From: Actinomycetota bacterium | GTDB taxonomy: Bacteria > Actinomycetota > Actinomycetes > Nanopelagicales > Nanopelagicaceae | Direction of reading: 5' to 3' | Assembly: GCA_026392765.1 (NCBI GenBank) | Contig: JAPLBL010000034.1 | Coordinates: 1-45,110 of the forward strand | Length of the DNA: 45,110 nt | In this document: positions 1 through 45,110 of the stretch, in pieces | How the letters are laid out: every line of letters starts with the position of its first letter | How positions within the stretch are numbered: position 1 is the first letter of the stretch | Program-made: the position numbers and the translations under genes | Notes under the pieces: model-generated | Database searches by the model: none | Told to the model about the DNA's origin: nothing | The model's input: only the letters and a program-made list of their open reading frames with translations

Positions 1-2597
1 GATGAAGCAACACCATTTTCATCTGCTGCTGTGTATTTCAACGGCGCAGTTTGAGCTGGCTTCTCATCAACGCCGCGAGCTTTCACCTGTGATCCATCAC
101 CTTCGATAGTGACTTCAACGTTAAAGACAAGGCTTGCAAGCTCTTCCTTAATAGCATCCATCATCGCTGCAAAGAGTTCATATCCTTCGCGCTGATATTC
201 AACCAATGGGTCACGTTGTGCCATGGCACGAAGTCCAATTCCCTCTTGGAGATAATCCATCTCATAGAGGTGCTCGCGCCACTTGCGATCAAGGACAGAG
301 AGTAGAACCTTGCGCTCGAGCTCGCGTAATACATCGACGCCAAGATCTTCTTCGCGCTTCTTATATGCAGCAGCTGCATCATCCAGGATGCGAGCCTCAA
401 GAAAATCAACATCGAGTGCTGAAGATGATCCAACCTCAGCGATGATCTGCTCAGGTGTAAATGAAATTGGATAGATAAGCTTGAGAGCTGTCCAGAGCTG
501 CGCTAGATCCCAATCTTCTCCAAAACCTTGTGCAGCAGCTGCACGCACATATGCAGACAAAGTATCTGCCATAAAGTCATTGACCTGCTCACCGATATCT
601 TTACCTTCAAGAACTAAGCGGCGCTCTCCATAAATCACTTCACGTTGGCGGTTCATGACATCGTCATACTTCAAAACATTCTTTCGGATTTCAAAGTTCT
701 GAGCTTCAACCTGTGTCTGGGCTGAGCGAATTGCATTTGAGACCATCTTGGATTCGATGGGTTCATCTTCAGGTAGTCCTGCAGCTGCTAATACTCGCTC
801 AACAATTCCTGAGTTAAAGCGGCGCATCAAATCATCTTGAAGTGAGAGATAAAAACGAGATTCACCAGGATCGCCTTGGCGACCTGAACGACCACGCAGC
901 TGGTTATCAATACGACGTGATTCGTGGCGCTCAGTTCCTAATACATAGAGACCGCCCAGTGAAATCACTTCTTCATGTTCTCTAGCGATTGCATCTTTCT
1001 GCTTTGCAATCTCTGCTGGCCATGCAGCTTCATACTCAGGTGCGTTATCTACTGGAGAAAGCCCACGACGTTGAAGTTCGAAATCTGCCATGAACTCAGG
1101 GTTTCCACCGAGCATGATGTCAGTACCGCGACCTGCCATATTGGTTGCAACGGTGACTGCGCCCTTCACGCCTGCGCGAGCAACGATTGCTGCTTCGCGC
1201 TCATGATGTTTAGCGTTCAATACTTCGTGGGGAACGCCCGCTTTCTTTAAGAATGCTGAGAGTTCTTCAGACTTTTCAACGCTGACAGTTCCGACCAATA
1301 CTGGCTGGCCTTTGCGATGGCGTTCGACGATATCGCGAGTAACGGCTGCAAACTTTCCTACTTCAGATTTATAGACCAAGTCAGCTTGATCAAGGCGTTG
1401 CATATCGCGGTTTGTAGGAATAGGAACAACACCAAGCTTGTAGATTTGGTGGAATTCAGATGCCTCAGTCATGGCAGTACCTGTCATGCCTGAAATAGTT
1501 TCGTAGAGACGGAAGTAGTTCTGCAGCGTAATCGTTGCCAGAGTCTGGTTCTCATCTTTGATTTCAATACGTTCTTTTGCCTCAAGTGCTTGGTGTAGAC
1601 CTTCGCTATAGCGACGCCCTGCCAGCATGCGTCCTGTGTGCTCATCAACGATCAAAAGCTCGCCATTCATCACTACATAATCCTTATCGCGCTTAAAGAG
1701 CTCTTTAGCGCGCACTGAGTTATTGAGATAGCCAATCAGCGTTGTATTTGCTGCCTCATAGAGGTTTTCAATCTTAAGAAGCTCTTCGACCTTTGTGACG
1801 CCATCTTCAAGAATGCCGACGGTCTTCTTCTTCTCATCAACCTCATAGTGCGCATCACGCTGGAGCTTGCCCGCAATATTTGCAAACTCGACATACCACT
1901 TGGTTGCTTTATCAGCTGGTCCGCTGATGATCAGAGGTGTACGAGCTTCATCGATAAGAATGGAGTCCACTTCATCGACAACTGCGAAGAAATGATCACG
2001 CTGAACACAATCTTCGAGTGACCACGCCATATTGTCGCGAAGGTAATCAAAGCCAAATTCATTGTTTGTGCCGTAGGTAATATCTGACATATATGCAGCG
2101 CGACGCTCTGCAGGAGTCATACTGTTAAGAATGACGCCAACGCTTAAACCAAGGAAACGATGGATACGACCCATCCATTCACTATCGCGCTCAGCGAGAT
2201 AATCATTGACTGTAACGACGTGAACACCTCGACCTGCAAGAGCATTGAGGTAGGAAGGAAGAGTTGCAACGAGAGTCTTTCCTTCACCGGTACGCATTTC
2301 GGCGATATTTCCGCTGTGAAGTGCTGCCCCGCCCATTAACTGAACATCGTAATGACGCTGACCCAAGGTGCGCTGTGCTGCTTCACGGACAACTGCAAAT
2401 GCCTCTGGCATTAGGTCATCAAGAGTTTCACCTTGTGTAAAGCGTGACTTGAATTCTTCTGTCTTTGCGCGCAGCTGCTCGTCAGATAGTGGAGTGATGG
2501 AAGCTTCAAGGGCATTGACCTTGTCGACGATCTTGCTCAAGTCGCGAAGGATTTTACCTTCGCCAGCTCGCATGATTCGATCGAGAATTGAAGCCAT
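1..2597 (-). CDS. secA: Protein translocase ATPase SecA (3' end cut by window edge)
   Basis: Motor ATPase that drives unfolded preproteins through the SecYEG channel at the cytoplasmic membrane. The start is ATG at 2597, giving [15 protein letters not shown], with a GGAAGG ribosome site about 8 bases upstream. The reading frame stays open for 865 codons to the window edge, so only a short C-terminal tail is missing. Visible motifs are the Walker [10 protein letters not shown], the DEAD-like Walker [18 protein letters not shown], and the NBD2 motif [17 protein letters not shown]. Whether a C-terminal zinc-binding tail follows cannot be seen. It lies 47 bases downstream of comF on the same strand. 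In many actinobacteria hpf lies between comF and secA; here nothing fits in that gap. Identity is certain. Confidence 0.98.
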
Positions 2598-2644
2598 CGG
2601 TCTACCTTCCAGTTGCTGTACTACAGGGCGCTAAATCAACCCCC

Positions 2645-3283
2645 TTATCGTAGGGGTTCTGCAACGCAGGCTGTTACGCCGGCTGCCACCTCAATGCCCA
2701 GTTCACGCAGGGCTCGCGCAGCTTCATGCATAGTTGCCCCTGTTGTGACGAGGTCGTCAATCAAAAAAGCCTTTCCACTGAGATATCTCAGCCCTTTAAG
2801 TGCTCCCGCTAAGTTTTCAACTCTCGCTCTTGCATCCAGTGCTGATTGATCTCTCACTTTTCTTACATGTATGAGATTTTCAAATGTCGGCAATCCGCAG
2901 CTCTTGCTCAGTTGCTCTGACAAATCACACATAAATTGCCGCCCTCGCAATCGTGCGATGCTAGGTCGTGATGGAATCGGAATGAGCATTCCAATTCCTT
3001 GCTCCTTCACACAGTATGAAAGTGATTTCTTAAGAGCATCGATCATCAATTCATCTGCCTGAACCAGGCCATTTTCTTTGGCAGCAAGAAGCACCTTTCC
3101 TGCAATCGGTGAATACTCAATCGCTGAATAGATTGGGAATTTCGGATTGCTTCGAGAATTGCGCGTGAAGATATGTGGGTGCCATTGGCTGCGACAGAGC
3201 GAACAGATTGAAAGCCCCAAAGCTGAACATCCCAGACAACGGACAGGAAATATCATTTCTTGCAGGGCTTGAATGCTTCTCAC
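2645..3283 (-). CDS. comF: ComF family amidophosphoribosyltransferase-like protein
   Basis: A 212-residue protein of the ComF/GntX family. It has an N-terminal zinc-ribbon-like segment (PVRCLGC then CSLC, about residues 13-30) and a C-terminal class I phosphoribosyltransferase fold with the PRPP-binding loop FLIDDLVTTGATM near residue 175. Family members support DNA uptake in competent bacteria, but the biochemical substrate is generally unknown. The GTG at 3283 gives the longest protein; ATG at 3256 (MIFPVRCLGC) is an equally plausible start, because neither has a clear ribosome site. It follows mtrB by 31 bases and precedes secA. In related actinobacteria lpqB usually separates mtrB from comF, and it is absent here. 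Confidence 0.85.
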   Translation of the reverse strand: MRSIQALQEMIFPVRCLGCSALGLSICSLCRSQWHPHIFTRNSRSNPKFPIYSAIEYSPIAGKVLLAAKENGLVQADELMIDALKKSLSYCVKEQGIGMLIPIPSRPSIARLRGRQFMCDLSEQLSKSCGLPTFENLIHVRKVRDQSALDARARVENLAGALKGLRYLSGKAFLIDDLVTTGATMHEAARALRELGIEVAAGVTACVAEPLR

Positions 3284-3314
3284 TCGCGCATTGTGAACGA
3301 GAGGCTAGAGCTAT

Positions 3315-4883
3315 TTACAGATAAAAATTCTCTTCGTGGAAATCTTTTGGCGCAGCCTTTATTGGTCGTCCTTCAATAGATTCTCCCGCTTTGCGTGGCA
3401 GGGTAAGTACAAATTGAGCTCCAAGGCCTGGTCGGCCCCACGCATCGAGTTCGCCGTTATGTAGTCGGGCATCTTCGAGCGCAATCGATAGACCAAGGCC
3501 AGTGCCGCCACGAACTCGAGCACGGGAAGGGTCTGCGCGCCAGAATCGGTCGAAGACTCGTATCAATGATGATTCATCCAAGCCAGAGCCAAAATCTCGC
3601 ACAGCAATACCGACATCACTATCGGTTGCAACGATGGTGACGATTACTTGCTGACCGTCGGCATGATCGAGGGCATTAGATAAGAGATTACGCATAATGC
3701 GCTCAACGCGCCTGACATCAGCCTGAATATTGACCTTGCCTACCTCACAAAGAACTCGAATACCTGACTCTGTATCAATATCGCCTAGCTCAAAATCTTT
3801 GACGCATTTCTGCACAAGTGCAACGACATCAAAGTCAACCGGCTCAAGGACTGCGACCTCTGCATCGAATCGACTTACTTCAAGCAGGTCTTCAAGTAAT
3901 CGCTCGAAGCGATCAATCTGGGCTGCTAAGAGTTCAGAACTTCGTGCAACCAATGGGTCAAATGATGTGCGCTGGTTATAGATAACTTCAGATGCCATAC
4001 GAAGGGTGGTCAGTGGTGTGCGCAGTTCATGAGAAACATCCGAAACAAAACGTTGCTGTACACGAGAAAGGTTTTCAAGACGGGTGATCTGCTGCTCAAT
4101 AGATTGCGCCATCTCGTTATATGAATTGGCAAGGGTTGCCATCTCATCCTGAGATTCGATTTTCATTCGCTGGCTGAAATCACCCAAGGTAAATTGCGTT
4201 GCGATGCGCGCAGCATCACGTACGGGCCGGACAACTTGTCGCACTACCAGCCATGTAATCAAGCCAATCAGAAAGATCAGTCCAAATCCTGTGAAGAGAA
4301 GAGAGTTTCGAATGAGCGCTAAGGTAGCTGTCTGATTTTCAAGAGAGAAGATAATATACATTTCATACTGTCCGCCTGAAGGAATGTTTACTTTCTTTCC
4401 TACGATCAGTACTTGTCGAGATACTCCTGAGTTCTCTTTCGCCTGGGCATAGCTATTTTCAATCTTAGTTCCAGAGACAACTCTCTTCCTTAGCTCGGCC
4501 GGGATAGAGGAGCTCTTAATGCGCGCTGAAGCCATCTCGTAAGAAACCTTTTTATTAGTATTTACCGGAACCTTGAGGAAGATGATTTCTCGTCGCGCTT
4601 CTTTCACTACTTGAGTCGTGGCATTCACAACAATGTTAGCAAGGATCTTCTTTCGCTCTTCCACCGTTGAGTTTCTAGATATCGCCAGCTTGTATTCGGC
4701 GTCAAAGAAGGTGAATTTTGATTCTGAAAGAGCTGAGTTAAAAGCAGATGATTGAAGGCCATCAGATAGGCGGGAGTTGAGCGCAGAACCAACTAGTGAG
4801 ATAACACCGAGTGAGAGTAGAACCGTCGAGAGAATAACTTTGGTTGCAAGTGATTGCGATAGTGCTCGACGAATGCCCAACAT
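3315..4883 (-). CDS. mtrB: MtrB-type sensor histidine kinase
   Basis: Membrane sensor kinase, 522 residues, partner of the response regulator encoded just upstream. Order of parts: a membrane segment at about 15-36, an extracytoplasmic sensor region to about 192, a second membrane segment at about 195-215, a HAMP linker (about 216-268), the HisKA dimerisation domain with the phospho-accepting His285 in SDVSHELRTP, and a HATPase domain with N-box RNLLSNALDHADG, G1 DFGSGLD and G2 GGTGLGLSIA. MtrB controls cell-wall and division functions in mycobacteria and corynebacteria. It starts 14 bases after the mtrA stop, so the two are co-transcribed. LpqB, the lipoprotein that modulates MtrB in mycobacteria, is not encoded downstream as it usually is. 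Confidence 0.95.
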   Translation of the reverse strand: MLGIRRALSQSLATKVILSTVLLSLGVISLVGSALNSRLSDGLQSSAFNSALSESKFTFFDAEYKLAISRNSTVEERKKILANIVVNATTQVVKEARREIIFLKVPVNTNKKVSYEMASARIKSSSIPAELRKRVVSGTKIENSYAQAKENSGVSRQVLIVGKKVNIPSGGQYEMYIIFSLENQTATLALIRNSLLFTGFGLIFLIGLITWLVVRQVVRPVRDAARIATQFTLGDFSQRMKIESQDEMATLANSYNEMAQSIEQQITRLENLSRVQQRFVSDVSHELRTPLTTLRMASEVIYNQRTSFDPLVARSSELLAAQIDRFERLLEDLLEVSRFDAEVAVLEPVDFDVVALVQKCVKDFELGDIDTESGIRVLCEVGKVNIQADVRRVERIMRNLLSNALDHADGQQVIVTIVATDSDVGIAVRDFGSGLDESSLIRVFDRFWRADPSRARVRGGTGLGLSIALEDARLHNGELDAWGRPGLGAQFVLTLPRKAGESIEGRPIKAAPKDFHEENFYL

Positions 4884-4897
4884 GGAGAGTAAGCCCC

Positions 4898-5578
4898 TTA
4901 CGCTGGGCCGCCCGCCTTATAGCCAACACCGCGCACTGTCATAACGATTTCAGGATGTTCAGGGTCGTGCTCAATCTTGGAACGAAGTCGCTGTACGTGC
5001 ACATTCACTAAACGAGTATCGGTGCTGTGGCGATAGCCCCAGACTTCGCTTAAAAGTGCATCACGTGTGAAGACTCGTCCTGGATCTTTAGCAAGTGCAA
5101 CTAAAAGATCGAACTCAAGTCGTGTGAGCTGAATAGATGTGGCGCCACGATGGACTTCATGGGCAGTCACATCGATGGTGAGATCACCGATGGTGAGTAG
5201 ACCTGTGACATCGGCATTGGTGCGACGAAGACGTGTGCGAATTCGAGCAATGAGTTCGGCCTTATCGCGAAAGGGCTTTTGCATGTAATCATCTGCGCCA
5301 GCTTCAAGGCCACGGACAATGTCCTGTGTTTCACCTTTAGCGCTGAGCATGACGATTGGAACCATTGATTCTTGTCTGATTAATCTGCAGACCTCAATGC
5401 CATCAATTCCTGGCAACATCACATCGAGTAAGACGAGGTCTGGAGGATTATTTCTAAATACCTCCAGCGCCTCATCTCCGCGACTGACAAGATCTACATC
5501 GAAGCCTGAACTTGTGAGAACAATTCCAAGCATTTCTGCAAGGTCTTGATCGTCATCGACGACCATAACCAAGGTCAT
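4898..5578 (-). CDS. mtrA: MtrA response regulator (OmpR/PhoB family)
   Basis: A 226-residue response regulator: receiver domain with acidic pocket VDDD (residues 7-10), phospho-acceptor Asp52 in LLDVMLPG and the conserved lysine in the MQKPF loop, followed by an OmpR-type winged helix from about residue 130, ending in VRGVGYKAG. Phosphorylated by MtrB, it binds promoters of cell-wall hydrolases and replication-linked genes in other actinobacteria. The ATG at 5578 abuts the ahcY stop codon (5579-5581) with no gap, so it is expressed from the ahcY transcript. The order sahH - mtrA - mtrB is kept as in mycobacteria, although tmk, which sits between sahH and mtrA there, is missing. Confidence 0.96.
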   Translation of the reverse strand: MTLVMVVDDDQDLAEMLGIVLTSSGFDVDLVSRGDEALEVFRNNPPDLVLLDVMLPGIDGIEVCRLIRQESMVPIVMLSAKGETQDIVRGLEAGADDYMQKPFRDKAELIARIRTRLRRTNADVTGLLTIGDLTIDVTAHEVHRGATSIQLTRLEFDLLVALAKDPGRVFTRDALLSEVWGYRHSTDTRLVNVHVQRLRSKIEHDPEHPEIVMTVRGVGYKAGGPA

Positions 5579-6859
5579 TTATGAACCGTGCTCCCAAGAG
5601 TTGAGGTACATATCTTGTGCAGGTGTAAGTGTGTCGATGCGTCCACCCATTGACTTGAGCTTGAGTGAAGCAACTTCCTTATCAATGTATGTAGGAACTT
5701 CGTGAACACCAGCTGGAAGATTCTTTGCTTCCTTGACTAAGTATTCAGCTGTGAGTGCCTGATCAGAGAATGACATATCCATTACTGATGCTGGGTGACC
5801 TTCTGCAGCTCCAAGGTTTACAAGGCGTCCTTCTGCAAGAAGAAGTAGGCGACGGCCATCCTTCATGACGTATTCGTCAGTCTGGTGACGCATCTTCTCG
5901 TTCTTCTTTACTGAGTTCTGCTCAAGCCATGCAACATCGATTTCGATATCAAAGTGACCTGAGTTGGCCATGATTGCGCCATCCTTCATCACTGCGAAGT
6001 GCTCATCGCGAAGAACATCGCGGTTACCTGTAACGGTAATGAATACATCGCCGACCTTTGCAGCATCAACCATTGGCATAACGCGGAAACCCTGCATCAT
6101 TGCATCAAGTGCCTTTGTTGGGTCGATTTCAGTGACAACAACATCAGCGCCCATGCCCTTGGCACGCTCTGCAACGCCCTTACCGCAGTAACCAAATCCA
6201 GCAACGACGACGATGCGTCCTGCAAGAAGGAAGTTAGTCGCACGGAATACAGCATCCAGTGTTGACTGACCTGTTCCATAACGGTTATCAAACATGTGCT
6301 TTGTATCAGTGTCATTGACAGCGATCATTGGGAAAGTCAGTGCGCCATCTTTTGCCATCTGGTTCAGACGGATAACACCCGTTGTTGTCTCCTCGCATCC
6401 ACCAGCGATGTTGGGAAGAAGTTCCTTACGGGTTGTGTGAAGAGTGTTCACGAGGTCGCAACCATCATCAAAGACTTGGTGTGGGTTGATATCAAGTGCT
6501 GCGTTGATGTGCGCGTAGTAACCATCACGGTCGACTGAGTTACGTGCAAATACTGAAATACCGTATTCGTGAACCAGCGCAGCTGCTGTGTCATCTTGTG
6601 TTGAAAGTGGGTTTGAAGCACAGAGTGCGATATCAGCGCCCCCTGCTTTAAGAACGCGCATCAAGTTTGCTGTCTCAGTTGTGACGTGCATACAAGCTGC
6701 GATACGTACGCCTACGAATGGTTGTGACTTTTCAAAACGCTCACGTATCTGAGCAAGCACAGGCATATTGCGCTCTGCCCATTCGATCTTCTTACGGCCA
6801 GCTTCAGCAAGTGATGCATCTGCAATGTCATGCTTTGGAATAGTTGTGACAGGTGTCAT
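5579..6859 (-). CDS. ahcY: Adenosylhomocysteinase (short form)
   Basis: Splits S-adenosylhomocysteine into adenosine and homocysteine with tightly bound NAD, keeping methylation reactions moving. The protein has 426 residues; motifs are [35 protein letters not shown], the Rossmann loop GFGYCGKG and [11 protein letters not shown]. It is about 70 residues shorter than mycobacterial SahH (about 495) and ends in YLNSWEHGS instead of the aromatic tail of the long form. This matches the short Thermotoga/archaeal type. The start at 6859 is supported by AGGGAGA about 9 bases upstream. It heads the ahcY-mtrA-mtrB-comF-secA run. Confidence 0.95.
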
Positions 6860-6983
6860 GTGTATTTTTCTCCCTAATGTAAAAACGGCTGTTTTATTCG
6901 CTTGACCTTCGGCGTAGGGCTCTACTGTGCTAGTCGGCTATGGACATAGGTTAGTGGAAGGTGTGAAAAAAGGTGAAAAGGGC
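6860..6983 (-). promoter_or_regulatory. Leader and probable promoter region of ahcY
   Basis: A 124-base gap between the phosphomannomutase stop and the ahcY start. It holds a ribosome site (AGGGAGA just before the ATG), a possible -10 TACATT about 21 bases before the start, and a tight palindrome CTATG-GA-CATAG at 6938-6949 that could bind a dimeric regulator. I looked for an SAH or SAM riboswitch core and did not recognise one. No clear -35 was found, so the exact promoter is unresolved. Confidence 0.4.
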
Positions 6984-8336
6984 TTATCCGCGGATCGTGT
7001 TAAGTACATCATCTCGAACCTTCTTCATGCGGGCCTCTGTTGAAGCCTCAACGTTGAGTCGAAGGAGGGGCTCGGTATTGGATGCGCGAAGGTTAAACCA
7101 CCAGGTATCGCCGCTGATGGTCAGGCCATCCAGATGATCAACTTCAACGCCATCTTTCTCTCCATAGATTCCTTCAATTTTAGCCATCGCAGCTTTTGCA
7201 TCTGAAACCGTTGAATTGATTTCACCGCTTGAGTGATATCGATTAAATGGAGCTAGAAGTTTTGACAGAGAAGTCTTTGTTTCTCCAAGAGCTGCGATTG
7301 CGTGGAGGGCTGCAAGCATTCCTGAATCTGCCTTCCAGAAATCGCGGAAGTAGAAGTGACCTGAGTGCTCTCCCCCGAATACAGCGTTTGTCTCAGCCAT
7401 CAACTTCTTAATATAAGAGTGGCCCACTCGTGAGCGAACTGCAGTGCCACCATTTTCTTCAACAACTTCCTTCACCGCGCGCGATGAGATTAAGTTATAA
7501 ATAATGTTTGAGCCTGGATGGAGTTTGAGTTCGCGGGTGGCTATCAAAGATGTGAGAGAAGATGGATTTACGAGATCTCCATTCTCATCCACAAGGAAGC
7601 AGCGATCGGCATCGCCATCAAAGGCAAGACCAACATCTGCGGCATGCTTCTTCACGGCCTTCTGGAGATCTTTAAGATTTGATGGCTCAATCGGATTTGC
7701 TTCATGGTTGGGGAAGGTGCCATCGAGCTCAAAATACATCTCAATAACTTCAGCGTTCAGGCGCTTAAAGACTGCAGGTGCTGTGTATCCACCCATTCCA
7801 TTACCGGCATCAATAACAATTTTCAGTGGTCGAATGGCTGAGACATTAACGAGTGAGAGAAGGTGATCGACATACTCCTCAAGCATGTTCTGCGTCTTCT
7901 CAACTCCAACGTTACGCATCGCCATAGGAGTTCCTTCTTTGACGAAGTTTTCAATGGTTACTAGACCCGACTCTTTACCAATGGGTCTTGCGCCACTCAA
8001 GCAGAGTTTGATTCCGTTGTAGGCAGCAGGATTATGGCTTGCAGTGAACATCGCACCTGGAAGATTGAGCTTTCCTGATGCGAAATACAACATATCTGTT
8101 GAGGCTAATCCAATACGAATGACATCAAGTCCTTGAGAGGTAATTCCTGCAGCAAATGCAGTTGCAAGTGTGGGAGATGATGGGCGCATATCTTCACCGA
8201 TTACCACAGTGCCCGGTTCGCGCTCTAATTCAAGAAATCGAGCAACGGCAACACCTGTAGCAAAGGCAAAATCAGGGGTGAGTTCTTTATCGACTAGACC
8301 ACGTATGTCGTAGGCCTTAAAGATAGATGCGCTCAT
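6984..8336 (-). CDS. manB: Phosphomannomutase/phosphoglucomutase
   Basis: Alpha-D-phosphohexomutase of 450 residues that interconverts mannose-6-phosphate and mannose-1-phosphate, the substrate for GDP-mannose. Visible are the phosphoserine loop TASHNPAAYNG with catalytic Ser100, the metal-binding loop DGDADRC, the sugar-ring-binding GEHSGHFYF and the phosphate-binding C-terminal loop RASNTEPLLRL. Some family members also act on glucose phosphates. It lies with DUF3499, whiB and the guanylyltransferase, as around Rv3257c-Rv3264c of M. tuberculosis. Its ATG is preceded by TACGAT with a six-base spacer, suggesting its own leaderless transcript as well as read-through from DUF3499. Confidence 0.94.
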   Translation of the reverse strand: MSASIFKAYDIRGLVDKELTPDFAFATGVAVARFLELEREPGTVVIGEDMRPSSPTLATAFAAGITSQGLDVIRIGLASTDMLYFASGKLNLPGAMFTASHNPAAYNGIKLCLSGARPIGKESGLVTIENFVKEGTPMAMRNVGVEKTQNMLEEYVDHLLSLVNVSAIRPLKIVIDAGNGMGGYTAPAVFKRLNAEVIEMYFELDGTFPNHEANPIEPSNLKDLQKAVKKHAADVGLAFDGDADRCFLVDENGDLVNPSSLTSLIATRELKLHPGSNIIYNLISSRAVKEVVEENGGTAVRSRVGHSYIKKLMAETNAVFGGEHSGHFYFRDFWKADSGMLAALHAIAALGETKTSLSKLLAPFNRYHSSGEINSTVSDAKAAMAKIEGIYGEKDGVEVDHLDGLTISGDTWWFNLRASNTEPLLRLNVEASTEARMKKVRDDVLNTIRG

Positions 8337-8342
8337 ATGGAT

Positions 8343-8348
8343 ATCGTA
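8343..8348 (-). promoter_or_regulatory. Leaderless -10 element of phosphomannomutase gene
   Basis: TACGAT on the minus strand lies exactly six bases before the ATG at 8336, so transcription would begin at the start codon. There is no ribosome-binding site in between. Confidence 0.5.
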
Positions 8349-8372
8349 AAGAGAAGAGTGTGGAAATAGAAA

Positions 8373-8744
8373 TTAGGAAGGGACTGCGCGTAAGTGACCA
8401 CGTCGACCCACGCTTGACTGGGATGGCGATGTTGATACTTCGTGCTCAGAGGCAAGTGCAACCTGAGCTACTTCGCGGACTGCATCTGCAATTGCCATCA
8501 AATCATCATCACTGGGTCCAGCGCTATCAACATCAACGCTCTGACGAATTACATTCCAACCATTGGGAACTGTAAGCCGCGCTGAATGCTTTTCGCAGAG
8601 ATCATAGGAATGTGGTTCAGAGAAAGTAGCAAGTGGACCTAGGACTGCTGTGGAATCTGCATAGATATATGTCAGAGTCATCGATGCGACGGAGCGACAA
8701 GTCACACGTGAACACACGCGACCTGTCCGTACTTGATTACTCAT
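8373..8744 (-). CDS. DUF3499 family protein
   Basis: A small cytoplasmic protein (123 residues) of the actinobacterial DUF3499 family, function unknown. It has a CSRVTC pair near the N-terminus, the conserved core TLTYIYADSTAVLGPLA, then EPHSYDLCEKHSARL; the cysteines and histidines suggest a zinc site. I chose ATG 8744 (MSNQVRTGRVC) because family members start just before the cysteine pair and because TAATCT sits seven bases upstream. A TTG at 8774 would add ten residues but has no support. It lies between DUF5719 and the phosphomannomutase, its usual neighbourhood. No catalytic role can be assigned. Confidence 0.9.
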   Translation of the reverse strand: MSNQVRTGRVCSRVTCRSVASMTLTYIYADSTAVLGPLATFSEPHSYDLCEKHSARLTVPNGWNVIRQSVDVDSAGPSDDDLMAIADAVREVAQVALASEHEVSTSPSQSSVGRRGHLRAVPS

Positions 8745-8751
8745 GTCAACA

Positions 8752-8757
8752 AGATTA
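8752..8757 (-). promoter_or_regulatory. Leaderless -10 element of DUF3499 gene
   Basis: TAATCT on the minus strand, seven bases before ATG 8744. This spacing supports the shorter start over the TTG at 8774. Confidence 0.45.
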
Positions 8758-8776
8758 GTGGGGGTGAGTCCCAAAG

Positions 8777-10078
8777 TTAGGGATTGAGTACTCGAATATT
8801 CGATGCGGGTACAGAAGATTTTGCTAGAACGCTGCCAGCATTGAGTGGGATGTAGCCATAGCCACTCTTGGATGCGATCAGTGCAGCGCCCGATGTGCCC
8901 GATGAGATTGCGCTAAATGAGACTGCTCGCACAGAATCAGGAACGACATAGGTTGCAATATCCTCGGCTGCAATCTTGATTGTCTTCGTTTTGCCATTGG
9001 TATAGGTCAGCTCCAGATTGACCTTGATGCCAGTGCCAGTAAATACAAGGGTAGGAGCCAATCCTGTTGTGGCAAGGGTGTACTCAGTCAGATCTTCGGC
9101 TGCAGTACTCCAGACAAAGTCACGCTTTCCCTTCACCAAAGTCTGAGAGAAGACAGAGCCAAGGATTGGTTGATCCGATGAAATATGCAGTGCAAATTTT
9201 CCAGATTCCATCGTCACATCCAGGGGAATTTCAATGACTTTCTTATGTGCAATCACTCTTCCATCAATACCAGCTGGGGCAAATGTTCCATCTGTTGATT
9301 TGATTACCGCAGTAATTCGCGCATCAACATCACCTGGAACAAGAAGGCGCAGAGTATGTGGTGTGGAGCCCCGCCTTCCGGTCTGCTGAGGTATCGCAGG
9401 GATTTGCAACTTCTTTATTGGCTCCCCTGTTGAATTCACGATATCTCCACCGAGGGCCTTTAACCCTTTGCCACGTTCATCGATGACAAATCCATTCACG
9501 CGTCCTGAACGAGGAAGTAAGTGGATGGCAATCTGCTTAGAGCCCGGCGCCAAGGACGCCAACGAAATAGATGTAAAGGTATTTGCTTTGAGTGAAATGG
9601 TGCGTGGAGTGATTGCTCCATTTTCAGTAAAGAGTTTTATCTCAACTAGTGCGCGACCTAGACCACTATTAACAACGTTGAGTGATCCTTTAGATGTGAT
9701 ATCTGCGGTTGCGCCAACAAACCACTGTGATGCAACAGGTGCACTGCAGGGAACAGCGCCCGCCCACACTCCCGTGCGCACTTGCCATGCAACAGGAGTG
9801 ATGACACCTGCTTCAATCACAGCAGATTGTGCAGCAACTGCAAAGCGCCTAATGCCAACCTCTGAAGTCTGCATCGATGAGGTTCCAGTTTTGCGCACAA
9901 GTGTCTTCGGTGATGTTAAAGAAATAGCAGTGGATAAGCCTTCTGTGTTCGGCGGGCATACCGATGCTGGGTATGAGGTGTTGAACCTGCTAGTAGAGAC
10001 TGTGAAATTCAGGATGTTGCTCAGAAAGAGCACCGCTCCAGTGGCGATAGCAAGGATCAATATGCGTTGGTTTTTCAT
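8777..10078 (-). CDS. DUF5719 family membrane-anchored extracytoplasmic protein
   Basis: A 433-residue protein with one N-terminal membrane segment (about residues 6-28, ILILAIATGAVLFLSNILNF) and a long beta-rich, Ser/Thr/Gly-rich exterior part. It resembles the actinobacterial DUF5719 family; function unknown. Its start overlaps the stop of the upstream giant glycosyltransferase by four bases (ATGA), so the two proteins are translationally coupled and probably act together at the outer face of the membrane. No enzyme motif is visible. The tandem beta-sandwich appearance would suit a binding or scaffolding role, but that is only inference. Confidence 0.8.
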   Translation of the reverse strand: MKNQRILILAIATGAVLFLSNILNFTVSTSRFNTSYPASVCPPNTEGLSTAISLTSPKTLVRKTGTSSMQTSEVGIRRFAVAAQSAVIEAGVITPVAWQVRTGVWAGAVPCSAPVASQWFVGATADITSKGSLNVVNSGLGRALVEIKLFTENGAITPRTISLKANTFTSISLASLAPGSKQIAIHLLPRSGRVNGFVIDERGKGLKALGGDIVNSTGEPIKKLQIPAIPQQTGRRGSTPHTLRLLVPGDVDARITAVIKSTDGTFAPAGIDGRVIAHKKVIEIPLDVTMESGKFALHISSDQPILGSVFSQTLVKGKRDFVWSTAAEDLTEYTLATTGLAPTLVFTGTGIKVNLELTYTNGKTKTIKIAAEDIATYVVPDSVRAVSFSAISSGTSGAALIASKSGYGYIPLNAGSVLAKSSVPASNIRVLNP

Positions 10079-13000
10079 GCAATCACCGCATCTTCAATTT
10101 CACTTCTGCGACGACCTGAAGGGAGGGCGAGAACAACTGTGGTGACCAAGACGATGAGGAATAGTGAGATCCATCCACGTCTCATAGTGCCATCGTGAAT
10201 GACTGAGATATCTCCCCCTGTGGTGACCTCAAATGATGGAAGTTCACTGGCATTCTCAATTTTTGCTAAGCGGTATCCATCCTGGAAAATCTGCCATGCA
10301 TTGCTATAGCTTTCAGTCAAAGTAATTGTTCCTGGGGCTGGAACATAAGTGCGCACTCCCTTGAAAGGAAGAATTATTTCTTTTCCAGAGTAATCAACAA
10401 ATTTTAATCGTCCAGTATCTTTCAAAACTCGCCAAACAATTCCAGCATTTGTTGCAGATGTTCGATTAAAACCGCCTAGGCCATCGATTGTTTGCACAAC
10501 ATCATTGCTGACTGGATTCTTTAAGAACACATACTTAATGCCGTAAGTTGAGAAAATATTGCTGGATGTGACGCCAGTATTATCAACAAGTCCTTCAATG
10601 GCTGATCTGATTACTGGAAGATCTTCCGGGGCAACATCTGGTTCACCCAACTTAATCGCAGATCCTCGTGAAATGTAATACGACAATGTGCGCTGATTGT
10701 TATGGCGATAGGAACGCAGAACAACAGTCTTAGCATCTTTCTCAATGGAGAGAAAAGCTGGAAGTACTTCATTTGAGGTAGTTCGAAGAGGAGAATCGGC
10801 ACCTGCTGTGACAAGCCAGAAAGTTGATGTGACTGAGTAAGCCATCGTAATGAGTAGAACAAGTGCAACCGAGACGTGTCGGTAATTCACGTGTGACTGT
10901 TCAAGTCGGGCGCGAACTTTGTCGAACATCACCACAGCCGACGTAATCGATAGCAAGGTGGCAACTGCAATGAATGTGGCTGCATTAGCACGAGTACTGG
11001 TAGCTGAACCGTTTCCTGAGACAACGAGTGCGCTGAAGAAAGTTCCAGCAAGTAAGAAGATTAAACCTAGCGTTGCAAATTTGCGTGCTGCAGTTGTTGA
11101 AAAGAATGTAACAAAGAGAACGATCGCTATTGGGCTTACAGACCACCATGGAAGTGAACCTGGACCACCAGGGTTTGCAAAGAATGCGAAGTTGGCACCA
11201 CCGCCTGGAATAGTGAGTCCAATTTCTGAGAGAAGTCCTGTTGGCTTGAGGAAAATTGCAAAGGAACCTGGGGCCGATAAGAGAATAGGCAGAACCACCA
11301 AGGTAGTCCTACGAATCACTCTCTGAATAAAGAGTGGATCTTTATGGTTCTTCTGCGCACGTAGAAAATCTCTAAAGAGAGCAAACGCTACTGCGGCAAT
11401 CAGAATCAGGAGCACCGATGGGTTAAAGGCAAAGAGCAGCCAGATGAAGAGCGAATAAGCGAAGATGCTTCGCCATGTGCGCTTTTCAATATCAACCCAG
11501 TTGCGAAGGCCTGCAGCAAATATTGGCAAGAGCGCTATAAAGACAAGCACTCCCAAGCGCCCAGAGTTCACGGCAGCAATTGAGACAGGAGAAAGTGCAT
11601 ATAAGAGCGATGCTCCCGCGGATAGCCACTGGTTATCGGTATAGCGCTTGAGGAATTGATGTGAAGTCAAAAGGAATATAAAGGGGGCTGCAAGAAAGAA
11701 TAGAGAGACAAATACCTTCACATTGCCGAATGTGAGTAGTGATGCACCGCTGAGGAGTAATACCCATGGAGGCGTCGATAGACCGCTTCCCATTCCAATT
11801 TCATGCCAACTTTGGAGATAGAGCTTAAAGAGATCTTGGAAACTGCTGGGAGATTGCGGAAGCGCTCCCCCAGAGACTGCGCCAAGTCTGTGACGTGCCC
11901 AGAAGATAGATATCACAGCAAGAATTGTGAACACTGCAACGAGGGGGCGAGCAAAGACTAATCTCCATGGCTTAACTGAAATCGGAGTAAGTAAATCTTC
12001 ATCTTCATTGATATTCAGAACACTTGCAGCAGGAACACTTTCATTAACGTCGTCTGGCAGTAAACGCGATCGCAAGCTTTCAAATCCGTGAGAAATTGAG
12101 CTTCGCAGTTGTGTGAACCGTGAGGGAATAAAAGTCTTTACTACGCGGCTTGAAATATAACGGCTCGCCTTACGTGCCTTGCGTGCCTTCAGAAGCTCTG
12201 TGGGATGAATAAGAAGGGTAGCGATTGCCAAAATCTCATCGCTTGCATATCCAGGAAGTTTGGCAAAGAGATATCCAACAGATCGCAGCAAAGCACCTGC
12301 AAGTAATTGGATGGATAACCAAGGAAGTGAGTACCAACTTGAATTTGCTAGAAGAACATAGGCAGCATTACGACGATCAAGAAGTAATGGGCGATGCAGG
12401 AAAGCACCTTTGACATCCACCGCACGCCGTTCATTGCTAGCAGCTTGGGCGTGATAACCAATGGCATCGGTGACCACTGCAACGGAGTGGCCTGCTGTTC
12501 GCACTCGCCATCCAAAATCAACATCATCGCGGAAGAGTTCAAGATTTTGATCAAACCCACCGAGCTCTTCAAAGACATCACGTCTGATGAGCGCTCCAGC
12601 AGTACTTACTGAGAGAACTTCATATATTCCATCGCGCTGACCTTGGTCATATTCATTTGCTTCAAGCCCTGTCCAACGAGCACCGTTACTAGCAAGACTG
12701 ATACCAACTTCAAGTAAGTGTGTGCGGTTATGCCACCCGAGTAACTTTGGTCCAGCCATCACAACGCTGGGTCTTTCAGAGAGTGCGCTTAAGAGTGATT
12801 CAAGGGCGCGCGGATGCAGTGCGCAATCATCATGGAGAATCCATAACCATTCTTCATCACCTTCTATAGGAGCTGCCAGTTTTTCGACTCCATAGGCAAC
12901 TGCTTCACCAAAACCTGTTGCGCGATCAAGAGTTGTCACTGGAATGCGAGCACCTTTAAGAAGTTTTGCCGAACCATCAAGTGAGCCAGTATCGACTGCA

Positions 13001-13110
13001 AGAATCTGATCAACGTTTCGCGTCTGAGAGACGATCGATGCAACAACTTCAGGCAACCACGTTGACCCATCATGGACAACGAGAATTGCAGAAACGCGTT
13101 GCGTACTCAT
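10075..13110 (-). CDS. Large membrane glycosyltransferase, family 2 N-terminal domain
   Basis: A 1011-residue protein. The first ~245 residues form a GT-A family 2 glycosyltransferase: nucleotide-binding SAILVVHDGSTWLPEVVASI, a DxD-like LHDDCALHP near residue 90 and the acceptor-side FRDDVDFGWR. About a dozen hydrophobic segments follow (two near 250-285, then from about 380 to 775), then an exterior C-terminal domain and one last membrane helix near 980. This plan fits actinobacterial glycosyltransferases that build cell-wall glycans from lipid-linked sugars. It is coupled to DUF5719 and follows whiB by 42 bases. TAAGTT six bases upstream of the ATG suggests a leaderless transcript of its own. 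The sugar donor and acceptor are unknown; nearby GDP-mannose synthesis makes a mannosyl donor a reasonable guess. Confidence 0.88.
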   Translation of the reverse strand: MSTQRVSAILVVHDGSTWLPEVVASIVSQTRNVDQILAVDTGSLDGSAKLLKGARIPVTTLDRATGFGEAVAYGVEKLAAPIEGDEEWLWILHDDCALHPRALESLLSALSERPSVVMAGPKLLGWHNRTHLLEVGISLASNGARWTGLEANEYDQGQRDGIYEVLSVSTAGALIRRDVFEELGGFDQNLELFRDDVDFGWRVRTAGHSVAVVTDAIGYHAQAASNERRAVDVKGAFLHRPLLLDRRNAAYVLLANSSWYSLPWLSIQLLAGALLRSVGYLFAKLPGYASDEILAIATLLIHPTELLKARKARKASRYISSRVVKTFIPSRFTQLRSSISHGFESLRSRLLPDDVNESVPAASVLNINEDEDLLTPISVKPWRLVFARPLVAVFTILAVISIFWARHRLGAVSGGALPQSPSSFQDLFKLYLQSWHEIGMGSGLSTPPWVLLLSGASLLTFGNVKVFVSLFFLAAPFIFLLTSHQFLKRYTDNQWLSAGASLLYALSPVSIAAVNSGRLGVLVFIALLPIFAAGLRNWVDIEKRTWRSIFAYSLFIWLLFAFNPSVLLILIAAVAFALFRDFLRAQKNHKDPLFIQRVIRRTTLVVLPILLSAPGSFAIFLKPTGLLSEIGLTIPGGGANFAFFANPGGPGSLPWWSVSPIAIVLFVTFFSTTAARKFATLGLIFLLAGTFFSALVVSGNGSATSTRANAATFIAVATLLSITSAVVMFDKVRARLEQSHVNYRHVSVALVLLITMAYSVTSTFWLVTAGADSPLRTTSNEVLPAFLSIEKDAKTVVLRSYRHNNQRTLSYYISRGSAIKLGEPDVAPEDLPVIRSAIEGLVDNTGVTSSNIFSTYGIKYVFLKNPVSNDVVQTIDGLGGFNRTSATNAGIVWRVLKDTGRLKFVDYSGKEIILPFKGVRTYVPAPGTITLTESYSNAWQIFQDGYRLAKIENASELPSFEVTTGGDISVIHDGTMRRGWISLFLIVLVTTVVLALPSGRRRSEIEDAVIA

Positions 13111-13116
13111 AAGGGA

Positions 13117-13122
13117 AACTTA
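13117..13122 (-). promoter_or_regulatory. Leaderless -10 element of large glycosyltransferase gene
   Basis: TAAGTT on the minus strand, six bases before ATG 13110, with no ribosome-binding site between them. Confidence 0.5.
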
Positions 13123-13152
13123 TCGTTTGAAACGGTGGGTGAAGCGGCGCGC

Positions 13153-13461
13153 TTAAGCAGGGCGACGCTTGAGACGGCGGCGCTCACGCTCGGAGAGGCC
13201 ACCCCAGATTCCAAAACGCTCATCATGTGCGAGCGCGTATTCAAGGCACTCTTGGCGGACATCACATGAGAGGCAGACACGCTTTGCTTCGCGTGTAGAT
13301 CCACCCTTTTCAGGAAAGAAAGCTTCGGGATCTGTCTGAGCGCAGAGTGAGCGCTCTTGCCAGGAGAGTTCAATATTCTCTCCACTTGCTAGTTGGATAG
13401 TTGGTCCAGCAGTGGGGGCTGATGGCTTGCCAGTCGATGTTCCTTCTGGGCGGATCGGCAT
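13153..13461 (-). CDS. whiB2: WhiB-family iron-sulfur transcription factor (WhiB2-like)
   Basis: A 102-residue WhiB-like regulator. The four cluster ligands are Cys40, Cys63, Cys66 and Cys72 (spacing 22-2-5 residues). The conserved turn GIWGGLSERERR follows at 84-95, then a basic tail for DNA binding. WhiB proteins hold a [4Fe-4S] cluster and bind sigma region 4 of the housekeeping RNA polymerase. The neighbourhood (DUF3499, phosphomannomutase, guanylyltransferase) is that of mycobacterial whiB2/whmD, which is needed for division, so WhiB2 is the likely orthologue. The start at 13461 has GAGGAG eight bases upstream and a canonical promoter with about 55 bases of leader. Confidence 0.93.
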   Translation of the reverse strand: MPIRPEGTSTGKPSAPTAGPTIQLASGENIELSWQERSLCAQTDPEAFFPEKGGSTREAKRVCLSCDVRQECLEYALAHDERFGIWGGLSERERRRLKRRPA

Positions 13462-13522
13462 ATGAAAAGCTCCTCAAGTCACTAGGGCGCACTTCGGTGT
13501 GAAGAACGCGCTCTAGGTATGA

Positions 13523-13538
13523 ATTACACCGTTGTAAT
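13523..13538. repeat. Inverted repeat over the whiB -10
   Basis: ATTACA (13523-13528) and TGTAAT (13533-13538) form a perfect six-base inverted repeat with a four-base centre. One arm is the -10 element itself, so a bound dimer would block or reshape the promoter. Confidence 0.5.
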
Positions 13539-13551
13539 CCCTCTGAGTCAA
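13523..13551 (-). promoter_or_regulatory. whiB promoter (TTGACT - 17 - TGTAAT)
   Basis: On the minus strand TTGACT (13551-13546) and TGTAAT (13528-13523) are separated by exactly 17 bases. Each matches the housekeeping sigma consensus at five of six positions, and this is the best canonical promoter in the window. Transcription would begin near 13516, giving a leader of about 55 bases with GAGGAG ahead of the whiB ATG. Confidence 0.75.
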
Positions 13552-13564
13552 CCCCAAGGTTGAC
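13547..13564. repeat. Inverted repeat over the whiB -35
   Basis: GTCAACC (13547-13553), CCAA, GGTTGAC (13558-13564): a perfect seven-base inverted repeat. One arm contains the TTGAC of the -35 element. It is not followed by a T run on either strand, so an operator is more likely than a terminator. Confidence 0.5.
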
Positions 13565-13595
13565 ACTTTCCTCAGAAATTTACGCACAAATGAAG

Positions 13596-13630
13596 AAAAA
13601 AAAAGATTTCTACACAATTATCGGTAAATC
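13596..13630 (-). terminator. Possible weak terminator after the guanylyltransferase gene
   Basis: Directly after the TAG stop the minus strand carries nine consecutive T (13604-13596). It is preceded only by a weak AT-rich stem, GATTT/AAATC, with a long loop overlapping the last codons. The T run is typical of intrinsic terminators; the stem is poor. Confidence 0.3.
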
Positions 13631-14566
13631 GAGCTTTTGTGAGAGGTAATGAGCACTTTTCTGAACCCCTGCGGCAACTGCTGTGCCATGGGCGATAAAT
13701 GAATGTGAGAGCCGGGCTCCATCGCCGATCATGACGTCATCTCCAATGATGCAGTCATCGATATGAACCCCTGCGCCAATGGTGCAGCGAGCACCGATAG
13801 ATGTTCCACCGGTAATCACCGCATCGGGTGCAATGGTGGTGCCAGCCATCGCCTGGAAATCGCCTTCAACAAGATCGCGCGAGCCCTTAAAGAGCGCCGC
13901 TGGTGTGCCCACATCTAACCAATAGGACTGTTCTTTATATCCAAAGACAGACCTACCACTTGCAACGAGTGCGGGGAAAGTTTCGCGTTCAACACTGACT
14001 ACTGTGCCGAGAGGGATTTTATCAATGACATCAGGGCTAAATACATAGCATCCAGCATTGATTGAGTTCGTGACTGGGTTATCCATCTTCTCAAGAAAAG
14101 CTGTGACGCGACCATCGGCATCGGTTGGAACACAACCAAAGGCGCGAGCATCTTCCACTTCAATCAAGTGAAGAGTGACATCTGCCTTGTTATCGGTATG
14201 AAACTTGATTTGATCGGCAATCGAATGACGACTTAAGACATCACCATTGAAGACAACTACTGGTTCATCTCGTCCAAGTAGCTCTGCAGCATTACGAATT
14301 GCACCACCTGTGCCAAGAGGTTCTTTCTCAACGGCGTAGAGGATCTTCATCCCCCATTTAGCGCCATCTCCGAAGTACGGCGTAAAGACATCTGCAAGAT
14401 ATGAGGTTGCTAAAACGAGTGTGTGAACTCCAGCTTTCTTCGCAGCAAGGATTTGATGTTCTGTGACAGGAAGACCTGCAACAGGAAGCATCGGCTTAGG
14501 TGATTCATCCGTCAGAGGTTTCAGTCGTGTACCAAAACCACCGACTAAAAGAATGCCTACAGCCAT
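13610..14566 (-). CDS. manC: Mannose-1-phosphate guanylyltransferase
   Basis: A nucleotidyltransferase of 318 residues that makes GDP-mannose from mannose-1-phosphate and GTP. The N-terminal signature is GGFGTRLKPLTDESPKPMLP, with the metal-binding FNGDVLS further on. The C-terminus is a left-handed beta-helix of hexapeptide repeats (from about residue 250: APDAVITGGTSIGARCTIGAG). The frame is open upstream to 14752, but the true start is ATG 14566 (MAVGILLVGGFG), whose A is shared with the dapC stop (TAATG overlap), so translation is coupled. The substrate is inferred from neighbouring phosphomannomutase and whiB genes, as for Rv3264c. A glucose-1-phosphate specificity cannot be excluded by sequence alone. 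Confidence 0.88.
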   Translation of the reverse strand: MAVGILLVGGFGTRLKPLTDESPKPMLPVAGLPVTEHQILAAKKAGVHTLVLATSYLADVFTPYFGDGAKWGMKILYAVEKEPLGTGGAIRNAAELLGRDEPVVVFNGDVLSRHSIADQIKFHTDNKADVTLHLIEVEDARAFGCVPTDADGRVTAFLEKMDNPVTNSINAGCYVFSPDVIDKIPLGTVVSVERETFPALVASGRSVFGYKEQSYWLDVGTPAALFKGSRDLVEGDFQAMAGTTIAPDAVITGGTSIGARCTIGAGVHIDDCIIGDDVMIGDGARLSHSFIAHGTAVAAGVQKSAHYLSQKLDLPIIV

Positions 14567-15663
14567 TATTTGGCACCTACTTTGCTGGTGATGCGTGCTG
14601 CAGCATCTTTTATCTGCGCATCCGTTGCAGTCAGTGCAATACGAATATGTGATGATCCGCCTTCGCCATAGAAGATTCCGGGAGTTGCGATGATGCCAAG
14701 ATCTGCAAGCCATGAGACTGAATCCCAACAATCTTCCTTGCGGGTGGCCCAAATATAGAGCCCAGCTTCTGAATCTTCGATCGTAAATCCTGCTGCAACA
14801 AGAGCGGGGGCAAGTGTTGCGCGACGGGCGTTATAGCGCCCACGTTGTTCTGTCACATGCTTTTCATCAGAGAGAGCTGCAATCATCGCGTGCTGCACAG
14901 GCAAGGGCACCATCATCCCTGCATGTTTGCGCACCTCAAGGATTCGAGCAATCAACGCAGCATCTCCCACAATAAAGGCAGCTCGATATCCCGCCATAGA
15001 TGAGCGCTTGGAGAGTGAGAGGACAGAGAGAATGTTGGTGTTATCTCCCCCTGTGTATTGCAAGATGGATGTCGGTTTTACGGAATCTCCAAATTCGAGA
15101 TAGCACTCATCAGAGACGACAACGCTCTTGTGCTTGCGTGACCAATCGATTGCAGCCTTTAACTCGGCTTCAGTATGAACGCGACCTGTCGGGTTCGATG
15201 GTGAGTTCACCCATGCCATATCTGCCTGTGGCCATGAAGTGGCATCAAGTGAGACGGGAGTCGCCACAGCTTGTGCAAGAAGAGAGCCCACCACATAGGT
15301 TGGATATGCAACATCAGGATAGAGAACGCTTTGTGCTTCAATGAAAGTAGGAAGCCATGCAACAAACTCTTTTGAACCAATAAGTGGAAGCACACCGAAG
15401 TCACCTGTTGCTCCAAGATATTTCTTTGCCCATGCCGTGATTGCTTCACGCAGTTCAGGAGTTCCAACGGTGACGGGATAACCTGGTGAGTTAGATGCTT
15501 TCTGAAATGCTTGCTGAATAAATTCAGGAGTTGGATCTACTGGTGTTCCCACCGAGAGATCGATTGCTCCTTGTGGGTGCGCTCTTGCGATAGCTCCGTA
15601 TGGGGCTAGCGCATCCCAAGGAAAATCAGGAAGTTTTTGGCGCAAGAGCAGTGACTTCTGCAT
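14566..15663 (-). CDS. dapC: Succinyldiaminopimelate transaminase
   Basis: PLP-dependent class I aminotransferase of 365 residues for the N-succinyl branch of lysine and diaminopimelate synthesis. The family start motif LPDFPWDALAPYG appears near the N-terminus. Other landmarks are DLSVGTPVDPTPEFI, NSPSNPTGRVH, SDECYLEFGD and the PLP-lysine segment SLSKRSSMAGYR. The frame is open up to 15867 but the upstream part is antisense-quality sequence over the ferredoxin gene. ATG 15663 gives the expected N-terminus and overlaps the ferredoxin stop by 38 bases; a TTG at 15645 would reduce the overlap to 20. dapD, the preceding pathway step, is at 32737. Confidence 0.92.
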   Translation of the reverse strand: MQKSLLLRQKLPDFPWDALAPYGAIARAHPQGAIDLSVGTPVDPTPEFIQQAFQKASNSPGYPVTVGTPELREAITAWAKKYLGATGDFGVLPLIGSKEFVAWLPTFIEAQSVLYPDVAYPTYVVGSLLAQAVATPVSLDATSWPQADMAWVNSPSNPTGRVHTEAELKAAIDWSRKHKSVVVSDECYLEFGDSVKPTSILQYTGGDNTNILSVLSLSKRSSMAGYRAAFIVGDAALIARILEVRKHAGMMVPLPVQHAMIAALSDEKHVTEQRGRYNARRATLAPALVAAGFTIEDSEAGLYIWATRKEDCWDSVSWLADLGIIATPGIFYGEGGSSHIRIALTATDAQIKDAAARITSKVGAK

Positions 15664-15946
15664 GGTCGGTATTTGTCTCCCCGACCTTCGCAGCTCCCCC
15701 AGGTGAACCGAGTTCAATAAAGAATTCTGTATTGATCTTCTTATAGCCCTGCCACTGTCCCGGAACATCATCTTCGTAGTAGATAGCTTCCACTGGACAT
15801 ACTGGCTCGCACGCACCGCAATCAACGCATTCATCAGGCTGGATATAGAGCATGCGGGTTCCGTCATAGATGCAGTCGACGGGGCACTCCTCGCGGCATG
15901 ACTTATCTTTTACATCCACACACGGTTCAGCAATTACATATGTCAC
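15626..15946 (-). CDS. fdxA: 7Fe ferredoxin (FdxA/FdxC type)
   Basis: A 106-residue soluble electron carrier with one [3Fe-4S] and one [4Fe-4S] cluster. Cluster cysteines are in EPCVDVKDKSCREECPVDC and DECVDCGACEPVCP, and the actinobacterial tail ELGSPGGAAKVGETNTDH follows. Length and sequence are normal for the family. The start is GTG 15946 with GGAGG six bases upstream. The gene pair ferredoxin-dapC is conserved in actinobacteria (Rv1177-Rv1178). It is divergent from the cysS fusion gene; a TAGAAT -10 candidate lies at 15992-15997 on the minus strand. Confidence 0.95.
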   Translation of the reverse strand: MTYVIAEPCVDVKDKSCREECPVDCIYDGTRMLYIQPDECVDCGACEPVCPVEAIYYEDDVPGQWQGYKKINTEFFIELGSPGGAAKVGETNTDHAEVTALAPKTS

Positions 15947-15991
15947 GAAAGTCCTCCGGGGGCTTTAAATACTTTTGAGCGGTCGGCGGTA

Positions 15992-15997
15992 ATTCTA
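15992..15997 (-). promoter_or_regulatory. Candidate -10 element for ferredoxin gene
   Basis: TAGAAT on the minus strand, about 46 bases before the GTG start. It leaves room for the strong GGAGG ribosome site. No good -35 is visible, and the element lies in the 68-base divergent gap shared with cysS. Confidence 0.35.
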
Positions 15998-16014
15998 ACC
16001 CTGCAGGAGCGCCC

Positions 16015-17619
16015 GTGCACGATTATGGTTGCTATATGGCCTCCATGAGTTTGCGCACGCAAATAGCGCAGGCGCTCGGCAAGCGAGCGACTATCCGCCT
16101 GCGCGATAGCGATGGGGCCGTGCGAGATATCGTGGGCGTTTTACAGAGTGAGACAGCTGTGGTCAATCGCCGTGGTGAAGTAGTGAACTTCAACCCTGAT
16201 GAGGCCGTGGCCTTTCGAGTGATCCCTGTATTTAATCGTCGTGATGTGTCGACAGGTTCACTATCCATCTATGACACCAAATCAAAATCATTACATACTA
16301 TTGCCGGCACTGACGGAGTAGTGCGGATCTATTGCTGTGGACCGACTGTCTATCGCGATGCTCATGTGGGCAACCTTCGCACTTTCTTGCTCTCAGATCT
16401 CATCTCTCGCACTCTGCAGATGACAGGACTTGATGTGAGCTTGGTGCAGAACATCACCGATGTTGGCCATATGGCAGATGATTTTGAAGAAGACAAGATG
16501 TTGGCAGAGTCTGCAAAGACAAAGGTCGACCCTTTCGAAATTGCACGCAAATTTGAAGATAGATTCCATATTGATTTAGAGCGTCTGAATATTCAGCCAG
16601 CAGCTTCATATCCACGAGCATCAGAGAAGATGGCTGAGATGATTACTGCAATCGAGAAATTGATTGCGATGAAGCGCGCTTATGTTGGTAGCGATGGATC
16701 TGTCTACTTTGATGCAACATCTTTCCCCACTTATGGCGCTCTGAGTGGAAATAAACTTGATTCACTTCAACCAGGACATCGATATGAATTCACCGATGAA
16801 GGTGGCAAGCGTTTTCATGCAGATTGGGCGCTCTGGAAATTAGCAGGTGCTCGAACACAAATGATTTGGGATTCACCATGGGGTGCTGGTTTTCCCGGGT
16901 GGCATATCGAGTGCAGCGCAATGTCTATTGAGCTCCTTGATGCTCACGTCGATCTTCACCTTGGCGGTATTGATCTGCGTTTTCCTCACCATGAAAATGA
17001 GCGAGCACAATCGAACTCACTCACAGGTAATGAAACCGTTGATACGTGGGTTCATGGCGAGCACCTGCTCTTTGAGGGGCGCAAGATGTCAAAGAGCGCA
17101 GGAAATGTTGTCCTGCTGCAGGATGTTATTGATCGTGGGTTGGATCCACTCTCCTTGCGTTTTGCACTCCTTGAGAACCGATACCGCTCTCAGATGGATT
17201 TAAGTTGGGCATCTCTTGAAGCAGCTCATTCCACTCTTAAACGATGGAGACAGCTACTGAGTAATGCTGGGACAAGTGCGGAGATGAAATTTGATCAAGA
17301 AGTAAGTGATGCCCTAACAACTGATCTCGACACACCACGAGCTATGCAGCGCATTCGCACCATTGAAAAAGACTCAACTATTGGGGCACTCGATAAACGC
17401 GCTCTCTTTCTCTTTGCAGATCAAGTGTTCGGGTTAGACCTTGATCGTGGAGTTGAACAACGAGAAGTAAGTACTGAGATTCAAGCCTTATTGGATGCTC
17501 GTATCACAGCGCGTGCTGAGAAAAATTGGAGCTTGAGTGATTCTTTACGTGAGCAATTAACTCATGCTGGACTTGAAATCAATGATGGAGCAGAAGGTCA
17601 AAGTTGGAGCTGGAAGTAG
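16015..17619 (+). CDS. cysS: Cysteinyl-tRNA synthetase with N-terminal SH3-like extension
   Basis: A 534-residue protein. From about residue 83 it is a class I cysteinyl-tRNA synthetase that attaches cysteine to tRNA-Cys. Visible are the zinc cysteine and HIGH-type motif CCGPTVYRDAHVGN (107-120), FPGWHIECSAMS, the zinc histidines in IDLRFPHHENE and the KMSKS loop near 358. HHENE and CGPTVY indicate CysRS, not the mycothiol ligase MshC. Residues 14-76 (LGKRATIRLRDSDGAVRDIV onward) form an extra beta-rich domain resembling the SH3-like N-terminus of the actinobacterial Rv0428c-type acetyltransferases, which is not normal in CysRS. The GTG start at 16015 is supported by CAGGAG five bases upstream. 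Whether it is the only cysS of the genome cannot be judged here. Confidence 0.88.
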   Translation: MHDYGCYMASMSLRTQIAQALGKRATIRLRDSDGAVRDIVGVLQSETAVVNRRGEVVNFNPDEAVAFRVIPVFNRRDVSTGSLSIYDTKSKSLHTIAGTDGVVRIYCCGPTVYRDAHVGNLRTFLLSDLISRTLQMTGLDVSLVQNITDVGHMADDFEEDKMLAESAKTKVDPFEIARKFEDRFHIDLERLNIQPAASYPRASEKMAEMITAIEKLIAMKRAYVGSDGSVYFDATSFPTYGALSGNKLDSLQPGHRYEFTDEGGKRFHADWALWKLAGARTQMIWDSPWGAGFPGWHIECSAMSIELLDAHVDLHLGGIDLRFPHHENERAQSNSLTGNETVDTWVHGEHLLFEGRKMSKSAGNVVLLQDVIDRGLDPLSLRFALLENRYRSQMDLSWASLEAAHSTLKRWRQLLSNAGTSAEMKFDQEVSDALTTDLDTPRAMQRIRTIEKDSTIGALDKRALFLFADQVFGLDLDRGVEQREVSTEIQALLDARITARAEKNWSLSDSLREQLTHAGLEINDGAEGQSWSWK

Positions 17620-17620
17620 C

Positions 17621-17932
17621 TTAAGGATTGCGTAAGACTGCAACAACGCCTGCAACAAAGCCGATAGTCAAGAGTGCACTGCCTTGGTTATCTCCTTGAA
17701 TCAGAAGTTCCTCACCAACGCCAAATGAACCAGCAATCGAAATCACAGCCAACCAAGCAATGAGGGCGATGAGTTTGTAGCGACGCTTTCCATAATGGCG
17801 ACCCACATACCAAATACCTAAATAGGTAGCGAAGATTCCAACGCTCACTCCCACTGGCGGCAAGGTCTGGTGCACAAGAGTTGAGGAAATAGCAATCATT
17901 GCGCCAAAGAGGAGTGAGGATAGAAATTGCAT
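17621..17932 (-). CDS. DUF6113-like small membrane protein
   Basis: A 103-residue hydrophobic protein with about four membrane segments (near 5-22, 25-42, 53-70 and 83-99) separated by a basic loop GRHYGKRRYK. In other actinobacteria a DUF6113 protein follows mshB, which matches this position; function unknown. Its start shares a base with the mshB stop (TAATG), so it is translated with it. The stop lies one base from the convergent cysS stop. Confidence 0.65.
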   Translation of the reverse strand: MQFLSSLLFGAMIAISSTLVHQTLPPVGVSVGIFATYLGIWYVGRHYGKRRYKLIALIAWLAVISIAGSFGVGEELLIQGDNQGSALLTIGFVAGVVAVLRNP

Positions 17933-18801
17933 TAGGAAGGTGTTACTCCTGCGAAGAGATCCATCTCGTGTCCACGAGAATCCAATGGCTCAGACTTTTC
18001 TCCCTTAACCAGGGTGTAGTACTCATTGCCCCACACTTGAAGTCCTAAGTTGTTGGAGAGTGCAAAGAATGGGCCATCTACCTCGATCTGCGTTGAGTGT
18101 GCTCGCATTGCATCCATCTTCTTCTCAACATAGGCATTGCCATCAACCATCGCATGAACGAAAGAGTCATCCTTTGCGAAGGGAAGATCTTCAGCTTTCT
18201 CAGCTCCCATGAAATCAGAGCCAAGCTTCTTCATCGCATCAATTCCCTCTTGAATAACAGAGCGTGGCATGACATTCCAATAAATCTTTTCAATATTCCA
18301 GGAAGATTTCTCAGATGCTCGCATGGCAACGCGGTGAGCTTGAATGTGATCTGGGTGCCCATAACCACCAATCTCGTCATATGTGATGAGTACGTGTGGC
18401 TTCACTTCATCAATAACCTTCACTAACTCACTTGATGCTTCCTCTAAGTCAGCCTGCCAGAAGACATCGGGGCGATTATTGGGCTCTGTGCCCATCATCC
18501 CGCTATCGCGATACTTCTTTTCTCCTTCACCAAGGAAGCGATGGTCAGTAATGCCAAGTGCTTTCATTGCATCAGCTAGCTCGCCTACGCGATGTTCACC
18601 CAGAGAATCGGTTTCGTGAGCAGCTAAATGTGCAAGATCCTTAACAAGAACTTCGCCTTCTTCACCACGCGTGCAGGTAACGAGGGTGACATCTGCACCG
18701 AGTGCTGCGTACATCGCCATCGTGCTTCCATTATTAATCGTCTCATCATCAGGATGCGCATGAACGAGCAGCATGCGATAACCCTTATAGCTAGAGAGCA
18801 T
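17932..18801 (-). CDS. mshB: Mycothiol biosynthesis deacetylase MshB
   Basis: Zinc-dependent deacetylase of the LmbE family, 289 residues. It removes acetate from GlcNAc-inositol, the second committed step of mycothiol synthesis. The metal site is visible as [13 protein letters not shown] near the N-terminus and [12 protein letters not shown] in the middle. The actinobacterial setting between MoeB and DUF6113 supports MshB over the conjugate amidase Mca. The ATG at 18801 overlaps the moeB stop as TAATG. It implies the host uses mycothiol as its main thiol buffer, with mshA, mshC and mshD expected elsewhere. Confidence 0.9.
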
Positions 18802-19982
18802 TAATAGACCGGCAAGGTTGTATCGATCTGCTTAGCCCATGCAATAACGCCACCAAAGACGTGGGATGCATCAGCAAAGCCTGCATTCTTCAAGATTGCT
18901 AAGCACTCAGCAGAGCGAACTCCACTCTTACAGTGAAGAACTATCGGCTTATCTTGTGGAAGTGATGCAAGAACACTGCCATTGATAAATCCTTGCTTAG
19001 GAATGAGATGCGCAGTTGGAATATTGACGATTTCATACTCACTGGGTTCACGAACATCGATGAGGTAGAAATTATCCTTATTATCAATTTTAGCTTTGAG
19101 ATCTTGCACAGTAATTGTCGAGCCAGAGCTAGCCTCTTGTGCTGCCTCTGAGACAGTTCCGCAGAATGCTTCGTAATCAGGAAGCAGCGCAGTTTGTGTT
19201 GCATTCTCGCTACACAATGGGCAGTTAGGATCTTTACGCACCTTAATCTTACGAAAAGTCATATCGAGTGCGTCATAGACCATCAATGAACCAATCAGTG
19301 GTTCACCAACTCCTGTCAGCACTTTGATTGCCTCTGTTGTCTGAATAGAACCGATGGTTGCGCAGAGAACTCCGAGCACTCCACCTTCGGCACAACTTGG
19401 AACCATTCCTGGAGGTGGTGGTTCTGGATAGAGACAGCGGTAGCAAGGACCGTACTCGGCCCAGAACACACTTGCCTGACCATCAAAGCGATAGATAGAG
19501 CCCCAGACATACGGCTTCTTGAGTAGCACACATGCATCGTTTACTAAATAACGTGTAGCAAAGTTATCTGTTCCATCAACAATGATGTCGTACTGAGAAA
19601 AAATCTCCATCACATTGGAGTTATCAAGACGAGTCTCGTGAAGAATGACATTGACGTAAGGATTGATTTCGGTAATCTTCTCTTTAGCGCTGAGAGCCTT
19701 GCTCTTTCCAATATCTGATTGGCCATGAATAATCTGGCGCTGCAAGTTTGATTCATCGACTGTATCAAATTCAACGATGCCCAATGTGCCAACGCCGGCC
19801 GCTGCAAGATACATAAGTGCAGGAGAGCCGAGTCCGCCAGCGCCAACGCAGAGAACTTTTGCATTCATCAAACGTTGCTGACCCGCCATTGCTACATCAG
19901 GGATGATCAAATGGCGGCTGTAGCGGCGCACTTCATCAACGGTTAGCGCAGGTCCTGGCGTGACTAGAGGAGGCGTCTTCAT
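18801..19982 (-). CDS. moeB: MoeB/ThiF adenylyltransferase with C-terminal rhodanese domain
   Basis: A 393-residue E1-like enzyme that adenylates the C-terminus of a ubiquitin-like sulfur carrier (MoaD, ThiS or CysO type), and whose rhodanese domain can pass on sulfur. Visible are the ATP loop [19 protein letters not shown], zinc-binding CYRCLYP and CPLCSEN pairs, the cysteine region [13 protein letters not shown] and the rhodanese active-site loop HCKSGVRS near residue 350. ATG 19982 ([14 protein letters not shown]) fits the family; the frame is open upstream to 20144 across the tetR start. The moeB - tetR - DUF3107 - helicase order matches Rv3206c-Rv3211 of M. tuberculosis. Confidence 0.92.
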
Positions 19983-19997
19983 GCAGGTAATTCTGCC

Positions 19998-20027
19998 GTA
20001 CTGTGCCTTTCGTGGCGAATTCAGTAC
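19998..20027. repeat. Inverted repeat in the moeB/tetR divergent gap
   Basis: GTACTG (19998-20003) and CAGTAC (20022-20027) are perfect inverted arms 18 bases apart, in a 55-base gap between divergent starts. This could be an operator for the adjacent TetR protein, but arms only six long and so far apart are weak evidence. Confidence 0.3.
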
Positions 20028-20030
20028 CAT
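20025..20030 (+). promoter_or_regulatory. Leaderless -10 element of tetR gene
   Basis: TACCAT lies seven bases before ATG 20038, with no ribosome site. It supports this start over the upstream in-frame ATG codons. Confidence 0.45.
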
Positions 20031-20037
20031 TCGCACA

Positions 20038-20673
20038 ATGACTACAGAATCAGCAACTGCAAACAATTCGCGTTCAGATAAGTCTCGCCTTCCTCGCGAT
20101 GAAAGACGCGCAATTTTGCTCTCTGCTGCCCTCGAAGTTTTCACTGCGGCTGGGTATCACTCTGCAGCGATGGATGAGATTGCAGATCGAGCAAATGTCA
20201 GCAAGCCAGTTCTCTACCAACATTTCCCATCGAAGCTTGATCTCTACCTAGCCGTTCTCGATCTCCATATTGATTCACTGGTCTTTGAAATTCAGAAAGC
20301 AATTTCTTCGACTCCTGATAACGAGCGACGAGTGCATGTGACCATCGAGGCTTACTTCAACTTTATTGAGAACGAAGGAGAAGCATTCCGTCTTCTCTTT
20401 GAAAGCGACATGAGTGTTGAGCCACAAGTGCGTGAACGTCTCAATCGAATGACATATGACTGTGCTGCGGCTGTGTCAGGTGTTATTTCAAATGACACTG
20501 GCCTTCCCAAGGAAGCTGCAATGATGCTTGGAGTTGGGTTAATTGGTTATGTCCAGGTCACAGCTCGCCACTGGCTTGAGCGTGATAGCAAACTCACGCG
20601 TCAGCAAGCTATGGATCTCGTTGAAAACCTCATGTGGCGAGGAATTTCTGGATTTCCCCGTACAGACTCTTAG
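20038..20673 (+). CDS. TetR family transcriptional regulator
   Basis: A 211-residue repressor. The N-terminal helix-turn-helix (about residues 20-66) shows RRAILLSAALEVFTAAGYHS, then MDEIADRANVSKPVLYQHFP. The C-terminal all-helical part would form the ligand pocket and dimer interface. ATG 20038 was chosen because the domain begins normally there and a leaderless -10 is placed correctly; in-frame codons extend back to 19960 over the moeB start. The orthologous position is Rv3208. Ligand and targets are unknown; autoregulation and control of divergent moeB is possible given the short shared gap. Confidence 0.9.
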   Translation: MTTESATANNSRSDKSRLPRDERRAILLSAALEVFTAAGYHSAAMDEIADRANVSKPVLYQHFPSKLDLYLAVLDLHIDSLVFEIQKAISSTPDNERRVHVTIEAYFNFIENEGEAFRLLFESDMSVEPQVRERLNRMTYDCAAAVSGVISNDTGLPKEAAMMLGVGLIGYVQVTARHWLERDSKLTRQQAMDLVENLMWRGISGFPRTDS

Positions 20674-20677
20674 CGAA

Positions 20678-20683
20678 TAAGAT
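20678..20683 (+). promoter_or_regulatory. Leaderless -10 element of DUF3107 gene
   Basis: TAAGAT lies six bases before ATG 20690, in the 16-base gap after tetR, suggesting a separate leaderless transcript for DUF3107 and the helicase. Confidence 0.45.
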
Positions 20684-20689
20684 AGGCAC

Positions 20690-20941
20690 ATGAGTTCAAA
20701 GAAATCTGAAAAAGCAGCAAAAGTTCGTATCTCTATTATCAATGTTGGAAGTGAACTCTCTTTTGACTGCCCTTCAACTCCCGCTGAGATCAAGAGCGCT
20801 GTTACTGCAGCTCTGACAGCGCAGACACCACTTTCTCTTCAAGATGTACAGGGACACGAAATCATCGTCCCTGCGGACAAGATTGGTTATGTCGAAATCG
20901 GCGAGCCAGCTGAACGCCGTGTCGGTTTCGGCGTTGTGTAA
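20690..20941 (+). CDS. DUF3107 family protein
   Basis: A small protein of 83 residues of the actinobacterial DUF3107 family (Rv3208A/TB9.4 type), function unknown. The core KVRISIINVGSELSFDCP is followed by an Ala-rich helix and the conserved end IGYVEIGEPAERRVGFGVV. It lies between tetR and the RNA helicase as in M. tuberculosis. Its TAA stop is immediately followed by the helicase GTG, so the two are probably translationally coupled. Confidence 0.9.
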   Translation: MSSKKSEKAAKVRISIINVGSELSFDCPSTPAEIKSAVTAALTAQTPLSLQDVQGHEIIVPADKIGYVEIGEPAERRVGFGVV

Positions 20942-22303
20942 GTGAGCCTGACTTTCGCAGATCTTCCTCTTCGCAAGGAAACAATTGATGCTCTCCATGA
21001 GCATGGCTTCACTTCCCCCTTTCCTATTCAAGAGATGGTGATGCCTATTGCACTCGCTGATGGCGATGTCATCGGTCAGGCAAAGACAGGAACAGGTAAG
21101 ACTCTCGCATTCGGAATTCCCGTTATTGAACGTGTTATCGCACCTAATGATGCAGATTGGGCCCAGCTTCCTAATCAAGGAAAACCTCAAGTACTCATCG
21201 TTGTTCCAACACGTGAACTCTGCGTTCAGGTCACCAAAGATGTTGAAGAGCTCTCATTTAACCGTGGCATACGCACACTCGCTGTTTACGGTGGACGCGC
21301 ATTTGAACCGCAGATTGAGGCGCTTAACAACGGTGTTGAAATCGTTGTTGGAACTCCCGGCCGCCTTCTCGATCTCTATCGCCAAGGACAATTGACGCTC
21401 AAGTTTGTCTCTCGCGTTGTTCTTGATGAAGCAGATGAGATGCTCGACCTTGGCTTCTTACCCGATGTTGAAAAGATCTTTACAAGTACTCCAGCTCGCC
21501 AGCAAACAATGCTCTTCTCGGCAACAATGCCTGGCGACATCATCGCTCTCGCTCGCCGCTTCATGAATCAGCCAGTACATATTCGTACGCAAGATAATGA
21601 AGATGAAGGCGCAGTTGTCTCGCGCATTGAACAGCATGTTATTCGCGCACATGCCATGGATAAGATTGAAATGCTTGCTCGTATTCTTCAAGCAGATGGA
21701 CGCGGACCAACAATCGTCTTCTGTCGCACCAAGCGCACAGCACAAAAGACTTCAGATGATCTCTTTGAGCGTGGATTCCGTGCAGCAACCATCCATGGCG
21801 ATCTTGGACAATCTGCCCGTGAAAAGGCACTTAATGACTTTAAAGCTGGCAAATCAGATGTTCTGATTGCAACTGATGTTGCAGCTCGCGGAATTGATAT
21901 CGATGGCATCACGCACGTCATTAACTACCAATGCCCTGAGGATGAGAAGACTTACGTTCACCGCATTGGTCGTACTGCTCGTGCAGGAGCAGCTGGAATA
22001 GCTGTGACCTTTGTCGATTGGGATGACCTTGCTCGCTGGAAGATGATTGACACAGTGCTCGTGCTCGGATTACCAGAACCAGTTGAAACGTATTCATCAT
22101 CTGAGCATCTCTTTGAAATGCTCAATATTCCTGCAGGATCTTCAGGGCGTATGACAAAGAAGAGCGCTGCTGCAGTTGATAAACCAAAGACAGATCGACC
22201 TAAGGGTGATCGCCCAAGGAGTGAGAAGGCAGTTGAGCCAAAGAAGCCAGCAGCCGATCGCATCAAGCGCGAACGCACCCGTACCAAGCGAATTTCTGAG
22301 TAA
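20942..22303 (+). CDS. rhlE: DEAD-box ATP-dependent RNA helicase
   Basis: A 453-residue RNA helicase for structured RNA, such as in ribosome assembly or mRNA turnover. The motifs appear in order: Q motif FTSPFPIQEM, motif I AKTGTGKT, Ia PTRELC, motif II VLDEADEMLD, motif III SATMP, and motif VI HRIGRTARAG. A basic, Lys/Pro-rich tail from about residue 400 probably binds RNA. The GTG start at 20942 directly follows the DUF3107 stop and has no ribosome site. It matches Rv3211 in context. The stop is immediately adjacent to the convergent marC stop. Confidence 0.93.
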   Translation: MSLTFADLPLRKETIDALHEHGFTSPFPIQEMVMPIALADGDVIGQAKTGTGKTLAFGIPVIERVIAPNDADWAQLPNQGKPQVLIVVPTRELCVQVTKDVEELSFNRGIRTLAVYGGRAFEPQIEALNNGVEIVVGTPGRLLDLYRQGQLTLKFVSRVVLDEADEMLDLGFLPDVEKIFTSTPARQQTMLFSATMPGDIIALARRFMNQPVHIRTQDNEDEGAVVSRIEQHVIRAHAMDKIEMLARILQADGRGPTIVFCRTKRTAQKTSDDLFERGFRAATIHGDLGQSAREKALNDFKAGKSDVLIATDVAARGIDIDGITHVINYQCPEDEKTYVHRIGRTARAGAAGIAVTFVDWDDLARWKMIDTVLVLGLPEPVETYSSSEHLFEMLNIPAGSSGRMTKKSAAAVDKPKTDRPKGDRPRSEKAVEPKKPAADRIKRERTRTKRISE

Positions 22304-22915
22304 TTAACTCGCAGCAAATGCCTTAATTGCATTTGCCAACATCTGAACAGCAATAGCTGCAAGTAAGAGACCCGCAATACTTGCAAGAAGTGTTACTCCT
22401 GAATCCTTGATTAGGCCAACGATTTTTGTCGATGCCATCAGTACAGTTCCGATAATCAGGTGCACGGCCAAAATGGCAATTACCAAACCAAGAATCTGAG
22501 CGTTGGTATCTGCCTTCTGCACATAAATCATGGTTGCAACAATCGCGCCAGGGCCTGCAAGTAGTGGTGTTCCCAGTGGAACCATCCCAATGTTATTACT
22601 TGCATTCTCTGTGCCAGTGTTCTTGTTGCCAGTCAGAAGCTGCAGAGCAACATAGAGAAGGAGTAATCCACCTGCTGCTTGTAGTGCTTCAATCGAAACA
22701 TTCATGTAATCAAGAATGAAGCGACCAAAGAGAGCAAAGCTTGCAATAACAAAGAGTGAGACACCTGCAGCCTGCCAGGCAAGACGCACGCGCTCACGAG
22801 GTGACTTATCGCCAACGAGTCCCAAGAAAATTGGTGTGGCACCGGGCGGATCCATAATGACAAAGAGGGTCACGAAGGCTTGGGTGGCAAAGGTGACTGC
22901 TCCGAGTGAATTCAT
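22304..22915 (-). CDS. MarC family integral membrane protein
   Basis: A 203-residue protein with six hydrophobic segments (about 5-25, 40-62, 66-86, 106-126, 136-158, 170-195). Signature regions are FVTLFVIMDPPGATPIFLGL near the N-terminus and GTPLLAGPGAIVATMIY. MarC proteins are conserved membrane proteins with no settled function; the early link to multiple antibiotic resistance was not confirmed. Its start overlaps the PHP gene stop by four bases (ATGA), so it is the last gene of an EamA-PHP-MarC operon. No terminator separates it from the helicase. Confidence 0.88.
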   Translation of the reverse strand: MNSLGAVTFATQAFVTLFVIMDPPGATPIFLGLVGDKSPRERVRLAWQAAGVSLFVIASFALFGRFILDYMNVSIEALQAAGGLLLLYVALQLLTGNKNTGTENASNNIGMVPLGTPLLAGPGAIVATMIYVQKADTNAQILGLVIAILAVHLIIGTVLMASTKIVGLIKDSGVTLLASIAGLLLAAIAVQMLANAIKAFAAS

Positions 22916-23757
22916 TTCTTAACAACCCTTCGCGCATCTGCAAGTGACTCTAATTGTTCCCATTGTGCCTGATGAGTTGTGTTTTCTGCTAAAGCGTTCA
23001 ATTTGCCTGTGCCGTGATAATCACTTGAGCCTGTAATAACAAGATTTAACTCTTGAGCAATGGCAGTCAAGGTGCTTTGTTCGTCAGCGCTCTGATCACG
23101 GTGATGCACTTCTATTCCATTAAGCCCTGCTGCGACTAAATCAGTAAATGTTGATGCAGTGATGATCTGGCCACGGCGAGATGCAAAAGGATGAGCAATT
23201 ACTGCTACTCCCCCAGCTTTTCGAATTACTCGAATCGCATCTACTGGTGTGGGCGCAGCATGGGTTACATAGTATTTTGATTCATTATTAAGCAGATCTA
23301 AGAAAGCTTCATCACGTGCTGCTACTACTCCATTTGCCACAAGTGCATCAGCTAAATGAGGACGCCCCACCGTGGCACCTTCTGGCGTTGCTCGATAGAC
23401 ATCATCGAGTGAGATATTAATTCCATCTGCGCTCATGAGTTCAACCATCTTGCGCATACGTGGCACACGAGTATCGCGTGAATCCGACAGCATTTGCTGC
23501 ATCTCACTGTTCTTACCATCAAAGAGAAGGCCGAGCATATGAACACTGATGCCATCTGTTGTTAAACACGAAATTTCTGCACCGAGTACGAGTTCTATCT
23601 GAGGCTGAATAGCAGAGACTGCTTCCTCCCACCCAGCAGTTGAATCATGGTCGGTGATGGCAAGTGTTGTGATTCCTGCAGCTAACGCCTTCTTCACGAG
23701 TGCAAAAGGAGCATCCGTTCCATCGCTACAGGTTGTATGAGTGTGAAGGTCAATCAT
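22912..23757 (-). CDS. PHP domain phosphoesterase
   Basis: A 281-residue metal-dependent phosphoesterase with an intact trinuclear metal site: MIDLHTHTTCSDGT at the N-terminus, ITDHDST, GAEIS, IAHPFASR and the late SSDYHG. It is closest to the YciV/RNase AM (TrpH-like) group, which removes phosphate from 3',5'-nucleoside bisphosphates and trims RNA 5' ends. ATG 23757 starts exactly at the first metal-binding histidine motif and overlaps the EamA stop as ATGA; the frame is open upstream to 23808. The precise substrate is inferred from the family. Confidence 0.88.
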   Translation of the reverse strand: MIDLHTHTTCSDGTDAPFALVKKALAAGITTLAITDHDSTAGWEEAVSAIQPQIELVLGAEISCLTTDGISVHMLGLLFDGKNSEMQQMLSDSRDTRVPRMRKMVELMSADGINISLDDVYRATPEGATVGRPHLADALVANGVVAARDEAFLDLLNNESKYYVTHAAPTPVDAIRVIRKAGGVAVIAHPFASRRGQIITASTFTDLVAAGLNGIEVHHRDQSADEQSTLTAIAQELNLVITGSSDYHGTGKLNALAENTTHQAQWEQLESLADARRVVKK

Positions 23758-24665
23758 TGTTCTATCATCACTCTTTCTGGTCGAGTACGCAAGACGACAA
23801 GTATGCATCCAAGGAGAATAAGAATCACGCCAGGAATAATAGACAGGGTTGGTTGCTTACCAATATCAAAGACCAACGACACAATCGCTGCGACGGGAAC
23901 TTCAAAGAAGACAATCATGGAAACTACTGCAGGTGACACGCGCTTTAAGGTCATGTTAAACATTGTGTGACCAAGGATTTGAGCCCCGATGATGAGTCCG
24001 AGCAAGATCCACCATTCGCGTAGAGCGAAGCCGACAATGTCATATCCGGATAAGAGCGCCATGGGAAGTGCCGTCATTGCGCAGACAAAATAACAAATAG
24101 TCGTATAGGAAGTGGTTGCAAGCGTTTGCTGAGCACGTGAACCAATCAACATGTAAGCGGCAGCAAGCGCTCCTGAAATCAACGCTGCAAGGTCTCCAAG
24201 AAATGATCTGCGATCGAGTTGAAGGTCGATACCTGTTACGACAACTACCCCTGTGAAACTGATAAGCATTCCAAGCCAGGCTTTCGTTGGAATATGTCCA
24301 CCAGTAAGTTTGACGAAGAATGCAGCAAAGATTGGTTGCGTTGCAACGATTGCAGTTCCAGCAGTCACACTCGTCATGCGCATCGAGAGGAAGAATCCAA
24401 CAAAATGAACTGCAAGCACGATGCCAGCTAATACCGCCCACTTCACGCCAGTGCGATCTAATTTATGGCGAAGAGCGAATGGAAGAGTCATGAGAGAGCC
24501 ACCGAGATTGCGCCAGAAAATTAAGGTCGGAACAGGCATGGCGCTCAAGGCGATGAGAGGGCCAGATGAGCCAATTCCAAATATGCCAATAATCAGGCGA
24601 ATGAGGTCAGGTCGTGCGGGCAGCTCAGTGTGATTATGAACTGTTGCTTTCTGGACCTCGGACAT
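23754..24665 (-). CDS. EamA/DMT-family transporter
   Basis: A 303-residue membrane protein with ten hydrophobic segments in two EamA repeats (about 20-150 and 160-295), typical of drug/metabolite exporters such as RhaT and YdcZ relatives. The N-terminal 18 residues are hydrophilic. The substrate cannot be inferred; amino acid or metabolite export is common in the family. It leads the operon with the PHP protein and MarC and is divergent from the PRC/CBS gene with a 41-base gap. TAGGTT six bases before the ATG marks a leaderless start. Confidence 0.88.
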   Translation of the reverse strand: MSEVQKATVHNHTELPARPDLIRLIIGIFGIGSSGPLIALSAMPVPTLIFWRNLGGSLMTLPFALRHKLDRTGVKWAVLAGIVLAVHFVGFFLSMRMTSVTAGTAIVATQPIFAAFFVKLTGGHIPTKAWLGMLISFTGVVVVTGIDLQLDRRSFLGDLAALISGALAAAYMLIGSRAQQTLATTSYTTICYFVCAMTALPMALLSGYDIVGFALREWWILLGLIIGAQILGHTMFNMTLKRVSPAVVSMIVFFEVPVAAIVSLVFDIGKQPTLSIIPGVILILLGCILVVLRTRPERVMIEQ

Positions 24666-24671
24666 AAGGCA

Positions 24672-24677
24672 AACCTA
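24672..24677 (-). promoter_or_regulatory. Leaderless -10 element of EamA transporter gene
   Basis: TAGGTT on the minus strand lies six bases before ATG 24665. It shares a 41-base divergent gap with a matching element on the other strand at 24695. Confidence 0.5.
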
Positions 24678-24694
24678 GTCGATACCTCAACGGT

Positions 24695-24700
24695 TACTCT
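24695..24700 (+). promoter_or_regulatory. Leaderless -10 element of PRC/MgtE-N/CBS gene
   Basis: TACTCT lies six bases before ATG 24707, with no ribosome site. Confidence 0.5.
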
Positions 24701-24706
24701 TATCCC

Positions 24707-26008
24707 ATGAGCGGAAATAACATCAATCGCATATTTCTCGCCCGTCTTGCTGGGACTGCAGTCTTTGACCCAAATGGGGATCCTGTTGGCAAGGTGCGCG
24801 ATGCTGTCGCGACCCTTCGTTCCAATAACCAATCACCACGCGTACTTGGTTTAGTTGTTGAAGTTCCTCTACGCCGTCGAGTCTTTGTTCCTATTACTCG
24901 AGTTACCTCTATTGAATCTGGCTCCGTTGTCATTACAGGGTTGCTCAACATGCGCCGCTTTGAAACTCGCACTGGTGAGATGTTGGTCCTTGGAGATTTA
25001 CTCGACCGCACTATTTCACTGACTGAAAATAGTGAAGATGTTCTTGTCGAAGATATGGGCATGGAGCAAAACCGCACTGGTGATTGGCTCATCACTCGAG
25101 TTCACATCATGCGCAAAGGACGTGGGCTACGCCGTAAGGGTGCAACATCAACTGTCGCGTGGGAAGAAGTCACTGGCTTTACTCAACACGAAACTAATCA
25201 AGGTGTGTCAAACCTTCTGGCAACGCTAAGCAACCTGCGCGCTGCTGACTTAGCTGCAGTGATTCAAGATTTAGCTCCTAAACGTCGCGTTGAAGTAGCG
25301 CGCGCACTCGATGACGAACGTCTTGCAGATGTTCTTGAAGAGATGGATGAGTCCGAGCGCGTTGCACTGATGGCAGAACTTGAAGGCGAACGTGCTGCAG
25401 ATATTCTTGAAGAGATGGATCCAGATGATGCAGCTGACTTGCTGCGCGAAATTGGCGAAGAGCGTGCTCAAGAATTGATCGGGTTGATGGATCCTGAAGA
25501 TGCTGAAGATGTTCTGCGCCTGATGACATATGAAGATTACTCAGCTGGCGGAATGATGACGACTGAGCCAATTGTGATGTCGGCTGATTACACAGTTGCA
25601 GATGCACTCGCTGCTGTTCGACAGAGCGAAATATCTCCAGCACTTGCATCCCAAGTTTTTATCGCTCGCCAGCCACTAGAGACTCCCACAGGTCGCTTCA
25701 TTGGAATGGTGCATTACCAGCGCCTCCTACGCGAACCACCTTCAACACTTCTAGGCTCAATCGTCGATACCAATACGCAGGGCGTTAATCCCGACGCATC
25801 CTTGCATGCTGTTTCGTCATACTTAGCTAGTTATAACTTGCTCTCACTGCCTGTTATCGATGCCAATGATCGCCTACTCGGTGCAGTCACTGTCGATGAC
25901 GTGCTCGATCACTTGCTGCCTACCAACTGGCGTCACGATCACAGAGATTCAGCAGCTGCAACAGCTGCTCTTGAAAGTATTGACACTAATTTCACCGAGG
26001 AGGTGTAA
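24707..26008 (+). CDS. PRC-barrel / MgtE N-domain / CBS domain protein (no channel)
   Basis: A 433-residue soluble protein. Residues 8-90 and about 95-155 look like PRC-barrel beta domains. Residues 170-290 form an MgtE-N right-handed helical repeat (DLAPKRRVEVARALDD, DEMDESERVALMAELEGER, MDPDDAADLLREIGEER). Two CBS motifs follow (about 295-350 and 360-415). MgtE itself continues into a five-helix Mg2+ channel; this protein has none, so it is a sensor-like relative (Rv1232c type), perhaps responding to Mg2+ or adenine nucleotides. Its last codons carry the GAGGAGGTG ribosome site of DUF1003, so the two are expressed together. Confidence 0.88.
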   Translation: MSGNNINRIFLARLAGTAVFDPNGDPVGKVRDAVATLRSNNQSPRVLGLVVEVPLRRRVFVPITRVTSIESGSVVITGLLNMRRFETRTGEMLVLGDLLDRTISLTENSEDVLVEDMGMEQNRTGDWLITRVHIMRKGRGLRRKGATSTVAWEEVTGFTQHETNQGVSNLLATLSNLRAADLAAVIQDLAPKRRVEVARALDDERLADVLEEMDESERVALMAELEGERAADILEEMDPDDAADLLREIGEERAQELIGLMDPEDAEDVLRLMTYEDYSAGGMMTTEPIVMSADYTVADALAAVRQSEISPALASQVFIARQPLETPTGRFIGMVHYQRLLREPPSTLLGSIVDTNTQGVNPDASLHAVSSYLASYNLLSLPVIDANDRLLGAVTVDDVLDHLLPTNWRHDHRDSAAATAALESIDTNFTEEV

Positions 26009-26010
26009 CG

Positions 26011-26505
26011 ATGGCACGCAACTTTGGTTTGGATACACCGCGCGAGACTCGTCGTTCGCTTCGCGGAAATATTGACCCTGAGACTTTTGGTCGCCTCTCA
26101 GAACGTTTTGCACGTTTCTTAGGCACCGCTCGCTTCTTGGTCTATATGACAGCCTTTGTTCTCACCTGGGTTCTCTGGAACACATTGGCACCGCGAGATA
26201 TTCGCTTTGATAATTATCCATTTATTTTCTTGACGTTGATTCTTTCACTTCAAGCATCGTATGCAGCTCCACTGATTTTGCTTGCCCAAAATCGCCAAGC
26301 AGACCGTGATCGCATTGCTCTTAATGAAGATCGCGCTCAGAATGCACGAAGTATTGCTGACACCGAATATCTCACTCGCGAGCTTGCAAGTCTTCGTATC
26401 GCTTTAGGCGATGTTGCAACGCGTGATTACCTACGTAATGAGCTTGGTGATATGGCGAAAGAAATCGTTGTAGAACTACGCAAGCCCGAGTCTGACGCCA
26501 AGTAG
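26011..26505 (+). CDS. DUF1003 family membrane protein
   Basis: A 164-residue protein with two membrane segments (about 42-60 and 68-92), a basic N-terminus and a long charged helical tail rich in Arg, Glu and Asp that may form a coiled coil. This is the DUF1003 layout, function unknown. It partners the MgtE-N/CBS protein as Rv1231c does with Rv1232c, with a strong GAGGAGG ribosome site across the upstream stop. One guess is that it is the membrane half of a divalent-cation sensing pair. The last 30 bases overlap the end of mrp on the opposite strand. Confidence 0.88.
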   Translation: MARNFGLDTPRETRRSLRGNIDPETFGRLSERFARFLGTARFLVYMTAFVLTWVLWNTLAPRDIRFDNYPFIFLTLILSLQASYAAPLILLAQNRQADRDRIALNEDRAQNARSIADTEYLTRELASLRIALGDVATRDYLRNELGDMAKEIVVELRKPESDAK

Positions 26506-27594
26506 AGATTTTTCGCGCACAATCAACTGAGAAACAATTGCTTCAATTGCCTTAGCACTTGGGCTATCAGGTGCTGAGATCACCACAGGAGCGCCCGCAT
26601 CTCCACCTTCGCGAAGATCTGGGCTAAAGGGAATCTTTCCTAGTAGCGGCACATCAGATCCCACTAATTGTGAGAGACGTCGAGAAGTTTCTTCTCCCCC
26701 GCCCTCACCAAAGAGTGAAGTAAGTTCGCCACATTTTGCACATGGATAGGCAGACATATTCTCAATCACGCCAATAACACGTTGGTGAATTTGATGCGCG
26801 ATACGTCCTGCACGTTCTGCAACTTCAGCTGCTGCAACTTGTGGGGTAGTCACTACAACTATCTCTGATGATGGAACTAGTTGGCCTAATGAGATTGCAA
26901 GATCGCCTGTTCCAGGTGGAAGATCGATATAGAGAAGATCAAGATCGCCCCAATATGCATCAGAGAGCAACTGCTCAAGAACGCGGTGCAGTAGTGGTCC
27001 ACGATATGCGATGGCATCGGAGCGCTCTGGCTTAAACATCTCCATGGAGACTGTCTTCACACCGAAAGATTCCAGAGGAATAAACATCTGATCAATTGCT
27101 GTGGGACGCTGACCAATCAGGCCCATCAGGCGAGGAATCGAGTGTCCGTAGACATCAGCATCAAGAATTCCAACGCGCAAGCCCTTTTGCGCAGATGACA
27201 CTGCAAGATTGGCAGTCAGTGAAGATTTACCAACACCGCCTTTGCCTGATGCAACTCCAATTACGCGAGTGAGTGAATCCTTCTGAGCAAAGGAGATAAA
27301 ACTTTCACGGCCATTACGAAGAAGCTTTTTAATGTTGGCTCTTTGCTCTTCATCCATCACGCCGAATGTGAGCTCTATGGCAGAGATGCCCTCCACGGCA
27401 GTCACAGCACTTTCAATATCTTTCTGCAGGCGATCGCGCATAGGACATCCTGAAATGGTCAGGAGAATCTCTAAATGGGCAATGGAGCCTTTGATTTCAA
27501 CAGATTTAACCATCCCAAGCTCAGGAAGAGCTCTGTGAAGTTCAGGGTCCTGGACAGTTGCAAGCGCTGCGTGGACTGACTCAAGAGTTGTCAT
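26476..27594 (-). CDS. mrp: Mrp/ApbC iron-sulfur cluster carrier ATPase
   Basis: A 372-residue P-loop ATPase that carries and delivers Fe-S clusters. The N-terminal MIP18/DUF59 domain (1-95) contains the single cysteine motif ISGCPMRDRL. The NTPase domain has the deviant Walker A GVASGKGGVGKSS near 115, DLPPGTGD, and the cluster-binding CAKC pair near residue 280. ATG 27594 overlaps the tatB stop by four bases. The arrangement mrp - tatB - htrA is the actinobacterial one (Rv1229c-Rv1223). Its 3' end overlaps DUF1003 tail to tail by 30 bases. Confidence 0.94.
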   Translation of the reverse strand: MTTLESVHAALATVQDPELHRALPELGMVKSVEIKGSIAHLEILLTISGCPMRDRLQKDIESAVTAVEGISAIELTFGVMDEEQRANIKKLLRNGRESFISFAQKDSLTRVIGVASGKGGVGKSSLTANLAVSSAQKGLRVGILDADVYGHSIPRLMGLIGQRPTAIDQMFIPLESFGVKTVSMEMFKPERSDAIAYRGPLLHRVLEQLLSDAYWGDLDLLYIDLPPGTGDLAISLGQLVPSSEIVVVTTPQVAAAEVAERAGRIAHQIHQRVIGVIENMSAYPCAKCGELTSLFGEGGGEETSRRLSQLVGSDVPLLGKIPFSPDLREGGDAGAPVVISAPDSPSAKAIEAIVSQLIVREKSLLGVRLGLA

Positions 27595-27899
27595 AGAAGA
27601 TCAGGATCTATTGTGCTTGTGCGCTTAGAAGTTGCGGGGGTTGAATCATCATCATCTAAGACGTTAGAGAGCTGCTTCTTGATAAAACTCTTTGGGTTCA
27701 AATCGGTAGGTTTGAGATCTTCAAAACCTGGCCCTAGATTATCTTTGAGCTCTTCTGTGGCCTTCGATGCCATTTCGCGGATGCGCTTTACAAACTTTGC
27801 AGCATCAACGGCCAAATTCGGCAGGCGCTCTGGGCCGATAAGAATCATCGCAAGAATCGCAAGGCCAACTAACTCGCCCGCACCAAAATCGAAGAACAT
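27591..27899 (-). CDS. tatB: Twin-arginine translocase subunit TatB
   Basis: A 102-residue TatA/B family protein: short periplasmic N-terminus, one membrane helix (about 7-22, LVGLAILAMILIGPERLP), hinge glycine-proline, an amphipathic helix (LAVDAAKFVKRIREMASKA) and a charged tail. The IGPERLP motif with its glutamate favours TatB over TatA. It recognises folded Tat substrates together with TatC, which is not in this window. It follows htrA by 19 bases and is coupled to mrp. Confidence 0.9.
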   Translation of the reverse strand: MFFDFGAGELVGLAILAMILIGPERLPNLAVDAAKFVKRIREMASKATEELKDNLGPGFEDLKPTDLNPKSFIKKQLSNVLDDDDSTPATSKRTSTIDPDLL

Positions 27900-27918
27900 A
27901 GTGGTGAACCTTACTCTG

Positions 27919-29037
27919 CTACTTCGAAGCCGTCAGCGTCAAAGTTGCTGACTTAGATTCAGAGCCACGCTTATATGTCACAACGACTGAATCTGCGATG
28001 TTAAGGGATCGAATCGTCACGATGAGCTCTTCGGGAGAAGTAATGGGGCGGCCATCTATCGCTGTGATGATGTCACCTGATTTCAAGCCAGCTTTGGCTG
28101 CAGGCCCGCCTGGCAAGATTGCCTGTGCATTCTTTGCAATCATCGCGCCGTCGCCTGAGAAATTCATATCGACAGAGATTCCCATAACTGGATATGTTGC
28201 TTTGCCATTCTTAATCAATTGATCTGCAGTCTTACGTGCTTGGTTGATGGGAATTGCAAATCCCAAACCAATGGAGCCCGTCTGCGAGCTAAAGCTTGAA
28301 CCAAGGGATGCAATCGCAGAGTTAACGCCGATAACGGAACCTGTTGCATCTACAAGTGGTCCTCCAGAGTTTCCTGGATTAATAGCTGCATCTGTTTGCA
28401 ACGCATTGATAAATGAATTTTCAGAGCTGGATTCACCAGCAGTCACAGCGCGGTCTTTGGCGCTAATGATTCCGAGTGTGACAGTGCCTGTTAATCCCAG
28501 TGGTGAACCGATTGCTATCACTGAATCTCCGACTGCAACCTTGTCGCTATCGCCAAATTGAAGTGCCTTGAGTGATGCGCCAACAATTTTAAGGACGGCC
28601 AAGTCATAGGAGCTATCGCGCCCAACAACTTTTGCATCAAAAGATGATCCGTCATTGAGGCGAACAGTGATATCTCCCCCGCTCGTTACGGAGGCTGCAA
28701 TTACATGGTTATTGGTAAGAATGTATCCGCTGCTATCGATGACAAAACCTGATCCAGTTGAACCACCATTGGAAGATTTGGCCTCGATTGAGACTACTGA
28801 TGGCAATACGCGCTGTGCTATTTCTGCAACAGAACCAGCTGGTCTCTCAATGGCAGATGTGGATTTCACTAAGTTCACCGAGCGACCAAAGAGTGATCCA
28901 GATGATGAAGCACCAAAAGCTCCAGCGATGACGCCAACAACAAGGGCTAAAACAATGGCAGAACGCAAAGTGATGTTCTTGCCAAGTCCGCTCTTACTGG
29001 GAGCATCCCACCAAGGGCCACCGTTATTTATGCTCAT
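27919..29037 (-). CDS. htrA: HtrA/DegP-type membrane-anchored serine protease
   Basis: A 372-residue envelope protease: cytoplasmic N-terminus, one membrane helix (about 24-42), a trypsin-like domain with the triad His111 (LTNNHVI), Asp145 (YDLAVLK) and Ser224 (NPGNSGGPL), and one PDZ domain (about 280-370) with the peptide-binding loop and GDIITAIDG. It degrades or refolds damaged exported proteins. In M. tuberculosis its orthologue lies beside sigE and rseA; neither is here. It follows the O-methyltransferase stop by 12 bases and so belongs to the pepA operon. Confidence 0.93.
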   Translation of the reverse strand: MSINNGGPWWDAPSKSGLGKNITLRSAIVLALVVGVIAGAFGASSSGSLFGRSVNLVKSTSAIERPAGSVAEIAQRVLPSVVSIEAKSSNGGSTGSGFVIDSSGYILTNNHVIAASVTSGGDITVRLNDGSSFDAKVVGRDSSYDLAVLKIVGASLKALQFGDSDKVAVGDSVIAIGSPLGLTGTVTLGIISAKDRAVTAGESSSENSFINALQTDAAINPGNSGGPLVDATGSVIGVNSAIASLGSSFSSQTGSIGLGFAIPINQARKTADQLIKNGKATYPVMGISVDMNFSGDGAMIAKNAQAILPGGPAAKAGLKSGDIITAIDGRPITSPEELIVTIRSLNIADSVVVTYKRGSESKSATLTLTASK

Positions 29038-29049
29038 AGGATTATTCTG

Positions 29050-29676
29050 CTACAACTTAGTTGCGAGCAATAATCCATCACCCGTTGGGATAAGAGAGCT
29101 CACCCACGAATCCGTATCGCCCTTAATCAACTTCCCGGCTTCGCGCAGAGCAATGGTCTTTGGATCACGTTGAGCAGGATCGTGAACTTTTGAGCCACCG
29201 AAGAAGTTATCGATAACAAAGACTCCACCGCTTCGAAGAATGCGATGTGCTTCAGAGATTGCAAAGGATAAATCCTCAGGATTATGGCGGTATACGACTA
29301 AGTCATATGCGCGATCAGTGAGCTTTGTCATGACATCCATGACTGAATTGGTGATGAATCGATAGCGTGATTGAGCAATGTCAGCATCTGCCATTGCAAG
29401 CTTTGCGATAGATGTATGTTCCATCTCGTCATCGATTGAAGTAAGAGTTCCGCTTGCAATCATTCCTTCAAGAATCCAGAGTGAACCCACACCAGAACCA
29501 GTTCCGATTTCAACAACTGATTGCGCATCAAGGAGATGGGCAAGGTGACGAAGATATGGACCTGTGCCTTGAGATGCATCAAGGGTGCCGAGTTCTAGTC
29601 CTCGTGCACGTGCAGCAATCTTTACCGCATCTTCTGCAATGAAGGATTCTGCATAAGAGTGCGGGTTGTTGTTCAT
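29050..29676 (-). CDS. SAM-dependent O-methyltransferase (class I, Rv1220c-like)
   Basis: A 208-residue methyltransferase of the catechol/caffeoyl-CoA O-methyltransferase family. The SAM loop is VVEIGTGSGVGSLWI near residue 60, followed by TSIDDEMEHTSIAK and the metal-site-like VIDNFFGGSKVHDP. ATG 29676 (MNNNPHSYAESFIAEDA) overlaps the pepA stop as ATGA and is preferred to an ATG six codons upstream. In M. tuberculosis the orthologue sits beside sigE-rseA-htrA-tatB. The substrate is unknown. Confidence 0.9.
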   Translation of the reverse strand: MNNNPHSYAESFIAEDAVKIAARARGLELGTLDASQGTGPYLRHLAHLLDAQSVVEIGTGSGVGSLWILEGMIASGTLTSIDDEMEHTSIAKLAMADADIAQSRYRFITNSVMDVMTKLTDRAYDLVVYRHNPEDLSFAISEAHRILRSGGVFVIDNFFGGSKVHDPAQRDPKTIALREAGKLIKGDTDSWVSSLIPTGDGLLLATKL

Positions 29677-31154
29677 GAGAGAGACAATATCCAATCGATG
29701 AAGAAACGCACGCCGAATCCAGTGCCGCCTTTAGCATTTTCTCCAGAATCAGTTTCGCTACGGCCAGTTCCTGCAATATCTAGGTGTACCCAGCGAGACT
29801 CTCCAACAAAGTGCTCGAGATAGAGAGCTGCGGTGACAGAACCAGCTGAGTAATCGCCCTTATCTGCAGCATGGTTGAGATCTGCAACATCGCTTTCAAG
29901 TGAATCGCGGTAATCATCTATCAATGGCATATGCCAGACGCGTTCGCCGGAAGATTCACCAATTGAGACGAGCTCTTTGGCCAGTTTTTCATCGCGCGTG
30001 TAGAGAGCGGCATATTGGCGACCAAGGCCAAGCGTTGCCGAACCTGTCAAAGTTGCAATATCAAATAGGTAATCAGGATCGAGATTTTCGACGGCATATG
30101 CCAAACCATCTGCAAGAACGAGGCGACCCTCTGCATCGGTATTAATGATTTCAACGGTTGTTCCACCATATTGTGTAATGACATCAGATGGACGTTGTGA
30201 TGTGCCAGAGAGTGAATTCTCAGCACACATCATCAGCACTGTAACCTTTACTTGTGGCTGTAAATCTGGAAGAGCGCCTATCGTTGCAAGGGCTGCAGCA
30301 GCACCTGCCATATCGCTCTTCATCGCCGTCATAAACTCATAAGGGCGCTTGAGTGAAATACCACCAGTATCGAAAGTAATTCCCTTACCAACAATGACAA
30401 CATGAGGAAGCGCTGCAGCCGAACGTGCCTTGCCCTTAGGGATATATGTAATCTCGATAAATCGTGGGCCTGGCTTAGGTGATGAATTACCTACCGCTCG
30501 AAGACCGCCAAATTGTGCAAGCTCTTTACCTGCAAGAACGGATATTGATAAACCTTTTTCTTCGGCAATCTTCTTCGCCTCTTGCGCCATCCATAATGGA
30601 TTCTTGATATTAGATGGTGTGTGGATCAAATCACGCGCTGTATAGAGGGCTCGAGCTATAACACCTGCTTCAGAGACCGATGCGCCATCTTTAGTTGCAA
30701 TTGCAATCGTGGCAATTTCTGCTGGTTTTCCAGTCTTGAGATTCCACGTATATGCACCCAGGAGTATTGAGACTCCGTGGGCGCGAATTTCTGCTCGAGA
30801 TTGGCAAACAAGTGAGATGAGTTCGATCGCCTTGCCACGCACTTTACGACCCAGTGATGCCCCTGCTGCGCGAAGTGAGGCAAGTGAGCCATCACCGACT
30901 GCAACGAGATAGAGGCGATCTACTGTGGAGTCTTTATGGAGGACGGGGATTTCAAAGAGCTCCCCCGCTTTTCCTGAAGGCGTAAAGAAAGTGATTTCAT
31001 CGATGAGGTTAATCCCAAAGTACTTTTCAAGGGATGAAATTAAGCGAGCGCTACCAACGAGCTCAATATTTTCATCGTTCTTCTTAGTAAAACCAAGTGC
31101 AAGGACATCTGCGCTAATAAGCGCTTCGAGGTCAGGTGCGACTGTGTGAAGAAT
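29673..31154 (-). CDS. pepA: Leucyl aminopeptidase (M17), no standard start codon visible
   Basis: Two-metal M17 peptidase releasing N-terminal residues from peptides. The catalytic domain shows GKGITFDTGGISLK, KSDMAGAAAA, ENSLSGTSQRPSD and the signature NTDAEGRLVLADGLAYA. The frame is continuous upstream of the first GTG (30842), encoding ILHTVAPDLEALISADVLALG and further family-like N-domain sequence back to the DUF3117 stop (31172-31170), which is in the same frame. Between that stop and 30842 there is no ATG, GTG or TTG in frame. I place the start at ATT 31154, with AGGA just upstream; this gives 493 residues, the usual PepA length. Starting at GTG 30842 would remove the N-domain. Confidence 0.85.
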   Translation of the reverse strand: MLHTVAPDLEALISADVLALGFTKKNDENIELVGSARLISSLEKYFGINLIDEITFFTPSGKAGELFEIPVLHKDSTVDRLYLVAVGDGSLASLRAAGASLGRKVRGKAIELISLVCQSRAEIRAHGVSILLGAYTWNLKTGKPAEIATIAIATKDGASVSEAGVIARALYTARDLIHTPSNIKNPLWMAQEAKKIAEEKGLSISVLAGKELAQFGGLRAVGNSSPKPGPRFIEITYIPKGKARSAAALPHVVIVGKGITFDTGGISLKRPYEFMTAMKSDMAGAAAALATIGALPDLQPQVKVTVLMMCAENSLSGTSQRPSDVITQYGGTTVEIINTDAEGRLVLADGLAYAVENLDPDYLFDIATLTGSATLGLGRQYAALYTRDEKLAKELVSIGESSGERVWHMPLIDDYRDSLESDVADLNHAADKGDYSAGSVTAALYLEHFVGESRWVHLDIAGTGRSETDSGENAKGGTGFGVRFFIDWILSLS

Positions 31155-31169
31155 TTTCCTAAATCCGCT

Positions 31170-31349
31170 CTACTTCTTAATGAGGGCAACAGCGGCTTCA
31201 AGAGCTGCGCTGAGGTTATTTGCTTCCTGTGGGTTGAGTTCAACTACCAGGCGCCCGCCGCCTTCGAGAGGAATTCGCATAACGAGTGAGCGTGCTTCCT
31301 TAGTTACTTCCATTGGTCCATCACCGGTACGAGGTTTCATAGCTGCCAT
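31170..31349 (-). CDS. DUF3117 family protein
   Basis: A 59-residue protein, function unknown, nearly invariant across actinobacteria: it begins MAAMKPRTGDGPMEVTKE and continues with MRIPLEGGGRLVVELNPQEA and a helical end. It has the strongest ribosome site of its region, AAGGAG seven bases before the ATG. Its TAG stop is in frame with pepA and only five sense codons precede the proposed pepA start, so the two are linked. A stem-loop lies 38 bases upstream of its start. Confidence 0.92.
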   Translation of the reverse strand: MAAMKPRTGDGPMEVTKEARSLVMRIPLEGGGRLVVELNPQEANNLSAALEAAVALIKK

Positions 31350-31387
31350 GGTGGGGACTCCTTGTTGGTCTGACTTCGGGCGGGGAA

Positions 31388-31405
31388 ACTTTCCTCAGGG
31401 AAAGT
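31388..31405 (-). promoter_or_regulatory. Stem-loop in the leader of DUF3117
   Basis: ACTTTCC (31388-31394), loop TCAG, GGAAAGT (31399-31405): a perfect seven-pair hairpin. It lies 38 bases before the DUF3117 ATG in a 112-base gap. It lacks a proper T run (only TTCCCC follows on the minus strand), so it may be a leader regulatory structure or an operator instead of a terminator. Confidence 0.35.
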
Positions 31406-31461
31406 CGAGGGGAGAAGTATCTCGCAGAATGAGCCGAGGGTGAAATCGGCAATAGTGGGCT

Positions 31462-31662
31462 TTAGAGGCCCAATATCGCCTTTAGGCGCGTCTTTCCAGA
31501 CTCAATAACGACAATAACGGCGCGCTCTGGGACAGAGAGCAAGGTTGCAATCTCTCCACTTGATTTAGATCGAAGGTAATGCAAGGTCAAAATGATTCGC
31601 TCTTCTTCAGGAAGAGATGCGAGCAGTTCAGCAAGGGTTTGAGGATTGCTTGAGCTGCTCAT
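31462..31662 (-). CDS. Stand-alone sigma factor region 4-like protein
   Basis: A 66-residue protein matching only the C-terminal part (region 4) of sigma-70 family factors: LAELLASLPEEERIILTLHY, then the helix-turn-helix SSGEIATLLSVPERAVIVVI and a final helix. It has no region 2, so it cannot open promoters alone. ATG 31662 was chosen; TTG 31734 would overlap the SRPBCC gene and add unlike sequence. It lies between SRPBCC and DUF3117. It could be a remnant of an extracytoplasmic sigma factor, or a functional small DNA-binding or RNA-polymerase-binding protein. Confidence 0.7.
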   Translation of the reverse strand: MSSSSNPQTLAELLASLPEEERIILTLHYLRSKSSGEIATLLSVPERAVIVVIESGKTRLKAILGL

Positions 31663-31714
31663 AGGAATAGAGGTTACTCGCTTGATTCTTAAAGAAACCG
31701 AAGAAAAGGGTGAC

Positions 31715-32170
31715 TTAGGTAAAAGATCGAGCAAATCGTGCCAGGGATATGCGCACGCCTACATAGAGAAAAGGAGCAGCAAGCAGAAATATCGCCTTAG
31801 GGGCCACGATCGTTTCTGACCAGTCAAATCGCGTGGATGAGCCATTTATCTCACTGAGTTGAAATGATCCACTTCCCTTTAACACCTTTCCAACATGGTC
31901 AACATCGCAACGGTGTGGAGGTTGCCACTGTGTAACCACCATGAGATCGAGAAGTCCAAGAGATTTTAAACGTGGATAAAACTTATGTAGTGGTCCTGTG
32001 AAAGCAGCAATTGAAGTTCCCACTCCCTCTACTTGATTAGATGTAACCCATACCTTTGTCTGCAACATCCAGTCGCCTTGTGATTTCCAATCTGCAATTT
32101 TCTTCCACACAACTTCACGTGGTGCATCAATGGTCAGGCTAATCGAAAGCGTGTTACTCGACATTTTCAC
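31715..32170 (-). CDS. SRPBCC (START-like) family protein
   Basis: A 151-residue single-domain protein with a helix-grip fold that binds small hydrophobic ligands. It begins with a beta strand and the helix DAPREVVWKKIADWKSQGDW, followed by alternating strands and ending in a long C-terminal helix (APFLYVGVRISLARFARSF). GTG 32170 overlaps the LOG gene stop as GTGA; ATG 32164 is an alternative two codons on. The ligand is unknown. Polyketide-cyclase/dehydratase-like annotation is customary but says nothing firm about function. Confidence 0.8.
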   Translation of the reverse strand: MKMSSNTLSISLTIDAPREVVWKKIADWKSQGDWMLQTKVWVTSNQVEGVGTSIAAFTGPLHKFYPRLKSLGLLDLMVVTQWQPPHRCDVDHVGKVLKGSGSFQLSEINGSSTRFDWSETIVAPKAIFLLAAPFLYVGVRISLARFARSFT

Positions 32171-32706
32171 TTTTTACCGTGAGCAATAGCAACAGCTTCT
32201 TCAACTGTTGTAGTCCAATGCAAGAGATCGCGCATTCCTGGCTTCACAAAATTCTCATTTTCAAGATGCTCAACGAGTGCATGAAGTGGTTGAAATACAC
32301 CATGTGGATCAAGAATGATGACTGGCTTATCATGAAACTTAAGATAGCGGCCAACCCAAATCTCAAAGAGTTCTTCAAGGGTTCCAAGACCACCGGGAAG
32401 GGTTATGAAGGCATCTGATAGATCTTCAATCTTCGCCTTTCGGGTGCGCATGGAATCAACAACTATGAGTTCATCGCTATCGTGATCTGCAAATTCAATA
32501 TCAACAAGTTTCTGAGGAATGATGCCAATTGTCCGGCCACCTTGACTACGAGCACCTCGAGAGATGGCGCCCATTGCAGAGATATGGCCCCCACCGGATA
32601 CGAGTTCAGCGCCGCTTTGTGCAATGCCAGCGCCAAGTTCAAATGCCAAATCGATAAATTTGCTATCAATCGTGGGTGATGAGGAACAAAATACTGCAAT
32701 GCGCAT
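32167..32706 (-). CDS. LOG family protein (TIGR00730 type)
   Basis: A 179-residue Rossmann-fold protein of the LOG (lonely guy) family, whose members hydrolyse nucleoside 5'-monophosphates to base and ribose-5-phosphate. Visible are the N-terminal VFCSSSPTID, the nucleotide loop SGGGHISAMGAIS and the family signature PGGLGTLEELFEIW. The start at 32706 has TATCCT seven bases upstream and no ribosome site. It is divergent from dapD with only 30 bases between the starts. It matches Rv1205 near dapD (Rv1201c). Confidence 0.92.
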   Translation of the reverse strand: MRIAVFCSSSPTIDSKFIDLAFELGAGIAQSGAELVSGGGHISAMGAISRGARSQGGRTIGIIPQKLVDIEFADHDSDELIVVDSMRTRKAKIEDLSDAFITLPGGLGTLEELFEIWVGRYLKFHDKPVIILDPHGVFQPLHALVEHLENENFVKPGMRDLLHWTTTVEEAVAIAHGKK

Positions 32707-32713
32707 GAGGGAC

Positions 32714-32719
32714 AGGATA
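32714..32719 (-). promoter_or_regulatory. Leaderless -10 element of LOG gene
   Basis: TATCCT on the minus strand, seven bases before ATG 32706. It lies five bases from the dapD -10 on the other strand, within a 30-base gap. Confidence 0.5.
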
Positions 32720-32724
32720 GGGGT

Positions 32725-32730
32725 TAGGCT
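32725..32730 (+). promoter_or_regulatory. Leaderless -10 element of dapD
   Basis: TAGGCT, six bases before ATG 32737. Its -35 region would fall inside the LOG gene. Confidence 0.5.
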
Positions 32731-32736
32731 TAGAAC

Positions 32737-33654
32737 ATGTCTTCTTTAGCTCATGGCCATGGAATCGCAACACTTGCGGGTTCAACAGTTCTCGATGTGT
32801 GGTTTCCATCCCCTGCTTTAGGAGCACTTGCTGGCACACCTGATGCAACCCTGACATCGATGGTCGGAAGCGATGAAGCCCGCGGTGTCACACGCGAATT
32901 AGTCTCAATTGAAATTGATCTCACTGTTGCGCCAAAAGATGCAAAAGATGCTTATCTTCGACTTCACCTACTTTCACATCGACTTGTTAAGCCGCATGGT
33001 CAATCCCTTGAAGGAATCTTTGGCTTACTGACAAATGTTGTCTGGACATCTGCTGGAGCTTGCGCAGTCGATGGTTTTGAAGCCACACGAGCCAAGCTCA
33101 AAGCTAAACATGGACATGTCTCAGTATTCAGTGTCGATAAATTCCCTCGCATGGTTGATTACGTCATTCCTTCTGGGGTTCGAATTGCCGATGCAGACCG
33201 CGTTCGACTCGGTGCATACCTTTCCTCTGGCACAACTGTGATGCATGAAGGTTTTGTTAACTTCAATGCTGGAACTCTCGGTACTTCAATGGTGGAAGGA
33301 CGTATTTCAGCAGGAGTCGTTGTCGGAGATGGAACAGATGTTGGTGGCGGTGCATCCATCATGGGCACTCTCAGCGGTGGTGGTAAAGAGGTAATTTCAA
33401 TCGGTGAGAAGTGTCTTCTCGGTGCTAATTCAGGACTTGGAATCTCACTCGGAGATAACTGCGTCATTGAAGCAGGTACATACATCACAGCTGCAGCAAA
33501 GGTGAAGCTGCCTGATGGCGAGATTGTAAAAGCTGGAACTCTCTCTGGTGCTAATAATCTTTTATTCCGTCGCAACTCACTTACTGGTGGACTTGAAGCG
33601 GTAATGCGTACCGGCACCTGGGGCGGATTGAACTCAGTTCTCCACGCTAATTAA
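32737..33654 (+). CDS. dapD: Tetrahydrodipicolinate N-succinyltransferase (actinobacterial DapD)
   Basis: A 305-residue enzyme that puts a succinyl group on tetrahydrodipicolinate in diaminopimelate and lysine synthesis. The N-terminal half is the actinobacterial trimerisation domain (TVLDVWFPSPALGALAG; PSGVRIADADRVRLGAYL). The C-terminal half is a left-handed beta-helix of hexapeptide repeats (ISAGVVVGDGTDVGGGASIM onward). It supplies the substrate branch that DapC (14566-15663) continues. It ends three bases from the convergent spoIID-like stop. Confidence 0.94.
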   Translation: MSSLAHGHGIATLAGSTVLDVWFPSPALGALAGTPDATLTSMVGSDEARGVTRELVSIEIDLTVAPKDAKDAYLRLHLLSHRLVKPHGQSLEGIFGLLTNVVWTSAGACAVDGFEATRAKLKAKHGHVSVFSVDKFPRMVDYVIPSGVRIADADRVRLGAYLSSGTTVMHEGFVNFNAGTLGTSMVEGRISAGVVVGDGTDVGGGASIMGTLSGGGKEVISIGEKCLLGANSGLGISLGDNCVIEAGTYITAAAKVKLPDGEIVKAGTLSGANNLLFRRNSLTGGLEAVMRTGTWGGLNSVLHAN

Positions 33655-33657
33655 TAT

Positions 33658-34839
33658 CTATTGCGCTAGCTGAAAGTATGGCGAAGGAATCTTCGCACGG
33701 CTTCTGAAGGTATCTCCTCGCAGTAACTTTGTAGAACCGTTACTACTTGTTCCTTTGATATAGGTAACTGCTCCTGCGCTATTGCGTGAGATTATCTCCA
33801 GAGAAATAACATCAGGAAGTAGGAATGCTGCTGCAACTAATTGTTGTGTTGAACTTGCCTTCCATGAGGCAAATCGAGGATTGAGTTTGGGATCAATGCC
33901 AGCAGGATCTGCCACAGATTGGGTATAGGAGGTTGCCTGTCCCCATGCATCAAGAGTTGTCTGTGTAGCGCCACCAGATGATGATGAGTAGTAAGCCTGG
34001 ATGGGCTTGCCGTTAGCAAGAATGACCAAACTTGTTGAAGAATCAATATTGGTGCGAATTACTGCGGCCTTCCACAGCGCACCTATCTTTGGCTCAGCCT
34101 CTTTTGAATACCCGACAAAGTTTTGATCTGCGATATGTGAATACACGTGGCAATCACACGATGGCTTGAGAACACCAATCTTTGATAAAGCATAGGAGCG
34201 AGATGCAATCACTTGCGCTTCAAGGGCTGCTGTTGGCCATGCAGATGACATCTCACTAATACCCCATAAATATTCATCATGAATGCTCAGAGAGTTAGTT
34301 ACTTCGATTGCACCTTTTACTACCTTCATCTGCATCTGCCCGTAGCGATACTTCACAGCGCTACCCGGTTGAGAAAAAGTGATGACCGAATTGGGCCCAG
34401 TCCAGCGAATAGTGAAGCTCTTTCCAGATACTGGCCCAGTGATTACGCCACTGGCATCGAGCCTGAAGGATGCTTTCTGCCGTGTAGAAAAAGTTGCTAG
34501 AGGTGCGAGGTCTGTTGGACCTACTACTTCACCTGCATAGATTTGAATGAGTGAATCTGGTGTTGCAGAGACAAATGAGACTGAGCGAAGTAGATGGCCA
34601 ATATTGACTCTCACAGTGTGTGTATCAACTGCTGGAGCAATCACAACATCTTTGTAATAGTAATTAAGAATGGTAGTTGCACTTTCACCAGCTAGTGCAT
34701 GAGCTCGTGCACCCATCTGACTCATGCCAACACCATGGCCATAGCCCGCACCAGTAAATGAAAAGATCTGCGGCGTTTCTGCCTGAGCTGTGGGAATGAG
34801 AGAGAAAGTCAGAAGTGAGAAAAGAAGGACTTTATACAT
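33658..34839 (-). CDS. Secreted SpoIID/LytB domain protein
   Basis: A 393-residue exported protein. A clear signal peptide (MYKVLLFSLLTFSLIPTAQA, cleavage after AQA) is followed by the SpoIID motif GYGHGVGMSQMGARAHAL, then beta-rich sequence and a second SpoIID part with YLWGISEMSSAWPTAALEAQ and YYSSSSGGATQ. SpoIID enzymes are lytic transglycosylases acting on peptidoglycan glycan strands; non-sporulating actinobacteria also carry them. ATG 34839 overlaps the end of the ABC ATPase gene by eight bases; ATG 34845 adds two residues. Its location with the Wzt/Wzm exporter suggests a role in wall remodelling during glycan attachment. Confidence 0.88.
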   Translation of the reverse strand: MYKVLLFSLLTFSLIPTAQAETPQIFSFTGAGYGHGVGMSQMGARAHALAGESATTILNYYYKDVVIAPAVDTHTVRVNIGHLLRSVSFVSATPDSLIQIYAGEVVGPTDLAPLATFSTRQKASFRLDASGVITGPVSGKSFTIRWTGPNSVITFSQPGSAVKYRYGQMQMKVVKGAIEVTNSLSIHDEYLWGISEMSSAWPTAALEAQVIASRSYALSKIGVLKPSCDCHVYSHIADQNFVGYSKEAEPKIGALWKAAVIRTNIDSSTSLVILANGKPIQAYYSSSSGGATQTTLDAWGQATSYTQSVADPAGIDPKLNPRFASWKASSTQQLVAAAFLLPDVISLEIISRNSAGAVTYIKGTSSNGSTKLLRGDTFRSRAKIPSPYFQLAQ

Positions 34840-35638
34840 CCTCATCAGATGACGCGCTCTTTCTTGCATCTACGAATTCACGATAGGCGGCAATAACATC
34901 CGATGGATTACCTCGCATCATAAGTTTGCCCTTATTGAGCCAGATCACTTCATTACAAATATCTTCAATAGTTGCCAGCGCATGGCTAACAAGGATGAGT
35001 GCGCGATCTGCTGTACGTAACTCTTTAATCCGATTAAGGCTCTTCTCCTTAAACTTCGCATCTCCCGTGCTGAGCGCCTCATCGATAATCAAAATATCGG
35101 GTTCGACCACAGCTGCCACAGAAAAAGCTAGACGCGCATACATACCTGATGAATAGGTGCGCATTGGCGCATCGATGGATTCTCCAAGTTCAGAGAACTC
35201 TGCAATGGAATCAAAGCTCGCATCAATTTCCTCACGAGACATACCTGCGGCGAGCCCACCTAAATAAACATTATCGCGGCCAGTCATTGAAGGATTAAAG
35301 CCAACACCTAAGGCGAGAAGTGTGCTGACACTGCCAAACACTTCCACGCGGCCTTGTGTGGGTGGAACAATTCCTGAAATCACACGCATAAGTGAGGACT
35401 TACCGGCTCCATTTGAGCCAATAATGCCAAGCACTGTTCCGTAATGAACATCGATTGAAACATCATTGAGTGCGCGAACAATGCGTGTGTGCTTCTTTCC
35501 TCGTCCAAGAGTTTTTAAACGAGCTTTCAGAGTTGGCTTCTTATCAATAGATGTTGTGTAGGTAAGGCCGAGATCTTTCACCGAGACAGCGATGCTGTGG
35601 GGAGAATGTTCGTGGTTATAGTCGGACAGCGAAATCAC
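34832..35638 (-). CDS. Polysaccharide ABC transporter ATP-binding protein (Wzt/TagH-like)
   Basis: A 268-residue ATPase: Walker A GIIGSNGAGKSS, Q-loop region, signature YSSGMYARLAFS, Walker B ILIIDEALSTGD and the H-loop VSHALATI. The insert VFGSVSTLLALGVGFNPSMTGRDN is typical of O-antigen and teichoic-acid exporters. There is no C-terminal carbohydrate-binding domain, unlike long Wzt forms, which places it with the RfbE/Rv3781 group. The GTG at 35638 overlaps the permease gene by 23 bases. With the permease it would export an undecaprenyl-linked glycan across the membrane. Confidence 0.91.
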   Translation of the reverse strand: MISLSDYNHEHSPHSIAVSVKDLGLTYTTSIDKKPTLKARLKTLGRGKKHTRIVRALNDVSIDVHYGTVLGIIGSNGAGKSSLMRVISGIVPPTQGRVEVFGSVSTLLALGVGFNPSMTGRDNVYLGGLAAGMSREEIDASFDSIAEFSELGESIDAPMRTYSSGMYARLAFSVAAVVEPDILIIDEALSTGDAKFKEKSLNRIKELRTADRALILVSHALATIEDICNEVIWLNKGKLMMRGNPSDVIAAYREFVDARKSASSDEDV

Positions 35639-36443
35639 GCTCCCTCGCTAGGAAGAAATAAGTTCCTGTTAAGAAGATAAAGAGAGCCCAAGCGGTTGCA
35701 TGTAAGAGACTATTCATTGAGGGTGCCTCGGCATGCACGACAACTCGTGACCAAGCATCAAGTAAATAAAATATTGGGTTTGCAATCTCAAGAGTTCTAA
35801 TTCGATCAGAAACACTGGATGCCTCATAGAGAATCGGTGATAAATAGAGAAGGCTGCGAGTCAAGTATGGAAGCATGCTTGAAATATCGCGGAAGTAGAC
35901 ATTGATGCATGAAATCAAAATGGCCATACCGAGTGCCATGATGAGCGCGATCAGAAGAATTGGTATTGCCCACAGCATCTGCCATGAATATGGGAGTCCG
36001 ATTACTGCATGGATGATGACGAAAACAAAGAGAGTTGGAATAAATTTAAAGAGGGCAATGACTGTTGCAGAAATTGGCAGCATGATGCGAGGAAATGAAG
36101 TGTTGAGAATCAAACGCTGACCCGAGGTAATTGCCTTCACTCCCCCAGTCAAGCTATTTGCAATGAGATAGAAGAGAAAGAGGCTGGCAGTCAGGTGGCC
36201 AAATCGAATTGCATCGCTACTTCCTCCGATGACATAGATCAAAAGGAAATAGACGCCAGAGAGCAGTAGAGGGTTAAGAACTAACCAGAGCTGACCGAAG
36301 ATAGAACCGTAATTCTGCTCACGAAGTTCAGAGCGAGAAAACTCGGCGATAAAGGTGCGCCGGCTCCAGAGTGAGGGCATGTACTCGCGCATGGGAGGTA
36401 ATCCCGCGCGGAATGGCTCGTAAACAACTACTGGTTTCTCCAC
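35616..36443 (-). CDS. Polysaccharide ABC transporter permease (Wzm-like)
   Basis: A 275-residue ABC-2 type permease with six membrane segments (about 55-75, 82-104, 130-150, 160-185, 195-213, 245-268). The N-terminal YMPSLWSRRTFIAEFSRSEL is typical of TagG/Wzm. It pairs with the overlapping ATPase to export a lipid-linked polysaccharide. The GTG at 36443 is preceded by TAGCCT with seven bases between, within a hairpin-forming repeat. Confidence 0.91.
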   Translation of the reverse strand: MEKPVVVYEPFRAGLPPMREYMPSLWSRRTFIAEFSRSELREQNYGSIFGQLWLVLNPLLLSGVYFLLIYVIGGSSDAIRFGHLTASLFLFYLIANSLTGGVKAITSGQRLILNTSFPRIMLPISATVIALFKFIPTLFVFVIIHAVIGLPYSWQMLWAIPILLIALIMALGMAILISCINVYFRDISSMLPYLTRSLLYLSPILYEASSVSDRIRTLEIANPIFYLLDAWSRVVVHAEAPSMNSLLHATAWALFIFLTGTYFFLARERDFAVRL

Positions 36444-36450
36444 GTGCGAA

Positions 36451-36467
36451 AGGCTACCGCAGTAGCC
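36451..36467 (-). promoter_or_regulatory. Leaderless -10 of permease gene within an inverted repeat
   Basis: On the minus strand TAGCCT (36456-36451) is seven bases before the permease GTG. It overlaps the right arm of a perfect repeat, GGCTAC (36452-36457), CGCA, GTAGCC (36462-36467), sitting in the 30-base gap after the glycosyltransferase stop. The same bases could act as a weak transcript-end hairpin for the upstream gene. Confidence 0.4.
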
Positions 36468-36473
36468 ACCTCG

Positions 36474-37472
36474 TTATTCAGATGAAGGGACGAGAGTCTT
36501 TGGTGATGAGATAAATCCTGCTCCCCATGCGAAGTGCATGGTCGGAATCACTGCCAGGAGTAGGAAATATTCTCGAATGGAGGATGCAATTCTGACCGAT
36601 GCTGCAAGGATAAAGAGAAGATAAATCGCTGCTGGAATAAAGAAAATCGGTAGAAGGAATCCTGCAATCACGGAAAATGAGAAACCAACAAGTGCAAAAG
36701 GTGGAGCAAGGTAGCGATAATTAATTGTCCCGCTGTGTCGACGAGAGACAACACGGCGCCAACGCCCATATTCAAAATATTGTTTCGCAAGTGCTCTCAC
36801 CGTTGATCGCGGTCGATATGTCACATGAAGGCGAGGATCGAAATACACGATGCCTCCTTTTTCACGCAGTCGAAAATTAAGTTCCCAATCTTGTGCACGA
36901 GTAAATCGTTCATCGAATCCACCTATAGCAACGAGTGCTTCTCGTCTAAATGCACCGAGATAGACAGTATCTACAACTCCCGCCTCACCACCTGTGTGAA
37001 AGCGTGATGCGCCTACTCCAAGAGGGCTGCGCATTGCACCTGCAACCGCACGCTCAAACGGTGTGGTGCCTACAGCTGCCATGACTCCACCAACATTGAC
37101 CGCCCCAGTTTTATTCAGAATTTCAACAATAAGTCTGAGATAGTCATTTGGAATTTGCGCATGTCCATCCACACGAACAACTACCGGACTGTGAGATTTA
37201 CTGAGCGCAAGATTCAGGCCTGCTGCTGTGCGACCATTGGGATTATCAACTAAGACAACTCGTGTATCTCGGCGTGAGATGGATTGCGCAATTTCTAGTG
37301 TGCGATCATGAGAAGGTCCAACTGCAAGAATTACTTCAATCTTTCCCTGATAATCCTGAGAAAGAATTGAGTGCACTGCATCTTCGAGATGTGCTTCTTC
37401 ATTTAAAACAGGAAGAATGACGCTGATGGATGGGTGTGGTGAGCCAAATAACTCAGGAGTCTGTGTCGCCAT
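36474..37472 (-). CDS. Family 2 glycosyltransferase (ExoA-like)
   Basis: A 332-residue glycosyltransferase. A GT-A domain occupies about 14-245 with SVILPVLNEEAHLEDAVHSI, the DxD-like VVRVDGHAQIP and the acceptor ED motif AQDWELNFRLRE. Two or three membrane helices follow (about 255-310). It resembles succinoglycan-type ExoA enzymes that add a sugar to a lipid-linked oligosaccharide. Placed just before the exporter genes, it probably extends the glycan those genes export. The start at 37472 has a GGAGGGG ribosome site. Donor sugar unknown. Confidence 0.9.
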   Translation of the reverse strand: MATQTPELFGSPHPSISVILPVLNEEAHLEDAVHSILSQDYQGKIEVILAVGPSHDRTLEIAQSISRRDTRVVLVDNPNGRTAAGLNLALSKSHSPVVVRVDGHAQIPNDYLRLIVEILNKTGAVNVGGVMAAVGTTPFERAVAGAMRSPLGVGASRFHTGGEAGVVDTVYLGAFRREALVAIGGFDERFTRAQDWELNFRLREKGGIVYFDPRLHVTYRPRSTVRALAKQYFEYGRWRRVVSRRHSGTINYRYLAPPFALVGFSFSVIAGFLLPIFFIPAAIYLLFILAASVRIASSIREYFLLLAVIPTMHFAWGAGFISSPKTLVPSSE

Positions 37473-37496
37473 AACCCCTCCACGCTATCGTCCAAG

Positions 37497-37502
37497 TACC
37501 CT
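37497..37502 (+). promoter_or_regulatory. Leaderless -10 element of LCP gene
   Basis: TACCCT, six bases before the GTG at 37509, in a 36-base divergent gap. Confidence 0.5.
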
Positions 37503-37508
37503 ACGGAT

Positions 37509-38609
37509 GTGAAATCATCTCGTGCAATTCGAATTATTACATCACTCTCTGTGGGTGTTGTCCTGATTGCATCCCTTTCATGGCTCGGATTGGGTCAGGT
37601 AAGTGGGCAAATTTCACGCATTGATGTCTTCGGTTCACTCAAAGATCGTCCGGAGAAAACCTCGCGCGCCCTCAATTACCTCGTCGTTGGTTCTGACTCC
37701 CGTGAAGGACTTACTAAAGCGCAGATTAAAGCGCTGCGTGTAGGAAGTACGGCGGTAGCAGCAGGTGGGCGTTCTGACACAATGTTGCTTGTTCATATTT
37801 CAAAAGCGCGTGATGCTGCATATATCGTCTCAATTCCACGTGACACATTGGTAACAATCCCTGCTCACCGAAGCCAAGATGGGACAAGAGATATCCCAGC
37901 TCGTCCTGGAAAAATCAATGCAGCCTTTGCATTTGGTGGAGCACCACTTTTGATTCAAACTATTGAAGATAAAACGAACCTCAAGATTGATCACTATGTT
38001 GAAGTCAGCTTTGCTGGCTTTACGGGAGTTGTCGATGCACTGGGTGGCATTGAAGTCTGTTCTAAAGTTGCCATCAACGACCCAAAGAGCCACCTTGTGA
38101 TGGCTGCGGGCACGCATGTACTCGATGGCCTTGAAGCTCTCAAATATGTTCGAACACGTGATTTCGATGGTCGCGGAGATATTGGTCGCATGGAACGTCA
38201 ACAACAATTTGTGGGCGCAGTGCTTCGCAAGGCAACAAGTAGCGGAGTGCTACTCAACCCAATCAAACTCACCAGGTTCTATAACGCAACCATTTCAACA
38301 GTGAAGATGGATTCATCCGTGAATAAGAATGACCTGCTTACACTTGCAAAGCAGATGCGTAATCTCTCATCAAGCAGTGTCCGCACATTGACTGTGCCGC
38401 TTTCAGATCCCAACGGAAGCTATCCAGGAGTTGGATCTGTAGTGATTTGGGATGAAGAGCTTTCAACTGATTTATGGACTCGTATCCGTGGCGATGAAGT
38501 GCTCGTTGAGACGATCAAGCCAACAGCTAAAGCAACCACAAAAGCTGTGATCATCGACAAATTTAAGAGTAAAACAGCGGCTGATAATCCATGTGCACCC
38601 GCGAAATAG
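37509..38609 (+). CDS. LytR-CpsA-Psr (LCP) family glycopolymer transferase
   Basis: A 366-residue membrane-anchored phosphotransferase that moves finished glycopolymers from undecaprenyl phosphate onto peptidoglycan. It has an N-terminal membrane helix (about 8-30). The LCP domain shows LNYLVVGSDSRE, GRSDTMLLVHIS, the arginine-bearing SIPRDTLVTIP and the active-site pocket segment GRGDIGRMERQQQFV. The GTG at 37509 fits a leaderless -10. It faces the glycosyltransferase-exporter operon and is followed by UDP-glucose dehydrogenase, so it likely attaches the polymer that system exports. Confidence 0.93.
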   Translation: MKSSRAIRIITSLSVGVVLIASLSWLGLGQVSGQISRIDVFGSLKDRPEKTSRALNYLVVGSDSREGLTKAQIKALRVGSTAVAAGGRSDTMLLVHISKARDAAYIVSIPRDTLVTIPAHRSQDGTRDIPARPGKINAAFAFGGAPLLIQTIEDKTNLKIDHYVEVSFAGFTGVVDALGGIEVCSKVAINDPKSHLVMAAGTHVLDGLEALKYVRTRDFDGRGDIGRMERQQQFVGAVLRKATSSGVLLNPIKLTRFYNATISTVKMDSSVNKNDLLTLAKQMRNLSSSSVRTLTVPLSDPNGSYPGVGSVVIWDEELSTDLWTRIRGDEVLVETIKPTAKATTKAVIIDKFKSKTAADNPCAPAK

Positions 38610-38642
38610 CCTCAAATTTTCAGAATTCAAATAGCTCTGCAA

Positions 38643-38648
38643 TAGACT
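38643..38648 (+). promoter_or_regulatory. Leaderless -10 element of UDP-glucose dehydrogenase gene
   Basis: TAGACT, seven bases before ATG 38656, with no ribosome site in the 46-base gap after the LCP gene. Confidence 0.5.
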
Positions 38649-38655
38649 GCCACTT

Positions 38656-39966
38656 ATGACTCTGAAGCTTTCAGTAATTGGTTGCGGCTACCTCGGTGCA
38701 ACACATGCGGCATGTATGTCCTCTCTCGGTTTCGAAGTAATTGGTATCGATACCGATCAAAGCAAGGTTGATCTCCTCTCTAACGGCGAGCTCCCTTTCT
38801 ATGAGCCAGGGCTAGACACACTTCTTGCTGCAGAGATGAAGACCGGTCGACTCTCATTCACAACTGATTTCTCAGCTGTTGCTGATGCTGATGTTCACTT
38901 CATCTGCGTGGGCACACCGCAGAGTAAGGATGGGCTTGCTGCAGATCTGACCTATGTAAAGTCTTCTGTCGCAGCGATTGCACCTTTTCTTAAAGAAGGT
39001 TCACTCGTTGTCGGAAAATCTACTGTTCCAGTTGGAACGGCGCAATTGCTGCGCGATCAGCTTTCTACGACTGCTCCTCAAGCAGATCTTGCATGGAACC
39101 CTGAGTTCCTTCGTGAAGGTTTTGCTGTTGAAGATACATTGACTCCAAATCGTTTGGTTGTTGGCGTTGCCAATGATCGCGCTGAAGAGATTCTTAAAGA
39201 GGTTTATAAGCCAATCATTGATCTTGGCACTCCATGGATTCGTGCAGATCTACCAACAGCTGAACTCGTCAAGGTCGCTGCAAACTCATTTCTTGCCACA
39301 AAGATTTCATTTATCAATGCCATGGCTGAAGTGTGTGAAGCAGCAGGAGGAGATGTCACTGTCCTTGCTAAGGCAATTGGCTATGACCCACGTATTGGAA
39401 GCCGCTTCTTGCAGGCAGGTATTGGTTTTGGCGGAGGCTGCCTACCTAAAGATATCCGTGCATTTATGGCGCGTGCTCAAGAACTGGGTGCAGATCAAGC
39501 TCTCGAATTCCTACGTGAAATTGATGCAATCAACATTCGTGCACGCCAACGTGTTATCGATGTTGTGCGCGCAGATTTATCTCATGACCTTACTCAATAC
39601 AAGATTGCAGTTCTCGGTGCAACATTTAAGCCCGACAGTGACGATGTGCGTGACTCTCCGGCACTTGATATCGCTGCACAACTTCAAGAAGCAGGTGCAC
39701 AAGTTGTTGTTCATGATCCTAAGGGCATCGAACCTGCACGCAAGCGCTTTCCTAATCTTGATTACCAGGAGAAGGTCGTTGATGCAGTTAAAGGTGCAGA
39801 TGCAATCTTGCACCTCACTGAATGGAAGGAATATCGCGAGCTCGATCCTTCAGTCATTGGTCAATTAGTAAAGTCAAAATTCCTGATTGACGGTCGCAAT
39901 ATGTTAGATCGCAATAAATGGCGCGCAGCTGGCTGGCGCGTACATGCACTGGGAAGAACTGACTAG
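38656..39966 (+). CDS. ugd: UDP-glucose 6-dehydrogenase
   Basis: A 436-residue NAD-dependent enzyme that oxidises UDP-glucose twice to UDP-glucuronate. The NAD-binding motif is [20 protein letters not shown] at the N-terminus; others are [21 protein letters not shown], the lysine in [20 protein letters not shown], and the catalytic cysteine in [14 protein letters not shown]. The C-terminal NAD(H)-binding half has [21 protein letters not shown]-mannose or GDP-mannose dehydrogenase is a less likely reading. It probably feeds uronic acid into the exported polymer. Its TAG stop overlaps the convergent purE stop in CTAG, and its likely terminator lies inside purE. Confidence 0.92.
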
Positions 39967-40478
39967 AAACCAGTTTTAGTATTGCGACGGGCGCTCAATT
40001 GGGCGCCTTTTGCTTTTGCCTCATCTGTCAGCTCAGACAGTTGAGCTTCAACCTTCTTTGATACAGAAGCATCTGATGATCCAATGATTCGTGCCGCAAG
40101 AATTCCAGCATTTTTCGCATTATCAATTCCCACAGTTGCTACTGGGATTCCACCAGGCATTTGAACGATGGAGAGAAGTGAATCCATTCCGTCCAAGTTC
40201 TTAAGAGATACGGGAACTCCGATAACAGGAAGTGTTGTGAGTGCTGCAACCATCCCCGGAAGATGCGCTGCTCCCCCTGCGCCAGCAATGATTACTTTGT
40301 AACCCTTTGATGCAGCGCTCTTTGCAAACTCAACCATTTCTTCTGGCATGCGATGAGCAGAGACAACATCAGCGCTATAGCTAATGCCAAATGAATCAAG
40401 TGCCTTTGCAGCTTCCTCCATGACTGGCCAATCAGAGTCAGAGCCCATGATGATTGCGACATCTTTACGATCACTCAT
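39963..40478 (-). CDS. purE: N5-carboxyaminoimidazole ribonucleotide mutase
   Basis: A 171-residue class I PurE that rearranges N5-CAIR to CAIR in purine synthesis. Motifs are [43 protein letters not shown] and [12 protein letters not shown]. It overlaps the purK end by eight bases and has GGAG six bases before the ATG. The last 20 or so codons ([11 protein letters not shown]) contain, on the other strand, the hairpin that ends ugd transcription. Confidence 0.95.
39989..40017 (+). terminator. Intrinsic terminator of ugd, inside purE coding sequence
   Basis: A stem of eight pairs (39989-39996 with 40001-40008; core GGCGC/GCGCC plus C-G, with two G-U pairs) and an AATT loop is followed by TTTTGCTTTT on the plus strand. 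It lies 23 bases after the ugd stop and within the 3' end of convergent purE. Confidence 0.7.
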
Positions 40479-41583
40479 CGATTACTCCGCTCATGTAGTC
40501 ACGTGCATGCTGCACATCAGTGGTTAATTGTAGGAGGTCTGAACCAACTGCGGTGACATGGCCAATCTTGCGCCCAGCGCGAACTTCCTTCTTGTAGTGA
40601 TGAAATTTGAGGTCTGGATTGCGCGCCATGAGATGCAGGTATGGGCGATACATATCCGTCTTATCGCCACCCAGGATATTTCCCATGACTGCAAAGTCGG
40701 CGGTCATCGAAGGATCGCCAAGCGGGAGATCAAGAATTGCTCGCAAGTGTTGTTCGAACTGACTTGTCACAGAGCCATCAATAGTCCAATGGCCAGAGTT
40801 ATGTGGGCGCATTGCCAGCTCATTGATGTAAAGATGTTCACCTTTCACAAACATCTCCACAGCCATAACGCCAATAACTCCAACTTCTTGTGCAATATCG
40901 AGAGCAATCTTCTGCGCCTTTTCAGCTAGCTCGGCAGAAATACTCTGGGCAGGAGAGATTGTCATCGTGCAGATTCCATCCTCTTGAACAGTCTCTGTTG
41001 GCGTCCATGATGTTGCTTGTCCATGAGGTGAACGTGCGACCATCACAGAAATCTCGGTATCAAATGAGATGAGTTCTTCAATCAGTAATTGTGGCGTTGT
41101 CTTAAGCACCTCGCCCAACTCGTCTTGGGAGTTAATCTTCCAGACTCCGCGTCCGTCATATCCACCTGAAATTGCCTTTGCAATAAGTGGATAGCGATCA
41201 ATATCTGCAGTTGATGTAACAACTTTCCAGGTTGGAGATGGGAATGAACTGAGCTTCTCGCGCATCTGCGCCTTATCTTGCGAATAGATAAATGCCGACG
41301 AAGGCGGATAAACCTTTACACCCGTTGCTTCAAGACCTTTGATGACCGATAGCGGCACAAGCTCGTGTTCGAATGTAATGACATCGCATGAGACTGCAAA
41401 TTTCTTGAGAGCTTCCAAGTCTGTGTAATCACCAACAACGTGATGAGTGATCTGGGCACCAGAATCTTCGGCGCTTTGTGCAAAGAGAAGAAGATCAATT
41501 CCGAGTGCTGTTGCTGGGGCAACCATCATCCGTGCCAATTGTCCTGCGCCTATAACGCCAACACGGGGGAATCTTTCGTTCAC
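40471..41583 (-). CDS. purK: N5-carboxyaminoimidazole ribonucleotide synthase
   Basis: A 370-residue ATP-grasp enzyme making N5-CAIR from AIR, bicarbonate and ATP, the substrate for PurE. Visible are the N-terminal [15 protein letters not shown]-grasp elements ([38 protein letters not shown]) and the metal-site region [17 protein letters not shown]. The start is GTG 41583, five bases after the birA stop; TACGAT seven bases upstream suggests an additional leaderless start. The birA - purK - purE order is conserved in actinobacteria. Confidence 0.95.
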
Positions 41584-41588
41584 GGACG

Positions 41589-42356
41589 CTATCGTAGATG
41601 AACGATGTCCCCCACTGTTACTCGAGAACCATCTTCCAGAATGAGTTCGCCAGTAAGCGTGACATCAACGGCCTTGCCCGTCTTATAGCTTCCATCAGGA
41701 TGTTCAATTCGAACTTGCTGACCCATCGTTGATGAGCGTTCACAGTAGAGATGGCGCAAATCTTCACCGCCTTGCCACCTTTCAAAGAGTTCTTCAAAGG
41801 TGGTTAGAAATGAGGCAAGTATCAGATTGCGATCAAGAATTGGAAATTGATGGAGTGCAAGTGATGTGGCATGCGCAACAGGAAGTTCTTCCTGTGTCAT
41901 TCCAACATTAACTCCAACTCCAATTATGACTCCATCTCCACTTACTTGGGCAATGATCCCACCAACTTTGCCATCACTGATCACAATGTCATTCGGCCAT
42001 TTAAGAGTCGGAGTAAATCCTGGATTAAGTTTTGTGAGTGCGAAGATTGCACTCAGTCCTGTGAGTAATGTGAGAAATGACCAATCAGATTTATCACGTT
42101 GTGGTTTTACATAGAGAGAGAACATGAGAGCAGATGAAGTAGGTGCATCGAATTTTCTTTCGAGTCGACCACGTCCTGCACTTTGATATTCCGTTGCAAT
42201 CACTTCGCCATGCTGCGCTTTTTCTATAGCGACCAATTGAGCAAGATCGTCTTGTGTGGAACCCGTGACTTCAACCACGCTTACTCGCCAGTACCGCGAG
42301 ATATTTTCTGAGATCACCGAACTATCAAGCGGTGGTCTTGGCGCAACTGTGCTCAT
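41589..42356 (-). CDS. birA: Biotin-[acetyl-CoA-carboxylase] ligase BirA
   Basis: A 255-residue biotin protein ligase without an N-terminal DNA-binding domain, so it modifies carboxylases but is not a BirA-type repressor. The biotinyl-AMP loop is GRGRLERKF; others are SLYVKPQ, LKWPNDIVISDGKVGGIIAQ and GVGVNVGMTQ, and a C-terminal SH3-like domain ends the protein. ATG 42356 (MSTVAPRPPLD) is supported by a leaderless -10 seven bases upstream; the frame is open further to 42479 across the carboxyltransferase gene. It is divergent from that carboxyltransferase, whose partner biotin-carrying subunit is its substrate. Confidence 0.93.
   Translation of the reverse strand: MSTVAPRPPLDSSVISENISRYWRVSVVEVTGSTQDDLAQLVAIEKAQHGEVIATEYQSAGRGRLERKFDAPTSSALMFSLYVKPQRDKSDWSFLTLLTGLSAIFALTKLNPGFTPTLKWPNDIVISDGKVGGIIAQVSGDGVIIGVGVNVGMTQEELPVAHATSLALHQFPILDRNLILASFLTTFEELFERWQGGEDLRHLYCERSSTMGQQVRIEHPDGSYKTGKAVDVTLTGELILEDGSRVTVGDIVHLR
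41591..41596 (-). promoter_or_regulatory. Leaderless -10 element of purK inside birA
   Basis: TACGAT on the minus strand, seven bases before the purK GTG at 41583. It includes the last sense codons of birA. Confidence 0.4.
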
Positions 42357-42362
42357 GACTAG

Positions 42363-42369
42363 TACCTTA
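42363..42369. promoter_or_regulatory. Shared bidirectional -10 for birA and the acyl-CoA carboxyltransferase
   Basis: The seven bases TACCTTA read as TACCTT on the plus strand (six bases before ATG 42375) and as TAAGGT on the minus strand (seven bases before ATG 42356). Both start codons are correctly spaced for leaderless transcripts from a single near-symmetric element. Confidence 0.55.
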
Positions 42370-42374
42370 TGTTC

Positions 42375-43946
42375 ATGAGCCCTGATCTGCACACTACCGC
42401 GGGAAAAATCGAAGACCTCCGCGAAAGAATTGATGAAGCTGTCAACGCTGGTTCTGCCCGAGCCGAAGAGAAGCAGCATGCAAAGGGCAAGGGCACCGCT
42501 CGCGAACGTATCGAGATGCTTGTGGATCCTGATTCATTTACAGAAATCGATGAGTTTGCTCGCCACCGCGCACAGAACTTTGGCATGGAGAAGAACCGTC
42601 CCTATGGCGATGGAGTAATCATCGGAACTGCAACTGTGGATGGGCGACCAATTGCACTCTATTCACAAGACTTCACAGTCTTTGGTGGATCACTCGGTGA
42701 AGTACACGCAGAAAAGATTGTAAAGATTGCTGAGTTTGCGCTGAAGTCAGGAATTCCACTGATTGGAATTAACGATTCAGGTGGAGCTCGAATCCAAGAA
42801 GGCGTTGCCTCACTTAATGGTTACGGAAGAATCTTCCGCCTTAACACTCGTTCATCAGGTGTCATTCCTCAGATTTCACTCATCCTCGGTCCATGCGCAG
42901 GTGGATCTGCATATTCCCCAGCGCTGACTGACTTCACCGTTATGGTGAAGGAGACTTCAAACATGTTTATTACTGGTCCTGATGTGATCAAGACTGTTAC
43001 GGGTGAAGATGTTGATATGGAAGAGCTCGGTGGAGCATTCACTCACAGCACCAAATCCGGAAATGCTCATTACATGGCAGATTCTGAAGCTGATGCCATC
43101 GACTACGTGAAAGCACTCTTGTCATATCTTCCATCAAATAATATGGATGGATCTCCAGTCCTTCCACCTACAGAGACTCTCGATAAGAGTGCATCCGACA
43201 CTGCCCTCAACACATTGATCCCTGATAGTCCTAACCAGCCTTATGACATGAAATCCCTGATCCAGGCCCTTGTTGATGAAGGTGAATTCCTAGAGGTGCA
43301 TGCGCTCTATGCACCCAATATTGTTGTTGGATTCGCGCGTATCGAAGGTCAATCCATCGGAATCATTGCTAACCAGCCATCACAACTTGCTGGAACACTT
43401 GATATCAACTCATCTGAAAAAGCAGCACGCTTCTTGCGTTTCTGCGATGCCTTTAATATTCCAATTCTCACTCTCGTCGATGTGCCTGGATTTATGCCTG
43501 GAACAGAGCAAGAGTGGAACGGCATCATTCGCCGCGGCGCAAAGCTTCTCTACGCCTACGCTGAAGCATCAGTGCCTCTTGTAACACTTATTACTCGTAA
43601 GGCATACGGTGGAGCATTTATCGTGATGGGTTCTAAATACCTTGGTAGCGATATCAACTTTGCTTGGCCTAGCGCTGAAATTGCCGTCATGGGTGCACAA
43701 GGTGCGGTCAATATTCTCTATCGTAAGGATTTAGCGGAAGCTAAAGATCCAGATGCAAAGCGTGCAGAGTTAATTACTGAATACACCGAAAAGTTCTCAA
43801 ATCCATACTTGGCCGCAGAGCGTGGAACCATCGATAGCGTCATTGAGCCTGAAGATTCACGTCAATACATCACCAAGGCTTTTCGCACGTTAAAGACCAA
43901 GCGCGATACCTTGCCAGCTCGTAAGCACGGAAATATTCCTTTATAA
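42375..43946 (+). CDS. accD: Acyl-CoA (propionyl/acetyl-CoA) carboxylase beta subunit
   Basis: A 523-residue carboxyltransferase of the AccD5/PccB type that moves CO2 from biotin to acetyl- or propionyl-CoA. Motifs are [20 protein letters not shown], the oxyanion loop [16 protein letters not shown] and the second-half [14 protein letters not shown] and [16 protein letters not shown] use ATG 42375 ([10 protein letters not shown]) because the -10 spacing fits it; ATG 42369 adds two residues and lies inside the proposed -10. It heads a run with the epsilon subunit, maf and biotin carboxylase, as in Rv3280-Rv3285. Acyl chain preference is not decidable here. Confidence 0.94.
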
Positions 43947-43948
43947 GA

Positions 43949-44131
43949 ATGAAATTTACTGTTACAGCAGGCAATCCAACGCCTGAAGAACTCCTTGCGC
44001 TCCAAGCGGTATTAGCACACCACAAAGCAGTCGATATCAAACCTGTCATTAAGCGAAGTGTCTTTGCACTTCCTCAACTACGTCAGCCTCTGCCACATCA
44101 ACTTACCTTCAGCGCACGAAAGCACCGCTAA
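43949..44131 (+). CDS. accE: Acyl-CoA carboxylase epsilon subunit
   Basis: A 60-residue protein beginning MKFTVTAGNPTPEELLALQA, the hallmark of actinobacterial AccE/PccE, which stabilises the alpha-beta carboxylase complex. The rest is basic and probably flexible. It starts two bases after the carboxyltransferase stop, and its own stop abuts the maf start. Confidence 0.87.
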   Translation: MKFTVTAGNPTPEELLALQAVLAHHKAVDIKPVIKRSVFALPQLRQPLPHQLTFSARKHR

Positions 44132-44734
44132 ATGCCTCGTATTGTCTTAGCATCACAATCAACCTCTCGACGTCGCCTGCTTGAAGATGCAGGGCTTAAG
44201 CCAACGATCATCGTCAGCAATGTTGATGAAGAGACTGATTTCTTTAATGCCATGGCTCCTACAGATATGGTCATTGCTCTTGCAATATCCAAGGCTCACA
44301 CTGTTCGCGAGATGATTGATTACCCAGCAATTATCATCGGGTGTGATTCCACATTTGATGTCGATGGAGTCTCTTTCGGTAAACCAGGAACACCTGAGAT
44401 TGCAATCGAGCGCGCGCAGAAGATCAGTGGGCGAACAGGCCTTCTCCACACAGGTCATTGCATTATTGATACAGAGCAAGGAATAGAGATTGCTGATCGC
44501 GTGACTACAAAAGTCACCTTTACAGAAATGACGGATGAAGAGATTGCTGATTACGTGGCATCAGAGGAGCCTTTGCATGTTGCAGGAGGATTTACTCTCG
44601 ATGGCTTCGGAAGTCCATTTATTCCTGTGATTGAGGGCGATTACACCAATGTTGTAGGTATATCGATGCCATTTCTTCGTAGCGCCATGAAGCAACTTGG
44701 TTATTCTTGGCCTCAAGTCAAGGAGATGTCATGA
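44132..44734 (+). CDS. maf: Maf-like nucleotide pyrophosphatase
   Basis: A 200-residue house-cleaning enzyme that hydrolyses non-canonical nucleoside triphosphates. It has the N-terminal [16 protein letters not shown], the metal/acid loop [21 protein letters not shown] and GRTGLLHTG, ending with [10 protein letters not shown]. It lies between accE and the biotin carboxylase as in M. tuberculosis. Its TGA stop overlaps the next ATG (ATGA). Preference among dTTP/UTP-like substrates cannot be told. Confidence 0.93.
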
Positions 44735-45110
44735 AACGCGTATTGATAGCAAACCGAGGAGAGATTGCTCTTCGCGTTATACGTGCTTGTAAAGACCACG
44801 GACTTGAATCTGTAGCGATGTACTCGGAAGAAGATCGCGATGCACTGCATGCACAGAGTGCAGATTTTGCTTATTCACTCAAGGGCACAGTTGCTAAAGA
44901 TACTTACCTCAACATCCCTAAAATTATTGCTCTTGCAAAAGAGTCTGGTGCTGATGCTGTGCACCCTGGATATGGATTTCTTTCAGAGAATGCACATTTT
45001 GCTCAAGCAGTTCTCGATGCTGGACTGATCTGGATCGGTCCCCCACCTGAAGCAATTAGCGCACTCGGAGATAAAGTCTCGGCTCGTCGCATTGCAGCTA
45101 AGGCGGGTGC
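44731..45110 (+). CDS. accA: Biotin carboxylase / biotin carrier subunit (5' part only)
   Basis: The first 126 codons of an acyl-CoA carboxylase alpha subunit. It starts [20 protein letters not shown], the biotin carboxylase N-terminal motif, followed by [24 protein letters not shown] and [14 protein letters not shown] 44731 overlaps the maf stop by four bases and has AGGAG upstream. The ATP-grasp core and the expected biotin attachment site lie beyond the window. With accD and accE it forms the carboxylase that BirA biotinylates. Confidence 0.93.

Follow-up and report, generated by a model that had tools for sequence, protein, structure and literature searches.

An SH3-like N-terminal domain on a second cysteinyl-tRNA synthetase of Nanopelagicaceae

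The locus

The window analysed here is a stretch of 45,110 nucleotides from a Nanopelagicaceae genome (contig JAPLBL010000034.1). In it, a gene that joins a small SH3-like domain to a cysteinyl-tRNA synthetase (here CysRS-II, gene cysS-II) stands divergent from a ferredoxin gene. The features are as follows.

14566..15663, reverse strand: dapC-type aminotransferase gene, downstream of fdxA
15626..15946, reverse strand: fdxA, 7Fe-type ferredoxin, the divergent neighbour
15992..15997, reverse strand: probable -10 box TAGAAT of fdxA, predicted from the conservation of ATTCTAA in intergenic alignments
16024..16029, forward strand: -10-like box TATGGT, 6 nt before ATG 16036, proposed from conservation
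16036..17619, forward strand: fused SH3-CysRS-II gene, 527 aa, most likely ATG start, alternative ATG at 16045
16072..16218, forward strand: SH3-like barrel of PF24551 type; with its N-terminal helix, the modelled core spans about 16048-16221
16222..16260, forward strand: linker (PVFNRRD...), typical of the window's fusion clade and different in other clades; pLDDT 64-77
16261..17616, forward strand: CysRS-II, with HVGN and KMSKS signatures and invariant Cys/His/Glu positions; CysS_C at about 17464-17607

The fusion is not an assembly artefact, since the same architecture occurs in G041, G043 and G045, each of which is assembled as one contig and 99% complete. Convergent with the fused gene lies a reverse-strand gene (17621-17932) whose 103-aa product is probably a membrane protein and matches no Pfam family; a similar ORF keeps the same place in genomes that have lost cysS-II.

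Start codon and promoter of the fused gene

The frame of the fused ORF is open from 15979 to 17619 on the forward strand, and an earlier note on this DNA had taken a CAGGAG site five bases before GTG 16015 as proof that the extension is translated. The intergenic alignments contradict a start at this GTG. In fused loci the stretch from GTG 16015 to 16029 is conserved as DNA, with the pattern CCTGCA-N17-TANNGT, so that the supposed ribosome-binding site sits within promoter-like sequence; close relatives have an in-frame TAA or TAG between GTG 16015 and the SH3 domain; and conservation of the gene in relatives begins only from ATG 16036 onward. Because the stops of relatives close the upstream frame, translation likely starts at ATG 16036 or ATG 16045, with GTG 16015 inside the promoter-like stretch, as judged from these alignments. 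The extension of about 75 residues that precedes the CysRS part is real and translated (see below), and with either ATG as its start it is 7-10 residues shorter than in the earlier note. The TANNGT box also precedes orphan SH3 genes and acetyltransferase-type (GNAT-type) genes, not just the fused ones; a consensus promoter scan did not report the proposed -10 box TATGGT at 16024-16029. Leaderless messages are common in actinobacteria, and as ATG 16036 lies only 6 nt behind the -10-like box, the mRNA is possibly leaderless if that codon is used.

The SH3-like module

The first 70-80 residues of the fused protein match a single Pfam family, SH3_Rv0428c (PF24551). Taken alone, the window's N-terminus aligns with E 2e-4 and 21.8 bits, against a gathering score of 27 bits; overall, the window copy scores 17-21.8 bits with nearly the whole profile aligned. 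A fused relative, G138, reaches 34.8 bits and so passes the gathering score, and other orphan and GNAT-version SH3 domains score up to 29.7 bits. In the AlphaFold2 model of the domain an N-terminal helix is followed by a barrel of five strands; pLDDT exceeds 90 in the core, and the same fold is present within the model of the full-length protein (mean pLDDT 87.8). The likeness to the Rv0428c N-terminus that had been suggested from the sequence is supported.

Fold searches return small SH3/Sm-like barrels at Z 6.6-8.2, among them GerQ, Hfq, the RimP C-domain, GatD and WYL domains. Such matches to a model, at Z about 7-8, mark a fold class only and give no pointer to function. The model superposes on Mycobacterium smegmatis RimP at 1.7 Å over 60 residues, and one orphan SH3 matches DUF150_C at 5e-4; kinship with the RimP C-terminal SH3 domain (PF17384) was nevertheless rejected, as the hhalign probability is about 1% or less despite the superposing folds. 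A search of PDB sequences with the SH3 profile found no homologue. By its predicted fold the module may dock to RNA or to a protein, and because similar barrels bind both, the fold does not choose between the two. The binding of tRNA or the ribosome that the earlier note suggested may hold, on the strength of a broad likeness in fold class.

The second cysteinyl-tRNA synthetase

The fused ORF scores 383 bits with TIGR00435, over the equivalog cut-off of 340, and matches both PF01406 and CysS_C, and so encodes a complete CysRS. Across the CysRS-II alignment the HxGN, KM(S/A)KS, Cys and HHE.E columns are invariant. With the MshC model TIGR03447 the window enzyme scores 239 bits, below the cut-off of 485, and in the tree CysRS-II forms a distinct clade, separate from both MshC and the canonical CysRS of actinobacteria. 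It was found in 42 genomes out of a class-wide sample of 197. Canonical CysRS and MshC co-occur with CysRS-II in all near-complete relatives, among them G045, in which the fused protein shares 98% identity with that of the window; the canonical cysS for which the earlier note had advised looking is therefore present in relatives, and the idea that the fused enzyme is the cell's only CysRS was rejected. An MshC-like gene occurs elsewhere in the window genome, and the missing canonical CysRS fits that genome's completeness of 81.6%.

CysRS-II retains the catalytic signatures and, save in five fusions of genus g20, the anticodon domain. With these intact, CysRS-II probably remains an aminoacylating enzyme for tRNA-Cys, in an auxiliary role. 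The g20 exceptions (L178, L182, L184, L185 and L193) stop before the anticodon domain, as MshC does, and their genomes have a canonical CysRS. The open-access literature held no account of an SH3-CysRS fusion or of a second actinobacterial CysRS. As a separate observation, a gene upstream of murB (L003:1034-1924, contig C60 of G000) encodes a protein like family 2 glycosyltransferases that is headed by a CysS_C-like CysRS anticodon domain; many relatives have an ORF of about this length that gives the same match.

The acetyltransferase neighbour

In GNAT-type relatives the gene next to cysS-II scores 77.8 bits with PF24553 (Rv0428c_C), over the cut-off, and aligns over its full length with NF049894, the model of the N-acetylglutamate synthase Cg3035, at 120.6 bits against an equivalog cut-off of 280. 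The suggestion that an Rv0428c/CG3035-type acetyltransferase can stand opposite fdxA-dapC is supported in relatives, and it has been published as well: homologues of cg3035 outside the Corynebacteriales often adjoin a ferredoxin gene, and within the Corynebacteriales the SH3-GNAT gene adjoins def and xthA (Petri et al., 2013, PMC3827942). Nor is there an fdxA near the SH3-GNAT copy of G027. An Escherichia coli argA mutant is complemented even by a cg3035 clone from which about 200 bp at the 5' end are missing (PMC3827942); that stretch is the SH3 region, so the SH3 part is dispensable for acetyltransferase activity. Above-cut-off matches to Rv0428c_C are absent from the window genome and from all GNAT-less genomes tested, in which only short generic GNAT matches below the cut-off occur, and relocation of the GNAT domain to another site in these genomes was rejected on this ground.

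Survey of relatives and evolutionary history

The locus was compared across 120-121 syntenic loci from the family and class, classified with profiles for FdxA, DapC, SH3, GNAT and CysRS-II; many of the genomes are MAGs, and the single-contig ones show the same architecture states. Among the contigs, L237, L239, L253, L268 and L277 are Nanopelagicales-like MAG contigs whose public labels read Streptomycetaceae or Bifidobacterium breve. What had been proposed as a survey of the gene opposite fdxA and of cysS N-termini yielded a graded series from SH3-GNAT through orphan SH3 to fusion and bare cysS, with fdxA divergent from the SH3/cysS side in all 121 loci. Within the family, an SH3-GNAT gene is followed by cysS at 34 loci and stands without it at 4; an orphan SH3 gene (64-100 aa) precedes cysS at 42, and at 36 of these the two genes share 4 nt (ATGA/GTGA) in which the SH3 gene stops and cysS starts; the two are fused at 30; one locus has SH3 without cysS; and at 5, all in genus g23 (L150, L161, L166, L169 and L170), a cysS without SH3 lies directly opposite fdxA. 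In ten genomes of g23 the module was not found anywhere. Other families of the class have an orphan SH3 opposite fdxA, with and without CysRS-II. In one family (G030), the SH3 opposite fdxA is joined to another partner, a short RimI-like GNAT (L204, about 1599-2291, reverse strand).

A tree was built from DapC, FdxA and CysRS-II, with the SH3 and GNAT columns excluded and with SH-aLRT as the only branch support. On it the GNAT domain is lost independently at least 7 and up to 10 times, the SH3 module is lost in one genus (g23), and the fusions form five separate clades, a result unchanged when weak branches are collapsed. The linkers differ from clade to clade, as independent fusion events predict. 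An intermediate stage, a separate SH3 mini-gene overlapping cysS, is extant in several genera, and from the 4-nt overlap a small frame change would suffice for fusion. The ancestral order opposite fdxA was an SH3-GNAT gene of Rv0428c/CG3035 type and then cysS-II; repeated deletion of the GNAT part left the SH3 part in one of three states, namely a mini-gene that overlaps cysS-II, a mini-gene on its own or, as in the window, an in-frame fusion to CysRS-II. This evolutionary path we regard as nearly certain. The earlier suggestion that cysS had replaced the acetyltransferase part holds in that the SH3 start and promoter were kept, and it fails in that the GNAT was deleted with cysS already the next gene.

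Selection on the module

Eight genomes of the window's own genus have neither CysRS-II nor GNAT and carry a lone SH3 gene of 65-73 aa opposite fdxA. Pairwise dN/dS values, pooled from few or non-independent pairs, are 0.17 for these lone genes, 0.12 for orphan SH3 with cysS and 0.08 for the SH3 part of fused genes (3 pairs only), compared with 0.07 for CysRS and 0.14 for GNAT. The closeness of the fused SH3 value to that of the CysRS part is the reason for which the extension is taken to be translated. The purifying selection on the lone copies, which persist without CysRS-II, indicates that the SH3 is the constant part of the locus, with a function that would be independent of both partners. 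Relative to CysRS, orphan SH3 evolves at a rate ratio of about 0.8-1.06 in four genera, with g21 an exception at 1.46; GNAT-attached SH3 evolves at 1.25-1.55, that is, faster than most orphans; and the fused version, at 1.24-1.34, is not slower than the GNAT version, so tethering need not be strongly selected.

Function of the module

These observations fit an SH3-like barrel that would be a binding module in its own right, with a ligand (RNA or protein) that is required whatever the partner. Fusion, or the 4-nt overlap, would then set the module 1:1 with CysRS-II and so tether the enzyme to that ligand. That the barrel binds independently and CysRS-II is tethered to it is judged the most likely explanation because the SH3 outlives both partners, although we hold it to be evenly poised between right and wrong; against it counts genus g23, which keeps CysRS-II and dispenses with the SH3. 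The full account, in which repeated GNAT loss, a self-standing module and a tethered CysRS-II are combined, appears to us somewhat better than even. That the 65-aa protein represents a new, independently functional small binding family of actinobacteria, with its place at the head of Rv0428c/Cg3035 acetyltransferases only one partnership among several, is a more tentative proposal, which we would not yet back over its negation.

The five fusion clades and the 36 four-nucleotide overlaps could also be read, in the Rosetta-stone manner, as signs of a functional pair, in which the SH3 is an accessory dedicated to CysRS-II and serves either to strengthen tRNA binding or to place the enzyme. RNA is a frequent ligand of Sm/SH3-like barrels, and the structural matches include RimP as well as GatD, which belongs to a tRNA-dependent amidotransferase. 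This reading is weakened by the SH3 copies that stand alone, in the eight genomes without CysRS-II and also in other families, and CysRS-II in turn exists without SH3 in g23 and in many distant relatives; we consider it unlikely, if the most serious of the alternatives. The same lone copies, still in place after the loss of both partners, together with an fdxA opposite the module in all 121 loci and in nearly all outgroup SH3 loci, would suit a module that acts on the divergent fdxA-dapC genes, as a regulator or a ferredoxin partner, with CysRS-II a co-transcribed passenger. Here the Corynebacteriales genes beside def and xthA (PMC3827942) and the G027 copy, which has no fdxA nearby, speak against it, as does the presence of fdxA without SH3 in g23, and we think it improbable.

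Two further explanations can be given little weight. CysRS-II and the GNAT might form a second small-thiol ligase and acetyltransferase pair, parallel to MshC (a CysRS paralogue) and MshD (a GNAT), given that a CysRS paralogue adjoins a GNAT gene and that the five g20 fusions lack the anticodon domain, as MshC does; yet the GNAT is of the CG3035 N-acetylglutamate synthase type, most CysRS-II genomes have no GNAT, and CysRS-II mostly keeps its anticodon domain and does not group with MshC, so we find the idea quite implausible. Least credible of all is that the SH3 is a neutral scar, kept only as the carrier of a promoter and start codon. The promoter does stand directly before the SH3, which stays when the GNAT goes, but dN/dS of 0.08-0.17 across fused, orphan and lone SH3 reveals purifying selection at the protein level, on which ground the scar was rejected; moreover, cysS of g23 follows the fdxA intergenic region without any SH3, and the lone copies serve no downstream gene.

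In a setting of tiny freshwater actinobacteria, one bacterial family preserves every stage of a domain's move between enzymes, several times over, which is rare. An N-terminal domain usually taken as part of an acetyltransferase is here the conserved core of the locus, and an uncharacterised second CysRS is kept in genomes that rank among the most streamlined of any free-living organisms known and would not be expected to carry spare genes. New here are the distinct second CysRS clade and the lone SH3 kept without CysRS-II. If the module does form a binding family of its own, its repeated fusion to CysRS-II would join a spare CysRS to a partner in the cell that has so far gone unrecognised.

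Relation to known systems

The module probably belongs to the same sequence family as SH3_Rv0428c (PF24551), with a fused relative passing the gathering score, and occupies the same N-terminal position; PF24551 acetyltransferases outside the Corynebacteriales likewise lie opposite a ferredoxin gene. The difference is that here the domain heads a CysRS or stands free rather than heading a GNAT, and that the window copy falls below the curated cut-off. The neighbour gene of relatives aligns over its whole length with the N-acetylglutamate synthase C-NAGS Cg3035 of Corynebacterium glutamicum (PMC3827942), but it remains under the equivalog cut-off, and the window genome has no such gene. With bacterial CysRS (E. 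coli 1li5, 3tqo, 6ujd) the synthetase shares the catalytic core, the HIGH and KMSKS signatures, the Zn-site residues and the C-terminal anticodon domain, whereas those enzymes have no SH3-like N-terminal appendix, and the window enzyme's clade is apart from the co-occurring canonical CysRS. MshC, of mycothiol synthesis, is also a CysRS paralogue in the same genomes and shares the theme of an adjacent GNAT, but forms a separate clade without the anticodon domain. Finally, the methionyl-tRNA synthetase of Mycoplasma penetrans, with its aminotransferase domain, is likewise a case of a domain joined at a synthetase N-terminus (PMC7694997); in contrast, the domain described here is a small binding-type barrel, its origin in an upstream gene is known, and all intermediates survive.

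Follow-up and report, generated by a model that had tools for sequence, protein, structure and literature searches.

The birA/accD locus and its proposed shared element

The window (the whole stretch of DNA analysed, 45,110 nucleotides) belongs to an assembly of 1.16 Mb that is 81.6% complete. Candidatus Planktophila and Candidatus Nanopelagicaceae, streamlined freshwater Actinomycetes, are among its named relatives in a public collection. Near the right end of the window, birA and accD diverge from a short gap, birA being followed by purK and purE, and accD by an accE-like gene, maf and the biotin carboxylase gene:

39963..40478, minus strand: purE, downstream of purK (PF00731)
40471..41583, minus strand: purK, downstream of birA
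41589..42356, minus strand: birA, biotin protein ligase (TIGR00121; BPL_LplA_LipB and BPL_C); start codon ATG 42356..42354
42357..42374, both strands: the whole intergenic region, 18 bp, predicted bidirectional promoter core
42363..42369, both strands: TACCTTA, predicted shared symmetric −10 element (TANNNTA)
42363..42368, plus strand: TACCTT, predicted −10 hexamer for accD, 6 bp before ATG 42375
42364..42369, minus strand: TAAGGT, predicted −10 hexamer for birA, 7 bp before ATG 42356
42375..43946, plus strand: accD, carboxyltransferase subunit of a biotin-dependent acyl/propionyl-CoA carboxylase (PF01039, E 3e-198); start codon ATG 42375
43949..44131, plus strand: accE-like small subunit, a weak match (PF13822, 23.7 bits, just below the Pfam cut-off of 25)
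44132..44734, plus strand: maf-like gene, downstream in the accD direction (TIGR00172)
44707..45108, plus strand: 5' part of a biotin carboxylase gene running past the window end (PF00289); start codon tentative

An in-frame ATG at 42369, overlapping TACCTTA, was considered as the accD start and rejected; it is missing in relatives that carry TACCGTA, and we therefore take 42375 as the conserved start. By Pfam, BPL_LplA_LipB and BPL_C are the sole domains of BirA and no N-terminal helix-turn-helix (HTH) was detected, so that this protein lacks the feature by which an autoregulating (group II) BirA is recognized. We selected 13 genomes without accD (genera g25, g37 and g40 plus two same-genus genomes) and found birA to be missing from all 13 as well, at E-value cut-offs of 1e-20 and 1e-5; two positive controls had both genes. 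The joint absence indicates that ligase and carboxylase are functionally linked. An accD paralogue is gone from these 13 genomes as well (g25, g37, g40, G229 and G252; 86-100% complete), which suggests that they live without these biotin-dependent carboxylases.

A first-pass annotation had placed the two start codons 18 bases apart and had read the heptamer between them as TACCTT on one strand and TAAGGT on the other, each at leaderless spacing. Both observations held: the gap is exactly 18 bp, and the hexamers end 6 bp before the accD ATG and 7 bp before the birA ATG. As TANNNTA contains TANNNT on both strands, one added base, the A at position 7, is enough to turn a −10 element into a two-way one. 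T42363 is required by the accD direction only, and A42369 (T on the minus strand) by the birA direction only. Counted to the start codons, TANNNT lies 12 bp upstream for accD and 13 bp for birA, as expected of a leaderless signal. This resembles the leaderless genes with a TA-like signal described in PMC3160421, in which TANNNT lies ~12 bp upstream of the start codon; at birA/accD, however, one element would serve two leaderless genes, and the word "divergent" is absent from the main text of that paper. Scored with a matrix built from 83 sites of a complete relative (G015), the two readings are poor matches, with TACCTTA falling on the 1st and TAAGGTA on the 29th percentile. TACCTTA is a rare word genome-wide (G000), with 25 sites as compared to 323 when its letters are reversed. 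Immediately to the left of the element, a CTAG at 42359-42362 (CTAGTACC) is kept in most same-genus loci and is also found in several other genera of the family, even where birA is not leaderless.

Bidirectional promoters with a symmetric −10 element are of an already known kind. Their start sites diverge and lie 7-25 bp apart. According to PMC10268837, −11A and −7T pair reciprocally, the start sites are most often 18 bp apart, and −18T is a common stimulatory feature that is not strictly required. Work by Warman, Grainger and colleagues (PMC10268837, PMC12825309) describes five such promoters of E. coli, bioA/bioB among them. Like these promoters, which often lie between divergent linked genes, the birA/accD region carries a shared −10 element on both strands, the −11A/−7T pairing (A42364/T42368 and their complements, present in 53/53 same-genus loci) and predicted start sites ~18 bp apart; if both transcripts are leaderless, the implied distance is 19 bp as compared to the commonest value of 18. 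Unlike the promoters of E. coli and Salmonella, which are defined by mapped start sites, this one is predicted from sequence alone, and −18T is absent in both directions, 51 of 53 loci having G and the other 2 having A at −18 of accD, and the birA equivalent being G or A. Since transcription is predicted to start on the start codons themselves, the promoter would take up the entire intergenic region.

Conservation in the genus, the family and the class

We compared 53 usable loci of the same genus, comprising 26 distinct promoter words (L013 and L037 were dropped because of a cut contig or partial gene, L039 and L043 as duplicates). TACC[G/T]TA stands five bases before the accD ATG in all 53, as TACCGTA in 37 and as TACCTTA in 16. 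An in-frame birA start is found at 18 bp in every one of them, using GTG (42), ATG (10) or TTG (1). A codon that varies at a fixed position, 7 bp from TANNNT, is what a leaderless birA start would give. The A at position 7 is kept in 53/53 loci despite a preference for T at leaderless sites. The anticipated conservation of TACCTTA in relatives applies to TA-N3-TA and not to the exact word.

The preference was derived from a 400-kb sample of G015, for which a purpose-made caller gave 388 gene calls. Of 854 candidate starts, 54 have TANNNT at 6 bp and 29 have it at 7 bp upstream, with counts of 1-12 at each of 34 other distances tested. As far as sequence can tell, leaderless starts are real in this lineage. 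At the 83 leaderless candidates, position 7 is T in 44 and A in 13; A follows 9.6% of all TANNNT in the sample. Whole-genome counting of the double pattern CAY-N6-TANNNTA-N5-RTG was also tried and dropped as evidence: this genome holds 2 matches as compared to 7 for the reversed control, so that the single-genome case is not significant, and the count is uninformative because so short a pattern needs its gene context.

In 12 other genera of the family, TANNNTA precedes the accD start at N5 in 31 of 41 loci, and birA is kept at 18 bp in 12 of the 41. Over the family as a whole, a minus-strand TANNNT is present in all 65 loci with a birA start at this gap, and TANNNTA adjoins accD in 87 of 94 loci. 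Loss of the element with the genes still divergent would have refuted the first-pass reading, and this check thus came out in favour of that reading. The seven losses consist of six TAAAGTG and one TACCGTT, and at none of these loci does birA start 18 bp away. The six loci with TAAAGTG belong to genus g31, in which the birA-direction box is lost and the accD box intact; a seventh stretch of this kind, L209, ends before birA and was dropped from the family counts. In family loci lacking a birA start at 18 bp, this gene begins 12 to ~50 bases further away. We had guessed that the A at position 7 vanishes whenever birA moves. This was rejected, as 22 of the 29 family loci without a birA start at the 18-bp gap retain TANNNTA, and the element is thus not strictly tied to a leaderless birA. 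We read the loci with a displaced birA as probably having the same two-way promoter plus a birA leader. In two loci of genus g29 (L078 and L079), TACCGTA is kept and accD is displaced ~41 bases downstream behind a leaderless upstream ORF of 14 codons; the ORF stop overlaps the accD ATG (ATGA), which suggests that the two may be translationally coupled.

To cover the class, we assembled 50 loci with accD divergently adjoining birA; they come from 25 other families and are made up of 37 out of 60 chosen stretches and 13 out of 19 further class loci; the 60 stretches had been picked for genus diversity (229 genomes matched) before their sequences were inspected. Loci without an adjacent birA (37/99) or in which accD was not found (23/60) were left out. 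The two genes keep the same neighbours over much of the Actinomycetes. TANNNTA occurs in 32 of the 50 loci, as compared to 2.5 expected from dinucleotide shuffles, and it lies 4-7 bases from the birA start codon in 28 of them, representing 14 of the 25 families, where 0.29 were expected. TA-TA words of five other spacings were found in 0-3 of the 50 loci, and an unrelated control word, AT-N4-AT, in 12. The element is missing from 18 loci, and 10 of the 25 families have none; Microbacteriaceae and several other groups use separate, distant promoters, unlike the locus studied here. An in-frame accD start 5-7 bases away on the other side as well was seen in 9 of the 50 loci, from five families and with gaps of 17-21 bp (ten had been scored as double, but the accD-side ATG of L091 is out of frame). 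In further class loci accD is preceded by a leader, in some of them with purine-rich sequence ahead of the ATG. Only TA..TA and its spacing to the start codon are kept class-wide, and the middle bases vary (CCG, CCT, CGG, CGC, AGG, GGC, ATG, CAG). The T needed by accD alone was counted at loci with a leaderless birA −10: of the 30 in which accD is no more than 100 bp away, 24 have it, as compared to 5 of the other 32 (Fisher p = 5e-7, kinship ignored). This set of 62 omits 32 loci without a leaderless birA start (14 of them with an adjacent accD) and includes close relatives, e.g. three Clavibacter; such p-values are optimistic, as related species are not independent.

The predicted two-way promoter and its alternatives

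Taken together, our data support well the view that the 18 bp very probably are a bidirectional housekeeping promoter with both genes leaderless. RNA polymerase holoenzyme would bind TANNNTA in either orientation. Rightward transcription would start at or beside the A of the accD ATG (42375), and leftward transcription at or beside the A of the birA ATG (42356), by which both mRNAs would begin with their start codon and be free of a leader. We infer that both transcripts exist and start at these two codons. As the two −10 boxes overlap, polymerase binding should be exclusive, and presumably only one polymerase at a time would occupy the element.

According to the first-pass annotation, the shared element drives its two leaderless genes in competition. 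As a prediction, the shared element is well backed by conservation, and the competition stays conjectural. In PMC12825309, the basal activity of five E. coli bidirectional promoters was too low for measurable competition, which arose only upon activation, and both hexamers of our locus score low. A weak compromise promoter is thus likelier than a competitive one. Both directions may be basally weak, and the output of accD and birA would then be set mainly by the two imperfect hexamers and not by strong competition. Regulation of birA and accD by exclusive binding is a conjecture, and so is the proposed link of enzyme and modifier through the shared element.

The promoter might also be neutral, genome compaction having set two start codons round one symmetric −10 element without any regulatory meaning. 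This possibility deserves serious consideration, although we do not favour it; it is in keeping with the anatomy of the bidirectional promoter and rivals only the idea of coupling. Symmetry makes bidirectionality cheap, as argued in PMC10268837, and the genome is small (1.16 Mb assembled at 81.6% completeness). However, families whose genomes measure 2-5 Mb and whose gaps are longer have retained the element too, its A persists against the preferred T, and the joint absence of ligase and carboxylase in 13/13 genomes speaks for a functional link between the two.

Alternatively, the element could be the promoter of accD only, with birA being transcribed from elsewhere, e.g. inside accD, and the minus-strand hexamer being a by-product of −10 symmetry. 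Consistent with this, A42369 is the sole base needed beyond the accD −10, the six g31 loci with TAAAGTG keep the accD box without the birA box, and the double pattern does not exceed its control in this genome. We nevertheless judge it improbable, as an A that is disfavoured at leaderless promoters (13/83) is invariant in 53/53 loci, the birA start distance is fixed while the codon changes, and TANNNTA stands at leaderless birA distance in 28 class loci, in which accD mostly lies further off. A site for a protein other than RNA polymerase, i.e. an operator for a biotin-responsive or other regulator, was rejected as very improbable: although many relatives have TAC-S-GTA, which is a short but perfect palindrome, the middle triplet is free to vary class-wide, as expected of a −10 element, and BirA lacks an HTH domain.

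Possible selection at birA/accD and recurrence of the geometry

Bidirectional promoters may be products of selection or mere accidents of −10 symmetry. At birA/accD, a base used in one direction only is kept genus-wide although the promoter consensus prefers another, and 15 other families also have TA-N3-TA between these two genes; both points argue for selection at birA/accD. Tentatively, and as one possibility among others, we propose an ancient selected promoter in which the orientation of the polymerase would have set the supply of ligase versus carboxylase since early Actinomycetes. The streamlined freshwater lineage would have reduced it to a minimum of 18 bp, each mRNA beginning at its own start codon, and the whole-gap geometry would define a recurring class of divergent gene pairs there. 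What appears to be new is a promoter that takes up all of the space between two leaderless genes, its ancient conservation at birA/accD, and the recurrence of its geometry at three other gene pairs. Judged by titles and abstract openings, our literature searches brought up no paper that describes a bidirectional promoter at birA/accD or between any two leaderless genes. In leaderless bacteria, bidirectional promoters could be read from start-codon spacing alone, which would make large genome collections usable for this purpose.

The 18-bp TANNNTA geometry is found at three further divergent pairs in same-genus relatives:

L233-L235: Crp-family regulator (crp-like) / endonuclease III (nth)
L229-L230: nucleoside hydrolase / PfkB-family kinase (the PfkB frame of L229 is cut by the contig end)
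L231-L232: calcineurin-like phosphoesterase / MobA-like transferase

Of 22 recurrent pattern loci examined, 8 are true divergent pairs, including birA/accD; the others were rejected as one-sided or chance matches, a real gene being absent from at least one side. The G015 sample contains one such case among 43 divergent pairs. In several genomes, the nucleoside hydrolase/PfkB pair lies ~10 kb from birA/accD.
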